Assembly (NCBI GenBank): GCA_035968315.1
Contig: JAVYIN010000009.1
Coordinates: 62,001-126,000, forward strand
Length of the DNA stretch: 64,000 nt
Reading direction: 5' to 3'
Source of the DNA: Nitrospira sp.
GTDB taxonomy: Bacteria; Nitrospirota; Nitrospiria; Nitrospirales; Nitrospiraceae
Shown: piece after piece, positions 1-64,000 of the stretch
Layout: each line of letters starts with the position of its first letter
Position numbering within the stretch: position 1 is the first letter of the stretch
Program-made: the position numbers and the translations under genes
Notes under the pieces: generated by a model
Database searches by the model: none
Seen by the model: only the letters and a program-made list of their open reading frames with translations
Told to the model about the DNA's origin: nothing

Positions 1-37
1 TCCCTTTCTTACCTCTCGCCACTTGCCCAGAATTAAC

Positions 38-1681
38 ATGAATTCTATCTTATACGTCTTTCTGCCCTGCAAAAAGGTCTATCCGATCGGGATCACCTAT
101 CTGGCCGACTTCATTCATCGCCGGAGGCCGGAGGTGCGCCAGCAGATCCTGGATCTCTCGCTCTTTCCCGCGTCCCAGCGCAGCCAGGCCCTCCGGGATG
201 CGGCGACGGCCTTCAAGCCGGACTTGGTCTGTTTCTCCTGGCGCGATATCCAGATCTTCTCGCCCCATGAAGGCGACTCGTCGCTGGAACATGCGTTCAA
301 TTTTTATTTTGCGAGCAACCCGATCAAGCGGGTCGCCGCCTCGTTCGCGGGATTGAAGCAGCTCTACCGCTATTACAGCCACATCTACACGATCCTGTCG
401 TACCCCTGGCTGATGCGAAAAGAGTTTCCCAAGACGCAGATCATGATCGGCGGCGGGGCGTTTACGGCCTTTGCCGATCAGCTGATTGAGAAGCTCCCCG
501 AAGGCACGATCGGGATTCTCGGCGAGGGCGAAGACGCCATCCTAAAAATGGTCGAAGGCCAGTCGCTTGAGGGGGAACGCTATATCGTCCGGGAAGGGAA
601 GAATATCCGCAAAGGCCAGCAGGGCACGATGGCCTTGCTCGACGCCCTCACTGTGGATCTCCCCTATCTAACCTCCATCTTCCCTCAGTACCGGGAATTC
701 CAGAACGAGTCCATCGGGGTACAGACGAAGCGCGGCTGCCCCTACGACTGCGCTTTTTGCCTCTACCCCTATATTGAAGGCAAGCGGGTCCGGTACCGTC
801 CCCCTTCCATGGTCGTGAAGGACATTTCCCAGCACTACCATCAGTGGGGAGCGCGGCGGTTCTGGTTTACCGATGCGCAATTCATTACCGGGAAAGAGGC
901 CTATCCTCAATGCACGGAAATTCTCGAACGGATCATCAGTGAAAAGCTGGAGATCGAGTGGTCGGGCTATATTCGCACCTCGCTCATTACCCCCGAGTTG
1001 GCCAAGTTAATGGTCCGGTCGGGGGTCGGCGATCTTGAAGTCGCCATCACGTCAGGCTCTCAGGAGGTCTTAAACAACCTCCACATGGGCTTCAAGCTGG
1101 AGCGGCTCTACGATGGATGCCGCTACCTGGCGGAAGCAGGCTTCAAGGGAAAGGTGATCCTGAACTACTCGCTCAATTCCCCCAAGGAGACGGAAGAGTC
1201 CCTCTTACAGAGCGTGGAGTCCTATAAAATGGTCGCCTCCATCCTGGGAGAAGAACGGGTCTTCCCCTTGATGTTCTTCCTGGGCATTCAGCCCAATACC
1301 GATCTCGAACAGCGGCTTCTTGAAGAGGGCTACCTCTCCGCCGGGTATAATCCGCTGATGCTGACGCCCACCAGCATCCGAAAGCTGCTCTATAACCCCG
1401 CGCCACTGAACAAGATTATCGCCAAAGCCTGTTTGAAAGCCTGGGAACGAAAAGCCGGCAGCCGGGACCCCAGAAAATGGACCGGCTCCCTCTCTCAGAC
1501 GGCCACTCCCACGACAACCGCTCAACCAGCTCAGTATGCCGACAAGAGCTTGTCCAAAGGAATCGAAGGGAATTCGGGGCGGGATGCCCTCCTGACTCTT
1601 GAGGAGATCCTTCGCTCTCGAAAAGCTCCACCCACGGCAGTATCGTCAGACTCAAAATCAGTGGCGCCCCCGACTTCCTAA
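38..1681 (+). CDS. B12-binding-type radical SAM protein (BchE-like class)
   Basis: About 547 aa. The N-terminal ~200 residues look like a cobalamin-binding Rossmann domain (the IMIGGGAF and GILGEGEDA segments). The radical SAM core follows, with Cys234, Cys238 and Cys241 in RGCPYDCAFC (CxxxCxxC) to hold a 4Fe-4S cluster. The C-terminal ~70 residues are Ser/Thr/Pro-rich and probably disordered. I start it at the ATG at 38; an in-frame TTG lies at 23. Substrate unknown. The B12/radical-SAM class includes BchE and many methylases, and the next genes carry chlorophyll-enzyme-type domains, so a tetrapyrrole substrate is possible but is inference. A small stem (1682-1696) follows the stop, and the next gene has its own promoter-like sequence. 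Confidence 0.8.
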   Translation: MNSILYVFLPCKKVYPIGITYLADFIHRRRPEVRQQILDLSLFPASQRSQALRDAATAFKPDLVCFSWRDIQIFSPHEGDSSLEHAFNFYFASNPIKRVAASFAGLKQLYRYYSHIYTILSYPWLMRKEFPKTQIMIGGGAFTAFADQLIEKLPEGTIGILGEGEDAILKMVEGQSLEGERYIVREGKNIRKGQQGTMALLDALTVDLPYLTSIFPQYREFQNESIGVQTKRGCPYDCAFCLYPYIEGKRVRYRPPSMVVKDISQHYHQWGARRFWFTDAQFITGKEAYPQCTEILERIISEKLEIEWSGYIRTSLITPELAKLMVRSGVGDLEVAITSGSQEVLNNLHMGFKLERLYDGCRYLAEAGFKGKVILNYSLNSPKETEESLLQSVESYKMVASILGEERVFPLMFFLGIQPNTDLEQRLLEEGYLSAGYNPLMLTPTSIRKLLYNPAPLNKIIAKACLKAWERKAGSRDPRKWTGSLSQTATPTTTAQPAQYADKSLSKGIEGNSGRDALLTLEEILRSRKAPPTAVSSDSKSVAPPTS

Positions 1682-1696
1682 CCTTGCCCGGCAAGG
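1682..1696 (+). other. Small stem-loop after the first radical SAM gene
   Basis: CCTTGC, a 3-nt loop, then GCAAGG forms a perfect 6-bp stem directly after the stop codon. There is no T-run, so it is not a canonical intrinsic terminator. Confidence 0.35.
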
Positions 1697-1720
1697 CAAC
1701 CCGTGAGCCTCATAGTCGCC

Positions 1721-1750
1721 TTGCAATCCAGTTCAGGCTAGTGCTATCAT
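1721..1750 (+). promoter_or_regulatory. Sigma-70-like promoter for the Usp/PCP_red gene
   Basis: TTGCAA at 1721-1726, an 18-nt spacer and TATCAT at 1745-1750. It lies ~100 nt before the ATG at 1851, which has its own GGAGG Shine-Dalgarno at 1839-1843. It would drive the Usp, second radical SAM and possibly CopD-like genes. Confidence 0.45.
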
Positions 1751-1850
1751 CCGTCCTCTTTTATGCTGGGGATCATAGGCAACTGTTTGGTTTTTCTGAC
1801 AATTATCAGAATCACCCCCGGCGGTTAGCGGGCCTAGAGGAGGCGTGTTC

Positions 1851-3944
1851 ATGTATAAGACGATCTACGTCCCGGTCGATAATTCCGACCATTCCAATAC
1901 AGCCGTCGATGTCGGCGTCGAGTTCGCGAAAACCTTTGGCTCCAAGATTGTCGGCAGCCACGTCTACGCGGCGAAGATGCACGACAAGCGCTTCAAGCAA
2001 ATGGAAGCGGGATTGCCCGAGGAATACCATGATGAGAAGGAACTGGACCGCCAGCGGCAGATCCACGACTCGCTGATTACGCGCGGGTTGCAGATCATCA
2101 CGGACTCGTACCTCGACTATGTCGACAAGAAGTGCAACGAAGCCAACCTCCCGGTCGAGCGCCGCTCTCTTGAGGGCCGCAACTGGAAGGCGCTGGTCGA
2201 AGACATCAATACCAACGCCTACGATCTGGTGATCATGGGCGCGCTGGGCGTCGGCGCGGTGAAGGATAGCGTGATCGGCAGCAATACCGAGCGCGTGATC
2301 CGCCGGATCCGCAACTCGGACATGTTCATCATCAAGAACACCGAGCCGATGAACAACGGCAAAATCGTCGTCGCCGTGGACGGCAGCCCCTACTCGTTCG
2401 GCGGTCTCATGACCGGCCTCGCGCTGGGCAAAGCCTTCAACCGCCCGGTCGAAGCCATCTCCGCGTTTGACCCTTATTTCCATTACGCCGCGTTTCATAG
2501 CATCTCCGGCGTCCTGAACGAAGAAGCCGGGAAGGTCTTCCGCTTCAAAGAACAGGAAAAGCTGCACGAAGAAATCATCGACAGCGGCCTCGCCAAGATT
2601 TACCAGTCCCATCTGGATATCTCCCGCGAGATTGCCCAGGCCGAAGAATCCGATATCAAGACGACCCTGCTCGACGGCAAAGCCTTTGAAAAGATCATTC
2701 AATATGTCCGCAAGGACGTGCCCTGGCTCCTGATCGTCGGCCGCATCGGCGTCCATAGCGATGAGGACATGGACATCGGCAGCAACACCGAGAACCTCTT
2801 GCGGAGCGCGCCCTGCAACGTGCTGGTGTCGAACCGCAAGTATGTGCCGCCGATCGATACCCAAGCCGAGTACACGATCGCCTGGACGGAAGAAGCGCTG
2901 CGGCGCATGGAAAAGATTCCGGTCTTCGCCCGTGGCGTCGCCAAGACGGCGATCCACCGGTACGCGATCGAAAAGGGGCATACGATCATCAGCAATACCG
3001 TCGTGGATTCGGCCGTCGGCCACATCCTCCCCAAAGGCGCCATGGATGCCATGCGCGCGCTGGGCGGCAACCTGGACGCCGCCGGGATCGACCGGGACAA
3101 AATGCAGGCGGACGACTCAGTGGCGAAAGACCTCATGGGCAACACCCTCAGCGGGATGATGACCCAGGTCGTCGAGGAAAAGCCTACGAACAGCCCGTCC
3201 ACGCAAGCATATCTCGACCGGATGAGCCAGAACTACTTCGTCTGCGACGGCTGCGGCTACATCGGCAAGGGCGAAACGCCGGTCAAGTGCCCGGTCTGCG
3301 CGGCGGAAGGCAACCGCTTCAAACAAGTCGACAAGACGATCTTCGACGCCGCGGCGAAAACCGAAGGCGAACTGGAAACCGACCTCGCCTACGACGATGT
3401 GCCAATGCAGTGGACGAAGGATGCGAAGGAAGCGATTCGCGCCGTCCCGGCGGGATTCCAACGCCGCCGTGCGAAAGCCAAGATCGAAAAGACCGCCCGG
3501 AAGCTCGGCATGACGACCATTACGCTCGAATACGCCGCGCCCATGATCAAGGAAGCGGCGGATGAAGATTATCAGCCGATCTTTGCGAACAAGGACGCCG
3601 GCACGTCGCAGGAAGCGGAAGAAACGCTCGCGGCCGTCACCAATGGCACAAACGGAAACGGCCAGGGGAATGGAAACGGCCATGTTGAAGCCGCCTCTCC
3701 CTACACCTGGACCGCCGACGCGCAAGCCCGTCTGGAGCGCGCCCCCGAAGGATTCATGCGGGAGTGCACGAAGGCGTTGATCGAGAAGCATGCGGAAAAG
3801 ATCGGCGCGACCCTGATCACCATCGAAGTGGCCACCGAAGGCATTGAGCAGGCCAAAGGGTATATGGCGGATGCCATGAAAACCGGCAATTTGAAAGACA
3901 TGATTGCCAACCTGACTGGGCCAAAGTCCGGGGCCAGCCACTAA
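1851..3944 (+). CDS. Double universal-stress protein with three PCP_red domains and a zinc knuckle
   Basis: 697 aa. Two UspA domains (about 1-165 and 170-330) each keep the ATP-binding loop G-x2-G-x9-G-S (from residue 130 and residue 297). Then come a PCP_red-type domain (~344-392, pattern W-T-x-E-A-x-R-R-x-x-x-I-P-x-F-x-R), a rubredoxin-like knuckle with Cys465, Cys468, Cys480 and Cys483, a second PCP_red (~520-566), a Gly/Asn linker (598-611) and a third PCP_red (~619-667). PCP_red is the small C-terminal domain of the BchB/ChlB subunit of dark protochlorophyllide reductase. The ATG at 1851 is chosen because GGAGG sits 7 nt upstream; the GTG at 1845 is too close to it. The stop overlaps the next ATG by one base. 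Function unknown; ATP sensing coupled to a redox or tetrapyrrole process is inference. Confidence 0.85.
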   Translation: MYKTIYVPVDNSDHSNTAVDVGVEFAKTFGSKIVGSHVYAAKMHDKRFKQMEAGLPEEYHDEKELDRQRQIHDSLITRGLQIITDSYLDYVDKKCNEANLPVERRSLEGRNWKALVEDINTNAYDLVIMGALGVGAVKDSVIGSNTERVIRRIRNSDMFIIKNTEPMNNGKIVVAVDGSPYSFGGLMTGLALGKAFNRPVEAISAFDPYFHYAAFHSISGVLNEEAGKVFRFKEQEKLHEEIIDSGLAKIYQSHLDISREIAQAEESDIKTTLLDGKAFEKIIQYVRKDVPWLLIVGRIGVHSDEDMDIGSNTENLLRSAPCNVLVSNRKYVPPIDTQAEYTIAWTEEALRRMEKIPVFARGVAKTAIHRYAIEKGHTIISNTVVDSAVGHILPKGAMDAMRALGGNLDAAGIDRDKMQADDSVAKDLMGNTLSGMMTQVVEEKPTNSPSTQAYLDRMSQNYFVCDGCGYIGKGETPVKCPVCAAEGNRFKQVDKTIFDAAAKTEGELETDLAYDDVPMQWTKDAKEAIRAVPAGFQRRRAKAKIEKTARKLGMTTITLEYAAPMIKEAADEDYQPIFANKDAGTSQEAEETLAAVTNGTNGNGQGNGNGHVEAASPYTWTADAQARLERAPEGFMRECTKALIEKHAEKIGATLITIEVATEGIEQAKGYMADAMKTGNLKDMIANLTGPKSGASH

Positions 3945-5341
3945 TGGGAAAATCGCTTCCGATCCTCAATATTCCGTCCATGACGGGATCGTTGGGGGCA
4001 TTCCAACAACAGATTACGCAGTTCTTCACCCCTGGCCCCAAAGGCCAAGGGGTGAACGACGGGCGGACCGTTGACGACTTCAAGCCCTACCTTGTCGCGC
4101 TGAACCTCACCAAGCGCTGCAATCTGAAATGCGACCATTGCTACCTCGACGCCACCACCAAAGCGGCGGGCGGGGACGACGAACTGAGCACGGAAGAGTG
4201 CTACAAGCTCATCGATCAGATTGCCGAGGTGAACAAAGGCTGTCTCCTGGTCATCACGGGCGGTGAACCGCTGGTGCGGCCTGATATTCTGGACATTGCC
4301 CGGCATGCGGTGAAGCTCGGCTTCATGGTGGTCTTCGGCACCAACGGCATGCTCATCAACGATCAGATGGCCAAGACCTTGGTCGAGATCGGTGTGATGG
4401 GTGTGGGCATCAGCATCGATTCACTGGATGCGGCGAAACACAACCAGTTCCGCGGAGTCCCCGGGGCCTGGGAAGCGGCGGTCGCAGGCATCGAAGCCTC
4501 CAAACGCAATGGGCTGCAGTTCCAAGTCCATTTCAGCGCCCAGCCCATGAACTATCAAGAATTGCCCGCGGTCCTTGAATGGTCTCACAACCTCGGCGCC
4601 CGTGTCTTGAACGTCTTCTTCATGGTCTGTACCGGCCGTGGCGAGGAACTCACCGATATCACACCGGCTCAATATGAAGAAGTCCTGGGCTATCTGATCG
4701 ACTGCCAGGACAATTACAAAGGCATGCTGGTCCGCGCCCGTTGCGCCCCCCATTTCAAGCGGCTGGCCTACGAGAAGGATCCCAACTCGCCGATTACCAA
4801 AGCGACCGGCTACATGGGCGGAGGCTGCCTCGCTGGAACCAATTATGCCCGCGTGACACCGAATGGCGAACTGACCCCCTGCCCCTACATGCCGCTGTCG
4901 GCCGGCAATATCCGCGAGAAGAGCTTCGTCGACCTCTGGGAAAAATCCGATGTCTTCAACTCATTCCGCTACCCGCAACTGAAGGGGAAATGCGGCGACT
5001 GTGAATACACCGACATCTGCGGAGGCTGTCGGGCCCGTCCCTATGTGGATCATGGCGATTGGCTGGACGAAGACGAATGGTGCCTCTACACCCCCAAGGG
5101 TGGCGAAAAGATCAAAGTGGCCTTTAACACCCCGGAAGAATCGGAAGTCGCCTGGGATGAGGCCTCCTCACTCAGACTCAGCCGCATCCCCTATTTCCTC
5201 CGGGCGATGGTCAAGAAGGGCGTCGACAAGCATGCCCGCGAGAATAATGTCCCGCTGGTCACCATCGAATTGATGGAAGAATTGCGGAAGAAACGCTTTG
5301 GCAATGACGCGCCGGTCTTCAAATTCGACCGTGAGACGTAA
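3944..5341 (+). CDS. NirJ-like radical SAM/SPASM protein with C-terminal PCP_red domain
   Basis: 465 aa. The radical SAM motif uses Cys59, Cys63 and Cys66 (RCNLKCDHC). ITGGEPL is the GGE motif of the fold. A SPASM/twitch region follows, with Cys in GGGCLAG, TPCPYM, GKCGDC, DICGGC and EWCLY, enough for auxiliary Fe-S clusters. Residues ~402-447 form a PCP_red domain like those of the upstream protein. The architecture resembles the heme d1/alternative-heme enzymes NirJ and AhbC/AhbD, but the added domain is not part of those families. It is translationally coupled to the Usp gene (TAATG). Its last codons lie in a hairpin repeat. A tetrapyrrole or peptide side-chain reaction is plausible; no substrate can be assigned. 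Confidence 0.85.
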   Translation: MGKSLPILNIPSMTGSLGAFQQQITQFFTPGPKGQGVNDGRTVDDFKPYLVALNLTKRCNLKCDHCYLDATTKAAGGDDELSTEECYKLIDQIAEVNKGCLLVITGGEPLVRPDILDIARHAVKLGFMVVFGTNGMLINDQMAKTLVEIGVMGVGISIDSLDAAKHNQFRGVPGAWEAAVAGIEASKRNGLQFQVHFSAQPMNYQELPAVLEWSHNLGARVLNVFFMVCTGRGEELTDITPAQYEEVLGYLIDCQDNYKGMLVRARCAPHFKRLAYEKDPNSPITKATGYMGGGCLAGTNYARVTPNGELTPCPYMPLSAGNIREKSFVDLWEKSDVFNSFRYPQLKGKCGDCEYTDICGGCRARPYVDHGDWLDEDEWCLYTPKGGEKIKVAFNTPEESEVAWDEASSLRLSRIPYFLRAMVKKGVDKHARENNVPLVTIELMEELRKKRFGNDAPVFKFDRET

Positions 5342-5421
5342 TACGTGAAACGTAAGCTGATCACAATCCAAGACTCTTGGATAGCTCCTTGCGTTTCACT
5401 TTTCACCTTTCACGCTTCACG
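5330..5421. repeat. Hairpin repeat, GTTTCAC family, copy 1
   Basis: Left arm 5330-5352 and right arm 5392-5421 are near-complementary and built from degenerate GTTTCAC / GTGAAAC units. The left arm contains the stop codon of the radical SAM gene. A second copy is at 39941-40020. Confidence 0.7.
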
Positions 5422-5430
5422 AGCCTAAAC

Positions 5431-5940
5431 ATGGACGCCCTCCAAAGTTTTTTCGTCGATCTCAATACGCTGATCCCGATCATCAATCACTGGTTTCACC
5501 TCTTGTCCGCCGTGATTTGGATCGGAGGGCTCGCGTTTCTCGTCATGGCCGTGACGCCAGGACTGAAAAAAACCGTCGCAAAGGACCAGATCAAGCCCAT
5601 TACGGATGTCTTCTATCAGCACTATAAGAAAGTGGCCGGCATTCTCCTGGTCGTGCTGTTGTTTACAGGAGGCGTCAACCTCCACTATGTGAATCAGGTC
5701 ATGACATCCCAGACCCAACTGGGCATCCAGCACAATGCCAAGTACCTGACCATATTCTTTATTAAGCTCGGCCTCGTCCTGTGCCTCTTGACCCTCTTCC
5801 TCTACACCGTGATCTTCAAGTCAGATGAGGATGACGACGAAGAAGTCGAGTACGAGGCCATTCCCTACCAGCGCGCCGCCCTCTGGATGGGCTTCTTCAT
5901 CATTCTGTGCGCATCCGCCCTGAAGCATCTGCATCAATAG
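5431..5940 (+). CDS. CopD/HemJ-like four-helix membrane protein
   Basis: 169 aa with about four hydrophobic segments. The first contains HWFHLLSAVIWIGG, the signature seen in CopD-type proteins. There is a Lys in a later membrane segment (FFIKLG), an acidic cytoplasmic loop (DEDDDEEVE) and a His near the C-terminus. CopD domains are linked to copper transport. HemJ, a protoporphyrinogen oxidase, has a similar size and His/Lys arrangement. I favour a CopD-family call; a heme-related role would fit the neighbours but is inference. It is 90 nt downstream of the NirJ-like gene, across the hairpin repeat. Confidence 0.65.
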   Translation: MDALQSFFVDLNTLIPIINHWFHLLSAVIWIGGLAFLVMAVTPGLKKTVAKDQIKPITDVFYQHYKKVAGILLVVLLFTGGVNLHYVNQVMTSQTQLGIQHNAKYLTIFFIKLGLVLCLLTLFLYTVIFKSDEDDDEEVEYEAIPYQRAALWMGFFIILCASALKHLHQ

Positions 5941-6505
5941 AGCTATCCCCACTCCCTCGCTCGCCCTTCTCAGTCGCTTCGCCTGTATCTAACAAGATAC
6001 CTGGCGTACCATTTTGGATACGCCGCATAACGCCATTTCCATTTCTCTTTTTCCGCTCCGTTCTCCATCTATTACACGCATTATTGAAATCAACCACTTA
6101 GATATTTGTGATAGCTATTGACCATTTCGAAATACTGGTATGACCATTGCTGAAGAGCAAGGACAGCATTAACGTATGTCTTACCAATAATTTGTATTTG
6201 GATATGGCTTTGCTGCAAGAGCTCCCGACAGAAGCATCCCCTTCTCCCAACTCACTATGGCATGGACTGAAGCCGTCGGCCTTCCATCATGATCTTGAGG
6301 GTTCCCCTCTACATGATGCTGTCGCTGCGAGATTGTGCCCATCTCACAACGCACTGACGCCTTTACCCATGGCCATGAGCGCCGTGCCTCCACCAGGAGG
6401 CACGGCCTGCTTCCGCCATTCACAGCTTTGGACGGCGATGCCAGAGCCACGCGTTCCTCTCCCTCAACTCATCGTGATCATGCGCCAGCATGCGAAAGGA
6501 CTCTC
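5941..6505. other. 565-bp intergenic region, AT-richer
   Basis: No convincing gene. The base composition is visibly more AT-rich than the flanks around 6000-6230. An open frame across 6147-6512 has no family resemblance or ribosome binding site. It may be a degraded or acquired segment. Confidence 0.5.
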
Positions 6506-6919
6506 ATGTTGATCGGCGAATCACCCAGACAAAAGACCGTCAATCCGACAAAACGGTTGCGCCAGCGTGCAGTCGCGCCACAAGCGAAAACGACCAGGCT
6601 CACCATTACGCTCCCTTCCCATCTGGTCGAGCAATTGCGGGATGTCGTGTATTGGAACCCGCAGACGACCTTGGCCTGGCTCGTCGAAGGCGCCCTGCTG
6701 GCGGAAATCAAAAAGATGGAGCACGCAAACAAGGGGCCGTTCCCTCGCCGAACCGCCGAATTAAAATCGGGCCGTCCACGGATCAGCAACAGTTCTGTAC
6801 GCAACCCTGCTTCGATGATCCTGCCCGCGGCTGCGCTGCAACCGCCGGAACAATCAGGAACGCCGCACCGATTGATTATTTCGACACCGCTCGAGGCCAA
6901 CACGGAATGCGAGCATTAG
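6506..6919 (+). CDS. Putative ribbon-helix-helix DNA-binding protein
   Basis: 137 aa. The middle ([16 protein letters not shown], then [15 protein letters not shown]) has the short beta-strand plus two-helix pattern of CopG/Arc-type ribbon-helix-helix proteins. The basic N-terminus (NPTKRLRQR) and the low-complexity C-terminal half look disordered. I start it at the ATG at 6506; upstream codons in frame look non-coding. It lies alone between an AT-rich gap and a convergent oxygenase gene. It could be a regulator or a plasmid-type remnant; no target is visible. Confidence 0.5.
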
Positions 6920-7005
6920 CGATACCCCGCCTCGGTACCACTCTCCGTCCCCCGAGGACAGAGTCATCGATCAAGGGCGAACCGCTAGAGTTCTGTGGCA
7001 GAAGG

Positions 7006-7773
7006 TCAGGAAGAGGACCGGCCGGAAAAGGCCCGCTTAAAAACGGTCTTCAAGCCGAAGTAGGCAAACGAGTCTTTGAGATTTGAGTAGAGCCGCTTGA
7101 ATCGGCCCATCTCGGGATTCGTAACATATTCCATAGTTAGGACAATGCGCTCCTCTCCCTCTCCCAAGGGAGTCACGGCATGCCAGAGCTTATCCCCGTT
7201 GAAGATCACCATATCGCCTGGCTCGGTAATCAGTTCGAGATGCCGGGTTTCTTTTGTCGGATCGTCCTTGAATAGATCACACACGAGTTTGCACTGCGCC
7301 GACCGATCGACCAGCCCCAACAAGATCGTATAGCGCGCCCCCTTGTAGTACGACGTATCGTAGTGGAACCCGATATGATCTCCCGGCTCTGTATAGTAGT
7401 AGAGCGCGCAGGAATGCGGATCGTTGTCTGGGCAGAGCAACAGATCGGCGTGCACCAGCCGATTGAGGAAGCCGCGATAGGACGCCGACCGATAGAGATC
7501 GAGAAAGAGCGCGGACTGTTCGAGCACCGTATAGTAGCTGACGCTGCCGCCCTTTTTGTGCCCTGGGATATAGTTCCGGTTCAGACTGGGCTGCAGCCCG
7601 TGGGCCTGCGGCACCAACACCTCTTCCACAAACGACCGCGGGAGAAATTGCTTGATGACGAGAAATTCGTTTTGCGCCCAGTACGTTTTGTGCGCCTGCT
7701 CGAAATCGATCGCCGCCACCGCTTGATCGATCCTGTCACTCACGACACGCTTCTGTTCAGCTTGCATGCTCAT
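7006..7773 (-). CDS. 2-oxoglutarate/Fe(II)-dependent oxygenase family protein
   Basis: 255 aa. The facial triad is visible as H-x-D in GFHYDTSYY and a distal His in LWHAVTPL, followed by an Arg (EERIVLTMEY) that usually binds 2-oxoglutarate. The fold resembles prolyl-4-hydroxylase/phytanoyl-type enzymes. The ATG at 7773 is preceded by AGGTGAG; a second ATG lies two codons on. Substrate unknown. It lies just upstream of lolA on the same strand. Confidence 0.75.
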   Translation of the reverse strand: MSMQAEQKRVVSDRIDQAVAAIDFEQAHKTYWAQNEFLVIKQFLPRSFVEEVLVPQAHGLQPSLNRNYIPGHKKGGSVSYYTVLEQSALFLDLYRSASYRGFLNRLVHADLLLCPDNDPHSCALYYYTEPGDHIGFHYDTSYYKGARYTILLGLVDRSAQCKLVCDLFKDDPTKETRHLELITEPGDMVIFNGDKLWHAVTPLGEGEERIVLTMEYVTNPEMGRFKRLYSNLKDSFAYFGLKTVFKRAFSGRSSS

Positions 7774-7814
7774 CGCTCACCTGCGTTGCGCTTCCTCTTA
7801 CCCCTATTCCGGCG

Positions 7815-8528
7815 TTAATTCAGCACCGGGGCCTTGACCACCTCAACATCAGGCGGCGTTTTGAAATCGAAGACCTCGTTTCCCAGCCCGACATTCGGCT
7901 TCAGCGACGAAAACTCAAATGTCGCCACATTCCCATTCACCTCATAGAGCCAAACCGTTCGGATGAAATAGGTCTTGGGGAACACCTCCACCACAATCCG
8001 CTGCACTGGACGAGCGGGGTCGCCTTCCTGTCCTTTCGGCGTGAGGCTCAGCAACCGCAGCCCCCCCACCCCCCGGTCCTTTTTCCCCGTTGCCGGAGCC
8101 ACCTCGAACGACTCTTCCAGCTTGGCCGCGCCCTGCAAGAGTTCGAGCGGCGCTTGCGAAGCCGCCATGCGCGTCAGCTTCCCCACCAGCACTTGCTTGT
8201 GTTCCGGCACATACACTTTCACATCGTCCTGGTTCACGTAGATCTGCTCGGTCGCCGGTTCGAGGTAATCCCATCGCAACCGGCCTGGTTTCTTGATGTA
8301 GACCTTGCCGGACGATGTCACCGGCCGCTCAAACCCTTCGATCCTGGTCTGTTGGGTAAAGTCCGCTTGAAGATCTTTCGTTTTCTCGTATCGGGCCTGA
8401 AGCTGTTTCACGATGTCCTGCACTTCCACCAGCGCCTTGTCGTCGATGGCGAAATCACCCGCCCACGCGGTTCCCGCCAGAACCATGCAACCGGCACAGA
8501 CAACCGCCCGCATCAGTCTCACCATCAT
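7815..8528 (-). CDS. lolA: Outer-membrane lipoprotein carrier protein LolA
   Basis: 237 aa periplasmic chaperone that carries lipoproteins to the outer membrane. A signal peptide ends near GTAWAGDF. The mature part shows the LolA pattern LQADFTQQT, then SGKVYIKKPGRLRWDY and TYFIRTVWLYEVNGN. Its start overlaps the end of ftsK by 4 bp (ATGA), so the two are translationally coupled. The presence of LolA marks a diderm cell. Confidence 0.92.
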   Translation of the reverse strand: MMVRLMRAVVCAGCMVLAGTAWAGDFAIDDKALVEVQDIVKQLQARYEKTKDLQADFTQQTRIEGFERPVTSSGKVYIKKPGRLRWDYLEPATEQIYVNQDDVKVYVPEHKQVLVGKLTRMAASQAPLELLQGAAKLEESFEVAPATGKKDRGVGGLRLLSLTPKGQEGDPARPVQRIVVEVFPKTYFIRTVWLYEVNGNVATFEFSSLKPNVGLGNEVFDFKTPPDVEVVKAPVLN

Positions 8529-10945
8529 GCTTCAGCCGCTCCCACCGGCCCTCGACGGCCCAACACTTCCCGCCGGCCGTCACGGCCCGCGGCGCCCACA
8601 ATCCCGTCCGCCTCCATCTGCTCGATCATGCGCGCGGCACGGGGATAGCCCACCCGCAACCGCCGTTGAATCAACGACGCCGACGCCTGCCCGGTCGACA
8701 GCACCAAGTCCTTGGCCTGTTCGTACACCTCGTCCTTGGCCTCCTCCTCTGCCGCGTCCTCCTGCTTGAGCGATTGCAGCTCGGGATCGTACTTCGGCAG
8801 CGCCTGCTTCTTCACAAACTCCACAACCCGCCGCACATCGTCATCGGAGACAAACGATCCATGCAAACGAGCAAGCCGGCCGGTCCCGGAGGCGAGATAC
8901 AGCATATCCCCGCGCCCGAGAAGCGCCTCGGCGCCGTTGGCATCGAGAATCGTGCGCGAATCGGTTTTCGACGACACTTGGAAGGCAATGCGTGCCGGAA
9001 AGTTGGCCTTGATGAGTCCGGTCAGCACATCCACCGACGGCCGCTGCGTGGCCAGCACCAGATGGATGCCGGAGGCTCTGGCCATTTGCGCCAACCGCGC
9101 GATCTTATCCTCTACATCCTTGGGGGCCACCATCATGAGATCCGCCAACTCGTCGATCATCACGACAATGTACGGAAGCGGTTCCGGCGGAGTCGGCCGG
9201 TCACGCGGGCCAGGATTCACCTCGGGGTCGGTGGACTCGCCGGCGGCCAAACGCGCTTCCTCGGTCAAAAACTGCATGGGCAATTCAGGCTGATTGGCCG
9301 CCGCCGTCTCTTCCGCAAAGGCTTCATGCAGCCCGGCCACCTTGCGATTGTACGCATCGATGTTCCGGACACCCGCTTCCGAAAGCAGTTTGTAGCGGCG
9401 CTCCATCTCGGCTACCACCCATCCCAACCCACGCGCCGCAGACTTTGCATCGGTGATGACCGGCCGCAGCAAGTGAGGGATGCCGTCGTAGGCCGAAAAC
9501 TCCAGCATCTTCGGATCGATCAAGAGGAGCTTGACCTCGCTCGGCCGCGCAGAAAAGAGAATGCTCAACAACATCGTGTTGAGCCCGACGCTCTTGCCGG
9601 CCCCGGTCGCGCCGGCCACCAGCAAATGCGGCATGGTTTTGAGATCCGCCGTCGCCGGGGCGCCGAAGATATCCTTGCCCAGCGCCAGCGTGAGCTTCGA
9701 GCGGGCCTTCGTAAAGATCTCGCTCATCACGACTTCTTTCATCGACACCGTCTCGCGAGCCAGGTTGGGCACTTCGATCCCGACCACCGACTTCCCCGGG
9801 ATCGGCGCAACAATGCGCAAGCTCGTCGCCTTCAGCCCAAGCGCCAGGTCATCGGCCAAGTTGACGATCCTCGCGACTTTGGTGCCGGGCGACGGCTCAA
9901 ACTCATACATCGTCACGACCGGGCCCGGCCGCACCTCCGTCACCTTCCCCTCGATGCCAAAGCTCGTCAAGGCCCGCATCAACACATCCGACTGCGCTTT
10001 CAACTCGTCATCCGACATGCGGGTGACCGGACCGCTGGGATCGGTCAACAGCTCATCCGGATCGGGCAGCTGATAGTCGCCCGCATCGACGGATACCGGA
10101 GCAATCTCCGGCTCCGACTCCGTAGCGTCCGCAGAAGAGGTCACCGCCTGCAAAGGCGGCTGGATGACCGGCCATTCGGTCGGTGGATTGGGAACCGCCT
10201 CTTCCGCAGAAATGGCAGCCACATCAACGCTCTCCTGAGAAACAGCCGGCTTGGCGGCTTTCCCTCTCTGTCTCCGATTCGCCGTGTCCGCAACGGCCGG
10301 TTCGGCCCGTTCAGGCAGCACCGCCGCCAATCGTTCGCGCAGCGCCGCCCAGCGGGCGGGAACCGCATGAATGAACTCGGTGAGGGAAAGCGGCGTCGTA
10401 AACAGCAGCGATACGAGAAATCCGGCGATAATCAATATGTGCGCGCCCGTGCTGGCAAACCATGCCCGCAGCCCCTCGGCCACCATCTGGCCGCACAGCC
10501 CTCCGGCAACCCCGCGATAGACCAAGCCGCTGGTGAAGGTCGGCACGGCGGTCGCTTCCAGATGCAGAAAGGCGCTGAGAAAGAGCACCGCGGCGAGGGA
10601 ACTCCCCGCCGTGCGCAAGCGGATGCTGACAGGACTCTGCGAAAAGCAGCGCAGGCCCACCCGCCCGAGTAATAGGGGGAAGAGATAGGCTGCGCCGCCG
10701 ATGAGATAAAAGAATCCGCCGGCGAGCACCGCGCCGAATGATCCAATGAGATTGCGTGGAGGATTCGCCGCCGGCGCCCCCGCCGCGACCGTCTTGGCCT
10801 CACCCGGCACGAACGAGAGCAGGCTGAGCAGCGTGAGCAGGCTCAACGCGATCAGCACCACCCCAATCACTTCACGCTGGATGTGGGAAGGAGGAGACGG
10901 GGCCCGGCGGGCTTCGCCCCGCTTCGAGGACGTAGTAGCTCCCAT
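8525..10945 (-). CDS. ftsK: DNA translocase FtsK/SpoIIIE
   Basis: 806 aa. About four membrane helices occupy the first ~200 residues. A Pro/Glu-rich linker (~210-310) is followed by the alpha-beta motor with Walker A GATGAGKS and Walker B YIVVMIDELADLM. The C-terminal gamma winged helix (ASLIQRRLRVGYPRAARMIEQME) is the part that reads KOPS-type polar sequences and activates XerCD. It couples chromosome dimer resolution to division. The promoter-like sequence ends 6 nt before the ATG with no Shine-Dalgarno, suggesting a leaderless message. It is the first gene of an ftsK-lolA unit. Confidence 0.95.
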   Translation of the reverse strand: MGATTSSKRGEARRAPSPPSHIQREVIGVVLIALSLLTLLSLLSFVPGEAKTVAAGAPAANPPRNLIGSFGAVLAGGFFYLIGGAAYLFPLLLGRVGLRCFSQSPVSIRLRTAGSSLAAVLFLSAFLHLEATAVPTFTSGLVYRGVAGGLCGQMVAEGLRAWFASTGAHILIIAGFLVSLLFTTPLSLTEFIHAVPARWAALRERLAAVLPERAEPAVADTANRRQRGKAAKPAVSQESVDVAAISAEEAVPNPPTEWPVIQPPLQAVTSSADATESEPEIAPVSVDAGDYQLPDPDELLTDPSGPVTRMSDDELKAQSDVLMRALTSFGIEGKVTEVRPGPVVTMYEFEPSPGTKVARIVNLADDLALGLKATSLRIVAPIPGKSVVGIEVPNLARETVSMKEVVMSEIFTKARSKLTLALGKDIFGAPATADLKTMPHLLVAGATGAGKSVGLNTMLLSILFSARPSEVKLLLIDPKMLEFSAYDGIPHLLRPVITDAKSAARGLGWVVAEMERRYKLLSEAGVRNIDAYNRKVAGLHEAFAEETAAANQPELPMQFLTEEARLAAGESTDPEVNPGPRDRPTPPEPLPYIVVMIDELADLMMVAPKDVEDKIARLAQMARASGIHLVLATQRPSVDVLTGLIKANFPARIAFQVSSKTDSRTILDANGAEALLGRGDMLYLASGTGRLARLHGSFVSDDDVRRVVEFVKKQALPKYDPELQSLKQEDAAEEEAKDEVYEQAKDLVLSTGQASASLIQRRLRVGYPRAARMIEQMEADGIVGAAGRDGRREVLGRRGPVGAAEA

Positions 10946-10951
10946 GGGCGG

Positions 10952-10980
10952 ATGCTAACACAGGGGCGACATCGTTTCAA
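10952..10980 (-). promoter_or_regulatory. ftsK promoter, leaderless type
   Basis: On the minus strand, TTGAAA (10975-10980), a 17-nt spacer and TAGCAT (10952-10957), then 6 nt to the ftsK ATG at 10945. Confidence 0.5.
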
Positions 10981-11021
10981 ACGATGGACCGGAAGATGCC
11001 GGTGATCAGCCCCACACCGCC

Positions 11022-11825
11022 TCAACCGCGAGAAGCGATGGCCCTTGTCAACTGTATCAACTGGTCGAGCGTGAGCACTTCGGCCCGGACAGCAGCGGGA
11101 AGGTTCAGCTGATCGACCGCTCCGGCAATGCGCACCTGATCGTAGCCTTCGTCTTTGAGCGAATTCATGAGCGTCTTGCGCCGATGGGCAAAAGCGGCTT
11201 TCACCAACGAAGCAAATTTCGGCTCCTCCTCCCGGCTCAGTTCCCTCTGCGGCCTGGTGCGTAATAACACCACGGCGGAGCCGACTTCCGGCCTGGGCCT
11301 GAAACACTGGGCGGACACACGGAAGGCCTTCGTGATGTCCGCGGCGTACTGCGCCATCACGGAGAGCACGCCGTAATCCGCTGTGCCGGGTTTCGCCACG
11401 AGCCGGTCGGCCACTTCGTTCTGCAGCATGAGCACCATGCGTGGAATCCGGTCGCGGTGCTCCAGCAATCTGAATAGCAGGGGCGTGGAAATGTAATACG
11501 GCAGGTTGGCGACCACGACCGTACCGGTCGGCAGCGCTTCGAAGGAATAGGTCAGCGCATCGCCTAACACGAGGGTGAGATTCGGAAACTCGGCCTGGCG
11601 GCCGGCGATATAGGCGTGCAGCCGGGGATCGATCTCCACCGCGGTGACCTGCCCCGCGGCCTTGCACAGGGCCTCCGTCAGGATGCCACGCCCCGGTCCG
11701 ATTTCGAGCGCATGCGTCTCCTGCCTCACTTCAGCCAGAGCGACGATCTTGCGAACGATATTGGGATCGATGAGAAAATTCTGGCCGAGACGCTTATTGG
11801 CTGGGGGAAGCTCGGGGAACGTCAC
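11022..11825 (-). CDS. rsmA: 16S rRNA (adenine1518-N6/adenine1519-N6)-dimethyltransferase
   Basis: 267 aa, usual length for RsmA/KsgA. It dimethylates two adjacent adenines in the 3' hairpin of 16S rRNA. KRLGQNFLID at the N-terminus, the SAM motif EIGPGRGILTEAL and the catalytic NLPYYIST are all present. It lies 3 nt after a small unknown gene on the same strand and downstream of pdxA, an order seen in many bacteria (pdxA-ksgA). Confidence 0.95.
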   Translation of the reverse strand: MTFPELPPANKRLGQNFLIDPNIVRKIVALAEVRQETHALEIGPGRGILTEALCKAAGQVTAVEIDPRLHAYIAGRQAEFPNLTLVLGDALTYSFEALPTGTVVVANLPYYISTPLLFRLLEHRDRIPRMVLMLQNEVADRLVAKPGTADYGVLSVMAQYAADITKAFRVSAQCFRPRPEVGSAVVLLRTRPQRELSREEEPKFASLVKAAFAHRRKTLMNSLKDEGYDQVRIAGAVDQLNLPAAVRAEVLTLDQLIQLTRAIASRG

Positions 11826-11828
11826 CAG

Positions 11829-12155
11829 CTATGTCCCACTGGGTGGACGAGGCGCGGCTTGGGCCAGCTGCTTGGCGAGCGTCGTCAGCGGCGTCCGGTA
11901 GGCCTCAATCAGATCGGTGAATTCCTCGACCAGATCGTTCGTAAACGACGGGCCCGGATGCAGCGCGGCAAAATTCTGGATCGGCTGGGCGCCCAGCGCC
12001 TCCGTGAGCAGCGCCACGGTGCGCGCTTTCCACTTGGCCACCCGCTCGGTCCCGGCCACGGTATTGAGATCCTCCATGGTCTGTTTGGCAATGGCGTCCA
12101 GCTCTTTCACCTGCTGCTGGACAATGGCGAGTCCCCGATTCGCTTGCTCTGTCAT
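11829..12155 (-). CDS. Hypothetical helical protein between pdxA and rsmA
   Basis: 108 aa, predicted nearly all helix, with heptad-like hydrophobics in the first 50 residues (IVQQQVKELDAIAKQTME) and a Pro-rich C-terminus. No signal peptide or membrane segment. It overlaps pdxA by 4 bp and precedes rsmA by 3 nt, so it is co-translated with them. It slightly resembles phasin-like helical proteins, but I cannot assign a function. Confidence 0.65.
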   Translation of the reverse strand: MTEQANRGLAIVQQQVKELDAIAKQTMEDLNTVAGTERVAKWKARTVALLTEALGAQPIQNFAALHPGPSFTNDLVEEFTDLIEAYRTPLTTLAKQLAQAAPRPPSGT

Positions 12156-13219
12156 CGTTGCCTCGCTGTAGGACGCATCGAACGTTTTACCCGTCGTTTG
12201 ACGGCCAGGGTCGCCGCAAGTGTCACGGCTTCGAGCAAACTGCCGGGATCGGCAATGCCCTTCCCGACGATGTCGAAGGCCGTGCCATGATCCACCGAAG
12301 TGCGAATGATCGGCAGTCCCACCGTGACATTCACACAGGTGCCGAATGCGACCAGCTTCAGCGGGATCAACCCCTGATCATGATACATCGCCACGATGCC
12401 GTCGTATTGTCCTTTGACGGCCTTTCCGAACAGCGTATCGGCCGGCTGAGGGTCGCTGGCCAAAATCCCCCGCGCCTGCGCCGCGCGAGCGGCGGGAAGA
12501 ATCACGCGGGCCTCCTCATTGCCGAACAGCCCGTGCTCGCCGGCATGCGGATTCAACGCCGCCACGCCGATGCGGGGCTTCTTGATGCCATAGAGGTCCG
12601 TCAGCGCCTGATGGGCCAGGCGAATCCCCTTTTCGATCTTGGCCTTCGTCAGAAGCTTCGGCAAATCCTTGATCGCCACATGCGTCGTCACAAACATGAT
12701 GCGCAGCGGGCCGCCCACGATCATCATGCCGGATTCCTGCGTCTTCGTCAGATCCGCGAGCAATTCCGTATGACCGGGATAATGGCAGCCCGCCATGTTG
12801 ATGGCTTCTTTATTGATCGGCGCCGTCACAATGCCGTCGATGCACCCCAGCTCCGCCAGATGCACGGCCTTTTTGATGAACGCCACGGACGCCGCGCCGG
12901 TCTCCTTCGCCGCCACGCCGGGCTGAAACTTCTTGAGCGGCCGCGCCAAAGGATCCAGCACGACCACCGTCTGTCCCTTGGCCGAAGCCGGGTCATAGTC
13001 ATCGGCCCGCACGACCTTCGCTTTCAGCCGCAAGGCTTTGACCGTCTGGGCCATCACCGGATACGATCCGATGACCAGCGGGAGGCACAGCCGGTCGAGC
13101 TGGCCGCCGGCCAAGGCTTTGGCAATTACCTCCGGGCCGATCCCGGCAGGATCGCCCATCGTAATCCCCAACAGCGGCATTTCATCCAATTCGATCTTCG
13201 CCTGCTTCACGTTCAGCAC
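12152..13219 (-). CDS. pdxA: 4-hydroxythreonine-4-phosphate dehydrogenase
   Basis: 355 aa from a GTG start (GAGGG just upstream); an internal ATG at 13180 would give MPLLGITMGDP, which matches the usual N-terminus. PdxA oxidises 4-phosphohydroxy-threonine in pyridoxal-phosphate synthesis. Visible family motifs are GITMGDPAGIGPEV, YPGHTELLA, the metal-site region GVAALNPHAGEHG and YHDQGLIPLK. It is the first gene of a coupled pdxA-unknown-rsmA run. Confidence 0.93.
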   Translation of the reverse strand: MLNVKQAKIELDEMPLLGITMGDPAGIGPEVIAKALAGGQLDRLCLPLVIGSYPVMAQTVKALRLKAKVVRADDYDPASAKGQTVVVLDPLARPLKKFQPGVAAKETGAASVAFIKKAVHLAELGCIDGIVTAPINKEAINMAGCHYPGHTELLADLTKTQESGMMIVGGPLRIMFVTTHVAIKDLPKLLTKAKIEKGIRLAHQALTDLYGIKKPRIGVAALNPHAGEHGLFGNEEARVILPAARAAQARGILASDPQPADTLFGKAVKGQYDGIVAMYHDQGLIPLKLVAFGTCVNVTVGLPIIRTSVDHGTAFDIVGKGIADPGSLLEAVTLAATLAVKRRVKRSMRPTARQR

Positions 13220-13230
13220 CCCTCACTCAC

Positions 13231-14238
13231 TCACCCGCCGACATAGAGATACACCGTGTACCCTATATAAAGGATGGCACCAGCACTCAGCAACCAGGGT
13301 TGCCAGCGCCCGCGCACCAGAATCTGGAGCAGACAGAGCCCGGCTCCGACGACGGCCAGCACCATGGCGAGCAATGCGGACGGCGCCAGAGCCCATTCCG
13401 TGCCGATCAAGCCCACAGAAACCGGGAAGGTGCCCTGGAACACCATCGCACCAGTCACATTCCCGACCGCCAAACGGTCTTTCTTGCGATAGAGCCAGAG
13501 AAAGCTGTTGGACATCTCCGGCAACTCCGTCGCCAGCGGGGCGATGAGCAACGCCAGGACCAATGGAGAAATGGCCAGCGCCGTCGCCATGGTCTCCGCC
13601 GCCGTCACGAACAGATGGGCGCCGAGAATCAATCCACCAAGCCCTGTCCCCGCTTGCAACCCGATCATGCCATAGGACGGCGTCTGCGCCTGCTTCGCGA
13701 ACAGCAGCGGTTCGAGCGAGCCCTCGCCGCCCTCTTCATCCTCGGCGCTAAACTTGATCTTCATGTAGTAGATGTACAGGCTGATGAGGCTGGCCGCCGC
13801 GACCAGATGCACCGTGCGCGACGGCACGAACACGCAACCCAGCGCCACTATATAGCTGATACAGAAGAAGGTCAGGTCCGTCCGGACTTCGCCGTAGTTG
13901 AGGTGAAACTGCGCCGTCCGCTTGCCCGCCCGCGCATAGAGCACGAGCAGGGCCGCGAGGATCGGCAAGACCAGCGTGTTGAGCATGAAGGGCGCGCCGA
14001 GGATCGCGCCCAACCCCACCTCGGCCTCTTGGCGGCTGGTTCCGAAAAAGATGGCAATGACGGGAATCGACGTTTCCGGCAACGTCGTGCCGATCGCCGC
14101 AAAGATGCTGCCGACCGCGCCTTCGGAAATTCCCAGGCGCTTGCCCAGCCATTCAATGGCATTGGTAAACAGCCCGCACCCGCCCAGTGTGACGGCGACG
14201 GACACAATGAAAAGAAGCACGTAGAGAAGAATGGTCAC
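13231..14238 (-). CDS. Sodium/calcium exchanger-family membrane protein
   Basis: 335 aa with about ten hydrophobic segments in two inverted halves. Each half carries a CaCA-type alpha repeat: the first has EGAVGSIFAAIGTTLPETSIP, the second APLATELPEMSNSFLW. The acidic residues in these repeats are the ion ligands in the family. It probably exchanges Ca2+ (or another cation) for Na+ or H+ at the inner membrane. The GTG start overlaps the larC stop by 4 bp, so it is coupled to larC. Confidence 0.85.
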   Translation of the reverse strand: MTILLYVLLFIVSVAVTLGGCGLFTNAIEWLGKRLGISEGAVGSIFAAIGTTLPETSIPVIAIFFGTSRQEAEVGLGAILGAPFMLNTLVLPILAALLVLYARAGKRTAQFHLNYGEVRTDLTFFCISYIVALGCVFVPSRTVHLVAAASLISLYIYYMKIKFSAEDEEGGEGSLEPLLFAKQAQTPSYGMIGLQAGTGLGGLILGAHLFVTAAETMATALAISPLVLALLIAPLATELPEMSNSFLWLYRKKDRLAVGNVTGAMVFQGTFPVSVGLIGTEWALAPSALLAMVLAVVGAGLCLLQILVRGRWQPWLLSAGAILYIGYTVYLYVGG

Positions 14239-15446
14239 GCGCGTACCCGGCCTTTGCGAGTGCTCACCTGCGAGTAGGCCTGCCGCGCGTCATCCAAGAC
14301 ATCCTTGAGCGGGCGGCCGGTCCGAACGGCAATCTGTTTACAATCGGCATATTCCGGGGCCGCCTTTTCCCATCCCGCGCCGATTTCCGCGACTTTCATC
14401 TGCACCGTCCCTCCCGGCACCTTCACGGCCACAAATCGTCGAGCCAGCACCTGCCTCGCCACTTCTTGCATCCGCACCCCCAGCGCCGTCGTCTCCAAAA
14501 ACAGCACCTCCAGCACGGCATCCAGCTGATCCGGCGCGGCCAGACAACTCACCACCACGCCGGGCCGGCTGCGTTTCATGATGACCGGGGTGAGGGTGAC
14601 ATCCAACGCGCCGACGGCAAACAACTGCTCCATCACATGTTCATAGGCCTGAGGCGTCAGATCGTCCAGATTGGTTTCGATCTGCATCACCCGATCGGTG
14701 GGACGCAGGCTCGATGTGGCCTCCTCGGAGAGGAACACGCGCAAGACATTCGGCCAGCCCTCGGGATCGGCATCGCCTGCGCCACAGCCCATCTGGCTGA
14801 CCGTCATCGCCGGCATCGGCCCAAACGACGACGCCAGGGTGCGCAACAGCGCCACGCCCGTCGGAGTGGCCAGCTCGCATCGCGGCCCGTCCGAGTAGAT
14901 GGGAATGCCCTGTGCCAGCGCCGCGACCGCCGGACCGGGCACCGGCAACAGGCCATGCGCCGTCTGAATGGTTCCCGCGCCGGCATTGATCGGAGAAGAC
15001 GTGACCTGCGTCACCCCGAGCAAGTGACAACCCAACACGCCCCCCACCACATCGATGAACGAATCGATCACGCCCACTTCATGAAAATGCACATCTTTTT
15101 TGGCCACGCGATGGGCCAGCCCTTCGGCTTCGGCCAGCCGGTCGAACACGGCCCGGCTCTGTTCTTTCACCACTGGCGGCAGCGTGCTGGCTGACAGCAC
15201 CCGATGGATGCGCGCCAGTGTCAGCGGCCGATCGAACCCGCGTTTGATCACCACATTGATCTTGGTCGCGTGCAGAGCCCCGCGATGGACCTGCCGCTGC
15301 TCCAGCCGATACCCGCTCAACTTCAGCCGTTTCAGTTCCTTGGCCAATGTGGCCAATGAGAGCCCGGCATCGACCAGCGCACCAAGCACCATGTCGCCGC
15401 TCACACCGGAGAAACAATCAAAATGCAGCTGTCGTCCCAAGGCCAT
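14235..15446 (-). CDS. larC: Nickel-pincer cofactor biosynthesis protein LarC
   Basis: 403 aa. LarC inserts nickel into the pincer nucleotide cofactor of lactate racemase and relatives, using CTP. The N-terminal HFDCFSGVSGDMVLGALVDAGL and the central HFHEVGVIDSFIDVVG are family hallmarks. It is a single uninterrupted frame, unlike the Lactobacillus plantarum gene, where two parts are joined by frameshifting. larB lies 0.9 kb upstream on the same strand; no larE or larA is in the window. Confidence 0.9.
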   Translation of the reverse strand: MALGRQLHFDCFSGVSGDMVLGALVDAGLSLATLAKELKRLKLSGYRLEQRQVHRGALHATKINVVIKRGFDRPLTLARIHRVLSASTLPPVVKEQSRAVFDRLAEAEGLAHRVAKKDVHFHEVGVIDSFIDVVGGVLGCHLLGVTQVTSSPINAGAGTIQTAHGLLPVPGPAVAALAQGIPIYSDGPRCELATPTGVALLRTLASSFGPMPAMTVSQMGCGAGDADPEGWPNVLRVFLSEEATSSLRPTDRVMQIETNLDDLTPQAYEHVMEQLFAVGALDVTLTPVIMKRSRPGVVVSCLAAPDQLDAVLEVLFLETTALGVRMQEVARQVLARRFVAVKVPGGTVQMKVAEIGAGWEKAAPEYADCKQIAVRTGRPLKDVLDDARQAYSQVSTRKGRVRA

Positions 15447-15525
15447 TCCTCGTTCGTCTCAATTTGAAAGGCCGCCCATCTTACCCAACGTGGCCCACAA
15501 CGGCAATCGCTTCAGCGGGCTTCGA

Positions 15526-15652
15526 CAGCAGGAGGCTCAAAAAGTCAGTCCAGCAAGGCCGCAGCGAGCGAAGAGGCGAGTCGTACGCTTCAGTACGTCG
15601 AGCCTCTGAGCGATGCGAGAACGCCGCTGGCTGGCTTTTTCAGCATCCTGTT
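15526..15652. repeat. Long palindromic repeat, full copy (AACAGCCTGTT family)
   Basis: About 125 bp whose halves are imperfectly complementary around a central GTAC-N6-GTAC. The outer ends read GCTCAAAAAG and CTTTTTCAGC. Partial copies of its ends lie at 29258-29290 and 62824-62852. It sits between larC and a divergent secreted-protein gene. It looks like a REP/MITE-type non-coding element. Confidence 0.75.
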
Positions 15653-15697
15653 AGCTCTTTCGTTGACAGCCTGGGAGGGCTGTGTTATCCCCCCTAT

Positions 15698-16279
15698 ATG
15701 ACACACACCTATCATGAAGCGGCAACGATCGTCTCAGGCCACGTGATTACCGCCAGCCAGCGCGAGAGACGTTCCCCCGGACGCCTTCCAGTCATCGGGC
15801 TCCTGCTGGGATGCGCACTCAGCCTGATCGGGTTCCTCCCCGCTGACGGATTCGCCAAAACCAAAGCCCCGCGGGCTCCCCGGCCTGAACCGGAACTCAA
15901 AATCCTGGATTTGGCCATTTCGCCGACGCCCTTCGTCGTATCGAACGGATCGCTGGAATTTTCCGTCACGATCCAGCTTCCTAAAGAATTGGACAGCGCG
16001 ACCGTGCTCGAAGTCTCCTCGCTGATCAGCTCGCCATCGAAAACATCCCTGCGATTTCTCTCCCAGCGAAAAGAGGTCCAGCCGCAACCGTCGCCAAACG
16101 GCGGACGACAAACCGTTTCCCTCCGCCTGACCTGGGACGGACAAGATCAGAGCAAACAGCAAGCCCCGGCCGGCACCTATTCGTATGAAGTCCGTACGAA
16201 GTTACTGACCAACGGGGAGAAGGGCCTGCGCACCTCAATGGTCGCCTGGCCCAAACGCGGAACCTTGGAAGTGAAATAA
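15698..16279 (+). CDS. Secreted or anchored beta-rich protein of unknown function
   Basis: 193 aa from the ATG at 15698. A hydrophobic stretch (LPVIGLLLGCALSLIGFLPADGFA) after a basic N-terminus acts as a signal or anchor; the Cys is not in a clean lipobox. The rest alternates like a beta sandwich (SPTPFVVSNGSLEFSVTIQL, SLRLTWDG, GTYSYEVRTKLL), similar to FlgD-type or Ig-like domains. Upstream is the palindromic repeat. No function can be assigned. Confidence 0.6.
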   Translation: MTHTYHEAATIVSGHVITASQRERRSPGRLPVIGLLLGCALSLIGFLPADGFAKTKAPRAPRPEPELKILDLAISPTPFVVSNGSLEFSVTIQLPKELDSATVLEVSSLISSPSKTSLRFLSQRKEVQPQPSPNGGRQTVSLRLTWDGQDQSKQQAPAGTYSYEVRTKLLTNGEKGLRTSMVAWPKRGTLEVK

Positions 16280-16293
16280 CTTTGCCAATGGCA

Positions 16294-16354
16294 CTAGGCG
16301 AGGGGCGAGAGGCAAGGGGTATGTCTCTTGTCCTCTAGCCTCTAGCCTCAGCCC
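16294..16354. repeat. CTAGCCTCTAGCC hairpin repeat, copy 1
   Basis: Left arm 16294-16318 is rich in GAGG/GGCGAG; right arm 16332-16354 is CCTCTAGCCTCTAGCCTCAGCCC. The right arm encodes the last residues (EARG) and stop of larB on the minus strand. Copy 2 is at 20673-20787. Confidence 0.6.
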
Positions 16355-17102
16355 TCGTGCCCAGCATATTAATCCGGTGCGCCAGGCATCCGGCGCCAAA
16401 TCCATTGTCGATATTCATCACCCCGACACCGGCCGCGCAGGAATTCAGCATCGTCAAGAGCGCGGCCAGCCCGCCGAAGCTCGCGCCATAGCCTCTGCTG
16501 GTCGGCACCGCCACCACGGGGCAATCGACCAACCCGCCGACAACACTCGGCAACACCCCATCCATCCCGGCCACCACAATCGCCACACGGGCTTCGAACA
16601 GCCGATCCTTGCGCCCCAAGAGGCGATGCAGTCCAGCCACGCCCACGTCGTAGAGCGTTTCGACCCGGCTCCCCATCACCTCCGCCGTCACACGGGCCTC
16701 TTCGGCCACCGGCACATCGGCGGTGCCCGCCGTCAGGACCAGCACATGCCCCGCGCGGCGCGGGCGCGCGGCCTCGATCGACACGATGCGCGCGGCCTCA
16801 TGATACCGGGCCCGCCGGTCAAGCTTGGTGATCGCCTTGGCCACGGCCGGCTCGGCTCTCGTGGCAAGAAAGGGCCCGCCCTTCTTGATCAAGGCCCGGG
16901 CAATCGCCAGCACCTGTTTCGTGGTCTTGCCTTCGCACAACAATACTTCCGGAAAGCCCTGGCGAAGCGACCGGTGGTGGTCGAGCGAGGCAAATCCGAG
17001 GTCTTCAAACGGCATCGTCCGCAGCCGCTGCACCGCTTGGGAAACAGGCAGGCGCCCGTCCTTCACCTCGTTCAACAGCTGTGCGAGTCCTTCGGGGCTC
17101 AT
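16335..17102 (-). CDS. larB: Nickel-pincer cofactor carboxylase/hydrolase LarB
   Basis: 255 aa. LarB carboxylates and hydrolyses nicotinic acid adenine dinucleotide as the first step of the pincer cofactor. The C-terminal half is the PurE/AIR-carboxylase-like domain: VLTAGTADVPVAEEA, VVAGMDGVLPSVVGGLV and VPTSRGYGASFGG. The start overlaps gpsA by 4 bp, so it is co-translated with gpsA. The C-terminal EARG-stop is supplied by an intergenic repeat. Confidence 0.9.
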   Translation of the reverse strand: MSPEGLAQLLNEVKDGRLPVSQAVQRLRTMPFEDLGFASLDHHRSLRQGFPEVLLCEGKTTKQVLAIARALIKKGGPFLATRAEPAVAKAITKLDRRARYHEAARIVSIEAARPRRAGHVLVLTAGTADVPVAEEARVTAEVMGSRVETLYDVGVAGLHRLLGRKDRLFEARVAIVVAGMDGVLPSVVGGLVDCPVVAVPTSRGYGASFGGLAALLTMLNSCAAGVGVMNIDNGFGAGCLAHRINMLGTRAEARG

Positions 17103-18118
17103 GCCCGTCCTTTCTCCAGCTTGGCATCCCGTTCCATGAGATCGCTCACCGCCTTGCGGCAGGATTTTCCGTCGAACAGCACGGCATTGATTTCCTGGGT
17201 AATCGGCATCTCCACCCCATGACGGCGCGCGAGACCCAGCGCCGCCCGCGCCGTGCGCACCCCTTCCGCCACCGCCTGCATGCCGCCCAAAATCGTGTCG
17301 AGCCTGTCCCCCTGGCCCAGCCGCACGCCCACCGTATGATTCCGGCTGAGCGAGCCCGTGCAGGTCAAGACCAGATCGCCAACCCCGGAGAGTCCATAGA
17401 ACGTGCGCGGATCCGCCCCCATCGCGACACCCAGACGGACGATCTCCGCCAACCCTCTGGTGATCAAGGCCGCGCGCGCATTAAAACCGAGCCCCAATCC
17501 ATCGACCACTCCGGCGGCCAAGGCCATCACGTTCTTCAGCGCCCCGCCCAACTGCACGCCAATGAGGTCGCTATCCGCATAGACCCGGAATGAGGGCGTC
17601 ATCAACGCGGCCTGAAACCGCCCCACCAGCTCAGGGTCCCGGCCGGCCAGGCAGACCGCCGTCGGCTTGCCGGCACTCAACTCGCTCGCGAAACTCGGGC
17701 CGGATAAGGCCATGAGGTACCGCTCCATCGACTCCGGCAGCACCTCATCCATGACCTGGGTCATCAGCTTGGAGCTGTCCTCTTCGACGCCCTTGGTCGC
17801 ACTGATGAAGGGAACCGGACGTGAGAGGCAGGGCGCCAGATTGCGCAGCACCTGCCGGGTGACATGCGAGGGGACCACAAAGAGAATGCCGTCAGCCTGC
17901 TCAACCGCGTCCGTCAACGACGAGGTCGCTGTCAGCGTGCGCGGCAGGGCGACACCGGGGAGAAATACCTTATTTTCATGTGCCGTATTGACGGACTCGA
18001 CCACATCATGTTCATAGGCCCAGAGGCGCACCTCCAGCCCTTTCTCGGCCAGATGTTTGGCCAGCGCCGTACCCCAGGCCCCGGCACCGATTACGCCTAG
18101 TTTTTTGACATCCTGCAT
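17099..18118 (-). CDS. gpsA: Glycerol-3-phosphate dehydrogenase [NAD(P)+]
   Basis: 339 aa, usual length. It makes sn-glycerol-3-phosphate from DHAP for phospholipid synthesis. The nucleotide-binding GVIGAGAWGTALA, the catalytic-lysine region (GGALKNVMALAAGVVDGLGLG) and GLSGVGDLVLTC are present. The start chosen (MQDVKKLGVIG) matches the family N-terminus; an upstream in-frame ATG at 18133 is possible. It is coupled to larB. Confidence 0.94.
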   Translation of the reverse strand: MQDVKKLGVIGAGAWGTALAKHLAEKGLEVRLWAYEHDVVESVNTAHENKVFLPGVALPRTLTATSSLTDAVEQADGILFVVPSHVTRQVLRNLAPCLSRPVPFISATKGVEEDSSKLMTQVMDEVLPESMERYLMALSGPSFASELSAGKPTAVCLAGRDPELVGRFQAALMTPSFRVYADSDLIGVQLGGALKNVMALAAGVVDGLGLGFNARAALITRGLAEIVRLGVAMGADPRTFYGLSGVGDLVLTCTGSLSRNHTVGVRLGQGDRLDTILGGMQAVAEGVRTARAALGLARRHGVEMPITQEINAVLFDGKSCRKAVSDLMERDAKLEKGRA

Positions 18119-18201
18119 AAAAGGAACTTCCATCCTGTGGGAGGGCAACTCATGGAACGGCGCGGATTATAGCCTGCTCCGTCCAGATCTGCCAATCGGC
18201 G

Positions 18202-18231
18202 TTGCCTCTGCCGGCACATCCACCGTATGAT
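18202..18231 (+). promoter_or_regulatory. Promoter for zinc-ribbon protein, leaderless type
   Basis: TTGCCT (18202-18207), an 18-nt spacer, TATGAT (18226-18231), then 7 nt to the ATG at 18239. No Shine-Dalgarno. Confidence 0.45.
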
Positions 18232-18238
18232 GGCCGCC

Positions 18239-18595
18239 ATGCAACTCTGCCCATCCTGCCGCCGGTCACAGCCGGAGATTCATCGGTTCTGCACCCAATG
18301 CGGCCAGCGCCTCGACACACAAGGCTCCGCGCAGCACCGCACACCCGCGCCCCCCTCGACACCAGAACAACTGAGCCTCAACGTCCTGTATGGCATGGTG
18401 GCGGCGCTGATCGTCGCGGTCCTGTTTCCGCCCTGGGAAACCCCTCCGTCCCAGCCGCCGGAATTTCTTGGCATCCATTTCTTCCTGTCCCCGCCGGCGC
18501 CCGACGCCATCGTGAGCCGCATGCTGCTCACCATCGAACTCACGACCATCACCATTGGCGGGCTCTATGCCGCCTTCTTTTTTCGAAAGCGATAA
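18239..18595 (+). CDS. Zinc-ribbon membrane protein
   Basis: 118 aa. The N-terminus (CPSC, then CTQCGQ) is a double-CxxC zinc ribbon. Two membrane helices follow (LYGMVAALIVAVLFPPW and LTTITIGGLYAAFFF). The ATG at 18239 is preferred over those at 18227/18230 because a -10 box overlaps the earlier ones. Role unknown. It is convergent with the arginine dihydrolase gene. Confidence 0.65.
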   Translation: MQLCPSCRRSQPEIHRFCTQCGQRLDTQGSAQHRTPAPPSTPEQLSLNVLYGMVAALIVAVLFPPWETPPSQPPEFLGIHFFLSPPAPDAIVSRMLLTIELTTITIGGLYAAFFFRKR

Positions 18596-18611
18596 CTCAT
18601 AGGCGTTGCGG

Positions 18612-19412
18612 TTAATCCAGTGCCAGCGTCAGACACTTCGCCGATCCGCCGGACTTCATGAACTCATCCAACGGGACCGGATGGACCTGATAGCCTCGTT
18701 CCTGGAGCAATGCCATCGTGGCCGGACAGCCCTCGGGCAGCGCGACATGCACTCCCACACAGACCGCATTACAGGCAAACTTCAGCGCCTCCGCTTCCGG
18801 AACCGCCAGCCGCCGTCCTTCATCTACCCGCTCCCTGATCGCGCTCTGTCCATAGGAGTCGAACGCCGGGGGATAATACAGCAGTTCCCCTCCCGACAAG
18901 GGGCACAAACAGGTATCGAGGTGATAGAACCGCCCGTCCACTAACTCCAGCGGAATGATCTCGCGCGCGAACCGCTCGCCCAGGAGCGGAAACATGCGAA
19001 TGTCCGACCGCTGCCGGTAGCCTCCAAACCAGTACTCGGGAAATCCCAGCAGATCTCCCGCCCCTTCGAAGAAAAACTCCTGATCGAAAGTCACAACCTC
19101 ATAGCCGGCGGCGCGAAACCACTGCTCAAAATGCGCCTCTTCCCGTTGACGTTCGGCATAGCGAAAACGGCTGACCACGGCTTGCCGCCCAACAGCCACT
19201 CCTGCATTCGCCGTAAATACGAGGTCGGGCAATCCCGGCACCGGACGCATGCGCTCCAGCACGGCCCCCATGTCCCGCTCAAGCACCTCCATGAGACGAT
19301 GCCATTGCGTAACCGCACGCTCGTGATCGACGATATTCGATCTCCGCATCCATGGATTGATTTCATACTCGATGGCAAAGTAATCCGGCGGGCACACGAG
19401 CAGGCGGCTCAC
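18612..19412 (-). CDS. Arginine dihydrolase/amidinotransferase-fold enzyme (ArgZ-like half)
   Basis: 266 aa of the guanidine-modifying superfamily. The active-site pattern is visible: the LVFTANAG loop, the acidic EGAGDLL, His in FYHLDTCLC and the nucleophilic Cys in GGSAKCLTL. In cyanobacterial ArgZ/AgrE this domain hydrolyses arginine to ornithine, CO2 and ammonia and is fused to a LOR/SDH domain. Here the LOR/SDH protein is the gene immediately upstream, overlapping by 4 bp. It could instead be a dimethylarginase; the TANA loop and partner favour arginine dihydrolase. Confidence 0.78.
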   Translation of the reverse strand: MSRLLVCPPDYFAIEYEINPWMRRSNIVDHERAVTQWHRLMEVLERDMGAVLERMRPVPGLPDLVFTANAGVAVGRQAVVSRFRYAERQREEAHFEQWFRAAGYEVVTFDQEFFFEGAGDLLGFPEYWFGGYRQRSDIRMFPLLGERFAREIIPLELVDGRFYHLDTCLCPLSGGELLYYPPAFDSYGQSAIRERVDEGRRLAVPEAEALKFACNAVCVGVHVALPEGCPATMALLQERGYQVHPVPLDEFMKSGGSAKCLTLALD

Positions 19413-20653
19413 ACAGGCCTCCCCAGAGAGCGGGCGAGTTCACTCAGGAATGACGCCGCGTCCATCACCAGCCCGACGGCCTGGAAGCTCCCCCGGTCGG
19501 CGAGCTTCGTCGGAACGGCGGCATTGATGTCCACACAGACGGTCGGCACCGCGGCGGGCAACAAATTGCCGGTGGCCACCGCATGCAGCGTCGAGGCGAC
19601 GAGCAGGGCCAGCCCAACCCCGGGGATCGCCTGGCGCATGGCGGCCTGCGCCCGCATCGAATCCGTGATCACGCCGGGCAAGGGCCCGTCATCTCTGATC
19701 GTCCCCGCCATCACCACCTGAACGCCGCGTCTGACACAAGCGGCCATGATGCCGGTCTTGATCACGCCGGACTCAACGGCAGCCCGAATGCTGCCGATCG
19801 CGCGAATCCGGTTGATGGTCCGCAGATGATGGGCATGCCCGTGCGGAACCGCCTGGCCGGCCGTGAGGGCGTAGCCTAAGGAGGTGCCGTACAGATCGGC
19901 TTCCATGTCATGCGCGGCCAAGGCATTCCCGCAGAACAACACCTGGATGAACCCTTCCTCGATCAGCCAGGCCAGCGCATCCCGCCCGCCGGCATGGATG
20001 ATGGCGGGCCCTCCGGCCAGCAGAACGTTGGAGGGGGCTCCTCCCGCACGAGACTCGTCGCGCAGCATGCGCATCCGCCGGGCAATATCGGCGATAACGT
20101 GGCTGTGCGGCCGTTCAGCGGAAACCTTCGACTCCATGAACGCAAAGACATCGCGTTCGCGCGGGCGCTGCAGCGGTCTGACGCGCACACCCGCCTGCCC
20201 GGTCACGATGAGATCGCCCTGACGGACGTCGGCCATCGGCACCGTGCGGGCCGCGGCTCGCTGGCTATCCACCGTGATGCCCAGATCCATCTCCACCCCT
20301 TGGACTTCAACCCATGTCTCGTTCAGACGGACTTCGGTCGGCAAGTGGGTGGTGGAGTAGAATTCATCCGGAAACACGCCATCGGCAGGAGCCGGCTGCA
20401 GCACGCAATCGGAATCCCGCTCGACCACCGCGCCATGCGGCTGAATCGCGCGCAGGATGTGGCTTAACGCGGTGAGCGTGGGGGCCCGCACGACAATGCG
20501 CGCGCGCGACTGGTCCTCTCTGGTGCGGCCGATCTCCACCTGGTCGAGATCGAACGACCCGCCCATCGTCAGAATCAGATCCAGCACCTTCGCGAGAATC
20601 AGCGAATCGATAATGTGGCCGCGAAGGATGATCGTTTCTTGGGCCTGAGTCAC
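19409..20653 (-). CDS. LOR/SDH-family protein (TIGR00300), probable ornithine cyclodeaminase half
   Basis: 414 aa. It matches the LOR/SDH conserved region: an N-terminal ~100-residue domain, then a Rossmann-like part with NVLLAGGPAIIHAGG, HGHAHHLRTINRIR and VICTGIM-like GVIKTGIMAA. In AgrE the C-terminal LOR/SDH part converts ornithine to proline, releasing ammonia. With the overlapping ArgZ-like gene this would give arginine to ornithine to proline plus ammonia. The start lies 20 nt downstream of an intergenic hairpin repeat. Confidence 0.82.
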   Translation of the reverse strand: MTQAQETIILRGHIIDSLILAKVLDLILTMGGSFDLDQVEIGRTREDQSRARIVVRAPTLTALSHILRAIQPHGAVVERDSDCVLQPAPADGVFPDEFYSTTHLPTEVRLNETWVEVQGVEMDLGITVDSQRAAARTVPMADVRQGDLIVTGQAGVRVRPLQRPRERDVFAFMESKVSAERPHSHVIADIARRMRMLRDESRAGGAPSNVLLAGGPAIIHAGGRDALAWLIEEGFIQVLFCGNALAAHDMEADLYGTSLGYALTAGQAVPHGHAHHLRTINRIRAIGSIRAAVESGVIKTGIMAACVRRGVQVVMAGTIRDDGPLPGVITDSMRAQAAMRQAIPGVGLALLVASTLHAVATGNLLPAAVPTVCVDINAAVPTKLADRGSFQAVGLVMDAASFLSELARSLGRPV

Positions 20654-20672
20654 AGCGCCCTCCCGATAGGCA

Positions 20673-20787
20673 AGGGGTCAGAGGCTAGAGGCTAGGGGGA
20701 AGCCCCGGGTGCCCCAGATCATTGCTCATGAAAATAATAGCGCGCATTCACCAAACAAGACCCTCTAGCCCCGCGCCTCTAGCCCCG
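20673..20787. repeat. CTAGCCTCTAGCC hairpin repeat, copy 2
   Basis: Left arm 20673-20699 (GGTCAGAGGCTAGAGGCTAG) and right arm 20760-20787 (CCTCTAGCCCCGCGCCTC) are near-complementary around a ~60-nt AT-richer loop. The right arm supplies the EARG end and stop codon of truD. Confidence 0.65.
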
Positions 20788-21823
20788 GGCCAGTTTTCAT
20801 GATCTCTCGCAGCACACTCGTCGCATAGGCACCTGGAGGCAAGGCAAAGGACACCGTCAGGACAGTACCGTCCAGCGACCAATCCAGTTCCGTCAAAGGC
20901 ACTCGCAGGGGCCGGCGTTCGCCGCGAAACCCGCAGACCTTCGCCGCCGCCACCAGCGCCTCCTGCGTCGCCCCCGCCTCGGTGATCACCGCCTGCTCAA
21001 TCGCGCCCGGCTCGCCGCTCGCCCAGGAGACTCTGGAACCGAATAACACTCCCGTCGGGCTGATCTCGAACCGATCGGCCCGCGCCTGCTCCACGTCCGC
21101 ATCCTCAACGAGAAAACAGGCGCCATTCTCGGACTTGGCCGCCCAGTCGCCGGCGAAGACACGATCGATCGTGTGGATACGCCGGGCCAGGATGCGATTG
21201 AAGAGATAGGACTGATAGGCATTGAGGTACCACATCCGTTTATTTCGGCTCATCCTGTCGCGCCGTTTGTCGTCCGTGAGCAAAATTGCGCCCAGCTGAT
21301 AATTGTCGCCGTCTTTCCCCTGCCGCTGAGGGCCGAAATAATTCGGCACCCCCCGCCGGCTGAGCTGGTCGAGAATGCCCGGCACCACCTCGGCCGCGTG
21401 CGGGGCAATGTCGCGAATCACCAGGCGAAACCGGTTGCCTGCATGGTGGCCGGTTCGCAGCCGATTGCGGTGCCTGCCCAGGATCTCCACCTTCAGGATC
21501 TGCTCATCGGCCGGCAGGCTCGCCATCCGGTCTGCCTGAATCCCCTGCACCGAAACCATTTGCGTCGTCACCGCCCGCGCGTCTTTCAATCCCGCAATGC
21601 CGATGGCCAGCGCCTTGACGCCCAGCACCGACGACAGCCGCTTCACCAAATCGGGAGTCGAGAGCCCGCGCTTCGTAATCCGCAGATACAGATGCTCCCC
21701 CTCGCCGCACGGCAGATACAGCGGCCGTTCGTCGACCTGAAAATCCTCCGGCGTTGTGCGCATGCGCCCGCCAATGCCGGGCAGGCTGTCAGTCAGAAAC
21801 GGCTCGATCTGTCCGGTTGTCAT
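20765..21823 (-). CDS. truD: tRNA pseudouridine(13) synthase TruD
   Basis: 352 aa from the ATG at 21823, which has AGGTGGGG upstream; codons further upstream look untranslated. It forms pseudouridine at position 13 of tRNA(Glu) and others. TTPEDFQVDE, AGLKDARAVTTQ (catalytic Asp in GLKD) and GVPNYFGPQRQG are diagnostic. The last residues (LEARG) come from the intergenic repeat. Confidence 0.93.
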   Translation of the reverse strand: MTTGQIEPFLTDSLPGIGGRMRTTPEDFQVDERPLYLPCGEGEHLYLRITKRGLSTPDLVKRLSSVLGVKALAIGIAGLKDARAVTTQMVSVQGIQADRMASLPADEQILKVEILGRHRNRLRTGHHAGNRFRLVIRDIAPHAAEVVPGILDQLSRRGVPNYFGPQRQGKDGDNYQLGAILLTDDKRRDRMSRNKRMWYLNAYQSYLFNRILARRIHTIDRVFAGDWAAKSENGACFLVEDADVEQARADRFEISPTGVLFGSRVSWASGEPGAIEQAVITEAGATQEALVAAAKVCGFRGERRPLRVPLTELDWSLDGTVLTVSFALPPGAYATSVLREIMKTGPGLEARG

Positions 21824-21866
21824 GCCCCACCTTGTTGTTGCGTCATGAGAAAAATTCGGTCCTTTC

Positions 21867-21895
21867 TTCGGCCCGTTCGATGGGCATGGTATACT
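21867..21895 (+). promoter_or_regulatory. Extended -10 promoter, leaderless type
   Basis: TGG-TATACT (extended -10; box at 21890-21895) with a weak -35 (TTCGGC, 21867-21872). The ATG at 21901 is 5 nt further; the in-frame ATGs at 21880 and 21886 lie upstream of the -10 box. Confidence 0.45.
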
Positions 21896-21900
21896 GCGCC

Positions 21901-22578
21901 ATGTTGCATCATACCAAGAGGCGGACAGACCACTCGGCCGGATATGCCCCTTCACTGAAGCACACAGCCTCCGGCCTCCTCTTCCTGCTGTGCGCGGCGC
22001 TCTCTCACGGAACATCGGCCAATGCGGCCTGGCCGGTCACACGCCCCGACGTCTACCAAGACTTTACTCAGCATATTCAGCGGCAAATTGAAACCGACAA
22101 AGCCGCCTTCGCCCTAGCCAGCACTTGTACGAACTGGTTTTACCAGCAGGAGAAGCACAAACCCGCGCCCACTGTGGTGCAGCCGATCCGTTGGGATCCG
22201 GTATCCCAGTCGCCCAGCCGCGAAGACTGCCTCCGGATCTATCCGGGCGGCCTCGAAGCAGTCCGGGAGGATTTTCACCGCACCCAGACGGCCCTCTCCG
22301 TCAGCCTGACCTTCTACGAGTTCGCCCTGGTCAGCGACCGCAACGACGATAACCGGTACAGCCGCGAGGAATTGCGCGATCTGTTCCTCTCCCTCACCCT
22401 TGCGTATGACCCCCGGCAGACACCGGGCACCCAGGCGGAGGCCCTGACCACTCGCTTCGATACCTGGTATCGCGCAAAAAACCTCGAACAACTGATGAAC
22501 AGTATGGCGCAGCTCTATGAGAAGGGCTATCGGGTCTCCGCCGCAGACCGTGCCGAACTGGAGCGCGTTTCAAAATAA
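21901..22578 (+). CDS. Secreted EF-hand-like protein
   Basis: 225 aa. A signal peptide with hydrophobic core ASGLLFLLCAALSHGTSA ends near ANAAW. The mature protein is helical and contains one canonical-looking 12-residue EF-hand loop, DRNDDNRYSREE (acidic or polar ligands at 1, 3, 5, 9 and Glu at 12), at about residue 150. Four Cys could form disulfides. No family is recognised; Ca2+ binding is inference from the loop. The promoter position decides the start. Confidence 0.65.
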   Translation: MLHHTKRRTDHSAGYAPSLKHTASGLLFLLCAALSHGTSANAAWPVTRPDVYQDFTQHIQRQIETDKAAFALASTCTNWFYQQEKHKPAPTVVQPIRWDPVSQSPSREDCLRIYPGGLEAVREDFHRTQTALSVSLTFYEFALVSDRNDDNRYSREELRDLFLSLTLAYDPRQTPGTQAEALTTRFDTWYRAKNLEQLMNSMAQLYEKGYRVSAADRAELERVSK

Positions 22579-22592
22579 CGCGGCCCGGCCGG

Positions 22593-23255
22593 TTACGGCA
22601 CAGGAATCCGCTCCAGGGCTTCTTTCGCGCGGCTCCGCACGGTCTGGTCCCAGTCTTCCTTCATCGCATATTCCAGCTTGGCCCTGGCCTCCGGCGCGCG
22701 CAGCCGGCCCAACCCCAATGCCGCACAAGACCGCACGTAGGCATGATCGTCTTCCAGCGCCGCCAAGAGCAACGGCACGACGGACCGGTCATTCAAGATG
22801 CCCAAATGGCTGGCGGCCATGCCCCGGATCCGATGCTGTTTGTCGCCCAGCGCCCGTCGGAGCGTCGTCACCCAGAGATCCTTGAGCGCCGGCGCCGCCG
22901 ATTCGATTCCGTCCACCCGATACTCGTTAACCTCAGCCAAGGCAAATGCCAGCTCGAGCTGTTTGTCCCGCACCGTTTCCCGCTGAAACGCCGCAAGCAA
23001 CCGGTTACGCTCCTGCTTCCGATGCACGCGGGCCCTGATCTTCTTCACCACAACCAGCAGCAGCACGACCATCCCGAGCACCGCGGCGGCGAGCGGAATG
23101 GCCTGATCGATCACATATTCTTGCGTGTCGGTGGACAGCCGCTTCCAGACCCACACGGCACTGATGATCAGTCCGACGAGGATCACGATGGCGGTCAGAT
23201 TGGCCTGGCCCTGCTCAGTACGGCGCATCATGGGAAGGGGATCATACGGGCGCAT
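22593..23255 (-). CDS. HEAT-repeat membrane protein
   Basis: 220 aa. Two transmembrane helices near the N-terminus (LTAIVILVGLIISAVWVW and AVLGMVVLLLVVV) are followed by a basic stretch and a C-terminal array of about three HEAT-type repeats (HRIRGMAASHLGILNDRSVVP, YVRSCAALGLGRLRAPEAR, VRSRAKEALERI). Such domains usually bind proteins. An internal ATG at 23231 is an alternative start. It is divergent from the MarR gene. Confidence 0.72.
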   Translation of the reverse strand: MRPYDPLPMMRRTEQGQANLTAIVILVGLIISAVWVWKRLSTDTQEYVIDQAIPLAAAVLGMVVLLLVVVKKIRARVHRKQERNRLLAAFQRETVRDKQLELAFALAEVNEYRVDGIESAAPALKDLWVTTLRRALGDKQHRIRGMAASHLGILNDRSVVPLLLAALEDDHAYVRSCAALGLGRLRAPEARAKLEYAMKEDWDQTVRSRAKEALERIPVP

Positions 23256-23316
23256 CCCTCACCCCGTCAATGAATCCCGGCCGGGCCGCATGGTGCCGCC
23301 GGTGCCCTGCGCCCGC

Positions 23317-23345
23317 TTGACCCTGTTCACCGAGCAGACTATCCT
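23317..23345 (+). promoter_or_regulatory. MarR-gene promoter, leaderless type
   Basis: TTGACC (23317-23322), a 17-nt spacer and TATCCT (23340-23345), then 6 nt to the ATG at 23352; no Shine-Dalgarno. Confidence 0.6.
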
Positions 23346-23351
23346 CGCCCG

Positions 23352-23810
23352 ATGGACCTGCCGCACCTCAAAGACGACCCCTATCTCAAGCTGGTCCGCC
23401 CCTTGGTGGAGACCTATCAAGCGTTTTGGCTGGCCGGCAGCCGCCACATCCGCTCCCTGCGATTGACCCCGGCACAATTCGACATCATTGCGACATTGGG
23501 AGATACCGGCGGCATGACCTGCGCAGAGCTGTCCGCCACGACCCTCGTCACCAAAGGGACTCTGACCGGTGTGCTTGACCGCCTGGTGGCGAAAGGCCTG
23601 ATCCGGCGGGAAGCCGTCGAGAGCGATCGGCGGCGGGTCAATGTCCGTCTGACGGACAAAGGCACCGCGGTCTTTCGAAAAGCCTTCGCCGCGCACATCG
23701 CCTTCCTCAGGCCGTTTTTTCAGCGGGCCATGAGCGAGAAGGAGATCGAGCAGACCTGCATGCTGCTCTTGCGCCTGCGCGACAGCTTCAATCGGCCGGT
23801 GGCGGACTGA
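23352..23810 (+). CDS. MarR-family transcriptional regulator
   Basis: 152 aa winged-helix protein. Recognition region MTCAELSATTLVTKGTLTGVLDRLVAKGLI and wing ESDRRRVNVRLTDKG are typical. The stop overlaps the ATG of the metallo-hydrolase gene by one base, so it probably regulates that operon, with a ligand not visible from sequence. Confidence 0.9.
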   Translation: MDLPHLKDDPYLKLVRPLVETYQAFWLAGSRHIRSLRLTPAQFDIIATLGDTGGMTCAELSATTLVTKGTLTGVLDRLVAKGLIRREAVESDRRRVNVRLTDKGTAVFRKAFAAHIAFLRPFFQRAMSEKEIEQTCMLLLRLRDSFNRPVAD

Positions 23811-24565
23811 TGCGCCTCACCGTCCTCGGCTCCGGCACCAATGTTCATCCGACCAGGGCCGCGGCCGGCTATCTCGTCATCACCGACCAGACCTTGTTGC
23901 TCGACTTCGGTCCCCGCACCCTCTCGAATCTGATCATGACCGGTGTGAATCGGCATGACGTGACCCATATCCTCTTTTCGCATTTTCACGCCGACCATTT
24001 TTCGGACTTCATCACCTTCTTCTTCGATGCCCTCATCTACACCAAACACGGCGGAGGCTGGCGGCCCGATTTGACCCTGATCGGCCCGCGCGGCACCAAG
24101 CCCCTGCTGGAAAGCATCATGGCGACCTTCCCCAGCTTTGCCTCACCGCCCTTCCGCGTCCGGATCAAGGAAGTGACGACCCGGCCCTTTCACATCGGCG
24201 ACACCCTGATTACGCCACGCCCGGTCGTGCATGTGCCGGATCTGCATTGCGTCGGCTATCGGATCGAATACCAGAAGAAGACGCTGGTGTATTCGGGCGA
24301 TGCCCAGTATTGCGACAGCCTTGTGCGCCTCTGCCACGAGGCCGACGTGGCGGTCTTGGATTGTTCGTTCCCGGCCACCAAACCAGGTCCGGTCCATATG
24401 CATGCGGGAGAATGCGGACAAGTCGCGCAGGAGGCCGGCGTCGGCCGTCTGGTCCTCTCACACTTCTATCCGGTCGCGGAGCGGTACGATGTGAAGGCGC
24501 AGGCAGCGGAACACTTCAGCGGGAAGATTACGAAGGGGAAAGACCGGCTGACGATCAGACTCTAG
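23810..24565 (+). CDS. MBL-fold metallo-hydrolase, RNase Z-like
   Basis: 251 aa. The metal motif HxHxDH appears in LFSHFHADHFSDF, with further ligands in SGDAQYC and LSHFYPVAE. The fold resembles ElaC/arylsulfatase-type hydrolases. The short length and missing exosite argue against true tRNase Z. It is translationally coupled to the MarR gene. Substrate unknown. Confidence 0.83.
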   Translation: MRLTVLGSGTNVHPTRAAAGYLVITDQTLLLDFGPRTLSNLIMTGVNRHDVTHILFSHFHADHFSDFITFFFDALIYTKHGGGWRPDLTLIGPRGTKPLLESIMATFPSFASPPFRVRIKEVTTRPFHIGDTLITPRPVVHVPDLHCVGYRIEYQKKTLVYSGDAQYCDSLVRLCHEADVAVLDCSFPATKPGPVHMHAGECGQVAQEAGVGRLVLSHFYPVAERYDVKAQAAEHFSGKITKGKDRLTIRL

Positions 24566-24596
24566 CAGGGGAGAGACCATCCGCGCTGAGGCGAGG

Positions 24597-25478
24597 CTAT
24601 ACACTATCTTCGCGTGATTCGCCGCCCAGGATCTCGATAAACCTGGTAAACCGGGCGGTCTTCACCGGCTCATCCAGCTTGGAATAGATGGCCAGGAGAT
24701 TCTTGACCATGCGGGAGAGAATGGCGCGGGTCGGGCTTTTCTGCAGATACTTCTCATCGAATCCATACCCCGCCTCCGTCAGGAACCGCGCGCAGTTTTT
24801 CTCCGTGAGCAGCGCCCCGCCGTTGAAACAATCGATGAAGATCTTGTAGCGCTTGGAGTCGTACTTTACCAGGAAATGCCCCGGCATCCCGATGCCCAGC
24901 AGCGGGAGCCCGAGCCGCTGGCCGATCAGCAAATACACCACCGACAAACTGATCGGAATCCCGACGCGCCGATCGATGACACGATTGAGGTAGCTGTTTT
25001 CGATTTCGTAATAGTTCTTGGTGTTGCCCTTGAAGCCCTGTTCCGTAAAGAAATACCGGTTCAGCGCCGTCACCGTTTCTTCTCCGGACGCCCGCTCCCC
25101 GATACACGCCCGAACCTCCTGCGCCATGGTATCGAGCTGCTGCCGATAGGCCGCCACATCCAGCGTCGGATAGGCATAGCGCGCGATCAGAAAGGCGCCC
25201 TCTTCCAGGCTCATCGCCTCGTCAGGCAGGAGCGCCATCGCCCGCAACTCGTCTTCAAGCTTGCCGCCACGGATTTCCTCGAGGATAGCCGCGATCCGAT
25301 CCGCCATTTCCGGCTGTTCGATTTCCGCTTGCTGGAGGAGGGGGACGGCTGAAGGCCCGATATCGATCAGCTTGTCGCTGATCGTTTCGACAATGCGGTC
25401 GTTCTCATCGGACAAGAGCCGAATCAACGCGCGAATCTGGCTTTCAGGAATGACCATCATGCCGGTAGAAGTGGCCAC
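24597..25478 (-). CDS. SirB1-family (transglutaminase-like core) protein
   Basis: 293 aa from a GTG at 25478; an ATG at 25460 is an equal candidate. The N-terminal 80 residues are helical; the middle has NRYFFTEQGFKGNTKNYYEIENSYLNRVIDRRVGIPISLSVVY, the hallmark of the SirB1/Transglut_core2 family. The Cys of the transglutaminase triad appears to be replaced (Ser in PISLSVVY), while GMPGHFLVKY and FIDCFNGG are conserved, so peptidase activity is doubtful. It follows the ABC exporter genes on the same strand with a 3-nt gap. Confidence 0.82.
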   Translation of the reverse strand: MATSTGMMVIPESQIRALIRLLSDENDRIVETISDKLIDIGPSAVPLLQQAEIEQPEMADRIAAILEEIRGGKLEDELRAMALLPDEAMSLEEGAFLIARYAYPTLDVAAYRQQLDTMAQEVRACIGERASGEETVTALNRYFFTEQGFKGNTKNYYEIENSYLNRVIDRRVGIPISLSVVYLLIGQRLGLPLLGIGMPGHFLVKYDSKRYKIFIDCFNGGALLTEKNCARFLTEAGYGFDEKYLQKSPTRAILSRMVKNLLAIYSKLDEPVKTARFTRFIEILGGESREDSV

Positions 25479-25481
25479 TGG

Positions 25482-26261
25482 TTAGCCCATGGCCCGGCGG
25501 AACGCCTTCGCGCCGCCATACAAGCAGAGGGCGTCGAAGACCACCATCACCACGATCGCCATGCCCACATGCGGCAGGGCATCGCTCCATCCCGTAAGGA
25601 TCAGCGGCCGCACGGCATCGATCGCCCAGGTCATGGGATTGAACTGCGCCAGAAAACTCATCCAGCCCGGCATGGCCGCCAACGGCACCAGCGCGGAGCT
25701 GAGGAAAATCATCGGCAGGGAGAGAAAGCCGAGCACCGAAAAGAAGTCGCCGTGGCTCTTCACGGAAAACGCCATGGCCATCGAGATGGCCGTGAGCCCC
25801 ACGCCGAAGAGCATGCCGATCAAGAGAATCATGCCCACGCCCGGCAAACCGGTCGCGGGATGCACGCCGAAGAGAAACGCAATGCCGAGGATCACCAGCA
25901 CTTGAAGCGACGTGATCGTCATCACAAAAATGAACCGGCTGAGGATCACCGAACTCCGGTGGATCGGGGCGGACATCAGCCGCTCCAGAAATCCGTTCTC
26001 TTTATCGAACAGCAGATCCACGCCGCCGGCGAGCCCATTGTTCAAGACCGTCATGACCACCACCCCGGCGGCCAGGAAGCTGATGTAATTGGGCGCCTGG
26101 GTCACTTGCGCATCCGCCGCCCGCTGGAACAGGTTCCCGAAAAAGATGAGCCAGAACAGCATGGGCTGCACCAGCGTGAAGAGCATGCTGAACTTTTCCC
26201 GGCTCAGACGACGCACCCATCGCATCGTCAGGGCCCCGATCTCTTGCCAATAATGCGCCAT
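25482..26261 (-). CDS. ABC-2 type transporter permease
   Basis: 259 aa with six hydrophobic segments. The conserved ABC-2 stretch LSLPMIFLSSALVPLAAMPGWM and FNPMTWAIDAVRPLIL identify the DrrB/NodJ class. It pairs with the ATPase gene 8 nt upstream to form an exporter. The substrate cannot be told from the sequence. Confidence 0.88.
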   Translation of the reverse strand: MAHYWQEIGALTMRWVRRLSREKFSMLFTLVQPMLFWLIFFGNLFQRAADAQVTQAPNYISFLAAGVVVMTVLNNGLAGGVDLLFDKENGFLERLMSAPIHRSSVILSRFIFVMTITSLQVLVILGIAFLFGVHPATGLPGVGMILLIGMLFGVGLTAISMAMAFSVKSHGDFFSVLGFLSLPMIFLSSALVPLAAMPGWMSFLAQFNPMTWAIDAVRPLILTGWSDALPHVGMAIVVMVVFDALCLYGGAKAFRRAMG

Positions 26262-26269
26262 AATGTTCC

Positions 26270-27244
26270 CTATTCCCCTGTCTCGGCCGACGGCGCCGCA
26301 TCCCGCAAAGACCGGCCCGTGTGCGCGATGAAGACGTCGTCCAGACGGGGGCGGTGATAATCGATAAAATCGAGGCGGCACTCCAGCTTGTTCGCCGCCT
26401 CTAAGATGGCCGGCAGCGCCTTTTCGGCGGACTCCACCCGGATATCCAAGCCATTCTCGGTCGTGTTGACGGTCCGGATCGCCGCTTGCCCCTTGAGAGC
26501 CGAGGCCAATGCCCCGAGGCGGGATGTTTCCTTCACGGTCAGCGAGACGATGTCTCCGCCGAGCGCCACCTTTAACTCCGCCGGTGACCCGATCGTTTTG
26601 ACCTTTCCGCCGTCGATGATCGCGAGGCGGTCGCACAACTGATCGGCTTCGTCCAGATAGTTCGTCGTCATGACCACCGTCATGCCGCGCGCTTTCAACA
26701 TCCGGACATAGTCCCAGATGCGCATCCGGCTCGGCACATCCAATCCCAGCGTCGGTTCGTCCAGAAAGAGGATCTTCGGATCGGGCAACAGGCCGCAGGC
26801 GATGTCGAGCTTTCGCTTCATGCCGCCCGAATAGGTCTTGGCCGGCCGGTCGGCATGCGCCTCCAGCTCCACCAGCTTCAGCAGCTCGGCGATCCGCTTG
26901 TTCGCTTCCTCTTTGGTCAGGTGATAGAGGGCCCCGAGCAGTTCAAGATGTTCGCGACCGGTGAGGAACCGGTCGATCGCCCGTTCTTGCGGCACGTAGC
27001 CGAAGAGCGTGCGCACCTTGTCCGCCTCCTTCACTGTATCGTGCCCGAGGATCGACGCGGTGCCGGATGTCGGATGGAGCAGCGTGATCAGCGTGCGCAG
27101 CGTAGTGCTCTTGCCGGCGCCGTTCGGCCCCAGCAAGCCGAAAATCTCCCCCGCGTAGACCTGAAAAGAGAGATCATCGACCGCCTTGTGGTTCTCGTAG
27201 GTTTTACAAAGATGACTGACGTCAATCGCAATAGTCCGGTCCAT
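26270..27244 (-). CDS. ABC transporter ATP-binding protein, DrrA/NodI class
   Basis: 324 aa. Walker A GPNGAGKST, signature YSGGMKRKLDIA, Walker B ILFLDEPTLGLD and the switch-His region (the usual His is Asn in TTNYLDEA). The C-terminal ~80 residues form the extension typical of daunorubicin-type exporters. The first gene of the exporter pair; its stop abuts nothing downstream but the permease. Confidence 0.92.
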   Translation of the reverse strand: MDRTIAIDVSHLCKTYENHKAVDDLSFQVYAGEIFGLLGPNGAGKSTTLRTLITLLHPTSGTASILGHDTVKEADKVRTLFGYVPQERAIDRFLTGREHLELLGALYHLTKEEANKRIAELLKLVELEAHADRPAKTYSGGMKRKLDIACGLLPDPKILFLDEPTLGLDVPSRMRIWDYVRMLKARGMTVVMTTNYLDEADQLCDRLAIIDGGKVKTIGSPAELKVALGGDIVSLTVKETSRLGALASALKGQAAIRTVNTTENGLDIRVESAEKALPAILEAANKLECRLDFIDYHRPRLDDVFIAHTGRSLRDAAPSAETGE

Positions 27245-27934
27245 TTACCCCCAGCCCTTCGCGCCGTGCTGATCGTGAATCATGAATTGTATGAGGTCGT
27301 TCAGCCGGCGCGCCCGCTGGTGGAGACCCTCAGCTTCTAAGAGAAATTGTTTTTCCAATGGTGTGCAATCCAGATAGGTCGAGAGCGTGTTCACCAGAAT
27401 CTCGTCACTGACATCGTTCCGGAACATGCCCTCCCAGGTCGCCGCTTCTTCGCGGGCCCGGAGATATTGCTCCAACACCGCCATCAGCGCCTGCCGCACC
27501 TCGGGAGCCAGCGACGGCTCGGCGCCTGAACCCAGCACGGAGACTGTGGCTTCCCGGTAGGGCCGCTCAAAGAACTCCCGACGGATTTCGCAGCGTTCCA
27601 GCCCTTGCAGCAAAATATTCGACCGCCCATCCGCCATCGGCTGTACGCTCACCAAGCGGCCGATGCAGCCGATGGAATAGATCGGCGGATTGCCGTAATA
27701 CTCCTCTTCCCAGCCTTCTTTCAGCAGCGCCATGGCGATGCACTGTCCGCCGGCTGAGGCGTCGATGACCATCTGGCGGTACCGCGGCTCAAAAATATGG
27801 AGCGGAAGATACGTGCGCGGAAAGAACACCACATTCGGCAACGCGAACACCGGCATCCGTTCAGGAATCTGAAAGGGCGCCTGCTGTTCGTGGGGATCGC
27901 GGTGCGGCTGTTCACGCTCGTGGCCAATGTGCAT
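27245..27934 (-). CDS. Lon N-terminal (substrate-binding) domain protein
   Basis: 229 aa, only the N-domain of Lon without ATPase or protease. FALPNVVFFPRTYLPLHIFEPRYRQMV and IGCIGRLVSVQPMADGRSNILLQGLERC are diagnostic; the C-terminal helical bundle follows. Stand-alone Lon-N proteins are common and of unclear role, perhaps binding unfolded substrates. A strong promoter ends 5 nt before the ATG. The ABC ATPase start directly adjoins its stop. Confidence 0.88.
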   Translation of the reverse strand: MHIGHEREQPHRDPHEQQAPFQIPERMPVFALPNVVFFPRTYLPLHIFEPRYRQMVIDASAGGQCIAMALLKEGWEEEYYGNPPIYSIGCIGRLVSVQPMADGRSNILLQGLERCEIRREFFERPYREATVSVLGSGAEPSLAPEVRQALMAVLEQYLRAREEAATWEGMFRNDVSDEILVNTLSTYLDCTPLEKQFLLEAEGLHQRARRLNDLIQFMIHDQHGAKGWG

Positions 27935-27939
27935 CACTC

Positions 27940-27969
27940 ACGATAGCCGAGAGTTGTGAAAATTGTCAA
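27940..27969 (-). promoter_or_regulatory. Promoter with consensus -35, leaderless type
   Basis: On the minus strand, TTGACA (27964-27969, all six consensus bases), an 18-nt spacer and TATCGT (27940-27945), then 5 nt to the ATG at 27934. It should drive the Lon-N, ABC exporter and SirB1-like genes. Confidence 0.6.
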
Positions 27970-28031
27970 CGCTGATGGACAGTGCCTTTCCCGCATCACA
28001 CAGGCCGAAACGCCCCTTCAATACAGGGGAT

Positions 28032-28061
28032 TTGTGAACGCGCCGATCCGCATGCTATAAG
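28032..28061 (+). promoter_or_regulatory. Promoter of the AttH-like gene
   Basis: TTGTGA (28032-28037), an 18-nt spacer and an extended -10, TGC-TATAAG (box 28056-28061), about 56 nt before the ATG at 28118. Confidence 0.5.
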
Positions 28062-28117
28062 GCCCTAGCGAAATTATTTCCACGCCGCGCAGTCTGTTCC
28101 CCCTGGCTGTTCGTGAG

Positions 28118-29257
28118 ATGACTCCTACAACGACCACCGTCATCCGGCTCCTCCTGGCCCTGGCTTGGCTGGTCAATGCCGCCCCCGCCACGCAGGCCGC
28201 CGACAGCTCTGATACCTCATTTCGGTTCGCCCAAGAGGGCTACCGCTATGAATTTCCGCGCGACCACGGGGCCCACGAAGCCTTCCGCACAGAATGGTGG
28301 TACTACACGGGCCATCTGGAGACGGTGGAGGGCCGGCGATTCGGATTCGAGCTCACCTTTTTCCGGCGCGGCATTCCGCCGGATCAGATCCACACCCGCC
28401 CCTCACGCTGGTCGGTGGATCAATTGTATCTCGCGCATGTGGCCATTACCGATGTGTCCAAAGAACAATTCCATTTTCGTGATCGAGTCAGCCGGGGCGG
28501 ATTGGGCAAGGCAGGCGCCGACTCCGGCCACCTACGCGTCTGGCTGGACCAATGGCGCGCCGAAGCCTCTGAGCAGCCAGGTGACCAGCAGACCCTTGAG
28601 GCGCGAGCCGATGGGATGGCGCTGACTCTCACGCTGGCTCCCCTCAAACCACTCGTCATTCATGGCGAGCAGGGCATCAGCAAAAAAGGATCGGCAGAAG
28701 GCCAGGCCTCGCACTACTATTCCTTCACCCGCCTCAAGACCGCCGGCACCCTCACCCTCGGCACGCAGACCTACACAGTGACCGGCACCAGTTGGATGGA
28801 CCACGAATTCGGCTCGGCGGACCTGAGCGCGAATCTCGTCGGGTGGGATTGGTTCAGCGTGCAACTCGCCGACAACCGGGAACTGATGATCTATCGCCTG
28901 CGCCGGGCCGATGGCTCGTCCGACCCAGCCTCCAGCGGCACACTCGTCTTCCCGGATGGCCATACCCAACACCTGTCAAACTCGGACATCCAACTGACGC
29001 CTCTCGATACCTGGACCAGCCCGGCCAGCAAAGCCACCTACCCCCACCGCTGGCAAGTCTCCATTCCCTCGCTCGGGCTGTCGTTGAAACTGACCCCACT
29101 CCTAGCCGATCAGGAATTACGCACAAGCCGCAGCACGCAAGTGACGTATTGGGAAGGAGCTGTCGCGGTGGAGGGAACCGAAAAAGGCCAAACCATCAAA
29201 GGCCAGGGCTATGTGGAACTGACCGGCTATGCGGAGCGGATTGAGAAGAAGCTATAG
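28118..29257 (+). CDS. AttH/CrtC-like lipocalin-fold secreted protein
   Basis: 379 aa. A signal peptide (VIRLLLALAWLVNAAPATQA) precedes FPRDHGAHEAFRTEWWYYTGHL, the signature of the AttH/hydroxyneurosporene-synthase-like family. GTSWMDHEFGS and GWDWFSVQL are the second conserved block. CrtC hydrates carotenoids; AttH proteins (COG5621) are described as predicted secreted hydrolases but are mostly uncharacterised, so the substrate is open. A fragment of the palindromic repeat follows the stop directly. Confidence 0.85.
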   Translation: MTPTTTTVIRLLLALAWLVNAAPATQAADSSDTSFRFAQEGYRYEFPRDHGAHEAFRTEWWYYTGHLETVEGRRFGFELTFFRRGIPPDQIHTRPSRWSVDQLYLAHVAITDVSKEQFHFRDRVSRGGLGKAGADSGHLRVWLDQWRAEASEQPGDQQTLEARADGMALTLTLAPLKPLVIHGEQGISKKGSAEGQASHYYSFTRLKTAGTLTLGTQTYTVTGTSWMDHEFGSADLSANLVGWDWFSVQLADNRELMIYRLRRADGSSDPASSGTLVFPDGHTQHLSNSDIQLTPLDTWTSPASKATYPHRWQVSIPSLGLSLKLTPLLADQELRTSRSTQVTYWEGAVAVEGTEKGQTIKGQGYVELTGYAERIEKKL

Positions 29258-29290
29258 CAGGCTGTTGAAAATGTCTACCAGCGGCGTTCA
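29258..29290. repeat. Partial copy of the long palindromic repeat
   Basis: CAGGCTGTTGAAAA followed by ACCAGCGGCGTTC, matching one end of the 15526-15652 element, immediately after the AttH-like stop. Confidence 0.6.
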
Positions 29291-29299
29291 CTGTTGCCT

Positions 29300-29584
29300 C
29301 TATACCGCAAGCTTGGCGACGCGAAGCTCTTTGCGGTGTTGCTCGGCATGCCATAAGTCATATTGTGTTTGCTGATTGAGCCAGCTCTCAGACGACGTGC
29401 CAAACGCCATCGATAGGCGAACCGCCATCTCAGGGCTAATCCCCGCCCGACCATTCAAAATAGCAGAGAGGGTTTTCCTGCTAACACCCAAGGCCTGAGC
29501 AGCCTGCGTGACACTCAAACTGAGCGGCTCCAAACAGAGATGCTTGATGATGGTCCCAGGGTGAGGGGGATTGTGCATGCGCAT
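29300..29584 (-). CDS. higA: HigA-family antitoxin
   Basis: 94 aa HTH protein. [50 protein letters not shown] is the XRE/HigA core; NWLNQQ-like [12 protein letters not shown] follows. It neutralises the toxin and represses the operon. It lies 12 nt downstream of higB, the inverted toxin-first order typical of higBA. Confidence 0.92.
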
Positions 29585-29596
29585 GGAGTAACCTCG

Positions 29597-29875
29597 TCAG
29601 TGATAATCCTCGTAATCGACAACTTCTGCATCTTTGCCGACGAACCGAAAGGTGATCCGCCAATTCCCGCTGACCGACACTGCCCAGGTGCCTTTTCGAT
29701 CTCCCTTGAGCGGATGAAGACCTAACCCCGGCAGCGCCATGTCCTGTGGCGAGGTGGCCGCATTCAATTGGGCTAAAATCAGGCGCCCCCGCTCTGCATG
29801 TTGAGCCTGGATGCCTGATTTACTTCCGGCCTCAAAGAACCGGCCTAAGCCCTTATGCTTGAAGCTTCGGATCAC
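29597..29875 (-). CDS. higB: HigB-family mRNA-interferase toxin
   Basis: 92 aa of the RelE/ParE superfamily. VIRSFKHKGLGRFFE at the start, LHPLKGDRKGTWAVSVSGNWRITFRF in the middle and DYEDYH at the end match HigB, which cuts mRNA at the ribosome. The GTG at 29875 gives the standard length; a GTG three codons upstream would overlap the region just beyond the -10 box. Confidence 0.9.
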   Translation of the reverse strand: MIRSFKHKGLGRFFEAGSKSGIQAQHAERGRLILAQLNAATSPQDMALPGLGLHPLKGDRKGTWAVSVSGNWRITFRFVGKDAEVVDYEDYH

Positions 29876-29882
29876 ACGGCAC

Positions 29883-29911
29883 ACTGTAACCTATTACGTT
29901 ACGCCAGGCAA
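29883..29911 (-). promoter_or_regulatory. higBA promoter with overlapping operator
   Basis: On the minus strand, TTGCCT (29906-29911), a 17-nt spacer and TACAGT (29883-29888), 7 nt before the GTG start. The inverted repeat GTAAC-N7-GTTAC at 29886-29902 overlaps the spacer and -10 box, the expected place for the HigA operator. Confidence 0.55.
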
Positions 29912-29990
29912 GTCGCTGGAAGAGTACCCTACTACGAGCTGGCACCGGCCATACCGTCAACGCATCTCGCGCATGCAGGATGGGGAGAAG

Positions 29991-30116
29991 AGGGGAGCAC
30001 GCCACCCGTATCGTTCCTATGCTCCCGGAGTGCGCACGCGGGATCAATCAAAGTGTGAAATCAAGGACGGTGCTCCCTCCATGGGCGCAGTAGGAACGAC
30101 ACAGGTGCTATTCCCC
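29991..30116. repeat. Variable-arm hairpin element, copy 1
   Basis: A ~78-nt core (about 30019-30096) aligns without gaps to the reverse complement of the element at 32289-32410; shared blocks include GCGCACGCGGGATCA and CGGTGCTC. The flanking arms (AGGGG, GCAC, CGTTCCTA and complements) pair with each other but differ from the arms of copy 2. Short spurious reading frames run through it. Confidence 0.65.
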
Positions 30117-30346
30117 TAAGAGCACACCCCAATAAGGGGTCCGACCCCTTATTCCCCACGTTGTGTCAGATTGTTAGACCTGACCCCCTATAGTTGTTCG
30201 CCGTAGCACCGGAGGTCATTGTCTTGGACACGATGGGTGTACTGTCGATCTCATGACAGGCAAGAATCTCCTCATGTATACTTACTGATATGAACCGCTG
30301 AGAATACGCCGCGCGGATCACACCGTTATTCAACAAGGAGAGCATC
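30117..30346. other. Intergenic DNA between the hairpin element and the tail-tube genes
   Basis: Contains the 23-bp hairpin at 30131-30153 and otherwise AT-richer sequence without a gene. AAGGAG lies ~8 nt before the tail-tube ATG. With copy 1 of the hairpin element it makes up the 470-bp gap after the higBA promoter. Confidence 0.45.
30131..30153. repeat. Perfect 10-bp stem-loop (AATAAGGGGT/ACCCCTTATT)
   Basis: Ten-base arms are perfectly complementary around CCG. A shorter relative (AAGGGG-N4-CCCCTT) is at 31313-31328, after the second tail-tube gene, so the pair brackets the two genes. Confidence 0.6.
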
Positions 30347-30799
30347 ATGGCGACGTTGCGCGATCGGCCCTATACCAACTTCAATTTTCTCGTCGACCTG
30401 GGCGACGGCAACAGCGAAGGACCGCGAGCAGGATTCCAGGAAGTCAGCGGCCTGGGGACGGAGATCGACGTGATCGAGTACCGCAACGGGAACTCGAAGG
30501 AAAACTCCGTCATGAAAATCACGGGGCTGAACAAAGCCAGCAACGTCACGCTCAAACGCGGGATCATCGGCTCGCTCAACCTTTATCAGTGGCTCGACCA
30601 GATTCGCAACGGCGATCAGAACGCATTGCGTACCGTGACAGTGCAACTGCAAAGCGAGGATCGCACAACCATCGTGCAAACCTGGAAACTGCTGCGTGCA
30701 CGCATCATCAAGCACATCAGTGGACCGCTCAACGGAAAAGGCACCGACGTGGCCATGGAAGAAATCGTGCTGGCCTGCGAACGTCTCGAAATGGAATGA
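30347..30799 (+). CDS. Contractile-tail tube protein (T4 gp19 family)
   Basis: 150 aa. The pattern (RPYTNFNFLVDL at the start, GFQEVSGLGTEIDVIEYRNGN, NVTLKRGIIGSLNLYQWL) is the gp19-like inner-tube family of myophage tails and extracellular contractile injection systems (Afp1/Pvc1-like). AAGGAG precedes the ATG. No sheath, baseplate, spike or ATPase gene is nearby, so this is an orphan or the nucleus of a dispersed system. A diverged copy follows after 27 nt. Confidence 0.85.
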   Translation: MATLRDRPYTNFNFLVDLGDGNSEGPRAGFQEVSGLGTEIDVIEYRNGNSKENSVMKITGLNKASNVTLKRGIIGSLNLYQWLDQIRNGDQNALRTVTVQLQSEDRTTIVQTWKLLRARIIKHISGPLNGKGTDVAMEEIVLACERLEME

Positions 30800-30826
30800 A
30801 GCTCCGGCTCTGCAAGGGAATGCCCC

Positions 30827-31279
30827 ATGGCCATATTGCGTGATCGCCCATACAGCAATTGCAACTTTCTAGTCGATTTTGACGACGGGAAAGCGTGGCA
30901 TACTACCGGCGGATTCAGCGAAGTGATCTTTCCACCGTTCGTGATTGCGGCCGGGGCGCGACGCGCGACGTCACGCAGTAAAAAGACGCCACCGGTTTTG
31001 CCTCCGGCACCATACAACCCGCACCTTATTCTCCGGCGCGGCGTGATCGGCTCACTGGATTTGTACACGTGGTGGAACAAGGCTCGTCAGGGTAAAGCCC
31101 CGGCGCGCCGCGCCGCGCGCATCCACTTGCTGGGAGACGACCATCGCACCACCGTGATGTCATGGCATTTCAGCAACGTGCGGCCGGTCCTCCTCGCCTA
31201 TTCGCCGCTGCAAGCGAACGAACCCGGCGTGTTGATCGAAACGCTGGAGATCGCCTTCGACCGAATGGAGATGCAGTAG
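30827..31279 (+). CDS. Diverged second tail-tube-like protein
   Basis: 150 aa, the same length as its neighbour, sharing LRDRPYSNCNFLVDFDDG, the RRGVIGSLDLYTWWN segment and the DRMEMQ end. The central region is replaced by a basic Pro-rich stretch (ARRATSRSKKTPPVLPPAP). It could be an Afp5-type second tube subunit, an adapter, or a paralogue drifting in sequence. It is probably co-transcribed with the first. Confidence 0.7.
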   Translation: MAILRDRPYSNCNFLVDFDDGKAWHTTGGFSEVIFPPFVIAAGARRATSRSKKTPPVLPPAPYNPHLILRRGVIGSLDLYTWWNKARQGKAPARRAARIHLLGDDHRTTVMSWHFSNVRPVLLAYSPLQANEPGVLIETLEIAFDRMEMQ

Positions 31280-31312
31280 CAGCCTGGCAGCGCTAACGGC
31301 CGAATCAAAGCA

Positions 31313-31328
31313 AAGGGGTCTGCCCCTT
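31313..31328. repeat. Short stem-loop AAGGGG-TCTG-CCCCTT
   Basis: A 6-bp perfect stem after the second tail-tube gene, related to the 30131-30153 hairpin. It overlaps the 3' end of the convergent DUF4190 gene by 2 bases and may act as a shared terminator. Confidence 0.5.
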
Positions 31329-31821
31329 AATTTGTTCCAGCAATAAACGACACGGCGCCGACGACATAGGCGGAGTATGCGAGGCCCAAGTAACTAATGA
31401 TGAGTCCGCTTAAGGCTGCTCCTGATCCGGCCAGCTGCGGATTGGCCCTGCATCTTCGGCGGGCCAGATGGCCAAACACGATGCCGGGAATGCTACCGAC
31501 CAGCGGAATCAAGAAGCTTGCGCCCGAAAGAACCAGAGAAGCGACAGCCAAGCCTGAAACGCGGCGAGCAGCAACGTCTCGAGCCAAAGCTCGAGCGTGT
31601 AGTGGGCGAAGCACGGGATTCAGGAGGAAGAAGCAAAGCGCAAAATAAGGAGGGAAGACTAGAAAAATAGCGCCATGTGCCATGGCCCAACCATGAAAGA
31701 ATGGCAGATGGTATTTGTCCGCGGCATCGGCTCCTACGTAGACGAGCACGCAGGCACCGAAGAAGGCCAATACAAGCTGCAGTGCCGTCACGGCACGCGA
31801 CTGTGGGACAGCTTCATTCAT
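31327..31821 (-). CDS. DUF4190-type membrane protein
   Basis: 164 aa from the ATG at 31821. Two N-terminal membrane helices, then a basic linker and the C-terminal DUF4190 hairpin of helices: LVLSGASFLIPLVGSIPGIVFGHLARRR and GLIISYLGLAYSAYVVG. Such domains occur in small bacterial membrane proteins of unknown role. Confidence 0.72.
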   Translation of the reverse strand: MNEAVPQSRAVTALQLVLAFFGACVLVYVGADAADKYHLPFFHGWAMAHGAIFLVFPPYFALCFFLLNPVLRPLHARALARDVAARRVSGLAVASLVLSGASFLIPLVGSIPGIVFGHLARRRCRANPQLAGSGAALSGLIISYLGLAYSAYVVGAVSFIAGTN

Positions 31822-32090
31822 GGCAGCTAACAAGGTTTAGGCCGATCCGCATAAGAGCCGAATTTGTCATTTTCCGTCCGTATAACACGCCACTTTTGCC
31901 CGTGAATAATACGCAGTAATCGACGCTCGTTCAATGAGTTGCGCCCGATTGACCATTTGTCACGGATTCCTATGTAGATCTGAATAACACCACTCATGTA
32001 ATAGATCCAATAAAAACAAAGGCTGCCCCCCTTCCCGCCTGCTGTTTTCAGTGAGGCGGCTGGCGGAGTCTCACCTGCGCGCGTCGAACG

Positions 32091-32205
32091 GGATCTGGTT
32101 CATCTGGTCTATCTCGTCTATTTGGTTTGTCTGGTTGATCGGACTGAACATTCATCCAGCAGAACCAGACAGACCAGAAAGACCGACTGACTAGACAGAC
32201 AAACC
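32091..32205. repeat. TCTGGTCTATC / CAGACAGACC hairpin repeat, copy 1
   Basis: Left arm 32091-32140 of degenerate TCTGGTCTAT/TCTGGTT units faces right arm 32161-32205 of CAGACAGACCAGA units. Copy 2 is at 36010-36090. Confidence 0.7.
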
Positions 32206-32288
32206 CGCGCGCGTTCCGCGAGCACAGAGACTTGCCGACCGGCTCGCCCCGACTCCCCCCATCGCGTTACTCCCTTTGTCATCATTTA

Positions 32289-32410
32289 GAGGCGTGGCTT
32301 GGGTGGTCTCCCACTGCGCGCATGAACCGAGCACCGCCCCTAATTTGATACTTCGACTGATCCCGCGTGCGCGGGGCGCGAGCAAGGGAGATCACCCAAG
32401 CCGCGCCTCC
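32289..32410. repeat. Variable-arm hairpin element, copy 2
   Basis: Outer 24-nt arms (GAGGCGTGGCTTGGGTGG... and its partner ending in CGCGCCTC) pair throughout, the two non-Watson-Crick positions being G-U compatible in a plus-strand RNA. The ~78-nt interior matches copy 1 in the opposite orientation. It ends 37 nt before the ATG at 32448. Confidence 0.65.
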
Positions 32411-32468
32411 CTCCCCTCCCCTTCTTCTTGACTCAACAACAACCCCTATGATTAGGTCCAGGCCTGTT

Positions 32469-33497
32469 ATGCTGACTCGTACTGCCACCGCGCTTGCCTC
32501 GCTCGTTCTCCTCCTCTTCAGCCTCGGCTGCGAGAAAGAGAGCGAGTCGATTGTGTCGATCGCGCTGCATCCGACCAATACGCAAATCCTCTACGTCGCC
32601 ACGAACGATGCCGTGTACAAATCCCGCGATAGCGGGACCTCCTGGGAGCGGTTCCCGAGTTTCAGCGCGCGCCGCGTGACGACGCTGGCGATCGATCCGC
32701 AGCTTCCGGCCACGGTCTATGCCGGCACCATGGCCGATGCCGTCTACAAGAGCCCGGACGGCGGGCAGCATTGGCTCCCCCACAATGTCGGGCTCAAGGA
32801 ACACGTGTCGTTCATCAATCAATTCGTATTCGATTCCACGAATAACGAGCAGATCTATATCGCGACCACCGTAGGCGTCTTCTCCACGAAAGACGGCGGG
32901 CGTGAATGGGACGAGCGGATGGCGGGGATGAAAGAAGTGCACATCGTCGTGTCGATCGCCATTCACCCGACGAATCCCCGCATCCTCTATGCGGGCACCA
33001 CCGGGGGCGTCTACCGGTCGGACGACGGCGCGGCCTCGTGGAAGAAGATCAATACCGGCCTCATCCCCGAGACGGAGCTGATGGGGGCCATGGCACTGGG
33101 GGTGAATGCGATTGCCATCGATCCGGTGACGCCGGACGTGGTCTATGCCGGGACGACCAAAGGCCTCTTCCGCACCGCCAACGGGGGGCACTCATGGGAA
33201 CGGATCGGCCTAGGGCTGCACGATCCCTTTGTCAGCAGCCTGCTGATCGACCCGGCACAGCCGGCACGGCTGTATCTTGGCGGACCGGGCGGAGTCTGGA
33301 AGAGCGCCGATAGTGGGACCACCTGGCAGGCGATGAATGCGGGGCTCACGTCGTTGAACATCCGTTCGCTGGCCATGAGCCCCAAGAATCCCCAAGACCT
33401 CTTTGTCGGCACGAACGGCAGCGGCCTCTACCACTCGACCGACGGCGGCACGAGCTGGACGCCCATGCCGCTCAAAGCCGCGCCGGCGAAGAACTAA
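32469..33497 (+). CDS. Lipoprotein with seven Asp-box (BNR-like) repeats
   Basis: 342 aa from the ATG at 32469; an in-frame ATG at 32448 adds seven residues. The lipobox FSLGC follows a hydrophobic segment. Seven Asp-box motifs (S/T-x-D-x-G-x-x-W variants: SRDSGTSW, SPDGGQHW, TKDGGREW, SDDGAASW, TANGGHSW, SADSGTTW, STDGGTSW), spaced ~45 residues, predict a seven-bladed beta-propeller of the YCF48/sialidase-like/VPS10 type. No catalytic residues of sialidase are apparent. Probably an extracytoplasmic binding or assembly factor. Confidence 0.82.
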   Translation: MLTRTATALASLVLLLFSLGCEKESESIVSIALHPTNTQILYVATNDAVYKSRDSGTSWERFPSFSARRVTTLAIDPQLPATVYAGTMADAVYKSPDGGQHWLPHNVGLKEHVSFINQFVFDSTNNEQIYIATTVGVFSTKDGGREWDERMAGMKEVHIVVSIAIHPTNPRILYAGTTGGVYRSDDGAASWKKINTGLIPETELMGAMALGVNAIAIDPVTPDVVYAGTTKGLFRTANGGHSWERIGLGLHDPFVSSLLIDPAQPARLYLGGPGGVWKSADSGTTWQAMNAGLTSLNIRSLAMSPKNPQDLFVGTNGSGLYHSTDGGTSWTPMPLKAAPAKN

Positions 33498-33979
33498 TAT
33501 CCCGTCTTCGGACCTTCGCTCCCGTGCTGATAGCGGCTGCTGTACGACAGCATTTTATCGGACAGCGCCTTCCACTCGTCGGCCGTCATCAGATCTTTCA
33601 TCTTGAAGCGCAGCCCGAGAATCTTCGACGAGGTGCCCATGCGCTGGTTGTTGGCCTCGTCCATCACCTTGGTGAACTCTTCCGGCGTCGCCGCGTAATT
33701 GGCATTGAGCGCGTAGAGCTGCCGATGCGCCGTGCGTTCCCGCTCGCGGCCCGCCTTCAGTTCCGCGACGATCTCGCCCACGATGGCGTTCACTTGCTTC
33801 GCCTTCTCCGGATCTTTCACCGTGCGGTCGATCAAGCCGGCCATGTCCTGCTGGCCCTTCTGCCAATAGGCATCGCTCTTGCCGCCTTCCATCATCCCGT
33901 GGTGATGGTGATGGCCCGAGCAGCCGCTTACGACCAACAAACTCGCGAACGAGAGTGCCACCCATTGCATGCGTCTCAT
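33494..33979 (-). CDS. His-rich periplasmic lipoprotein, Spy/CpxP-like
   Basis: 161 aa from the ATG at 33979, preceded by AAGGAGGT. The lipobox VSGC is followed at once by SGHHHHHGMMEGG, a probable metal-binding tail. The rest is helical with repeated LTxxQ-like parts (TPEEFTKVMDEANNQRMG, LMTADEWKALSDKM), as in Spy/CpxP/CnrX periplasmic sensors and chaperones. A role in copper, nickel or envelope stress is inference. It is convergent with the Asp-box lipoprotein gene, overlapping by 4 bp. Confidence 0.75.
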   Translation of the reverse strand: MRRMQWVALSFASLLVVSGCSGHHHHHGMMEGGKSDAYWQKGQQDMAGLIDRTVKDPEKAKQVNAIVGEIVAELKAGRERERTAHRQLYALNANYAATPEEFTKVMDEANNQRMGTSSKILGLRFKMKDLMTADEWKALSDKMLSYSSRYQHGSEGPKTGY

Positions 33980-34025
33980 ACAGACCTCCTTGCGTAGAAT
34001 AATGCCGATGATGCCCACCCGCCTG

Positions 34026-34055
34026 TTGTCAGATCGCGTTATCATGCCGTATCAT
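34026..34055 (+). promoter_or_regulatory. Promoter-like sequence before a small helical gene
   Basis: TTGTCA (34026-34031), an 18-nt spacer and TATCAT (34050-34055), 13 nt before the ATG at 34069. Confidence 0.4.
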
Positions 34056-34068
34056 TCGCGTCAGCACA

Positions 34069-34413
34069 ATGTCTGAACCGATTTCATCATCAGCCACGCA
34101 ACTGCACGACCTGCGCGAAGAGTTTCGGGCGCACCTCGAAACATTTTACGCGCAGCTGAAGCTCGCCCCGCCCTACGAAAGCGTGGAAAAGGCGATTCGC
34201 GCCTTGACGACCGCCGTCCATGCCCTCCCGAAAGACGAGCAGGCCCGGATCGCAGCTGATTCGGCTGCGAAATGGCAGCAGTTCCGCGCGGCGTTTGACA
34301 CCTCCGGACTCTGCAAGAAGCATCGCGGCATCATTGCCGGTCTGGCCCGCAATCGGGCCGCCATCGCCCTGCCCGCCGAGTACGACCACTTTTTAGGATT
34401 GTTTACCGCGTAG
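34069..34413 (+). CDS. Hypothetical small helical protein
   Basis: 114 aa, soluble, helical, with no family I recognise. Patches such as LRALTTAVHALPKDEQARIAAD-like AIRALTTAVHALPKDEQ are amphipathic. No signal peptide. It overlaps the convergent membrane-protein gene by 11 bp at its 3' end. Confidence 0.6.
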   Translation: MSEPISSSATQLHDLREEFRAHLETFYAQLKLAPPYESVEKAIRALTTAVHALPKDEQARIAADSAAKWQQFRAAFDTSGLCKKHRGIIAGLARNRAAIALPAEYDHFLGLFTA

Positions 34414-35032
34414 CCGACGAAGCCGCCGCCGTGCCGGTCAGGGCCTCGACCAGTTCCTGGGAGACGCGCGCCAGCCGGCTGTTCTCCATCCGGTAGGCCA
34501 TCACCACCGTCACCAGGCCGGAAAAAAAGAAGAACGCGCCCAGGGTGAAAATCCCCGCGCCCATCAGCACGCCGCCCGAGCTGGACAAGCCCCCCTCGAT
34601 CCCATAACTGATCAGCGTCGCGATGGTACCGATCCCCACGATGGCGAACCAGGCACCGGTCAGGATCGCCGAGCACCAGGGCATGCGTTTCGTAGACGAC
34701 AGCACGACCGCGCCGCCCTCCGTGCGGAGATCGATCGTCACCTTCATCGGCCAGATCCAGAGAAAGGCCCAGAGGGTCGGATAGCGCGGACGCACCAGAA
34801 TCCGCTGGGCATCGGCAAAGAGGCGGGCGACCCCGTTGTGCAGCGCGAGAATGCCGAGCGCATCGAACCGGGCCTGGATCTGCGCCGGAGTCAGCGACTC
34901 CAGCCGATGCTCCCCGCGCCCCACCCGGCACCCGTACCGGCTCGCCTCGAGCGAGAGCGTGCGAAAATACAGCCGGTCCCCGATCAGGAGGCCGAGAAAT
35001 AACGCGCCGGCAAACAATCCCGCCAAGATCAT
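34403..35032 (-). CDS. Hypothetical membrane protein
   Basis: 209 aa. One N-terminal helix (ILAGLFAGALFLGLLIG), a soluble part of ~80 residues, then two or three further helices (ILTGAWFAIVGIGTIATLI, GAGIFTLGAFFFFSGLVTVVMAY). No recognised family. Confidence 0.65.
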   Translation of the reverse strand: MILAGLFAGALFLGLLIGDRLYFRTLSLEASRYGCRVGRGEHRLESLTPAQIQARFDALGILALHNGVARLFADAQRILVRPRYPTLWAFLWIWPMKVTIDLRTEGGAVVLSSTKRMPWCSAILTGAWFAIVGIGTIATLISYGIEGGLSSSGGVLMGAGIFTLGAFFFFSGLVTVVMAYRMENSRLARVSQELVEALTGTAAASSATR

Positions 35033-35290
35033 GATGCGTACCTATCCCACAGGAATCAGCCGTGAATCAAGCCGTGCCTGCGCCACCCCAAGGGGCTCCG
35101 CACCAGGGTAAGAAGAAGTTGACTGAGCCTGGGGACTTGGCTACAGTAGCCTCGTTTTGGAATCCGGGCGGGCATCTCACCTCGTGTCGTGCTTCCGCCT
35201 TCTGTATTTCCCCACTGGCGCGTCATCACTCTACGCAGGCCTGCCTCAACAGGCTACGAGGAGTCTGAGCCCTGAGGGGTCGGAGGACAC

Positions 35291-36010
35291 ATGGATTTAA
35301 AGAAAGTCGAACGGGTGTACACCTCGTACGCCGGCGTCTACGATCAAATTTTCGGCAAAGTATTTCACGAAGGGCGCGAATCCGCCATTCGCAACTTGAA
35401 TGTGCAGCCTGACGAACGCATTCTCGAAGTGGGCGTGGGCACCGGCCTGGCTCTCCCCATGTATCCGCGCCATTGCCGGATCGTCGGGATCGATCTGTCA
35501 GAAGGCATGCTGGAACAGGCCAAGGTCAAGGCCGAACGCCACCAGATGACCCACGTCCAGCTGCACCGGATGGATGCCGGCGCCATGGAGTTTGCCGACA
35601 ACAGCTTCGACACGGTCGTCGCGGCCTATGTCGTCACCGCCGTGCCGGACCATCGCAAAGTCGTGAACGAAATGATCCGCGTCTGCCGCCCCGGCGGCCG
35701 CATCATCATGCTCAACCACTTCAGCAACGGCAATAAGATCATCGCGGCGATGGAGAAAGTCATCTCCCCGCTCACCAAGCATCTCGGCTGGCGGACGGAT
35801 CTGTCTCTTAATACCGTCTTAGAGGGGACGTCGCTGCACGTGGCCCGCAAGCAGAGCGTGAACCCGCTGCGGTTCTGGGCGCTGGTGGAATGTGTGAATG
35901 CGAAGAACGGCCATGTCGTGAAAAACGGCACCGGCGCCTATGTCAACGGCCACGCCGCCGAGCACCATACCAACGGGAACGGCCATTTTGCTAACGGCCA
36001 TTCCCACTAA
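35291..36010 (+). CDS. SAM-dependent methyltransferase, PmtA/UbiE-like
   Basis: 239 aa. GGAGG precedes the ATG. The Rossmann SAM site EVGVGTGLALPMYP, the acidic GIDLSEGML and RMDAGAMEFADNSFD are class I motifs. The overall pattern (VYTSYAGVYDQIFGKVFHEGR at the start, VEKVISPLTKHLGWRTDL-like segment later) resembles PmtA phosphatidylethanolamine N-methyltransferases. The last ~45 residues are low-complexity Asn-Gly-His repeats. A hairpin repeat starts at the stop codon. Confidence 0.82.
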   Translation: MDLKKVERVYTSYAGVYDQIFGKVFHEGRESAIRNLNVQPDERILEVGVGTGLALPMYPRHCRIVGIDLSEGMLEQAKVKAERHQMTHVQLHRMDAGAMEFADNSFDTVVAAYVVTAVPDHRKVVNEMIRVCRPGGRIIMLNHFSNGNKIIAAMEKVISPLTKHLGWRTDLSLNTVLEGTSLHVARKQSVNPLRFWALVECVNAKNGHVVKNGTGAYVNGHAAEHHTNGNGHFANGHSH

Positions 36011-36090
36011 TCTGGTCCGTTTCGTCTATCTGGTCTCGTTGGTCTATCCGGTCCAGAGCGACACGACAGACCGAACAGACCAGACAGACG
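36010..36090. repeat. TCTGGTCTATC / CAGACAGACC hairpin repeat, copy 2
   Basis: Left arm 36010-36054 and right arm 36064-36090, the same degenerate units as 32091-32205. It lies between the convergent PmtA-like gene and the 36108-36926 gene. Confidence 0.7.
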
Positions 36091-36107
36091 GCAAGGGCCG
36101 CATCCTG

Positions 36108-36926
36108 CTATTCTGATGCACGCCCGTTTCTGGCCCGCCAATATTCCCACTCCCGTCCAGGAATCATCGTCGTCCCGACCAGACAGGTGCCGGAATAGCG
36201 CTGCGTAATGCGATCGGCCAGCACCGCCAGCACCTGGCTCACGTGGCGGTTCTGCTCGCCCAGCGCCCGCAAGACGATCCCAAATCCCTCTCCATCCTGT
36301 GCGCCATACGCCATCACACGCACCGCGTGAAGCTGATCGTCATCGGCATCGCTGTCGGGCGTCAAATCGCCCTCCCACCGCATCAAGGAATCGCTGACCC
36401 GCCGCTTCTTCGCCGCCACCCAGGAACAGGGCACCCCGGCTTGCTCCAGCTCCGTCAGCAGCCAGGAGATCGTCGGCCCGTCGGGAGACTGGCCTTGAAA
36501 CGTCCATCGGGCCAGCTCCGGCAGCGGATGCACCGGCACCAGCGGAGCCGCCACTTCTTCAAAGTGCGCCTCTTCGCAGACCGCATACAGCTCACCCTGC
36601 GGATCGAACCAGAACCGCAACCGCCCGGCGGTGCATTCCGCCTGAATGATGCTGAGCGACGAACAGTCGGCGCCTTCCTGCTCAAAAATAGAAAAATCCG
36701 TCACCCCGTTCATCACCAGCTTGGCCACCCGCACCATCCCGCGCAGCTGATAGCGAATGGTGATCGTCACGGTCGTGTCGGCCAGCACATCCCGCCCGGT
36801 TTCTTCGTCGAACAGGCGGCGCTTGCTCATCTGCACATCCGTGACATAGCCCGAGCGAAACCCGCCCGTATGGGCCATGAGCCACCGAAGATCTTCAATC
36901 GTCTTGATACCGTGTTGCATAGCCAT
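36108..36926 (-). CDS. Hypothetical protein of unknown family
   Basis: 272 aa from the ATG at 36926 (or 36920, where a TACAAT box lies 8 nt upstream). No signal peptide or membrane helix. Mixed alpha/beta with a beta-rich first half (DTTVTITIRYQLRGMVRVAKLV). Nothing recognised. It follows the 36956-37807 gene by 29 nt on the same strand and may be co-expressed with it. Confidence 0.6.
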   Translation of the reverse strand: MAMQHGIKTIEDLRWLMAHTGGFRSGYVTDVQMSKRRLFDEETGRDVLADTTVTITIRYQLRGMVRVAKLVMNGVTDFSIFEQEGADCSSLSIIQAECTAGRLRFWFDPQGELYAVCEEAHFEEVAAPLVPVHPLPELARWTFQGQSPDGPTISWLLTELEQAGVPCSWVAAKKRRVSDSLMRWEGDLTPDSDADDDQLHAVRVMAYGAQDGEGFGIVLRALGEQNRHVSQVLAVLADRITQRYSGTCLVGTTMIPGREWEYWRARNGRASE

Positions 36927-36955
36927 GGATTGTATCGCAGGGCCGCGCGAATCCG

Positions 36956-37807
36956 CTAGCAGCGGCTCCAACACGAAATAATGGGCGGCAGCGGCCGAGC
37001 CCGCAGGGGTGTGCGCACCTCCGTCGAATGGCGGAACACCAGCCCCGCCTTACGGCAGAAGCTGGCGGCGCAGGCGGCTTCCTTCGGCCCCTGATTGATC
37101 ATCACGAAGAGGCCGCTCGGATTCAGATTCGACGCGATGCGGGAAAAGAGCGCCTGCGGCGCAAAGACCCTCAAGGGCACGCGCCAGGCCAAGACCGGAT
37201 CCGGCGTCACGAAGGGATAGCAGGAGACGATTGTATCCGCCGGTTGAACATACTCCGCGTAGTCGGCCACGACAAACTTCGTGCGCGGCAGGTTCCGTAT
37301 ATAGCCCTGAGCATAGTCCCACCGGCTATAGCCGTTGGCGTAGATCCGATAGCCCTCCACCTCGATACCCGTCAAGGTCGTCGGCCGGAAGAACGCGTGG
37401 TGCGCGCGGGCATACCAAAAATTCGAGGCCCCGACATCATGCAACACGCCACCGGCCGGCCGGGACATCCCCCAGTCGGTCCAGGTTTGCGCGAGCAGAT
37501 CGAGGTACTCGTAGTTCTTGAGCGCCGTCAGCGCGTGACAGTGCCGCTCGAACTCAACCCCAAATTGGCGGCGCAGCACCGCCACCCTCGTCCGCTGACT
37601 ATTGCTCAGCTCGGTTAACAACTGGCCGGCCGGTTGCTCGCGGTAGATTCCGCGCGACCAGCGCAACTGCTCGCCCAGGCGGTACCACAGGGCGTGGTAG
37701 CCGGACCGCAGCCGCTGGCTCACCGTATATCGAGGAGGACCAGAAGGCCTCACGCCGGATAACGCGTGCTCAAATCCAGAAACCGAATAGAGACTCTCGG
37801 TTGTCAT
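36956..37807 (-). CDS. Putative SAM-dependent methyltransferase-like protein
   Basis: 283 aa. VLHDVGASNFWYARAH resembles the SAM motif I (hh-D-h-G-x-x-x) and VVADYAEYVQPADTIVSCYPFVTPDPV a motif IV region, followed by LNPSGLFVMINQGPKE. The first ~90 residues are a basic helical extension. The C-terminus is Arg/Pro-rich and ends in CWSRC. No precise family. Confidence 0.55.
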   Translation of the reverse strand: MTTESLYSVSGFEHALSGVRPSGPPRYTVSQRLRSGYHALWYRLGEQLRWSRGIYREQPAGQLLTELSNSQRTRVAVLRRQFGVEFERHCHALTALKNYEYLDLLAQTWTDWGMSRPAGGVLHDVGASNFWYARAHHAFFRPTTLTGIEVEGYRIYANGYSRWDYAQGYIRNLPRTKFVVADYAEYVQPADTIVSCYPFVTPDPVLAWRVPLRVFAPQALFSRIASNLNPSGLFVMINQGPKEAACAASFCRKAGLVFRHSTEVRTPLRARPLPPIISCWSRC

Positions 37808-37992
37808 ACCTTACTTTTCGGCAGATGGGGCGGGAAGCTGAAGAGGAGACGGAGAAGATTTATGCGGGCAGAGGGAGGAAAGCCACGGTGCCCCCAGGCC
37901 TGCTTGCCGACTGAATCAGAGACAGTGTATGTATCCCTCCTGTGAAATTCTAGGTTGAGGACTCTTTCTCCACAATCCACGCACAGGCCATC

Positions 37993-38679
37993 ATGCCCCA
38001 CGCCATCTGTCTCCAACATGTGCCCTTTGAAGGCCCCGGTGCCTTCGCGACGGCGCTGAGAAATCGCGGCGTGGACCTCGATTCCTATCTCGTGCCGCAA
38101 GCCGGACTGCCACGGGACGCGGGGGACTTGCTCATCGTGATGGGCGGGCCGATGTCGGTGAACGATTCGGATAGATGGATCGCGGAGGAAACCGCCTTCA
38201 TTCGCTCCGCACTGCTGGCAGGGACGCCGGTGGTCGGCGTGTGCCTCGGCAGCCAGTTCATGGCGAAAGCCTTGGGCGCCAGGGTGCGCGCCGGGAAGGC
38301 GCTGGAGATCGGCATGACGCCGATCAGCCTTACGCCCGAGGCGAAGCAAGATCCCGTCTTCAGCGCTCTGCCCGATTCCTTCGACGTCTTCGAATGGCAC
38401 GGTGAAATCTTCGACCTGCCGAACGATTGTATCCCGCTGGCCGGTTCAGAGATTGCCCCGCTCCAGGCCTTTCGCTTCGGGGCGCGCGCTTATGGCCTCC
38501 TCTTTCATCTGGAGATGGAGGAACAGGGCCTCGACGCCCTCTGCCGGGAATGTGCGTCCGACCTGACAAAAGCTCAGCTGACCGCTCCAGCCATTATATC
38601 CGCCGCCCTCCCCAAGCTCCCGCACCTCCACCGGATCGCCGATCGGCTGATCGGACATCTGCTCCAAGCCAAGCATTGA
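37993..38679 (+). CDS. Class I glutamine amidotransferase (GMP-synthase-like GATase)
   Basis: 228 aa. The nucleophile elbow GVCLGSQFMAKALGA holds the catalytic Cys, and LLFHLEMEEQG the His/Glu pair. GGPMSVNDSDRWIAEE is the family pattern of stand-alone GATase1 proteins. A free-standing protein, so its acceptor or synthetase partner is unknown. It lies 82 nt upstream of dapL. Confidence 0.85.
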   Translation: MPHAICLQHVPFEGPGAFATALRNRGVDLDSYLVPQAGLPRDAGDLLIVMGGPMSVNDSDRWIAEETAFIRSALLAGTPVVGVCLGSQFMAKALGARVRAGKALEIGMTPISLTPEAKQDPVFSALPDSFDVFEWHGEIFDLPNDCIPLAGSEIAPLQAFRFGARAYGLLFHLEMEEQGLDALCRECASDLTKAQLTAPAIISAALPKLPHLHRIADRLIGHLLQAKH

Positions 38680-38761
38680 TTACCGGCTCATTCCTGAAGT
38701 AGCCTAGGAGCTTCGATTCGGCTCTTCCAGAGCCTCATTCTAGAAAAGGAGCGCATCGGAC

Positions 38762-39937
38762 ATGGCTGGTTTCCCTATCGAAGTTGCAACCCGCATCAAG
38801 ACCTTGCCCCCCTATCTGTTCGCCGCCATCGATAAGATGAAGCAAGAGGCGATCGCCAAGGGCGTCGATATCATCAACCTCGGCATCGGCGATCCCGATT
38901 TGCCGACTCCGGCTCCGATCATCGAGAGCCTCGCGCAGGCCGCCAAGAATCCCAAGCACCATCAATATCCCTCGTACGAAGGCATGCTGTCGTTCCGGAA
39001 GGCCGTGGCGGACTGGTATCTGCGGCGGTTCAACGTGACGCTGAACCCGGCCGATGAAGTGCTGACCTTGATCGGGTCGAAAGAAGGGATCGGCCACATC
39101 CACCTGGCGTTCATCGATCCGGGCGATGTCGTGCTGGTGCCGAGCCCCGGCTATCCGGTCTATCCGGTCGGCACGAGTTTCTGCGGCGGCGTCTCGCATA
39201 TCATGCCGCTCACGAAGGCCAACGGCTTCCTGCCGGACCTCACGGCGATCCCCAAGGACGTGGCGAAGAAGGCCAAGCTGATGTGGCTGAATTCGCCGAA
39301 CAACCCCACCTCCGTCATCATGACGAAGGACTACTTCAAGCGGGCCATCGAGTTCGCGCAGGAACATCAGATCATCATCTGCCACGACGCGGCCTACTCG
39401 GAAATTTATTACGATGGAAAGCGCCCGGCGAGCTTTATGGAAGTCGAAGGCGCCAAGGACGTCGGCGTGGAGTTCCACTCGCTCTCCAAGACCTACAACA
39501 TGACCGGCTGGCGGCTCGGGTTTGTGGTCGGCAACAAGACGGTCTTGGCCGCGCTGGGCAAGGTGAAGAGCCAGCTGGACTCGGGCGTGTTCGAGGCGGT
39601 GCAGGCCGCCGGCATCACGGCGCTGGGCTTGAACGATTCCGTCACCGACGGCATCCGGAAGATCTACCAGGAACGCCGCGATACGCTCATTCCCGGGCTC
39701 AAGCAGCTCGGATTGGAAGTGGATGCGCCGCCCGCCGCTTTCTACATCTGGGTGACGGTGCCGAAGGGCTACACCTCGGCGTCCTTCACCGCCCACTTGC
39801 TGGAAAAAGCCGGGATCGTCACGACGCCGGGCAACGGGTTCGGGGCGCCGGGCGAGGGCTATATCCGCATGACCGTCTGCACGACCAAGGAGCGCCTGGC
39901 GGAAGCGGTGGAACGGATCAAGAAAGTGGGATTCTGA
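38762..39937 (+). CDS. dapL: LL-diaminopimelate aminotransferase
   Basis: 391 aa PLP enzyme that converts tetrahydrodipicolinate directly to LL-DAP, bypassing the succinyl or acetyl routes. LGIGDPDLPTP at the start, NSPNNPTS and the PLP-lysine motif SLSKTYNMTGWRLGFVVGN are visible. GGAG-type AAAGGAG lies upstream. With dapA, dapB and lysA at 52-55 kb it gives most of the lysine route. Confidence 0.9.
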   Translation: MAGFPIEVATRIKTLPPYLFAAIDKMKQEAIAKGVDIINLGIGDPDLPTPAPIIESLAQAAKNPKHHQYPSYEGMLSFRKAVADWYLRRFNVTLNPADEVLTLIGSKEGIGHIHLAFIDPGDVVLVPSPGYPVYPVGTSFCGGVSHIMPLTKANGFLPDLTAIPKDVAKKAKLMWLNSPNNPTSVIMTKDYFKRAIEFAQEHQIIICHDAAYSEIYYDGKRPASFMEVEGAKDVGVEFHSLSKTYNMTGWRLGFVVGNKTVLAALGKVKSQLDSGVFEAVQAAGITALGLNDSVTDGIRKIYQERRDTLIPGLKQLGLEVDAPPAAFYIWVTVPKGYTSASFTAHLLEKAGIVTTPGNGFGAPGEGYIRMTVCTTKERLAEAVERIKKVGF

Positions 39938-39940
39938 TAC

Positions 39941-40020
39941 CGTAAAACGTAACAGGTGAGACGTGAACGGTGGCGGGATCAGAGTACGTGACGACATCGT
40001 TTCACCTTTCACGTTTCACG
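39941..40020. repeat. Hairpin repeat, GTTTCAC family, copy 2
   Basis: Left arm 39941-39963 and right arm 39998-40020 are 23 nt each and near-complementary; the right arm reads CGTTTCACCTTTCACGTTTC and so on. It sits 4 nt after dapL and 10 nt before folK. Confidence 0.7.
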
Positions 40021-40030
40021 AGATACGCTC

Positions 40031-40585
40031 ATGAGAGAGACCGTTTTCATCGGCTTCGGGTCCAACGTCGGCGACCGCCTCGACTTCTGCGACCGGGCGG
40101 TCACGCTCCTGAGCCTGCTCCCGCATTCGCAGGTCACCGCCGTCTCGCTGCTCTACGAAACCGAGCCGGTGAACGACCACGCTCAGCCAGGCAACGGCTG
40201 GTTTCTGAACGGCGTGGTGCAGTTGGAGACCGATATCACGCCGCGCAGCCTGCTGATGGTCCTGCGCGAGATCGAACGCTCGTTGGGGCGGGATGAGGAC
40301 AATCGTTCCGGCCCCAGAACGCTCGATCTGGACATCCTGTTCTATGGCCAGCGCATCATCGATGAGCCGGATCTCGTGGTGCCTCACCCCCGGCTGCATC
40401 AGCGGCGCTTCGTCCTCATGCCCTTGAACGAACTCGATCCCCTCTTGGTCCACCCCGTCTTGCAGCGAACGGTCAGCCAATTGCTGAGCGAGGCCGGGAA
40501 ACAATCGGAAGTGCGCCTGCTCTTTCCCCAACCCTCCACCCGCTACGGCTCACGCCCGGCCTGCAGCCTGCCGCCCGGATCATGA
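40031..40585 (+). CDS. folK: 2-amino-4-hydroxy-6-hydroxymethyldihydropteridine pyrophosphokinase
   Basis: 184 aa. Folate synthesis enzyme that pyrophosphorylates hydroxymethyl-dihydropterin. IGFGSNVGDR, NGVVQLETD and RTLDLDILFYG with VPHPRLHQRRFVLMPLNEL are diagnostic. The stop overlaps panC by 4 bp. Confidence 0.93.
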   Translation: MRETVFIGFGSNVGDRLDFCDRAVTLLSLLPHSQVTAVSLLYETEPVNDHAQPGNGWFLNGVVQLETDITPRSLLMVLREIERSLGRDEDNRSGPRTLDLDILFYGQRIIDEPDLVVPHPRLHQRRFVLMPLNELDPLLVHPVLQRTVSQLLSEAGKQSEVRLLFPQPSTRYGSRPACSLPPGS

Positions 40586-41445
40586 AGATTCTTCGCTCCC
40601 CCAAGGCCATGACGGCCTGGAGTCACGGACTGCGGCGCGAGGGCGTCACCATCGGCTTCGTCCCGACGATGGGCGCGCTGCATGACGGCCATCGGGCCCT
40701 GATCCGCGCGGCGCGCTTGCAATGCGACGCGCTCGTGGTCAGCATTTTCGTGAACCCCACACAGTTCGGCCCGGCCGAAGACCTGTCGAAATATCCGCGT
40801 CCCATCGCCAAAGACCGGGCGCTGTGCCGACAAGAGGGCGTGGACATCTGCTTCGAACCTACGGCGGCCAGCATGTACCCCGAGGGCTTTCAAACAGCCG
40901 TCACGGTCCCCAGCCTTGCGAGCCGTTGGGAAGGCGCCGTCAGACCCCATCACTTTGCCGGCGTGGCCACCGTCGTGACCAAGCTCTTCTGCATGGTCCG
41001 GCCGGATCTCGCCCTGTTTGGACAGAAGGACTTTCAGCAAGCGGCGCTCGTTCGCCGGATGATCGACGATCTGAACCTTGGGGTTACATTGATCGTGCAC
41101 CCGACCGTGCGCGAACAGGACGGGCTGGCGATGAGTTCCCGCAATGTGTATTTGTCCGCGGAGCAACGGTCGGTGGCGCCGGTCCTCTATAAGAGTTTGC
41201 AAGCCGGGGTGGCCGCGATTCGGGGAGGCATGAAAGATGGAGCGCGGATTCAATCCCTGATGACAGAGACGCTCCGGCAGCAGGCCGATGCAACCATCGA
41301 CTACCTCGCCGTCTGCGATCCGCACACATTAGACCCGCTCCAGACCGTCGCCTCACGGGCCGTGCTGCTCGGCGCCATCCGCATCGGGTCCGTGCGGCTC
41401 ATCGACAATGTGCTGGTATCCGCTCCCGCAAAGAAAACGCGATAA
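40582..41445 (+). CDS. panC: Pantothenate synthetase
   Basis: 287 aa. Condenses pantoate and beta-alanine with ATP. The HxGH motif is in PTMGALHDGHRALI, the KMSKS-like MSSRNVYLS is present, with FVNPTQFGP and FGQKDFQQAALVRRM. Coupled to folK (ATGA overlap). A short hairpin-like GGGAGGCTCCC follows. Confidence 0.95.
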   Translation: MKILRSPKAMTAWSHGLRREGVTIGFVPTMGALHDGHRALIRAARLQCDALVVSIFVNPTQFGPAEDLSKYPRPIAKDRALCRQEGVDICFEPTAASMYPEGFQTAVTVPSLASRWEGAVRPHHFAGVATVVTKLFCMVRPDLALFGQKDFQQAALVRRMIDDLNLGVTLIVHPTVREQDGLAMSSRNVYLSAEQRSVAPVLYKSLQAGVAAIRGGMKDGARIQSLMTETLRQQADATIDYLAVCDPHTLDPLQTVASRAVLLGAIRIGSVRLIDNVLVSAPAKKTR

Positions 41446-41490
41446 CGGCAGGGAGGCTCCCTACGGAAAAGAGACACGTCCTAATGGGAT

Positions 41491-41985
41491 TTAGATGAGA
41501 TTCTGTCCGACCAAGAGGCCCAGCACGACCTGGCTTAACCGGTGTTGGGCATCGGGACGGAGCTCCAGAAACCGCACCCCCACCGCATCCGGCCTGACGG
41601 AACAGACCATGGCCGCCTTAATATGAATGTCATCCGCCTCGGACGCCGGCTTCAGCCTCAGCTCCAGGAACGACCCTTTGGGTAGACTGACGCCCGAGAG
41701 TGCGCACCCGCCCATTGAAATATCGGACACCCGTTTCGTGCCGGTCACCTCGCTACTGCCGAGGACGTGCGCTTCCATCGATGTGGCCAGCCGCGTGAAC
41801 TGACGCCGATCCTTCTCCGCTTGTTTCCGCCCCGCCCCGAGCGACGCGGCGCGAAACTCATGGGTACAGAGCTGGCAGCGGAACGGATCGATGCTGAACC
41901 AGCTCAAGACGTAATCCAGCCCGCGCGACGGCGCGACGACCCGGACAAACGGCGTTCCGCAATTCGGGCAATGCCGATCCCTCAT
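41491..41985 (-). CDS. Zinc-ribbon plus PilZ-domain protein
   Basis: 164 aa from the ATG at 41985. The N-terminus has a CxxC pair (CPNCGTPF) and a second pair (CQLCTHEF), a zinc ribbon. The C-terminal half is a PilZ domain: RRQFTRLATSMEAHV, DISMGGCAL and GVRFLEL, with the RxxxR and D/NxSxxG parts that bind c-di-GMP. The start overlaps the MazG-like gene by 4 bp. Confidence 0.8.
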   Translation of the reverse strand: MRDRHCPNCGTPFVRVVAPSRGLDYVLSWFSIDPFRCQLCTHEFRAASLGAGRKQAEKDRRQFTRLATSMEAHVLGSSEVTGTKRVSDISMGGCALSGVSLPKGSFLELRLKPASEADDIHIKAAMVCSVRPDAVGVRFLELRPDAQHRLSQVVLGLLVGQNLI

Positions 41986-42404
41986 GCCGGTTTCGCAACC
42001 TCCGTAAGCTCTCCCGGGGCCGCGATTGCGCCCCCTGCTTGCGCGGCCAGAATCGGTGCAACCTGGGCCGGTGAATAGGTCGGCGGCTTCACCCATTTGC
42101 CGTCGGCCCGCTTATACCCGCCGACCTTGCTCAGGTTCGAACGATGCACCTCGCGAAACACGGGGTCCATATCGATGCCATAGGACACGGCGGTGCCATA
42201 GACTACATACAGCAAATCGGCCATCTCCTTGGCGACCGCCGCCAAATCTCCGGCGGCCATCGATTCTTTCAGTTCATCGAACTCTTCCTGAATCAGACGG
42301 ATACGGAGGCCTTTCGTGGCGTCACTCATCTCGGTGGGAGCCGCCTGAATGGCGATCTCGAACTTGCGGTGAAACTCCTCAACCATCGCCTGCTCATCGG
42401 TCAT
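41982..42404 (-). CDS. MazG/PRA-PH-like nucleotide pyrophosphohydrolase
   Basis: 140 aa from the ATG at 42404, with AAAGGAG upstream. The all-alpha NTP-PPase pattern EEFDELKESM (E-E-x-x-E) and KEMADLLYVVYGTAVSYG (E-x-x-D) are the Mg ligands. It probably cleans up a non-canonical or excess nucleotide. Coupled to the PilZ gene downstream and 10 nt after rmuC. Confidence 0.82.
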   Translation of the reverse strand: MTDEQAMVEEFHRKFEIAIQAAPTEMSDATKGLRIRLIQEEFDELKESMAAGDLAAVAKEMADLLYVVYGTAVSYGIDMDPVFREVHRSNLSKVGGYKRADGKWVKPPTYSPAQVAPILAAQAGGAIAAPGELTEVAKPA

Positions 42405-42414
42405 GGACGCTCCT

Positions 42415-43803
42415 TTACTCCGTCTCAAACGGCAACGACTTTCGGGGAAGCAGCTCGGCCGGCTCCAAGACCGGAATCTCTTTCTCCGACGAAATCCCCA
42501 GCTCCTTGAACCGGCGGGCCGCCGGCAAGATGCGCGTTTCCAGAGACCCCACCGCGCGATTGTACGCGGAGACGCTCTTGCCCAGCGCATGCCCGACATC
42601 ATTCAGATGCTCGGTCAGGACCGCCATCCGCTCATAGAGATCCTTGCCCAATCTCCCGGCCTCTTCCGCATGCGCCGTCAACTGCTCTTGCCGCCACCCA
42701 TAGGCCACCGCACGCAAGAGCGCGATCAATGTGGCCGGCGTGGCCAGCACCACACCGCGCGCAAAGCCTTCTTCCATGAGGCGCGGATCCTGATCCAGGG
42801 CCGCGCCGAGAAATTGCTCGCCGGGGAGAAAGAGCACGACAAACTCGGGCGCGCGGTCGAACTGGTTCCAATAGGCTTTCAGCGACAGCTCGTCCATCCG
42901 GCTCCGCACCTGCTCCGCGTGACGGCGCAAGGCTTCGGCCCGGACGGCGTCATCTTGCGCCTCATGGGCGTCGAGATAGGCCGCCAGGACCGTCTTGGCA
43001 TCCACGATGATCTGGCGCCCGCCCGGCAGCTGCACGACCATATCAGGCCGAAACCGCCCTTCCTCGCCGGTCACGGTTTCCTGCTCGACAAAGTCGCAAT
43101 GATCGACCATGCCCGCGAGTTCCGCGACCCGCTTCAACGTGATCTCCCCCCACTGCCCGCGGACAGTCGGGGCACGGAGGGCCTTGACCAGGTTGCCCGT
43201 CTCCTGCTGCAACCGCTGATGCGATTCCGCCAGGGATTTCAAATGCTGGTCCAGTCCGCCATAGGCCGACTGCCGCGATTGTTCCAGCAAGCGCATTTGC
43301 TCATCGTACCGCTGCAACGACTCGTGCAGCGGCTTGACCAGGCTATCGATGGCCTGCTGGCGCTGCGACAAATCGCCTTCGGCTTTCGCTTGCAGGGTTT
43401 CAAACGACACGCGGGCGAGATTTAAAAAAGCCTGATTGTTTTGCTTGAGGGCTTCATTGGAGAGGGCTTGAAACGACTCCAGCAGCTGCTGGCGGGCCTG
43501 ATCCAGCAACTGTTTTTGTTCGGCCACGTGCCGCTGCGCTTCTTCGACTCTGGTATCGGAAGAAGCCCGCGCCTGTTGGGCCTGCGCCAGATCGGCTCGG
43601 AGCCGCTCCCCTTCCAGGCGATCCTGCTCGGCTTGACGCCGCAACTCGGCTGCGAGCGACTCCGCCCGTTCGGCACGCCCGAGTTGTTCCATTGAATGCT
43701 GTTGAAATTGCCGGGAGGCTCGGCTGGACACCAGGAACCAACTGGTCATCGTGCCAAGAAGCAGGCCGACCAGAATTCCCAGTAATAAGGCGCCGACATC
43801 CAT
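42415..43803 (-). CDS. rmuC: DNA recombination protein RmuC
   Basis: 462 aa from the ATG at 43803. One N-terminal membrane helix (GALLLGILVGLLLGTMTSWFLV), a ~180-residue coiled coil, then the RmuC nuclease-like domain: GQWGEITLKRVAELAGM, RPDMVVQLPGGRQIIVDAKT and VLFLPGEQFL. RmuC limits rearrangements at inverted repeats in E. coli, of interest given the hairpin repeats here. Confidence 0.92.
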   Translation of the reverse strand: MDVGALLLGILVGLLLGTMTSWFLVSSRASRQFQQHSMEQLGRAERAESLAAELRRQAEQDRLEGERLRADLAQAQQARASSDTRVEEAQRHVAEQKQLLDQARQQLLESFQALSNEALKQNNQAFLNLARVSFETLQAKAEGDLSQRQQAIDSLVKPLHESLQRYDEQMRLLEQSRQSAYGGLDQHLKSLAESHQRLQQETGNLVKALRAPTVRGQWGEITLKRVAELAGMVDHCDFVEQETVTGEEGRFRPDMVVQLPGGRQIIVDAKTVLAAYLDAHEAQDDAVRAEALRRHAEQVRSRMDELSLKAYWNQFDRAPEFVVLFLPGEQFLGAALDQDPRLMEEGFARGVVLATPATLIALLRAVAYGWRQEQLTAHAEEAGRLGKDLYERMAVLTEHLNDVGHALGKSVSAYNRAVGSLETRILPAARRFKELGISSEKEIPVLEPAELLPRKSLPFETE

Positions 43804-43964
43804 AGAGCACTCCGCGTGACTCAGGGGAACCCACCTGCCCCACACGCGAAAAAACGTTTCAGTGTCAATCTGTTTGGGGATAAACCTGAATGAGGGTACG
43901 GAAAATGCTGTGAAAGATCAACTCTGAAAATGCACCAGTGTCATTTGGCCCTAGCCAACATTAT

Positions 43965-46592
43965 TCATGAGGGGGAGCGCTCAGGCCGCCACACGTCACC
44001 GGTGGTCGCATTCATTTCTACCCTCTCGCCATCTTGTAACAAGACTGTCACACCGGGAATGTTGGCCACGGCCGGCAACCCATACTCCCGGGCGATGATG
44101 GCGCCATGTGATAAGGTGCCGCCCATCTCCACGACCAATCCGGCCGCAATTCCGAAGAGCGGCGCCATCCCAGGGTCGATCACGGGGGCCACCAGAATAT
44201 CGCCCTGCCGCACCTTTTTCCAATCCGCGCTTGTTCGGACAATCCGCGCCGGGCCTGTTGCACGGCCCGCGCTGATCGGAATGCCCCGCCAGAGCCCCCC
44301 CGTCGCAAGAGGGGCCTCACGCTGAGACTCGCTTCCTTCGTCCATCACACGATCCGGCACCGTGAGGCGGACATTCGCGCCGTGCTCCTCTTTGCGCGAC
44401 TGCACCAAGGCCCGCCAATCACGCGCGGTGGGCCGCAACAGATCGAGCTGTTCTTCCACCCGGATGAAAAAGACATCCTCGCGCTGGTTAAGCACACCCT
44501 GTTGCACGAGCAACGCGCCGGCCCGCAGCAAGAGTTGCCGCAACGCACCGGCGTAATACATCAGATGATGCCGGTTCGCCTCCCGCAGCGCGAAGAACCG
44601 GCAGAGCCGCCGATACCACCAGGAGAAGACCGCCCACCGATGCACCCGCCAGCCGCAACGAGACCGGATCTCTGCGAGGGCGCGCTCCCGCACGGCCAGC
44701 TGCCGCGCCGCAATCTCGGCCGGCGAGTGGGCCGCCACGGCCAGCACCTGATGCCGCAGGACCTCCAGCACCAATTCAGGCTGATCGGCAAAACGCGGCG
44801 ACATGATGTCGGATTCGCCCACGCCCCGCTGGCCATAGTCCTCCAGATACTCGTCGAACAACCGGCGGAATTCTGTGCCTGCCAGCGCCGCTCCCCCTAC
44901 CAACGCCTCCCACTCAGACTCCGCAAACAGGCGGCGCACGAGCTCGTCGCGCCGTGCCACCTCGGCCAATGCCGCCAGCCTGATAATCTGCTGCGCACTG
45001 ATCGCCTGGGCTCGCCCTTGCAGCGCCGCGTTCAACAGCTCGCGCCAATCGGCTCCCAGCCAGCGCGGCAGCAGATACCCCAGCGCTTGCAGACATTGCG
45101 TCACACCGCCGGCAATGCCGAACGTCATTTCCCGCGCCGCAAACTCGTCGTTGCATGCGCGCACCCGCCCACGCACGTCTTCCAGTGTGAGTGCTTGCAC
45201 CCGATCGGGACGATACGCCATCGCCATCTGCTTCATATCGGCAAACCAACGCGACGAACCACGCGTGGCCTGGCCAATCCACCAGGTAATCAAGAGGCCG
45301 GCGCGCAGCATCGCCCAGAATCCCAAGGGGTGGACTGGCAGCGGCCTGGTGACCGTTTGCCCGCCCATATGTTCCGCCAAAATCGAGGGATCGCCGTGCA
45401 GCTGCTCGATCAACGCATGCATCAGGCTCACGTTGAGATAGGGCCGGCCATGATGCACCCGCACAGGGGACAGGCCTGGAGGAATGTGGCAGCCCAGCTT
45501 CCGGTAGGGCCCCATCAAAAACAGATCCATAAATTGTTCAAGAAACGAGAGGCCAAGCGGACTGGGCACGTCCGGCAGGGTTTCTTTAAAATTGGTGCGC
45601 GACCATTCGCAAGCTTGTGTCGGCTGCGGCGCTCGCGCGGCCACGACGGTCACCGACCTGGCCTGCAGGAGCCAGATTCCCCGCTCGTCCATCGCCCATT
45701 CGACATCGACCGGATGCCCCCACACCGTTTCGACCTGCTTCGCGAGCTGCGCGAGCGCCACGACGTCCTCATCTGCCAGCGACGGACATTCCCGTTGAAC
45801 CTGATCGATCGGTTCGGTCCGCATTCCGCCGGCGCCCGCCAGCATCATGGACTGCTTCGAGGCAATAATCCGTTCACGCACGGCAGCACGGGAGGCGGAT
45901 GAGTCCCACCGCAGCACGAACTGGTCCGGCGGCATCGTGCCCTCGACCAGCCCTTGCGCAAGGCCCGGCACGGCGTTCACGACGACCGCATCGGCCTGGC
46001 CGGTGACAGGATGGATGGTATAGGCCACCCCTGCCGCCCGCGCCCGGATCACGGGCTGAATCACGACCGCCATCGCCGGCATTGATCCCGCACCGCCGAT
46101 TCGCTTGTGATACTCCAGGACACGGTCTTCCCACAGCGACGCCCAGCAGGCTTGGACGCTCGCACCGATCTGCTCTCGCCTCACGGCCAAGGATGTGCGG
46201 TAGAGGCCGGCAAAACTGGCATCGGCGGAATCTTCGTTGGTCGCGGATGACCGCACAGCCCACAGCTGGTCGGGGGGCTGCTGCAACGCATCGAGCCGCT
46301 GCGTGAGGGCGCTCAGAATCTGGTCCGGCAAGGCGGCCTGCAGAAGGCGATCGCGGACCGCCGCAAGCCGCTTCCGGCCTGTCTCCCCGTCCGCCTGAAT
46401 CGCCTCCAGCCACAAGGCCTCCGCATCGATCTTCTGACCTTGCAAGAACCGGCGATAGCTATCCGTGGTGACACAGACTCCCGGCGGAACGGGAAACCCT
46501 TCCGCCAGGAGACAAGCCAATCCCCAGGCTTTTCCACCGGCCAACAATCGGTCGCTACAGGATTCTAGGGGAATCACGAACTGAATAGTCAT
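43965..46592 (-). CDS. PEP-synthase/rifampin-phosphotransferase-like dikinase
   Basis: 875 aa from the ATG at 46592. The N-terminal ATP-grasp part has GGKAWGLACLLAEGFPVPPG, AVRSSATNEDS and WAMDERGIWLLQARS. The middle ~350 residues have no recognised motif. The C-terminal swivelling phosphohistidine domain has GGTLSHGAIIAREYGLPAV with the catalytic His. A PEP-binding TIM barrel is absent, as in rifampin phosphotransferases (~865 aa), so it likely phosphorylates a bound small molecule. It follows glycerate 2-kinase by 14 nt on the same strand. Confidence 0.82.
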   Translation of the reverse strand: MTIQFVIPLESCSDRLLAGGKAWGLACLLAEGFPVPPGVCVTTDSYRRFLQGQKIDAEALWLEAIQADGETGRKRLAAVRDRLLQAALPDQILSALTQRLDALQQPPDQLWAVRSSATNEDSADASFAGLYRTSLAVRREQIGASVQACWASLWEDRVLEYHKRIGGAGSMPAMAVVIQPVIRARAAGVAYTIHPVTGQADAVVVNAVPGLAQGLVEGTMPPDQFVLRWDSSASRAAVRERIIASKQSMMLAGAGGMRTEPIDQVQRECPSLADEDVVALAQLAKQVETVWGHPVDVEWAMDERGIWLLQARSVTVVAARAPQPTQACEWSRTNFKETLPDVPSPLGLSFLEQFMDLFLMGPYRKLGCHIPPGLSPVRVHHGRPYLNVSLMHALIEQLHGDPSILAEHMGGQTVTRPLPVHPLGFWAMLRAGLLITWWIGQATRGSSRWFADMKQMAMAYRPDRVQALTLEDVRGRVRACNDEFAAREMTFGIAGGVTQCLQALGYLLPRWLGADWRELLNAALQGRAQAISAQQIIRLAALAEVARRDELVRRLFAESEWEALVGGAALAGTEFRRLFDEYLEDYGQRGVGESDIMSPRFADQPELVLEVLRHQVLAVAAHSPAEIAARQLAVRERALAEIRSRCGWRVHRWAVFSWWYRRLCRFFALREANRHHLMYYAGALRQLLLRAGALLVQQGVLNQREDVFFIRVEEQLDLLRPTARDWRALVQSRKEEHGANVRLTVPDRVMDEGSESQREAPLATGGLWRGIPISAGRATGPARIVRTSADWKKVRQGDILVAPVIDPGMAPLFGIAAGLVVEMGGTLSHGAIIAREYGLPAVANIPGVTVLLQDGERVEMNATTGDVWRPERSPS

Positions 46593-46606
46593 GGACAAGA
46601 ATACTG

Positions 46607-47941
46607 CTACAAGGCGAGCAAGATGTACAGGTCGTTCACATTGGTTCCTGTGGGGCCGGTCACGATGTGGCTCTTGAGCGACTTCAGCGCGCGATAGGTG
46701 TCGTGCGCCAGGAGGGCGCGCCGCAGGCTGATTCCTTTTTCTTTCGCCTGCTCCAGCGTGCCTCCGGATACCACGGCCCCGGCCACATCGGTCGGACCGT
46801 CGGTCCCATCGGTCCCCACAGCGGCAATCCAAATGTTGGGAAGGCCTCCAATCTTACGCGCCGCCGCCACGGCGAATTCTTGCGCGCGGCCACCCTTGCC
46901 ATGCCCTGTGACCGTCACCGTCGGTTCTCCGCCAGCCACCACACAACAAGGCCGCCGAAGCATGCCCTTTCCTGACGCCAGACGCTCGGCCAACGCAGCA
47001 AAATCTTCTCCCTCCTGAGCCGCCTCGCCGACGAGCGCAGTCGAGAAGAGCACCGTGCGAAGTCCGGCCTGCCTCGCTGCTGCCTCAATGGCCGCCAACG
47101 CCTGTGCGTTGTTTCCAATAATCTCGTGCTGCACGCGCCGGAATCGTGCACCCGGCTTGGGTGTCTCGCGCACCACACCCTGCCGCCCCCGCGCCAGGTA
47201 TTCGCGAATCGAGTCCGGCGCAGTGGCCCAGAGGCGATAGCGTTTCAGCACGGCAATGGCATCCTGGAAGCTGGAAGGGTCAGGCATCGTCGGCCCTGAT
47301 CCGATGGAAGCAAGGTCATCCCCAATTACGTCAGACAGGATGAGCGTGACCATTGTAGCCGTGGTGGATTCGGCAAGCCGCCCGCCCTTGATGGCGGACA
47401 GATGCTTCCGGACAATATTGATGTCGTGAATTGTGGCGCCGCTGCGAAGAAGCAGCTCCGTCATTCTCCGCTTGTCGGCCAGATGCACCCCTGGAACGGG
47501 AGCAGGGATCAGACTGGAGGCTCCTCCGGAAATGACCACAAACAGGAGATCGCGTGCGCCACAGCTGGCCACGTGCTTGCGCAGCTCCACCGCCGCCTTG
47601 AGCCCTGCACGATCGGGAATAGGATGCCCCGCCTCCATGACAGTCACCCGCCTGGTCGGCACGCGATGGCCTTTCTTGACCACGACGAGCCCGCCTTCCA
47701 AGCGCGGCCCCACCACACGTTCAAGCGCTTGCACCATACGAGCGGCGGCTTTCCCGGCGCCGACCACCACCACGCGATCAAACGACCGCAGGTCGTAGCG
47801 GCGGCGTCCGACATGGAGGATGTGGCCCTCTCGGCGGACTATGCGAGGAAGCACGAGGGCAGGATCCGAGGCCTCTAGGCCCGCCCGGATCAACCGAGCA
47901 ATGACCGATCGAGCGGGGGAAGCCGGAATCTGAAGACGCAT
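46607..47941 (-). CDS. gckA: Glycerate 2-kinase (MOFRL family)
   Basis: 444 aa. Makes 2-phosphoglycerate from D-glycerate and ATP. VGAGKAAARMVQAL, ISGGASSLIPAPVPG and the MOFRL end (TGPTGTNVNDLYILLAL) are diagnostic. The dikinase-like gene follows at 14 nt, so both may serve one three-carbon-acid pathway. Confidence 0.9.
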   Translation of the reverse strand: MRLQIPASPARSVIARLIRAGLEASDPALVLPRIVRREGHILHVGRRRYDLRSFDRVVVVGAGKAAARMVQALERVVGPRLEGGLVVVKKGHRVPTRRVTVMEAGHPIPDRAGLKAAVELRKHVASCGARDLLFVVISGGASSLIPAPVPGVHLADKRRMTELLLRSGATIHDINIVRKHLSAIKGGRLAESTTATMVTLILSDVIGDDLASIGSGPTMPDPSSFQDAIAVLKRYRLWATAPDSIREYLARGRQGVVRETPKPGARFRRVQHEIIGNNAQALAAIEAAARQAGLRTVLFSTALVGEAAQEGEDFAALAERLASGKGMLRRPCCVVAGGEPTVTVTGHGKGGRAQEFAVAAARKIGGLPNIWIAAVGTDGTDGPTDVAGAVVSGGTLEQAKEKGISLRRALLAHDTYRALKSLKSHIVTGPTGTNVNDLYILLAL

Positions 47942-47950
47942 GGGAGTCGA

Positions 47951-49006
47951 TTAGGGTGTCTTGTCCTGCTTAAAACACCGGTTCGGGCACGTCTGTCGAG
48001 GCACCTTAATCTGGTACGTGCCTTTGGGCAGCACATCTTTCTTGAACTCCGGATTGAGCATCTTGAGTTCGAGGAAATAGGTGCCAAACTCTTCGGCAAT
48101 GGAGGTGAGGTTCCGTTGCGCCTCCTTCACATTCACCGTCACGGTTTCGACCTCGACCGGCATGTAGAGATCTTTCTTCGTCAATCCCAGATACTTTTCC
48201 GGCTGTGAATAAATCTCCTTGGCCGCAATGATCCGCGGGACATAGCGCATCGTCTCGCGCGGTCCATGCATCTTCCAATAGTCGGTAATCTTCTGCTCTT
48301 TCAGGAGTTTCCGGACTCGCTCTTCCCCCGCATTGTAGGAGGCCATGGCCAGAAACCAGTCGTTCTGCTGAAAGTCTTTCAAATACTTGAGGTACTTGAT
48401 CGCCGCTTCGGTGGACATCTCCAAGCTCCGCCGCTCGTCCAGCACCGCGTCACTTTTCAAATGATACCGCCGGCCCGTCGAAGGGATAAATTGCCAGGGA
48501 CCGGACGCCTTGGCTTTGGAATAGGCCGCCGCGATGCACTTGCTCTCGACCAGCAGCATGTACTTGAGATCATCCGGCAACCCGTTGTCCGCCAACTGTT
48601 TTTCCGCCGGGGGGAAACAGCGGCCGGTGCGCTTCGCCAGAATGATGCTTTCACCCTGATCTTCCAAAAATTGATAGAACTCGTACTCGATGCGCTCACG
48701 CACTTGCCAATTATCGAGCGGGATGGTCTGGCCGGCAAACGTCAGTTTATCCGGCAATTTGAAGGAGCTGAGAAAGTAGCGTTCGCCCTCGCGCTTGATC
48801 TCGGGCAGAATGACCAGGCGATCTTCGGGTTCCGCCTGCCCTTCCAGCGGCTCAGGAAGAACGAGGTCTCGGAGCCCCGTCTCCGACTTGGCTGCCTCCT
48901 TGACGTCCGACGGATCTGCGCCGGCTTGCGCCATGACCGGACCTGCGCCACAGGAGAGAAGAACCGTCAGGATCCAATACCCCACTCGTGCATGACTCCC
49001 TGCCAT
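47951..49006 (-). CDS. Lytic murein transglycosylase, MltD/SLT-like
   Basis: 351 aa. A signal peptide (GYWILTVLLSCGAGPVMAQA) is followed by ~110 unrecognised residues and then the SLT domain with the catalytic Glu in LLVESKCIAAAYSKAKASGPWQFIPSTG and MASYNAGEERV. The C-terminal ~90 residues include a LysM-like segment (VKEAQRNLTSIAEEFGTYFLELKMLNPE). Cleaves peptidoglycan strands in the periplasm. Confidence 0.88.
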   Translation of the reverse strand: MAGSHARVGYWILTVLLSCGAGPVMAQAGADPSDVKEAAKSETGLRDLVLPEPLEGQAEPEDRLVILPEIKREGERYFLSSFKLPDKLTFAGQTIPLDNWQVRERIEYEFYQFLEDQGESIILAKRTGRCFPPAEKQLADNGLPDDLKYMLLVESKCIAAAYSKAKASGPWQFIPSTGRRYHLKSDAVLDERRSLEMSTEAAIKYLKYLKDFQQNDWFLAMASYNAGEERVRKLLKEQKITDYWKMHGPRETMRYVPRIIAAKEIYSQPEKYLGLTKKDLYMPVEVETVTVNVKEAQRNLTSIAEEFGTYFLELKMLNPEFKKDVLPKGTYQIKVPRQTCPNRCFKQDKTP

Positions 49007-49109
49007 CCGTGCGACTCCTCTTATTCAGACGAAGAATAAATGCGGGATGATTGTCGCCATGCTAACAGCAAGGGGAAGACCCGGCAAGTACGAATCACAT
49101 TCTCTGTCA

Positions 49110-49118
49110 TGCTACACT
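49110..49118 (+). promoter_or_regulatory. Extended -10 element of the UDG gene
   Basis: TGC-TACACT, 9 nt before the ATG at 49128, no Shine-Dalgarno and no clear -35. Confidence 0.35.
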
Positions 49119-49127
49119 GCGCATTCT

Positions 49128-49877
49128 ATGCGTTCGCTCTCGGTTCTGAATCGACACATCATCTGCTGCACCGCCTGCCCGCGTCTTGTTGCCTATCGGG
49201 AATCCATCGCCAGCACGAAACGCCGTCAATTCATGGAACAGACCTACTGGGGGCGCCCGATCCCGGGATTCGGCGATCCACAGGCTCGGCTCTATGTGCT
49301 GGGCCTCGCCCCCGCTGCTCATGGAGGCAACCGCACAGGCCGTGTCTTTACCGGCGATCGCAGTGGCGATTGGCTGTATGACGCGCTGCACCGATTCGGC
49401 TTCGCCAGCCAAGCGGCCTCAACGCACCGCGACGACGGCATGGTGCTGACTGATTGCTATATCGGCGCGACTGTGCGCTGTGCCCCGCCGGACAATAAGC
49501 CACTGCCGGAGGAATTTGCCCATTGCCAGGGCTTCCTGCTGGATGAATTGAGACTGCTCACACAGATGAGGGTAGTGGTGGCGCTGGGCAAGATCGCCTT
49601 CGATCACTATCTCAAAGCCTGCCAGGCCGGCGGCCTCACGAAACCATCCCCCGCGCCGAAGTTCGGCCACGGTGCGGCCTATATCCTTCCCTGGGGGATC
49701 ACGCTGCTCGGGTCTTATCACCCGAGCCAGCAAAATACCTTCACCGGGAAACTGACGCGGCCGATGTTCCACTCCGTATTTGCGAGGGCACGAGGCGAGC
49801 TGGAGAAGCCGCCCGCGCCCCCGCGCACCACGTTTATTTCTTCGCCTGGGCGTCCCAATCGGCCAAAAACTTCTTGA
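49128..49877 (+). CDS. Uracil-DNA glycosylase, family 5 (UdgB-like)
   Basis: 249 aa from the ATG at 49128. Fe-S cysteines begin in [14 protein letters not shown]; motif 1 is [26 protein letters not shown], which lacks the family 4 E/D and is typical of family 5; motif 2 is [14 protein letters not shown]. Removes uracil and some deaminated purines from DNA. The 3' end overlaps the convergent transaldolase-like gene by 44 bp. Confidence 0.9.
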
Positions 49878-50481
49878 GACCGATATCGGTCAAGGGATGC
49901 TTCACCAGCTGCTGGAAGATTGAGTAGGGCATGGTGCAGATGTGCCCGCCGGCCAAGGCCGCTTCCACCACATGCTGCGGATGACGGACGCTCGCGACCA
50001 AGACATAGGTCTTATAGTCATAGTTTTTGTAGATGGTGATGATCTGCCGGATGAGTTCCATTCCGTTCGAACTGATATCGTCGAGACGGCCGATGAAGGG
50101 CGAGACGCACCAGGCCCCGGCTTTGGCTGCGAGCAGCGCCTGCGTCGGAGAGAAACAGAGCGTCACGTTCACCTTGATCCCCTCGGCCGCCATGCGCTTC
50201 GTCGCTTTCAGCCCTTCCGGAATGAGCGGGACTTTGACCACGATGTTCTTGTGAATCTTGGCCAGCTCTTTTCCCTCTTTCACCATCGCATCGGCTTCGA
50301 CACTGACGACTTCGGCGCTGATGGGGCCATCCACAATGTTGCAGATTTCGACCAGCATCTCCTTGAAGCTGCGGCCTTCCTTGGCCACGAGGGATGGATT
50401 CGTCGTCACGCCATCGAGCAGCCCCAAGCTGGCGGCTTCCTGAATTTCCTTCACGTTGGCGGTATCAAGATAGAATTTCAT
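49834..50481 (-). CDS. Transaldolase-like protein (TalC/FSA family)
   Basis: 215 aa from the ATG at 50481 (AAAGGATC upstream). [30 protein letters not shown], the Schiff-base Lys in [13 protein letters not shown] and [14 protein letters not shown] match the short transaldolase/fructose-6-phosphate aldolase group. The Phe/Tyr switch that would tell FSA from transaldolase cannot be read with certainty. Confidence 0.92.
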
Positions 50482-50673
50482 GTGCTGATCCTTTCGTATC
50501 TGAATGAAGAGGCGCTCAACGAATGCGCTGGAGTTTTGTATTGTAAGGAGAACCGTCGCGTCCCGCAACGGCTGGCGGTTGTTTGACAGGCCTCCGACCC
50601 ATGGTTAGAATCCGAGCGTCAACGAATTCCTGTCTGATGCGTTTCGGGACCCATGCGACGGAGGAGATGTCTT

Positions 50674-50985
50674 ATGCGCCGATCTGTCTGGCTGCTCGTT
50701 GGTTGCTTGGCCCTGACCGCTTGCGGCGGCGGCAATCCTTATCTCGAAGCCTCGCTCAAGCCGGCCGAACTCCAGGGGAAAGACAAAGCCTGGTTTGAAA
50801 AAAACTGGGGCACCCCGGACGGGAAGGCGCCCAGATTTTTTGGCGGCGAAACCTGGACCTATTACCGCATCGCCGGCGGGAAATCGGGTCCCCCGTTATT
50901 CAACTTCTCTCCCAACCAATGTCAGATTATCCTCAAGTTCGACAAAGAAGAGAAGTTATCGGATTACAGTTATTCCGGTTGCTAA
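50674..50985 (+). CDS. Small lipoprotein, BamE/SmpA-like
   Basis: 103 aa; GGAGGAG lies 7 nt before the ATG at 50674. Lipobox LTAC. The mature part, WGTPDGKAPRFFGGETWTYY and IILKFDKEEKLSDYSY, resembles the BamE/SmpA fold. Possible outer-membrane assembly accessory; family membership is inference. Confidence 0.6.
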   Translation: MRRSVWLLVGCLALTACGGGNPYLEASLKPAELQGKDKAWFEKNWGTPDGKAPRFFGGETWTYYRIAGGKSGPPLFNFSPNQCQIILKFDKEEKLSDYSYSGC

Positions 50986-51227
50986 TTCCGTGGCTGTTTC
51001 TGAAACTCGTCCGCACAAGTCTGACTACAGAAACAATGTGTCACCGCGCCTATCTGCCGAACAATCGCTGACCCTCTTGGGATAAAGACCTTGCAGACAG
51101 GATCCTGCACCATCTGATCTCCCTGTAGGGGATATCTACCTTCTTTTCTCTTTGTCCCCCAAAACACATTCCTCAATAAGTAAATGAGGATGAGTAATAG
51201 GGAAACGACCAGCAATAATCTATACAT
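50982..51227 (-). CDS. Small membrane-anchored YHS-like protein
   Basis: 81 aa from the ATG at 51227. One N-terminal helix (LLLVVSLLLILIYLL), then a YHS/TRASH-like Cys domain: DPVCKVFIP and CFCSQTCADEF. Such domains bind heavy metals. It is convergent with the BamE-like gene, overlapping by 4 bp. Confidence 0.65.
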   Translation of the reverse strand: MYRLLLVVSLLLILIYLLRNVFWGTKRKEGRYPLQGDQMVQDPVCKVFIPRGSAIVRQIGAVTHCFCSQTCADEFQKQPRN

Positions 51228-51431
51228 AGTGGGTACGCTCCAGGAAGCCCACAATCCTATGGAATGGGCTGTAGCCTGTCAAGGTAAAGCCTTCGTACGT
51301 GTCCACCGCTCAACATTAGAAAAATGGACAAAGGACCTATATGCATCACGAAAGTAGGGCCTCTTGGCCTCGGCATCCAGTACTTCAGAAGTATATCCAT
51401 CCATTATTGGAAGTGTTACAGTTTACTCATT

Positions 51432-51584
51432 ATGAAGACATGCGATAAGTGCCGCGGATCAATGTTGCCGGAACGGGCTGTGGATTTGGACGCAGGACTT
51501 GCGATCACAGTGTTTGCGTGCTTAAATTGTGGTCGTAGGAAAGCAGCGGACCAGGAACCTCGACCCATCACGGCCAGACATTGA
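51432..51584 (+). CDS. Very small zinc-ribbon protein
   Basis: 50 aa, MKTCDKCRGS then CLNCGRRK: two CxxC pairs ~27 residues apart, a minimal zinc ribbon. No clear Shine-Dalgarno; plausible but unproven. Confidence 0.45.
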   Translation: MKTCDKCRGSMLPERAVDLDAGLAITVFACLNCGRRKAADQEPRPITARH

Positions 51585-51591
51585 TCGCACG

Positions 51592-51789
51592 ATGGCAGAA
51601 CCAAAACCGCTAACGTACGATGAGCAGAAGGCGGCCGAAGCCGCCTTTATCGGAGCTCCGTCAAACCCCGAGTGGACGGAGGCCGCCCAATTGCTCTACG
51701 CTCGGCTTTCAGCCGCCAAGGAGGCTCGCTCCAAGGAAGGCGTGGGGGTTGGTGCGACTCGCCCTGGTTCTACCGGGACAACCCGGTGA
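51592..51789 (+). CDS. Hypothetical 65-residue protein
   Basis: Starts MAEPKPLTYDEQKAAEAAFIGA; acidic helical first half, low-complexity Gly/Thr C-terminus. It lies 7 nt after the zinc-ribbon gene and 5 nt before the next small gene. No family recognised. Confidence 0.4.
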   Translation: MAEPKPLTYDEQKAAEAAFIGAPSNPEWTEAAQLLYARLSAAKEARSKEGVGVGATRPGSTGTTR

Positions 51790-51794
51790 AGCCC

Positions 51795-51944
51795 ATGGTC
51801 ACAAAGCTTGTGACCATCCCCAAGATCACAGTCCTCTGCTGTCCATCCTGCTACAAATTGATCAGTTACTCCAGAGATCAACTCATCATTTCCTGCGCCC
51901 TGTGCGGACATTCGTTTTCGAATACCACGCTTTCCTCGAATTGA
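51795..51944 (+). CDS. Very small double-CxxC protein
   Basis: 49 aa with CCPSCYKL and CALCGHSF, again a minimal zinc-ribbon spacing. No Shine-Dalgarno seen. Third of three tandem small genes. Confidence 0.4.
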   Translation: MVTKLVTIPKITVLCCPSCYKLISYSRDQLIISCALCGHSFSNTTLSSN

Positions 51945-52115
51945 CGCCCTCTTGTATCACTGGATAATTCCAGCTCCACTGAACTTGCCGCGAACGCTCG
52001 AAAGGCCAGGCGACGCCCAGTCAGATTTACCGCGGCTTTCAATGAGAAGAAAAGAGAGGGCGCTCCCGGACAGCGTCCCGTGTTTCTGCCAAGAGGAGGA
52101 AAATCTCGAGCGGAG
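51945..52115. other. Short intergenic stretch before dapB
   Basis: 171 bp between the small-protein run and the convergent dapB 3' end. No gene or clear terminator seen. Confidence 0.5.
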
Positions 52116-52919
52116 TTACCGTAGCCCCAACACATCCATCATGTCATAGAGCCCGGGCGGCTGGCGCACGACCCACTGGGCCGCTCGCAGCGCCCCACCG
52201 GCAAAGGTGTCCCGGCTACTGGCGCGATGCGTGACTTCGATGCGCTCGCCCATGCCGCCAAAGAGAATCGTATGGTCGCCGACAATGTCGCCGGCGCGAA
52301 TCGTTTGAATGCCAATTTCCTGCTTCGTGCGCTCCCCAATCAGGCCCTTCCTGGCATAAACTCCGACTTTGCCGAGATCCCGATTGACGGCACTGGCCAG
52401 CACTTCGGCAATCTTCAGGGCCGTGCCGCTGGGCGCATCTTTCTTCAGGCGGTGATGGGCCTCGATCACTTCGATATCGTAGTCGTCGCCCAACGTCTTC
52501 GCCATCTCGCCGATCACCTTGCAGATCAGATTCACGCCCACGCTCATATTGGGGGAAAGCACACAAGGCACCTGGCGCGCCAGCGCCTTGATCTCGTCGA
52601 GTTCAGCAGGAGAAAACCCGGTCGTGCCAATCACCATCGCCCGCCGGTGCTGGGCCATAATGCGAAAATGTTCGAGCGTCGCTTCGGGGGCTGAAAAGTC
52701 GATCAAGACCTCGCCGCGATCCATCAAGGCTCCCAGGTCGTCGGTAATCGCGACCCCGGCCCGTCCGGAGCCGGCCGTCTCTCCGGCATCCTTCCCCAAC
52801 GCGTGATGGCCTCGGCCTTCAATGGCCCCGGCCAGCATCAATCCGGCCGAATCCCGCACCAGCGACACCAACCGGCACCCCATTCGACCCGCTGCCCCTG
52901 CGACAATGACTTTGACCAT
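52116..52919 (-). CDS. dapB: 4-hydroxy-tetrahydrodipicolinate reductase
   Basis: 267 aa. Second committed step of the lysine/diaminopimelate branch. The nucleotide motif VAGAAGRMGCRLV and the active-site EAHHRLKKDAPSGTALK are present. Downstream of dapA by 29 nt. Confidence 0.95.
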   Translation of the reverse strand: MVKVIVAGAAGRMGCRLVSLVRDSAGLMLAGAIEGRGHHALGKDAGETAGSGRAGVAITDDLGALMDRGEVLIDFSAPEATLEHFRIMAQHRRAMVIGTTGFSPAELDEIKALARQVPCVLSPNMSVGVNLICKVIGEMAKTLGDDYDIEVIEAHHRLKKDAPSGTALKIAEVLASAVNRDLGKVGVYARKGLIGERTKQEIGIQTIRAGDIVGDHTILFGGMGERIEVTHRASSRDTFAGGALRAAQWVVRQPPGLYDMMDVLGLR

Positions 52920-52948
52920 GACGTCGTCGGTTCCTTTTTCTTCACCCG

Positions 52949-53821
52949 CTAAATTAAGCCGCTATCCTTCATGACACACGTCAACTTTTCGCGATTCTCC
53001 TGAGCCATCGGACAGAGCGGCAGCCGGAGTTCCGGATCGATCTTGCCCATCATCCCCAAGGCCTCTTTGACGGGAATGGGATTCGTTTCAAGAAACAACG
53101 CGGAGAAGAGCGGCGAGAGCTTGAAATGGATCCGCCTCGCTTCCTCGACCTGTCCTGCCGCAAAAGACTTGACCAACTTCGCCATATCGGCAGGGAGGAG
53201 ATTGGCGGTGACGGTAATGACCCCCTTGGCGCCGACCGCCATCATCGGGAGCGTGAGAGCATCATCACCGGCCAGCACCGTCAGGCGATCGCCACACGTC
53301 TGCACGATCTCCGACGCCTGTTGGACCGATCCGCTCCCTTCTTTGACCCCGACGATATTCTGAATGGCCGCCAGACGGGCAATGGTCGCCGGAAGCATAT
53401 TGACGCCCGTTCGCCCAGGGATGTTGTAGAGCACGATGGGAATCTCGACGGCTTCCGCAATGGCCTTGTAGTGGCGATATAACCCCTCTTGCGTAGGCTT
53501 GTTGTAGTAGGGCGTAATGAGCAATGCGCCGTCGGCCCCGGCCTCTTTGGCATGTTTCGTCAGAGAAATCGCTTCGTCAGTGCTGTTCGATCCAGTTCCT
53601 GCGATCACCGGCACCCGCCGATTGACGACCTCGACCGTCAACTCGATCACCCGGCTGTGCTCTTCATGCGACAGCGTCGCCGATTCCCCGGTGGTTCCGC
53701 AGGGCACAATTCCGTCTGTGCCTTGGGCGATCTGCCATTCGATGAGATCGCCAAAAGCCCGTTCGTCGAATTTTCCCTTCCGAAAAGGCGTGACTATCGC
53801 AATGTGAGAGCCGGCAAACAT
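52949..53821 (-). CDS. dapA: 4-hydroxy-tetrahydrodipicolinate synthase
   Basis: 290 aa from the ATG at 53821. Condenses pyruvate with aspartate semialdehyde. GTTGESATL, LYNIPGRTGVNM and the Schiff-base Lys in VGVKEGSG are visible. Follows lysA by 50 nt. Confidence 0.95.
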   Translation of the reverse strand: MFAGSHIAIVTPFRKGKFDERAFGDLIEWQIAQGTDGIVPCGTTGESATLSHEEHSRVIELTVEVVNRRVPVIAGTGSNSTDEAISLTKHAKEAGADGALLITPYYNKPTQEGLYRHYKAIAEAVEIPIVLYNIPGRTGVNMLPATIARLAAIQNIVGVKEGSGSVQQASEIVQTCGDRLTVLAGDDALTLPMMAVGAKGVITVTANLLPADMAKLVKSFAAGQVEEARRIHFKLSPLFSALFLETNPIPVKEALGMMGKIDPELRLPLCPMAQENREKLTCVMKDSGLI

Positions 53822-53871
53822 GGGTGCTCCTTCTGAAACCACGGAGAGCCGCCCGCCCTCCGGGTACATGG

Positions 53872-55134
53872 TTACCTCAAAAATCCCGGGATCGCCTCGC
53901 CCTTGACCAAATCGTCAAACGTTTCCCGCTTCCGGATGACATGAATCTCCCCATCTTTCACTAACACTTCCGGCACGCGTGGCCTGGAATTGTAATTGGA
54001 GGACATGACAAATCCGTACGCACCCGCGCTCATCACCGCCAGCGCCTCGCCCGGCTTGATTTCGGCCAGTGAACGATCCTTCGCCAGAAAATCGCCGGAC
54101 TCGCAGACCGGCCCGACGATATCCACCTGGTGCTTCGGCCGGTGGCCGGCTGCTTCAAGAACGGGACGAATTTCATGATAGGCCCCGTACAGGCTGGGGC
54201 GGATCAGGTCGTTCATCGCCGCATCCACGATGACGAAGCTCTTGGATTCCCCCTCCTTCAGATAGAGGGCCTTTGTCACCAGGATGCCCGCATTCCCGAC
54301 GATGACCCGGCCCGGCTCCATAATGAGCGTCACCTTGAGATCGCGAACATGCGGGAAAATCGCGTCGGCTAAATCTTGCGGCAGCGGCGGCGTCTCATCC
54401 GAATAGGTGATGCCCAAGCCGCCGCCGATATTGAGATACTGAATATTAATGCCGGATTCCTTGAGCGTTTCGACCAGCTTGAGCACTTTCTTCAACGCTT
54501 CGACGAACGGCGTCACATCGGTCAACTGCGAACCGATGTGTTTATGAACCCCCACCACCTCGATGTGCTTCAATGATGCCGCGAGCTTGAACTCTTCCAG
54601 CGCCCGATCGGCGGCAATCCCGAACTTGCTCTTCTTCAGGCCGGTGGAGATATACGGATGCGTCTTCGGGTCGATGTCCGGATTGATGCGGAGCGCGACG
54701 CGCGCACGGCATCCCACGGACGCGGCCACATCGTTGATCGCCCGCAACTCGGCCGACGACTCGACGTTGAACATGAGAATGTCGGCCTTCAAGGCATCCC
54801 GAATTTCATCGGGATTCTTGCCGACCCCCGCGAACACGATTTTGGACGTCGGCACCCCCGCCTTCAGTGCCCGATAGAGTTCACCGCCGGACACGATATC
54901 GACCCCGCTGCCTTCCTTGGCCATCAAGCTCAACACGGCCAAGTTGGAGTTCGACTTCATGGCAAAGGCAATGATGTGCGGAATATTTTTGAACGCGCCG
55001 TCGTAGGCCCGGAAATGCCGCACCAGCGTGGAATAGCTATAGACATAACAGGGGGTGCCGACCTCCTTGACGATCCGGCTGACCGGAACCTGTTCGCAGT
55101 ACAGCTCCCCCTCCCGATAGACAAAATCATTCAT
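53872..55134 (-). CDS. lysA: Diaminopimelate decarboxylase
   Basis: 420 aa from the ATG at 55134. Last step of lysine synthesis. The PLP lysine is in AFAMKSNSNLAVL, the Gly-rich GGGLGITY and catalytic CESGDFLAKD. Followed by dapA and dapB, with dapL 13 kb away. Confidence 0.95.
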   Translation of the reverse strand: MNDFVYREGELYCEQVPVSRIVKEVGTPCYVYSYSTLVRHFRAYDGAFKNIPHIIAFAMKSNSNLAVLSLMAKEGSGVDIVSGGELYRALKAGVPTSKIVFAGVGKNPDEIRDALKADILMFNVESSAELRAINDVAASVGCRARVALRINPDIDPKTHPYISTGLKKSKFGIAADRALEEFKLAASLKHIEVVGVHKHIGSQLTDVTPFVEALKKVLKLVETLKESGINIQYLNIGGGLGITYSDETPPLPQDLADAIFPHVRDLKVTLIMEPGRVIVGNAGILVTKALYLKEGESKSFVIVDAAMNDLIRPSLYGAYHEIRPVLEAAGHRPKHQVDIVGPVCESGDFLAKDRSLAEIKPGEALAVMSAGAYGFVMSSNYNSRPRVPEVLVKDGEIHVIRKRETFDDLVKGEAIPGFLR

Positions 55135-55282
55135 CGTGCACATCCTCGTTGAGTAACTCGACGCCGGGCAACTCGCACACACCTCGAAACACCCGGAATC
55201 GAACGGTGATATAAGATACAGCCGTCTTCACGGCCTCGCGCTTCATCATCAACCCTGCGGCCTTCAATCGTCTCCCTCGACC

Positions 55283-55546
55283 CTACCTGGTCCCGACCGG
55301 CCGTAACGGCGGCAACTCTTGGTCTTGCCCCACCGGGGCCAGCGGGGTGCCCTCCCCCGTCACCGGCTCCTCAATCTTTCGTTTTTGGCCTGCCGCCTCG
55401 CGCTCATGCTGTTTTTTCTGCTGAGCGATCGTCCGGGCCACTCCCACATCCTCCGGTGGAATGGGCGGACCGACAATCCCGCAGCCCATCAGCGTTCCCA
55501 GCGCAAGAAGGCCTGACAGCAGAACGATCGAACCAGCGTAGGTCAT
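55283..55546 (-). CDS. Small lipoprotein between argH and lysA
   Basis: 87 aa from the ATG at 55546, overlapping the argH stop by 4 bp. LLALGTLMGCGIVGPPIPPEDVG has a lipobox and the short Pro-rich start of LptM/YifL-type proteins, which sit before lysA in many bacteria. The mature part is charged and disordered. A YifL/LptM-like role in LPS export is inference. Confidence 0.65.
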   Translation of the reverse strand: MTYAGSIVLLSGLLALGTLMGCGIVGPPIPPEDVGVARTIAQQKKQHEREAAGQKRKIEEPVTGEGTPLAPVGQDQELPPLRPVGTR

Positions 55547-56955
55547 GCCAGCGTCTTCATCCATGCCTGAATACGGCGGGCCACCTGTTTTCGCGCGGTG
55601 CCGCCGATCTGCGCCTTTCGATCAATCGCCCCCTGCACCGTCAATCGTTGCAACACCGACGGATCGAAGCGGGGAGAAAACGGGCGCAAGTCTTCGACCG
55701 AGAGATCCGACAACTCCCGGCCCTCATCAAGCGCCCAGCGGACCACACGGCCGGTGATCGCATGGGCCTCTCTGAATGGTACTCCCTTGATCACCAAATA
55801 ATCCGCGATCTCCGTGGCCAGCATGCCGCCGCCCGTCAGCGCCCTCGTCAGCGCGTCCCGATCCACCGTCAACCGGCGCATCAACTCCGTCATGACCGCC
55901 ACGGAATCCTGCGTCGTATCGAGCGCGTCGAAGAGCGCGGGCTTGTCTTCTTGCAGATCACGGTTATAGCTGAGCGGCAAGGCCTTCAAGGTCGTCAAGA
56001 GACTCATCAGATGGCCGTACACACGGCCGGTCTTCCCGCGCACCAATTCTGGCACATCAGGATTTTTCTTCTGCGGCATCATGCTGCTGCCCGTGCAGAA
56101 CCCGTCCGGCAAGTCGACGAAATGAAACTCTTGCGTGGCCCAAATGATCAGCTCCTCGCTCATCCGCGAGAGATGCATCATGATCACGGCCAGCGCCGAC
56201 GACACTTCGATCATGAAATCCCGATCCGACACCGCATCGAGACTGTTGTGCGTTACAGCGGGGAAATCCAGCAGCGACGCCGTATAGAGCCGATCCACCG
56301 GGTAATTGGACCCGGCCAATGCGCCGGACCCCAGCGGCATGACATTCAATCGCGTGCGCGCGTCTCCAAGCCGCCCCTTGTCGCGGTCGAACATTTCGAC
56401 ATAGGCGAGCAAATGATGGGCGAATAACACCGGTTGGGCGCGCTGCAAGTGCGTATAGCCCGGCATCGGGACATCGCCATGAGCCTGCGCCTGCGCGACC
56501 AGGACCCGCTGGAATTCGGTCAACCGCCCGATGAGCCTCGCGACCTCATCCCGCAGGTATAAACGGACGTCCAAGGCGACCTGATCGTTCCGGCTCCGCC
56601 CCGTATGGAGCTTGCCGCCCAGCGGTCCGATCACTTCGGTCAGCCGCCGCTCGATCGCCATGTGAATATCTTCATCCTCCGGAAGAAACCGGAACCGGTT
56701 CTGTTCCAGCTCGCGCAGCACCGACTGCAAGCCTTTGACGATGGCCGCCGTTTCCTTCTTGGTGAGCACCCCGGCCTTTTCGAGGGTACGGCAATGGGCG
56801 AGGCTCCCTTGAATGTCGTGCGCGTACAGCCGCCGATCAACCGCCACCGAGCGCGAGAAGTCTTCGACCAGCCGGTTCGTCTGCTCGCGAAACCGGCCGG
56901 CCCACGCCTTGTTCGGCTTGCCCTTTCGGGCCCTGTCAGGTGTCCGACTGGCCAT
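55543..56955 (-). CDS. argH: Argininosuccinate lyase
   Basis: 470 aa. Final arginine step. The signature GSSMMPQKKNPDVPELVRG, HTGRSRNDQVALD and GYTHLQRAQPV are intact. Coupled to argG by a one-base overlap. Confidence 0.96.
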   Translation of the reverse strand: MASRTPDRARKGKPNKAWAGRFREQTNRLVEDFSRSVAVDRRLYAHDIQGSLAHCRTLEKAGVLTKKETAAIVKGLQSVLRELEQNRFRFLPEDEDIHMAIERRLTEVIGPLGGKLHTGRSRNDQVALDVRLYLRDEVARLIGRLTEFQRVLVAQAQAHGDVPMPGYTHLQRAQPVLFAHHLLAYVEMFDRDKGRLGDARTRLNVMPLGSGALAGSNYPVDRLYTASLLDFPAVTHNSLDAVSDRDFMIEVSSALAVIMMHLSRMSEELIIWATQEFHFVDLPDGFCTGSSMMPQKKNPDVPELVRGKTGRVYGHLMSLLTTLKALPLSYNRDLQEDKPALFDALDTTQDSVAVMTELMRRLTVDRDALTRALTGGGMLATEIADYLVIKGVPFREAHAITGRVVRWALDEGRELSDLSVEDLRPFSPRFDPSVLQRLTVQGAIDRKAQIGGTARKQVARRIQAWMKTLA

Positions 56956-58169
56956 TAGGACTTCGCTTTCCGCCTCTGCGCCCGGATCTTGAGCCGCAAC
57001 GCGTTCAACCGGATAAATCCCTCGGCGTCTTTTTGGTTATAGACGTCGTCTTCCTCAAAGGTCGCGATATCCAGCCGATACAGCGAATTCTTGGACTTGC
57101 GGCCCGCGAGCGTGCAGCTGCCCTTGTACAGCTTGACGCGCGCCGTGCCCGACACATCCTTTTGGGCTTCGTCGATCGCCGTCTGAATCATTTCCCGCTC
57201 CGGGCTGAACCAGTAGCCGTTGTAAATCAGGTCAGCGAAGCGTGGAATCAAGCTGTCGCGGAAATGCAGCACTTCGCGATCCATCGTCAACGATTCAAGC
57301 CCGCGATGCGCCACGTGCAGGATCGTCCCGCCCGGTGTTTCATAGACGCCCCGCGACTTCATCCCGACATAGCGGTTCTCGACCAGATCCACGCGGCCCA
57401 CTCCGTGCGCGCCGCCCAGTTGATTGAGATGCGCCAGCAGTTTGGCCGGGCTCATCTTCTTGCCGTCCACGGCAACCGGGTTGCCCTGCTCGTACTCGAT
57501 TTCCACTTCCAGCGGCTTGTTCGGCGCTTTCTCCGGAGACACCGTCATCTGGAAGATTTCATCCGGCGGCGACTTCCAGGGATCTTCGAGAATGCCGCCC
57601 TCGTAGCTCACGTGGAAGAGGTTCAGGTCCATGCTGTAGGGCTTCGCCTTCGTCGCCGTCACGGGAATGCCATGCTTGTCGGCATATTCGATACATTCAC
57701 GCCGCGACCGCAGGGTCCATTCGCGCCACGGGGCGATAATCTTCAGGCCGGGAGCCAGCGCCATATAGGTCAGCTCGAACCGCACCTGATCGTTGCCCTT
57801 TCCTGTGGCGCCATGCGATACCGCCTCAGCGCCTTCCTTCAGGGCGATCTCGGCCTGGCGGCGGGCAATCAGCGGACGGGCGATCGACGTCCCCAGCAAG
57901 TAGCAGCCTTCGTACATCGCGTTGCCGCGCAGCATTGGAAACACATAGTCCTTCACAAAGGTCTCGCGCAGGTCCTCGACATAGACCTTCTTCACGCCAA
58001 GATTCTTCGCTTTCGCCTTGATGGCCTGAAGATCTTCCCCCTGGCCGAGGTCGGCGCAAAAGGCGATCACTTCCGCCTGATAGGTTTCCTGCAGCCACTT
58101 CAAAATGACCGAGGTATCGAGCCCGCCGGAATACGCGAGAACTATTTTCTTGATCGATGTCTGTTTCAT
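56955..58169 (-). CDS. argG: Argininosuccinate synthase
   Basis: 404 aa. Joins citrulline and aspartate with [18 protein letters not shown] is the PPi motif; [16 protein letters not shown]-like [16 protein letters not shown] and [17 protein letters not shown] are conserved. Nine nt after argF. Confidence 0.96.
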
Positions 58170-58178
58170 GATGACCGC

Positions 58179-59156
58179 TTACGCCCTGCCTTTCTGCTGC
58201 CGCAGCAACTGAACCAAAATGGCCTTCTGCATATGGAGCCGGTTTTCCGCTTGATCGATGACGACGGACTGCGGCCCATCCAGCACCTCGGCCGTGATTT
58301 CTTCTCCGCGATGCGCCGGCAAACAATGCATCACGATGGCATCCGGCTTGGCCTTCTGGAGCAGCCGCCCGTTCAACTGATAGGGAGACAGCGCGCGCAA
58401 GCGCCGGGCTTGCTCCCGCTCGCGGCCCATGCTGATCCACACATCGGTATAGACGACATCGGCTTCTTTCACGGCAATTTGCGGATCGACGCACACCTCG
58501 ATGGCGCCGCCGGTGCGCGCGGCTTCGAGCCGGGCCCGGTCCACCACATGCTGGTCCGGTTGATAGCCGGCAGGACAGCCGAGCGCGATCTGCATCCCCA
58601 CCTTGGCGGCCGCTTCGATCAGCGAGTTCGCCACATTGTTGCCATCTCCCACATAGGCGATTTTTATTCCTTTCAGGCGCCGCTTCTGTTCCTTGATCGT
58701 CATCAAGTCCGAGAGGGCCTGGCAGGGATGGCTTAAATCGGTGAGTCCGTTGATGACGGGCATCGTGGCCTCGGCTGCCCACTCCTGCACGATGGCATGG
58801 TCATAGGTGCGAATGACGATCCCGTCGAGATAGCGCGACAACACCCGTGCCGTATCCGCCACGCTTTCTCCGCGCGACAGCTGAATTTCCGCCATTGGCA
58901 AGACCATGGCATGACCGCCCAGCTGATTCATCCCGGCTTCAAACGAGACCCGCGTCCGTGTGGAGGGCTTCTGAAAGAGCAGCCCCAGGGTCTTCCCCGC
59001 CAGCAACGAATGCGCCGTGCCGCGCTGCTGCTTGACCTTCAAGGCCGCCGCTAGGCGCAACAACTCCTCGACCTGCGTCCGTGGCATAGTCGCCACATCC
59101 AACAGATCCTTGGCATAGGCAGAGGACCGCTTCTGGGAGGGCCGCTTGGTTGCCAT
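58179..59156 (-). CDS. argF: Ornithine carbamoyltransferase
   Basis: 325 aa from the ATG at 59156. The carbamoyl-phosphate motif STRTR, HPCQ, and the ornithine-loop HCLPAHRGEEI are present. It starts 1 nt after the argD stop. Confidence 0.95.
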   Translation of the reverse strand: MATKRPSQKRSSAYAKDLLDVATMPRTQVEELLRLAAALKVKQQRGTAHSLLAGKTLGLLFQKPSTRTRVSFEAGMNQLGGHAMVLPMAEIQLSRGESVADTARVLSRYLDGIVIRTYDHAIVQEWAAEATMPVINGLTDLSHPCQALSDLMTIKEQKRRLKGIKIAYVGDGNNVANSLIEAAAKVGMQIALGCPAGYQPDQHVVDRARLEAARTGGAIEVCVDPQIAVKEADVVYTDVWISMGREREQARRLRALSPYQLNGRLLQKAKPDAIVMHCLPAHRGEEITAEVLDGPQSVVIDQAENRLHMQKAILVQLLRQQKGRA

Positions 59157-59157
59157 A

Positions 59158-60375
59158 TCAGTGATGCGCGTCCTTTTCAGCCAGCGCCCGCTGATTGAAA
59201 ATGGCCGAGAGGATCTCCAACACCCGGTCAATTTCCTGCTGGGTGATGATCAACGGCGGCACAAAGCGCAGCACCCGCTCGCTGGTCGCATTCACCAGCA
59301 CGCCCCGGGACAGGCAATCCGCGACGACGGCCTTGGCGTCGATATCCAACTCCAAACATTGCAGCAACCCGATCCCCCGCACATCCCGAACAATCCGATG
59401 GCGATCTTTGAGATCCAGCAGGCCTTTCTGAAGATATTCCCCCATGCGGCGCGCCTGATCGAGCACACGTCCTTCGAGCAGCACCCGGCACACGGCTAAT
59501 CCAGCCGCGCAGGCCAATGGATTGCCCCCGAACGTCGAAGCATGCGTCCCCGCGGTAAAGACCGCGGCCACTGAGTCCTTCGCCAAGCAGGCCCCAATGG
59601 GCATCCCGCCCCCGAGTCCCTTCGCCAAGGTCATAATGTCCGGCGCCACCCCCAATTGCTCGTATGCAAAGAGCGTCCCGGTGCGCCCCATGCCGGTCTG
59701 CACTTCATCGAAGATGAGCAGAATGTCTTTTTGCGTGCAGAATTCTCTCAGGCTCTGGAGATAGCCTTTTTCGGCGACATGTACGCCCCCTTCGCCCTGA
59801 ATCGGCTCCAGCATGATTGCCGCAGTCTTCTCGGTCACCAGGCTCTCGATCGCGGCAAAATCATTGAACGGGGCATACACAAACCCCGGCACCAGCGGCT
59901 CGAAGCCCTTTTGCACCTTCTCCTGACCGGTGGCCGTGAGGGTCGCCATGGTTCGGCCATGGAAGGAATTCTTCATGGTGATGATCTCAAAGCGGCCGGC
60001 TCCATGCTTCTCGTGGCCATAACGCCGGGCGAGCTTGATCGCCGCTTCATTGGCCTCGGCCCCGCTGTTGCAGAAAAAGACTCGGTCGGCAAAGGAATGG
60101 TCGACCAGCATCTGCGCCAGCTTCACTTGGGGCTCGGTGTAATAGAGATTCGACACATGGATGAGCTGCGCGGCCTGCCGCTGGATAGCCTGGACCAGAT
60201 CCGGGTGGCCATGGCCGAGGATATTGACCGCAATCCCACCGACACAGTCGATGTATTCCCGGCCCTCCATATCATAGACTTTGGAGCCACGGCCCCGCAC
60301 GATAGAAATCGGCTGACGCGCATAGGTTTGCATCAGGTATTTGGCGGCACCATCTTTGAGTTCTTCAGTTGGCAT
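59158..60375 (-). CDS. argD: Acetylornithine aminotransferase
   Basis: 405 aa class III PLP aminotransferase. FCNSGAEANEAAIKLAR, the PLP Asp in LIFDEVQTGMGRTG and the Lys in MTLAKGLGGGMPIGA are visible. First gene of argD-argF-argG-argH-lipoprotein, with lysA-dapA-dapB following after 148 bp. Confidence 0.93.
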   Translation of the reverse strand: MPTEELKDGAAKYLMQTYARQPISIVRGRGSKVYDMEGREYIDCVGGIAVNILGHGHPDLVQAIQRQAAQLIHVSNLYYTEPQVKLAQMLVDHSFADRVFFCNSGAEANEAAIKLARRYGHEKHGAGRFEIITMKNSFHGRTMATLTATGQEKVQKGFEPLVPGFVYAPFNDFAAIESLVTEKTAAIMLEPIQGEGGVHVAEKGYLQSLREFCTQKDILLIFDEVQTGMGRTGTLFAYEQLGVAPDIMTLAKGLGGGMPIGACLAKDSVAAVFTAGTHASTFGGNPLACAAGLAVCRVLLEGRVLDQARRMGEYLQKGLLDLKDRHRIVRDVRGIGLLQCLELDIDAKAVVADCLSRGVLVNATSERVLRFVPPLIITQQEIDRVLEILSAIFNQRALAEKDAHH

Positions 60376-60531
60376 GACAGACGTATCCCCTTAAGAAAGA
60401 AGGGGAAAGTTAGCATAGGGATAGCTCGAAAGCAATAAGGAGCGCGGGTGAAACAGGCCTGCGGCCATCGGTCCATTCCGGATCCGGCCATCAGTCATAT
60501 GGTATTCGCCACGTGCTCCGACTCCCAAATG

Positions 60532-60540
60532 TGGTAAGCT
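60532..60540 (+). promoter_or_regulatory. Extended -10 element of a zinc-ribbon membrane gene
   Basis: TGG-TAAGCT, 8 nt before the ATG at 60549, no Shine-Dalgarno. Confidence 0.35.
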
Positions 60541-60548
60541 CTTTCGTC

Positions 60549-61217
60549 ATGCCGTCTTGCAGTCAATGCCAACAGCCCAACTCCGACGACGCGAACTTTT
60601 GCGCGCAATGCGGCACGGCTCTCGGATCCGCCGCAACGGCCAGCCCAGTGGAACAGACCACCGCGTCGACGACGATCGACAGTCCGGTCTATGCCCCCGC
60701 ATCCGACCAGGATCTGTGGCGGCAATTTATCGGCCCCCATGCGGATTATTATCTGGGGCAGTTCAAGAAATTCTCCTCGAACGGCCAGCCGAAATTCGCG
60801 CTCAGCTGGAATTGGCCGGCGTTCCTCTATATTTCGTTTCTCTGGTTTCTCTACCGCAAGATGTATCTCCATGCCTTTGTCTATGCCATTGGGCCGATGG
60901 TCTCCAGCTATCTCACCGGGGATATCAGCGGGAGCTTGGTCTGGAGCATCATGGCCGGAGCGACGGCCAACTACCTGTACTATTGGCACTGCAAAGAAGG
61001 CATTGCGGAGATTAAGAAAGCCGGGCCATTGAATCCGGCGGCGCAGGAAGAGGCGATCAAAGAATCCGGCGGCGTGCAACCCTACGTCATCTATGTCGGC
61101 ATTGCCCTCTACGTGCTCGCGCTCGCCGGCCTGGTGAAGATGATCCAGGACGGCCCACCGGAGGGAGACAAGACGCTTCCCCGGCCCGCAAAACCAGCCT
61201 CAATGATCTCAACATAG
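60549..61217 (+). CDS. Zinc-ribbon protein with DUF2628-like membrane domain
   Basis: 222 aa. N-terminal CSQCQ and CAQCGTA zinc ribbon, a Thr/Pro/Ala linker, then FSWNWPAFLYISFLWFLYRKMYL, a motif of DUF2628-type membrane proteins, with three or four more helices. Function unknown. Confidence 0.7.
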   Translation: MPSCSQCQQPNSDDANFCAQCGTALGSAATASPVEQTTASTTIDSPVYAPASDQDLWRQFIGPHADYYLGQFKKFSSNGQPKFALSWNWPAFLYISFLWFLYRKMYLHAFVYAIGPMVSSYLTGDISGSLVWSIMAGATANYLYYWHCKEGIAEIKKAGPLNPAAQEEAIKESGGVQPYVIYVGIALYVLALAGLVKMIQDGPPEGDKTLPRPAKPASMIST

Positions 61218-61235
61218 GCGCACCCGAGATGCGAA

Positions 61236-62063
61236 CTAGCTTCGCTGCCTCTGCCAGCCAATCCAGGCCTGGAACCACTGAAAGTCCTGTTCGTATGCGG
61301 CGCCGCCCGAATCGGCGGCTTCTTGCTTCTGCCCCAATTGTTGATAGGTGCGCGGCCAATTTTTCTGCCACCAGGACTTGAGCTCGTCCGGCGGATAGGG
61401 CTGCCCGTTGGCTTGCAGAATGCCCGCCGCGGCGCACACCGGCGCCACGAGCGGCCAATAGCGGTCTTTCCCCAGCCCAAGGCTGCGGAGATGCTCCCGC
61501 AGCAGAAACACGACCCACAATTCGGCGCTGTGTTTCTTGTTGTGCTTGAACGGCTGCGTCTGCCGTAACGGAACGGGATCGAACTGCTTCACGATAGAGG
61601 TATAGTCCGGGCCTCCGTACGTTCCAGCCGCTTCGGCCAGTCCTTCGATCATGTTGGCCAATTCCACTTCGACCACCGGCGAAGTCCCGATTCGCTTGCC
61701 GGACTCTGGATCGGACAGCGGCCCAGGGGTCGTCAGCAGTTCGATCAAAGGCCTCAACTCGCGCAGCCGCTTTGCGGCCGCTTTCAAGATCTGCTCGGAC
61801 TCCAGCCAGTAATCCGGATCGCTTTTGGTCAGCCGTTCACGCCCCGGCGGCGGGAGCACCGTCGGCACCCAATAGCGCATGAGCACGAAGAGGACGTAGT
61901 CCACCTGCCCGCCAACCTGCGCGATACGCTCCAACAGGTTTCCGGATTGCATCGCCTTGAAAAATTCCTGGGCGCGGTCGAGCACGGCCAATCGCGCGGC
62001 CATCCGGCACCACCAGGCTTCCAGCAAAGGCCAATCGGTGTCAGAGGCTGAAGACGTCGTCAT
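61236..62063 (-). CDS. Hypothetical soluble protein
   Basis: 275 aa, mostly helical, Trp-rich (WWQKNWPRTYQQLG, WFQAWIGWQ). No signal peptide, membrane segment or recognised family. It is convergent with the zinc-ribbon gene and divergent from gpmA. Confidence 0.6.
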   Translation of the reverse strand: MTTSSASDTDWPLLEAWWCRMAARLAVLDRAQEFFKAMQSGNLLERIAQVGGQVDYVLFVLMRYWVPTVLPPPGRERLTKSDPDYWLESEQILKAAAKRLRELRPLIELLTTPGPLSDPESGKRIGTSPVVEVELANMIEGLAEAAGTYGGPDYTSIVKQFDPVPLRQTQPFKHNKKHSAELWVVFLLREHLRSLGLGKDRYWPLVAPVCAAAGILQANGQPYPPDELKSWWQKNWPRTYQQLGQKQEAADSGGAAYEQDFQWFQAWIGWQRQRS

Positions 62064-62132
62064 GAGCTGTTGATTTCCGCATGGAGGGACTCGCGCGACA
62101 TGGTACTGCCGAGGGCAGACGAAAGCAACCGC

Positions 62133-62160
62133 TTGACTTGGTGAATCATTCCAGTATTCT
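62133..62160 (+). promoter_or_regulatory. gpmA promoter
   Basis: TTGACT (62133-62138), a 16-nt spacer and TATTCT (62155-62160), 43 nt before the ATG at 62204. Confidence 0.55.
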
Positions 62161-62203
62161 TGGGCCAGCTTCAGCCTGTGGCATCGAGAAGAAGGAGAGA
62201 CTC

Positions 62204-62809
62204 ATGGCTCGCTTGGTCCTGCTGCGTCATGGCGAATCGCAATGGAATCTGGAAAACCGCTTTACCGGGTGGGTCGATGTGCCCCTCTCCCCCCGGGGAA
62301 TTGAGGAAGCCACGAAAGCCGGTGAGAAATTACGCGGCTTCACCTTCAACCGGGCCTTCACCTCCGTCCTGACGCGGGCGAATGAAACCCTGCGGCTGGC
62401 GCTGGAAGTCATCGGGCAAACCAGCATCCCCATCGAAAAAGACAAGGCGCTGAACGAGCGCATGTATGGGGAACTCCAAGGCCTCAACAAAGCGGAAACG
62501 GCCAAGAAGTACGGCGAGGATCAGGTCAAGATCTGGCGGCGCAGTTATGACGTCCGCCCGCCGGGGGGGGAGAGCTTGAAGGATACGGCCGAGCGGGTCC
62601 TGCCCTACTATGAAAGCAAGATTAAGCCCTTTCTCCTGAAGGACGAGACTATTCTCATCGCCGCGCACGGCAACAGCTTGCGCGCCCTGGTGATGCAGCT
62701 GGAACAACTCTCCCGTGAGCAGGTACTAGAGCTGAATATTCCGACCGGCGCGCCGTTGCTCTATGAGCTCGACACGGCGGGAAAAGTGTTGTCGCACAAG
62801 TATCTGTAA
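62204..62809 (+). CDS. gpmA: 2,3-bisphosphoglycerate-dependent phosphoglycerate mutase
   Basis: 201 aa from the ATG at 62204 (AAGGAGAG upstream). The RHGESQWNLENRFTGWVDVPLS block has the catalytic His; NERMYGELQGLNKAE and AHGNSLRALVM follow. Shorter than the ~250-aa E. coli enzyme, as in many bacteria, where a C-terminal part is missing. Confidence 0.92.
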   Translation: MARLVLLRHGESQWNLENRFTGWVDVPLSPRGIEEATKAGEKLRGFTFNRAFTSVLTRANETLRLALEVIGQTSIPIEKDKALNERMYGELQGLNKAETAKKYGEDQVKIWRRSYDVRPPGGESLKDTAERVLPYYESKIKPFLLKDETILIAAHGNSLRALVMQLEQLSREQVLELNIPTGAPLLYELDTAGKVLSHKYL

Positions 62810-62823
62810 GCGTTGCGGGTTCA

Positions 62824-62852
62824 GCTGGCGGTCTTTTTCAACAGCCTGTTAG
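62824..62852. repeat. Partial copy of the long palindromic repeat
   Basis: Reads GCTGGCGGTCTTTTTCAAC and then AGCCTGTTAG, the end of the 15526-15652 family. It supplies the TAA stop of the convergent gene at 62849. Confidence 0.6.
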
Positions 62853-63325
62853 CGCGTGTCGTCGAGCAAGGCCGCATATTGATCGACCGGCACATAGTCG
62901 ATAAGCAGCACCAGCAGCTTTTGACGGTCGTCGGAGGACACGGCCCGCTGGTCCTCCACAATGGTCGCGGCCTCCGCGCAGAGCGCCAGCGGACTGAGCC
63001 GGTCCTCCATAAGCCGGCAATAATGGCCCAACCGGTCGTCCAGCTCGGCGCGATACTCCGCCCAGGCTCCCAGTCCGAACGTCCCCGCCGTCCACTTCGC
63101 CGTCACGGAATCAAAGAGCAATTCCCCGATGACACCCCGGTATTTCTTCAAGATGTGGGCATCGACCGCCGCAAGAATCCAGTAGAGATTCAGCGACAGG
63201 ATTTCCCGCGCGAGCTGCCGGGCTTGGGCCTCGGTGGCGTCGATGCCATACTCCTGCATCTGGTCCACGGTAACAGGCGGCGGCATCGCATGGAACAGGG
63301 CGGTGGCCGCTTCTTTCGGTGTCAT
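62849..63325 (-). CDS. Hypothetical helical protein
   Basis: 158 aa; GAGGAG lies ~8 nt before the ATG at 63325. All helical, with TPKEAATALFHAMPPP at the start; no family recognised. Its stop codon lies in a repeat fragment, so the C-terminus may be lineage-specific. Confidence 0.6.
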   Translation of the reverse strand: MTPKEAATALFHAMPPPVTVDQMQEYGIDATEAQARQLAREILSLNLYWILAAVDAHILKKYRGVIGELLFDSVTAKWTAGTFGLGAWAEYRAELDDRLGHYCRLMEDRLSPLALCAEAATIVEDQRAVSSDDRQKLLVLLIDYVPVDQYAALLDDTR

Positions 63326-63401
63326 GGGCAATCTCCTCGTGGCCGCGATTCAGCGTCGAGAGTGCGAGGATACTGCACCGGCAATTCGACACTCAAGCGC
63401 C

Positions 63402-63430
63402 TTGTTCAACTCATCCGGCTGTGCTAGATT
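63402..63430 (+). promoter_or_regulatory. Promoter of the outer-membrane protein gene, leaderless type
   Basis: TTGTTC (63402-63407), a 17-nt spacer and TGC-TAGATT (box 63425-63430), 8 nt before the ATG at 63439. Confidence 0.5.
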
Positions 63431-63438
63431 CCCGCCCC

Positions 63439-64000
63439 ATGATCAGACTCGTTAAAACCAGTTCCCAACGCTGTGGCCGCTTCCTCACCGGACTCGTGAC
63501 CGGCTTGCTTGTGCTGGCAACCCTGATTGCCCCAGCCCAGGCAGAAGACAATCGCTGGGGATTCGGCTCCGATCTCGGGCTGACCACCGGAACGGTGGAC
63601 GGCACCGTCTTCACGCTGGGCTTCAACCTCGACTACTATGTGGATCGAAACTTTTCGTTCGGACCGATGATGCAGATCAGCCCGACCGGCAATCTGTTTC
63701 AATTCGCCTTTGCCGGCGTCGGGAAATACCACGTGCGCTTAAGCAATGGCATCAACCTCGTGCCCTTTACCGGCATCGGATTGATCCACGCGGACCTTGA
63801 TCGCGGCACCGGAGCCGCCCGCATCGACCGGAACGATACCAGTTGGTATATCCCGATCGGCCTCTCCCTTGAATACCAGGTGATTCACAATATCGCCATC
63901 TCCTCCACGCTGATCGTCAATCTGCACGACATCAATCTCTCGCCCTCGCTCCCGGAGAAAGACCGGAACAGCGTGGCGCTCATGTTTGGGTTCCGCTGGG
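63439..64000 (+). CDS. Outer-membrane beta-barrel protein, 3' end beyond window
   Basis: At least 187 codons; the frame is open to the last base. A signal peptide (FLTGLVTGLLVLATLIAPAQAE) precedes alternating strands ending in aromatic residues (FTLGFNLDYYVDRNFSFGPMMQ, YIPIGLSLEYQVIHNIAISSTLIVNLHDI), as in small OmpW/OmpA-like barrels. MFGFRW at the edge may be the last strand. Confidence 0.75.
   Translation, partial: MIRLVKTSSQRCGRFLTGLVTGLLVLATLIAPAQAEDNRWGFGSDLGLTTGTVDGTVFTLGFNLDYYVDRNFSFGPMMQISPTGNLFQFAFAGVGKYHVRLSNGINLVPFTGIGLIHADLDRGTGAARIDRNDTSWYIPIGLSLEYQVIHNIAISSTLIVNLHDINLSPSLPEKDRNSVALMFGFRW

Follow-up and report, generated by a model that had tools for sequence, protein, structure and literature searches.

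An overlapping ornithine cyclodeaminase and ArgZ-type dihydrolase gene pair in Nitrospira, a likely arginine-to-proline module near nickel-pincer nucleotide genes

In cyanobacteria, ArgZ (Sll1336) and AgrE (Alr4995) are bifunctional proteins that join an arginine dihydrolase (DH) and an ornithine cyclodeaminase (OCD) in one chain. The window, by which we mean the whole 64,000-nucleotide stretch of Nitrospira DNA analyzed here, encodes the same two domains, with approximately 41–48% identity between the window and cyanobacterial loci. The layout described by NF052231, one protein with DH at the N-terminus and OCD at the C-terminus, is not what we observe: there are two open reading frames, and the OCD gene comes first. 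A second described system is the nickel-pincer nucleotide (NPN), which performs hydride-transfer chemistry in LarA (PMC11770544). Another paper states that larBCE occurs in the absence of larA in approximately 15% of genomes, and that most cyanobacteria produce NPN, likely for a non-LarA protein yet to be named (PMC11796402, 2024). OCD is a candidate NPN user for such organisms, which make NPN but lack LarA. What makes the locus interesting is the cofactor question, more than the separation of the two genes.

Layout of the locus and identity of the two genes

Both genes lie on the minus strand. OCD, an ornithine cyclodeaminase of the LOR/SDH type (TIGR00300) with 414 residues and a GTG start, opens the unit (19409–20653). 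DH, an ArgZ-type arginine dihydrolase of the guanidino-modifying fold with 266 residues and a GTG start, comes second (18612–19412). Read from the sequence, the OCD stop codon (TGA, 19411–19409) and the DH start codon (GTG, 19412–19410) share the letters GTGA, a 4-bp overlap at 19409–19412. A purine-rich stretch resembling a ribosome-binding site is found about 5 nt before each start, GGGAGG for OCD and GGGGAGG for DH. An earlier note on this DNA had described two reading frames at 18612–20653 overlapping by 4 bp, and its coordinates are right, with GTGA read on the minus strand; it had taken the dihydrolase for the first gene, and the strand puts OCD first and DH second. It had also placed the pair beside the arginine synthesis genes, but argH, argG, argF and argD are located at 55543–60375, about 35 kb away.

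The order on the minus strand is truD, OCD, DH, gpsA, larB, larC, a sodium/calcium exchanger gene and pdxA. Upstream of OCD, truD (20765–22015, minus strand; PF01142, 284.3 bits) encodes a tRNA pseudouridine synthase that is probably unrelated to the pair in function. The housekeeping gene gpsA, for glycerol-3-phosphate dehydrogenase (17099–18148, minus strand; NF000942, 432.7 bits, over cut-off), sits between the pair and larB and overlaps larB by 4 bp. Two genes of NPN biosynthesis lie 2–4 kb downstream of the pair, both on the minus strand: larB (16335–17102; NF033503, 284.7 bits, cut-off 175) and larC, for nickel insertion (14235–15446; TIGR00299, 188.2 bits, cut-off 90; NF052512, 140.8 bits, cut-off 50; PF01969, 429.6). 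Elsewhere in the window, a small open reading frame resembling 2-oxoglutarate/iron oxygenases (7006–7773, minus strand) matches the halogenase D family PF23169 over cut-off (34.6 bits), and a CrtC-type lipocalin protein is encoded at 28118–29257 on the plus strand (PF07143 and PF17186, both over cut-off).

OCD scores over the equivalog cut-off of TIGR00300 (462.9 bits against 410.8, residues 7–410 of 414), and PF21570, PF04455 and PF21571, the three Pfam regions of the C-terminal part of ArgZ, all match over cut-off. Its AlphaFold model (mean pLDDT 86.0, pTM 0.75) superimposes on the Methanococcus maripaludis structure 3C2Q (Z 40.4, 2.0 Å over 327 residues) and on ArgZ 6JUY (Z 36.5). In the same model comparison, residues ~175–414 resemble deoxyhypusine synthases (Z ~17, 11–16% identity). 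As a member of this family, OCD would convert ornithine to proline. A diverged OCD (NF052526, 584 bits) was also seen in NZ_CP154629.1, an almost unannotated 2.63-Mb record labeled a plasmid that looks like a chromosome.

DH matches the crystal chains of ArgZ and AgrE with E values of 1e-69 to 1e-73. The enzyme identities given in the earlier note hold on these grounds, with OCD over the TIGR00300 cut-off and DH matching ArgZ chains at E ~1e-72. The ArgZ catalytic residues compared are all kept in DH: N69 (in TANA), N19 (INPW), E116 and D120 (FEGAGD), H164 and the nucleophile C260. DH agrees with ArgZ at all 16 positions compared, and the TANA asparagine is conserved in 85 of 85 aligned sequences, with four outgroups counted apart. 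The note had read the TANA asparagine, the histidine and the cysteine as kept, which N69, H164 and C260 bear out, and had proposed comparing the asparagine and cysteine with ArgZ structures. In that comparison, N69 and C260 correspond to the residues mutated in the ArgZ crystals 6JUZ (TANA Asn to Ser) and 6JV1 (last Cys to Ser).

The curated models are less decisive about the DH substrate. DH scores 277.3 bits against the arginine dihydrolase model NF052232 (cut-off 450) and 232.2 bits against the dimethylargininase model for DdahMtb, NF045659 (cut-off 300); it passes neither cut-off and by sequence is nearer to ArgZ than to DdahMtb. None of the 148 Nitrospirota genomes searched reaches the NF052232 cut-off, so this model may be fitted closely to the cyanobacterial enzymes. 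DH might act on another guanidino compound, such as dimethylarginine, or convert arginine to citrulline, with OCD alone acting on ornithine. The two scores below cut-off (277 of 450 and 232 of 300) would fit such an activity, as would the ArgZ-type asparagine in actinobacterial proteins called dimethylargininase: L127 and L128 have the same key Asn, Glu, His and Cys as DH, and therefore residues alone do not settle the substrate. Yet the arginine dihydrolase model outscores every DDAH model on DH, the key Asn of DH is replaced by Asp in L131, a classical DDAH, and the pairing with OCD is strict, in 36 of 36 OCD-bearing genomes. We consider such a different activity quite improbable, and arginine is the predicted substrate of DH. 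L127 and L128 themselves, both on actinobacterial plasmids, are annotated as dimethylargininase yet carry the ArgZ-type Asn residues in INPW and AN motifs.

Occurrence and history of the pair

The 148 Nitrospirota genomes were searched for OCD, DH, larB/larC, LarA and the GSU2086 family. OCD is present in 36 of them, with DH adjoining it in all 36, and nine further genomes have DH without OCD. Dropped from the counts were 19 of the 55 genomes matching PF21570 (a weak, partial match), the weak LarA matches in G017, G035 and G042, the weak DH match in G131, and GSU2086 matches under cut-off, including those in G007, G046 and G122. ArgZ-like DH genes in the absence of OCD were seen in G129 and in genomes of family f13 (L116, L123–L126). 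In the OCD-less genomes G129 and G008, no arginine-related gene was found among the DH neighbors, which include topoisomerase, GidA-like, integrase, ParA-like, GTP cyclohydrolase I and phosphatase genes.

We also fetched 80 OCD loci from public genomes. They comprise 30 OCD-DH pairs, 23 DH-OCD fusions, all from cyanobacteria, and 27 OCD genes with no DH nearby, some of these on contigs that end soon after. Besides Nitrospirota, the pair occurs in two members each of Planctomycetota and Omnitrophota and in a single Gemmatimonadota MAG, whose pair sequence (L061) groups among Nitrospirota. Fifty pairs were compared, the 30 from these loci and 20 from genome searches and stretches: OCD precedes DH in all 50, and the 4-bp overlap is exact in 36. 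The OCD-DH pair is thus ordinary in Nitrospirales, neither local nor unusual. The earlier note had called it a local shunt; it is normal in this order and occurs in other phyla. The two enzymes can exist unfused, and the two-gene form with the opposite order spans several phyla.

Trees were calculated for both proteins. For OCD, 102 rows were used with the quick method, leaving out the duplicates L001, L013 and L118–L122; for DH, 71 rows were used with the careful method, leaving out the same duplicates and 12 cyanobacterial rows. In the OCD tree the cyanobacterial fusions form one side of a branch with support 96, and in the DH tree one side of a branch with support 99/99, found in 100% of bootstrap trees; no two-gene sequence falls inside the fused group in either tree. 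The earlier note had described a split ArgZ/AgrE. The reversed gene order and the separate fused group in both the OCD and the DH tree lead us to reject fission of the fused protein as the simplest history. Both trees, being unrooted, give no direction of change. The reversed two-gene form bears on the origin of the cyanobacterial fusion.

The nickel-pincer nucleotide and its candidate users

This genome carries the NPN set larB, larC and larE. In addition to larB and larC, which score over cut-off in the window, a profile search places larE at G000:C7:392482–393252 (314.5 bits, cut-off 150). LarA, represented by PF09861 (Lar_N), has no match in this genome, and PF09861 is not among the Pfam families of OCD. 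Across Nitrospirota, larB and larC are both present in 36 of 36 genomes with OCD against 65 of 112 without it (Fisher p 1.6e-7, relatedness ignored). The gene larB lies 3.1–6.0 kb from OCD in 30 of the 36 OCD-bearing genomes, that is, in 30 of the 31 from the family to which this genome belongs; in the remaining genomes the two genes are separated by 21 kb, 31 kb or 485 kb or lie on different contigs. In families f2 and f3 larB and larC are not near OCD, and the linkage is confined to one Nitrospirota family. In loci from outside Nitrospira, a search at E values up to 1e-2 and distances of up to 10 kb gave no lar gene near OCD, on contigs many of which end sooner. Since gpsA and truD, too, are kept in the stretch that holds OCD and the lar genes, inherited gene order could explain the linkage, which weakens the inference from neighborhood. 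Genome G102, with larB and larC but no OCD, is weak as a counter-example: on the side where the pair would be expected, its contig stops ~0.4 kb from the start of gpsA.

Of 47 OCD-bearing genomes selected for diversity from the 80 loci, 37 have a larC match and 16 a LarA match over cut-off. Most of the ten genomes with no larC match are MAGs, and four of the ten have LarA, which suggests gaps in the MAGs.

A gene of the GSU2086 family (NF052581) raises the question whether OCD is the only client of NPN in this genome. This gene, at G000:C7:101952–102866 (locus L113:4435–5424, minus strand; 330 residues), overlaps a gmhA-like phosphoheptose isomerase gene, and its product may act on a sugar phosphate in this organism. 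With this gene present, we dropped OCD as the sole client; the genome has two candidate NPN users. GSU2086 and OCD are of related fold and have a Rossmann stretch in common, and GSU2086 shows weak similarity to deoxyhypusine synthase. The profile comparison between OCD and GSU2086, from which two of seven GSU2086 loci missed by the search pattern were left out, matched over 64 columns only (probability 45.6, E 2e-4), and the GSU2086 sequence gave no match to solved structures at a meaningful E value.

GSU2086 is over cut-off in 101 of the 148 Nitrospirota genomes, including this one. At least one of larB and larC is found in 97 of these 101 genomes against 11 of the 47 without GSU2086 (p 3e-20, relatedness ignored), and among OCD-less genomes in 65 of 69 with GSU2086 against 7 of 43 without. 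In G008, G054, G059 and G069, which belong to one family, GSU2086 is present but larB/larC are not over cut-off. The genomes with both larB and larC also number 101; OCD, LarA or GSU2086 is over cut-off in 96, GSU2086 alone in 58 and OCD alone in three (G055, G060 and G077). In these three, OCD is the sole candidate client among the three families tested, and G077 is a single contig. The five genomes with larB and larC in which all three families are below cut-off are G030, G031, G041 and, with fragments of GSU2086, G007 and G122. Tentatively, NPN could be the hydride carrier of OCD, and the deoxyhypusine-synthase-like fold a second, LarA-independent home of NPN that includes both OCD and GSU2086; we rate this broader proposal as possible, somewhat short of even chances. 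If it is true, OCD, GSU2086 and LarA account for nearly all larBC-bearing Nitrospirota (96/101). The co-occurrence of GSU2086 with the lar genes points to a further, uncharacterised enzyme family.

Several observations bear on the OCD cofactor. By analogy, the redox-neutral hydride loan proposed for OCD would resemble the chemistry of NPN in LarA. In NCBIfam (June 2026) TIGR00300 is titled 'ornithine cyclodeaminase, nickel-pincer nucleotide-dependent', and our literature search found no paper joining NPN with ornithine or OCD. AgrE, a relative of OCD, has been solved as a ternary complex with ornithine and NAD+ (6LRG). The earlier note had made NAD binding a criterion for the second enzyme, which may be misleading given the NPN-dependent title and the closeness of larB and larC; yet 6LRG contains NAD+. 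The same module could run on tightly bound NAD+ in OCD, with larB and larC serving GSU2086 and lying near OCD by inherited order. Such an arrangement would be consistent with 6LRG, with the fold that OCD shares with deoxyhypusine synthase (Z ~17), an enzyme solved with NAD, with a GSU2086 gene in this genome whose family tracks larB and larC, and with a lar linkage limited to one family. It sits less well with the curated title, with G055, G060 and G077, which carry larB and larC and have no LarA or GSU2086 over cut-off, and with the presence of larB and larC in every OCD-bearing Nitrospirota genome sampled. We regard NAD+ as the cofactor as rather unlikely and the use of NPN by OCD as likely.

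Proposed pathway and comparison with known systems

Based on the gene identities, the overlap, the conserved residues, the pairing, the neighborhood and the co-occurrence observed here, we suggest that the two genes form a translationally coupled arginine-to-proline module in which OCD most likely works with NPN, a reading we hold as fairly probable. In the first step, DH would convert arginine and two molecules of water to ornithine, CO2 and two molecules of ammonia. In the second, OCD would convert ornithine to proline and ammonia by a hidden redox reaction: a hydride would be taken from C-alpha, the resulting imine would cyclise and lose ammonia, and the hydride would be returned. The carrier would most likely be NPN, made by LarB, LarE and LarC, in place of NAD+. 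The route from arginine through ornithine to proline in the earlier note is supported as an inference from sequence.

The physiological role would be to free the nitrogen of arginine or to run an ornithine-ammonia cycle. Alternatively, the module may serve mainly to make proline from ornithine and not to break down arginine, a role compatible with the other explanations. OCD has a biosynthetic role in methanogens, and OCD genes with no DH nearby are frequent in archaea and in several bacterial phyla. However, proA is present in this genome (C5:1591–2769) and over cut-off in 140 of the 148 Nitrospirota genomes; proline is therefore probably also made from glutamate, which favors a role in nitrogen or arginine turnover. 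We consider proline synthesis unlikely to be the main job. Taken together, the locus holds two known enzyme families as a genuine and well-conserved pair, unfused and reversed, that likely leads from arginine to proline.

Four known systems can be compared with this pair. The LarA lactate racemase superfamily uses NPN for a hidden hydride transfer of the kind proposed for OCD, and larB, larC and larE are in this genome; OCD differs in its deoxyhypusine-synthase-like fold, and the genome has no match to LarA (PF09861). LarA was not seen among the OCD fold matches shown, which does not exclude it. Deoxyhypusine synthase has the fold of OCD residues ~175–414, with the N-terminal regions of OCD outside the match, and differs from OCD in substrate and reaction. 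The stand-alone archaeal OCDs (3C2Q; MJ1480, 3MGJ) are of the same family as the window OCD and, like it, are encoded by a one-enzyme gene, but in the archaeal loci fetched DH is not beside OCD, unlike in the window pair. Closest are ArgZ and AgrE, whose DH active site has the same Asn, Glu, Asp, His and Cys as the window DH; in the window the two enzymes are encoded by separate genes, and their order, OCD then DH, is the reverse of the ArgZ/AgrE domain order.

Follow-up and report, generated by a model that had tools for sequence, protein, structure and literature searches.

Two hairpins with a common core and different arms

This locus raises the question of what kind of element forms two hairpins that lie in opposite orientation, share a conserved core and differ in their arms: a structured RNA, a hairpin recognised as single-stranded DNA, or a plain transposon end. 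The DNA analysed is a 64,000-nt stretch of a Nitrospira sp. contig, referred to here as the window. A sequence-only reading had placed the two elements at 29991-30116 and 32289-32410, and both the coordinates and the opposite orientation were confirmed, with a covariance model of the family (R1, described below) matching copy 1 on the plus strand (G000:C9:92002-92108) and copy 2 on the minus strand (G000:C9:94296-94402), each with 108 bits. The element strand is defined here as the strand that reads TGCTC...GCGCA, which is plus for copy 1 and minus for copy 2. In copy 1, the fold delimits a variable left arm (29992-30018) that pairs with the right arm (30092-30116), and the family alignment (A2) and pair counts delimit a conserved core (30020-30089) composed of a TGCTC/GCGCAC box pair, a long loop and a GTGCTC/GCGCA box pair. 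In copy 2, read on the minus strand, the left arm (32386-32409) and right arm (32289-32312) were assigned from self-complementarity, and the conserved TGCTC...GCGCA core (32315-32384) from the family alignment and pair counts.

The cores of the two copies had been reported to align without gaps, and they form an 81-nt ungapped inverted repeat (30015-30095 against 32309-32389) that is 77% complementary; blastn aligns the copies with E=6e-11. The arms likewise pair within each copy as described, with 88% complementarity over 17 nt in copy 1 (30003-30019 / 30091-30107) and 92% over 24 nt in copy 2 (32289-32312 / 32386-32409). The two arm mismatches in copy 2, which had been called G-U compatible, are T-G and G-T on the plus strand. 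Relative to dinucleotide shuffles, the folding z-scores were -5.6 for the minus strand of copy 1 and -7.9 for the plus strand of copy 2, none of 200 shuffles folded as well as the window copies, and both copies fold better on the complement of the element strand.

A hairpin-repeat family of Nitrospira-type bacteria

The sequence-only reading had proposed a covariance-model search of related genomes. The model R1, built from the 28 copies of alignment A2, recovered 26 copies in the source genome (E at most 5e-6) and matched 43 of the 46 genomes sampled from the same family, probably the Nitrospiraceae, with 8 genera represented (E up to 1e-4); the three without a match are G267, G079 and G303. 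Most genomes of the same genus carry the element, commonly in 5 to 28 copies (R1), with G009, G049 and G066 giving no hit, and blastn also detected more copies in the source genome and in 38 of 146 relatives; many of the genomes surveyed are metagenome assemblies. Elsewhere in the phylum, R1 matched 0 of 152 other genomes (E up to 1e-4, a filter that is strict for large sets), and relaxing the E limit added a few weak matches from families of the order other than this one. At least 119 matching stretches came from a pattern scan across 84,980 species, and among the 80 matches listed from these, almost every record belongs to Nitrospira or Nitrospirae/Nitrospirota, apart from two contigs labelled Nitrosospira (CMX), which are probably mislabelled records, and one Elusimicrobia contig. 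This last contig (L208, JACPXA010000146.1), filed as Elusimicrobia, may be misbinned or may reflect a transfer. Searches of viral contigs and of a plasmid collection gave no match to the element, and an Rfam scan with a loose threshold returned nothing beyond chance matches to microRNAs and lncRNAs, which fall well short of the gathering score. The window hairpins are members of a large family of hairpin repeats, not named before, that is essentially limited to Nitrospira-type bacteria.

The family core reads TGCTC-S-C-N4-Y-GCGCAC, loop, GTGCTC-N5-AYG-S-GCGCA, in brief two imperfect TGCTC-N-GCGCA boxes that pair mutually across a short or long loop, the outer pair being the first TGCTC and last GCGCA, the inner pair GCGCAC and GTGCTC. 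There is one conserved T-C mismatch per box pair, which reads G-A on the complementary strand, and the core also has a two-base bulge. Long cores measure about 70 nt, with a loop of about 35 nt, and a short core of 47 nt is found in 64 of 90 copies taken from the pattern scan. Outside the boxes the arms comprise a median of 22 pairs and share hardly any sequence from one locus to the next, yet they are paired in nearly every copy; the whole element is about 100-130 nt long. In several elements (L265, L276, L108, L126 and L009), a second repeat, GCGTCTTGGCGCGC...GGGCGGGTGAGAAGGTT, breaks the right half at a similar place.

Pairing is conserved while arm sequence is not

Across the 28 copies, 89% of cells are standard pairs compared to 69% after shuffling and 36-54% after sliding, and both-sided changes were observed in 165 cells compared to 59 in shuffles, bearing in mind that neither cell counts nor copy counts equal independent events. 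Since dispersed copies could mislead covariation counts, orthologous sets were also tested. Among orthologues of the cstA-yajQ spacer from 10 species, 19 of 37 pairs have changed on both sides with 94.9% of cells paired, and 0 of 500 shuffles reached any of the five measures used, indicating that the structure is conserved. For 10 copies of a single type between atpD and atpC, arm sequences are more similar to one another, but here too they change in concert. One perfect long palindrome at a contig end (L259), probably an assembly fold-back, was excluded from the covariation sets and kept in the atp tree and the bulk copy counts.

The sequence-only reading had argued for selection on structure as opposed to a plain transposon end, and had named arms that fail to covary, or that are conserved as in a MITE, as evidence to the contrary. 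Its first part stands, with arms that covary both across loci and among orthologues. Its second part holds less completely: arm sequence is shared within subfamilies at many unrelated loci, and the element also disperses like a mobile repeat, although the family is at odds with a transposon end whose terminal repeats are fixed. Covarying pairs, a test for structured RNA, were found, but they do not separate RNA from folded DNA.

Placement behind genes

With genes called by a simple codon-score method, the core lies 14-36 nt past a same-strand coding stop in 67 of 150 copies, compared to 0.84% of random positions, and in 0 of 149 for the reversed orientation; none of 241 copies lies inside an ORF. 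In the source genome, the upstream gene is on the same strand for 20 of 26 copies, its stop usually 0-26 nt before the start of the model. The first paired base typically falls within a few nucleotides of the stop, reaching into the stop or the coding end in 45 of 97 copies, and the ribosome-binding site and start, where found, follow the arm at a median of 28 nt. Operon spacers that hold an element include atpD|atpC, sucC|sucD, folD|metF, purC|X|purS and cstA|yajQ, the gene names being assigned by reading protein sequences. The window copies are exceptions to this placement: copy 1 lies 745 bp past its upstream gene, and the closest upstream gene of copy 2 is on the opposite strand. A role for the element as a supplier of stop codons was also considered and rejected, the TAG excess not being significant relative to the baseline.

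The complement strand is the better-folding strand

Arm mispairs on the element strand are biased toward A-C (199, against 75 G-T, in 154 copies), and the bias persists when one copy per arm cluster is counted (108 against 43, p=1e-7), while ordinary hairpins past other stop codons in the same DNA, used as a control, gave 35 against 32. An A-C mispair becomes G-T (G-U in RNA) when read from the opposite strand, so it is the complement strand whose pairing has been preserved; that strand is the more stable one in 146 of 154 copies with DNA energies and in 112 of 154 with RNA energies. The G-U hint from copy 2 is thus part of a family-wide strand asymmetry. The ratio of A-C to G-T is 56:18 for copies near stops and 60:25 elsewhere; this equality away from stops implies that the asymmetry is a property of the element rather than of its neighbour's transcription, and an origin in transcription of the neighbouring gene is not supported. 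Deamination bias on transcribed coding strands would, moreover, push in the opposite direction to the observed asymmetry. A folded DNA strand or an antisense RNA would account for the asymmetry more readily than a structure in the sense mRNA would.

Dispersal and turnover

Several subfamilies share their arms, with GCCAGGTGCCC present at 21 distinct flanks and GCCTGGTCGTCC at 12, and nested and partial copies were found, indicating that the family has dispersed. Arm sharing within one genome is rare by an ungapped arm comparison, which misses bulged arms and so understates sharing (the subfamilies are revealed by exact-motif counts), and this rarity implies that current mobility is low. Between atpD and atpC, spacer types are scattered over the tree of the flanking genes (12 changes compared to a shuffled mean of 13.1, with type labels assigned by regex and some types lumped), and unrelated hairpins replace each other at this site. 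The cleanest empty site (L271), a plain 21-nt atpD-atpC spacer in one species, informs on presence or absence only, and displays no clear target duplication in a comparison that was not with a near-identical strain. No clean insertion with target duplication was seen among the sites compared.

The atpD-atpC spacer also contains a separate repeat. In L251, L268 and L269 it is a nearly identical 91-nt sequence with another palindromic repeat, TTAGGCGTGAGGGG...CACGTTTCACGCC, and spans two separate clades with diverged flanking genes; this points either to a further mobile repeat or to exchange of a very short patch.

A folded strand as the candidate functional form

Based on the data presented above, the explanation that we tentatively prefer is a hairpin repeat, dispersed and family-specific, that functions as a folded single strand, namely the complement of the strand carrying the preceding gene. 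The element is likely REP/ERIC-like in habit, recognised as a folded strand and settled in intergenic spacers. A putative protein would recognise the folded bottom strand at its box pairs, whose mismatches are G-A on this better-folding strand. The same protein may once have dispersed the element, along the lines, in principle, of the REP/RAYT and attC/IntI systems, which also use folded strands. Within a spacer, the closed hairpin would lift about 100-130 nt out of the transcript and leave the stop codon near the next ribosome-binding site, which could render the element tolerated or useful, and selection for the closed hairpin would favour compensatory arm changes while the arm sequence drifts. 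RAYT transposases and the integron integrase, the known systems tested, do not explain the element. Counting against this explanation are that no recognising or moving protein and no clean insertion with target duplication were found, the strict orientation, which mere tolerance does not predict, the low current mobility, and the position of the window copies away from stops.

The main rival is a role at the mRNA level, in which the element acts as a post-stop intercistronic structure of the sense transcript, influencing mRNA stability, RNase processing, ribosome stalling or translational insulation as enterobacterial REP or ERIC do. We regard such a role as possible. It would account for the strict post-stop position, the fixed orientation, the occurrence within operons and the retention of the element in the same spacer in many species, and there are precedents: ERIC influences the stability of upstream mRNA in an orientation-dependent manner (PMC2229807), and ribosomes stall at REPs lying no more than 15 nt from a stop codon (PMC12306157). 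However, the sense strand folds worse (A-C 108 vs G-U 43, with C-U mismatches in the core), the opposite of what selection on sense RNA would produce, and the asymmetry is equal for copies that do not lie past stops. The preferred folded-bottom-strand explanation and an mRNA-level role are not mutually exclusive.

We consider it rather unlikely that the family represents a lineage-specific system, without sequence relationship to attC or REP, for recombining or transposing folded single-stranded DNA, in which the elements mark gene ends in Nitrospira-type bacteria and a putative recombinase acts on them. Somewhat less likely still is the absence of structural selection, with the arms covarying for mutational reasons. 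Template-switch (quasi-palindrome) correction during replication perfects imperfect palindromes, and it could explain why the arms are near-perfect at almost every copy, with decayed copies making up just 3.5% of those far from stops. The conserved core mismatches and bulge nevertheless stay uncorrected, and the rules of position and orientation as well as the A-C / G-T asymmetry would need an additional cause.

Mobilisation of a classical REP or MITE through conserved ends, by Y1 (RAYT) or another transposase, is improbable. Like REP/BIME elements with or without RAYT, the Nitrospira elements are dispersed intergenic palindromes, often just past stop codons and inside operons, and shared-arm subfamilies and the presence of Y1_Tnp genes in most genomes are consistent with such an origin. 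On the other hand, the element is about 100-130 nt long compared to 20-40, is conserved in its core rather than in its ends, has arms that covary family-wide, and lacks a link to RAYT, which was rejected since the numbers of RAYT genes and elements do not go together (rho -0.20, p 0.12), RAYT is missing from ten genomes that carry 10 or more copies, and 0 elements were found in the RAYT-gene loci retrieved. By inspection, the family alignments contain no conserved GTAG/CGTC end tag of the REP type, and the outer arms vary between loci. ERIC (127 bp) is also an intergenic imperfect palindrome of similar length found past genes, but it has conserved terminal repeats and a TA duplication (PMC2229807), while the Nitrospira arms are locus-specific and shared only inside subfamilies, leaving only the core conserved. 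The Nemis/Correia elements of Neisseria are similarly small dispersed hairpin repeats that enter transcripts; they have fixed terminal inverted repeats, which the Nitrospira element lacks family-wide, and target duplications, of which no clear instance was seen here.

An antisense small RNA encoded by each element would explain why the complement strand folds better and bears G-U and G-A pairs, but it is very improbable, given that there is no Rfam match and that the short purine-rich stretch before the next gene, inspected by eye rather than systematically, resembles a ribosome-binding region with no obvious antisense promoter. Finally, an integron attC site or a direct relative, with a gene followed by a folded bottom-strand recombination site, has a similar architecture (two box pairs, bulged bases and a variable loop, with cores of 47 and about 70 nt here), a post-stop site in the gene's orientation and a favoured bottom strand, but this link was rejected as the least probable of all, because the boxes are TGCTC/GCGCA and not RYYYAAC/GTTRRRY, the paired arms reach about 22 bp beyond them, the copies are single and past housekeeping genes instead of in cassette arrays, and the integron integrase (TIGR02249) scores above cut-off in just 8 of 77 genomes, most carriers and the source genome having none.

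The family is a clear case in which structure is conserved and stem sequence is not, with compensatory changes among orthologues and a strand preference that can be measured. An ecologically important family of nitrifiers carries it throughout, within core operons for ATP synthase, succinyl-CoA synthetase and purine synthesis, and the repeat makes it testable whether selection on such hairpins behind stop codons acts at the DNA or the RNA level, and by what agent they are spread.

Surroundings of the window copies

Adjoining copy 1 are a HigB-like toxin (PF05015) and HTH antitoxin pair on the minus strand (29300-29884) and a repeat, GGGTCCGACCCCTTATT / TTAGACCTGACCCCCTA (30132-30194), of a kind that we take to be frequent near Y1 transposases. 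Two neighbouring T4 gp19-like tail tube proteins (PF06841) are encoded on the plus strand between the hairpins (30347-31279), and a distinct 21-nt inverted repeat, GTCTATTTGGTTTGTCTGGTT / AACCAGACAGACCAGAAAGAC, lies at 32116-32183 amid short repeats resembling GTCT/CTGG.
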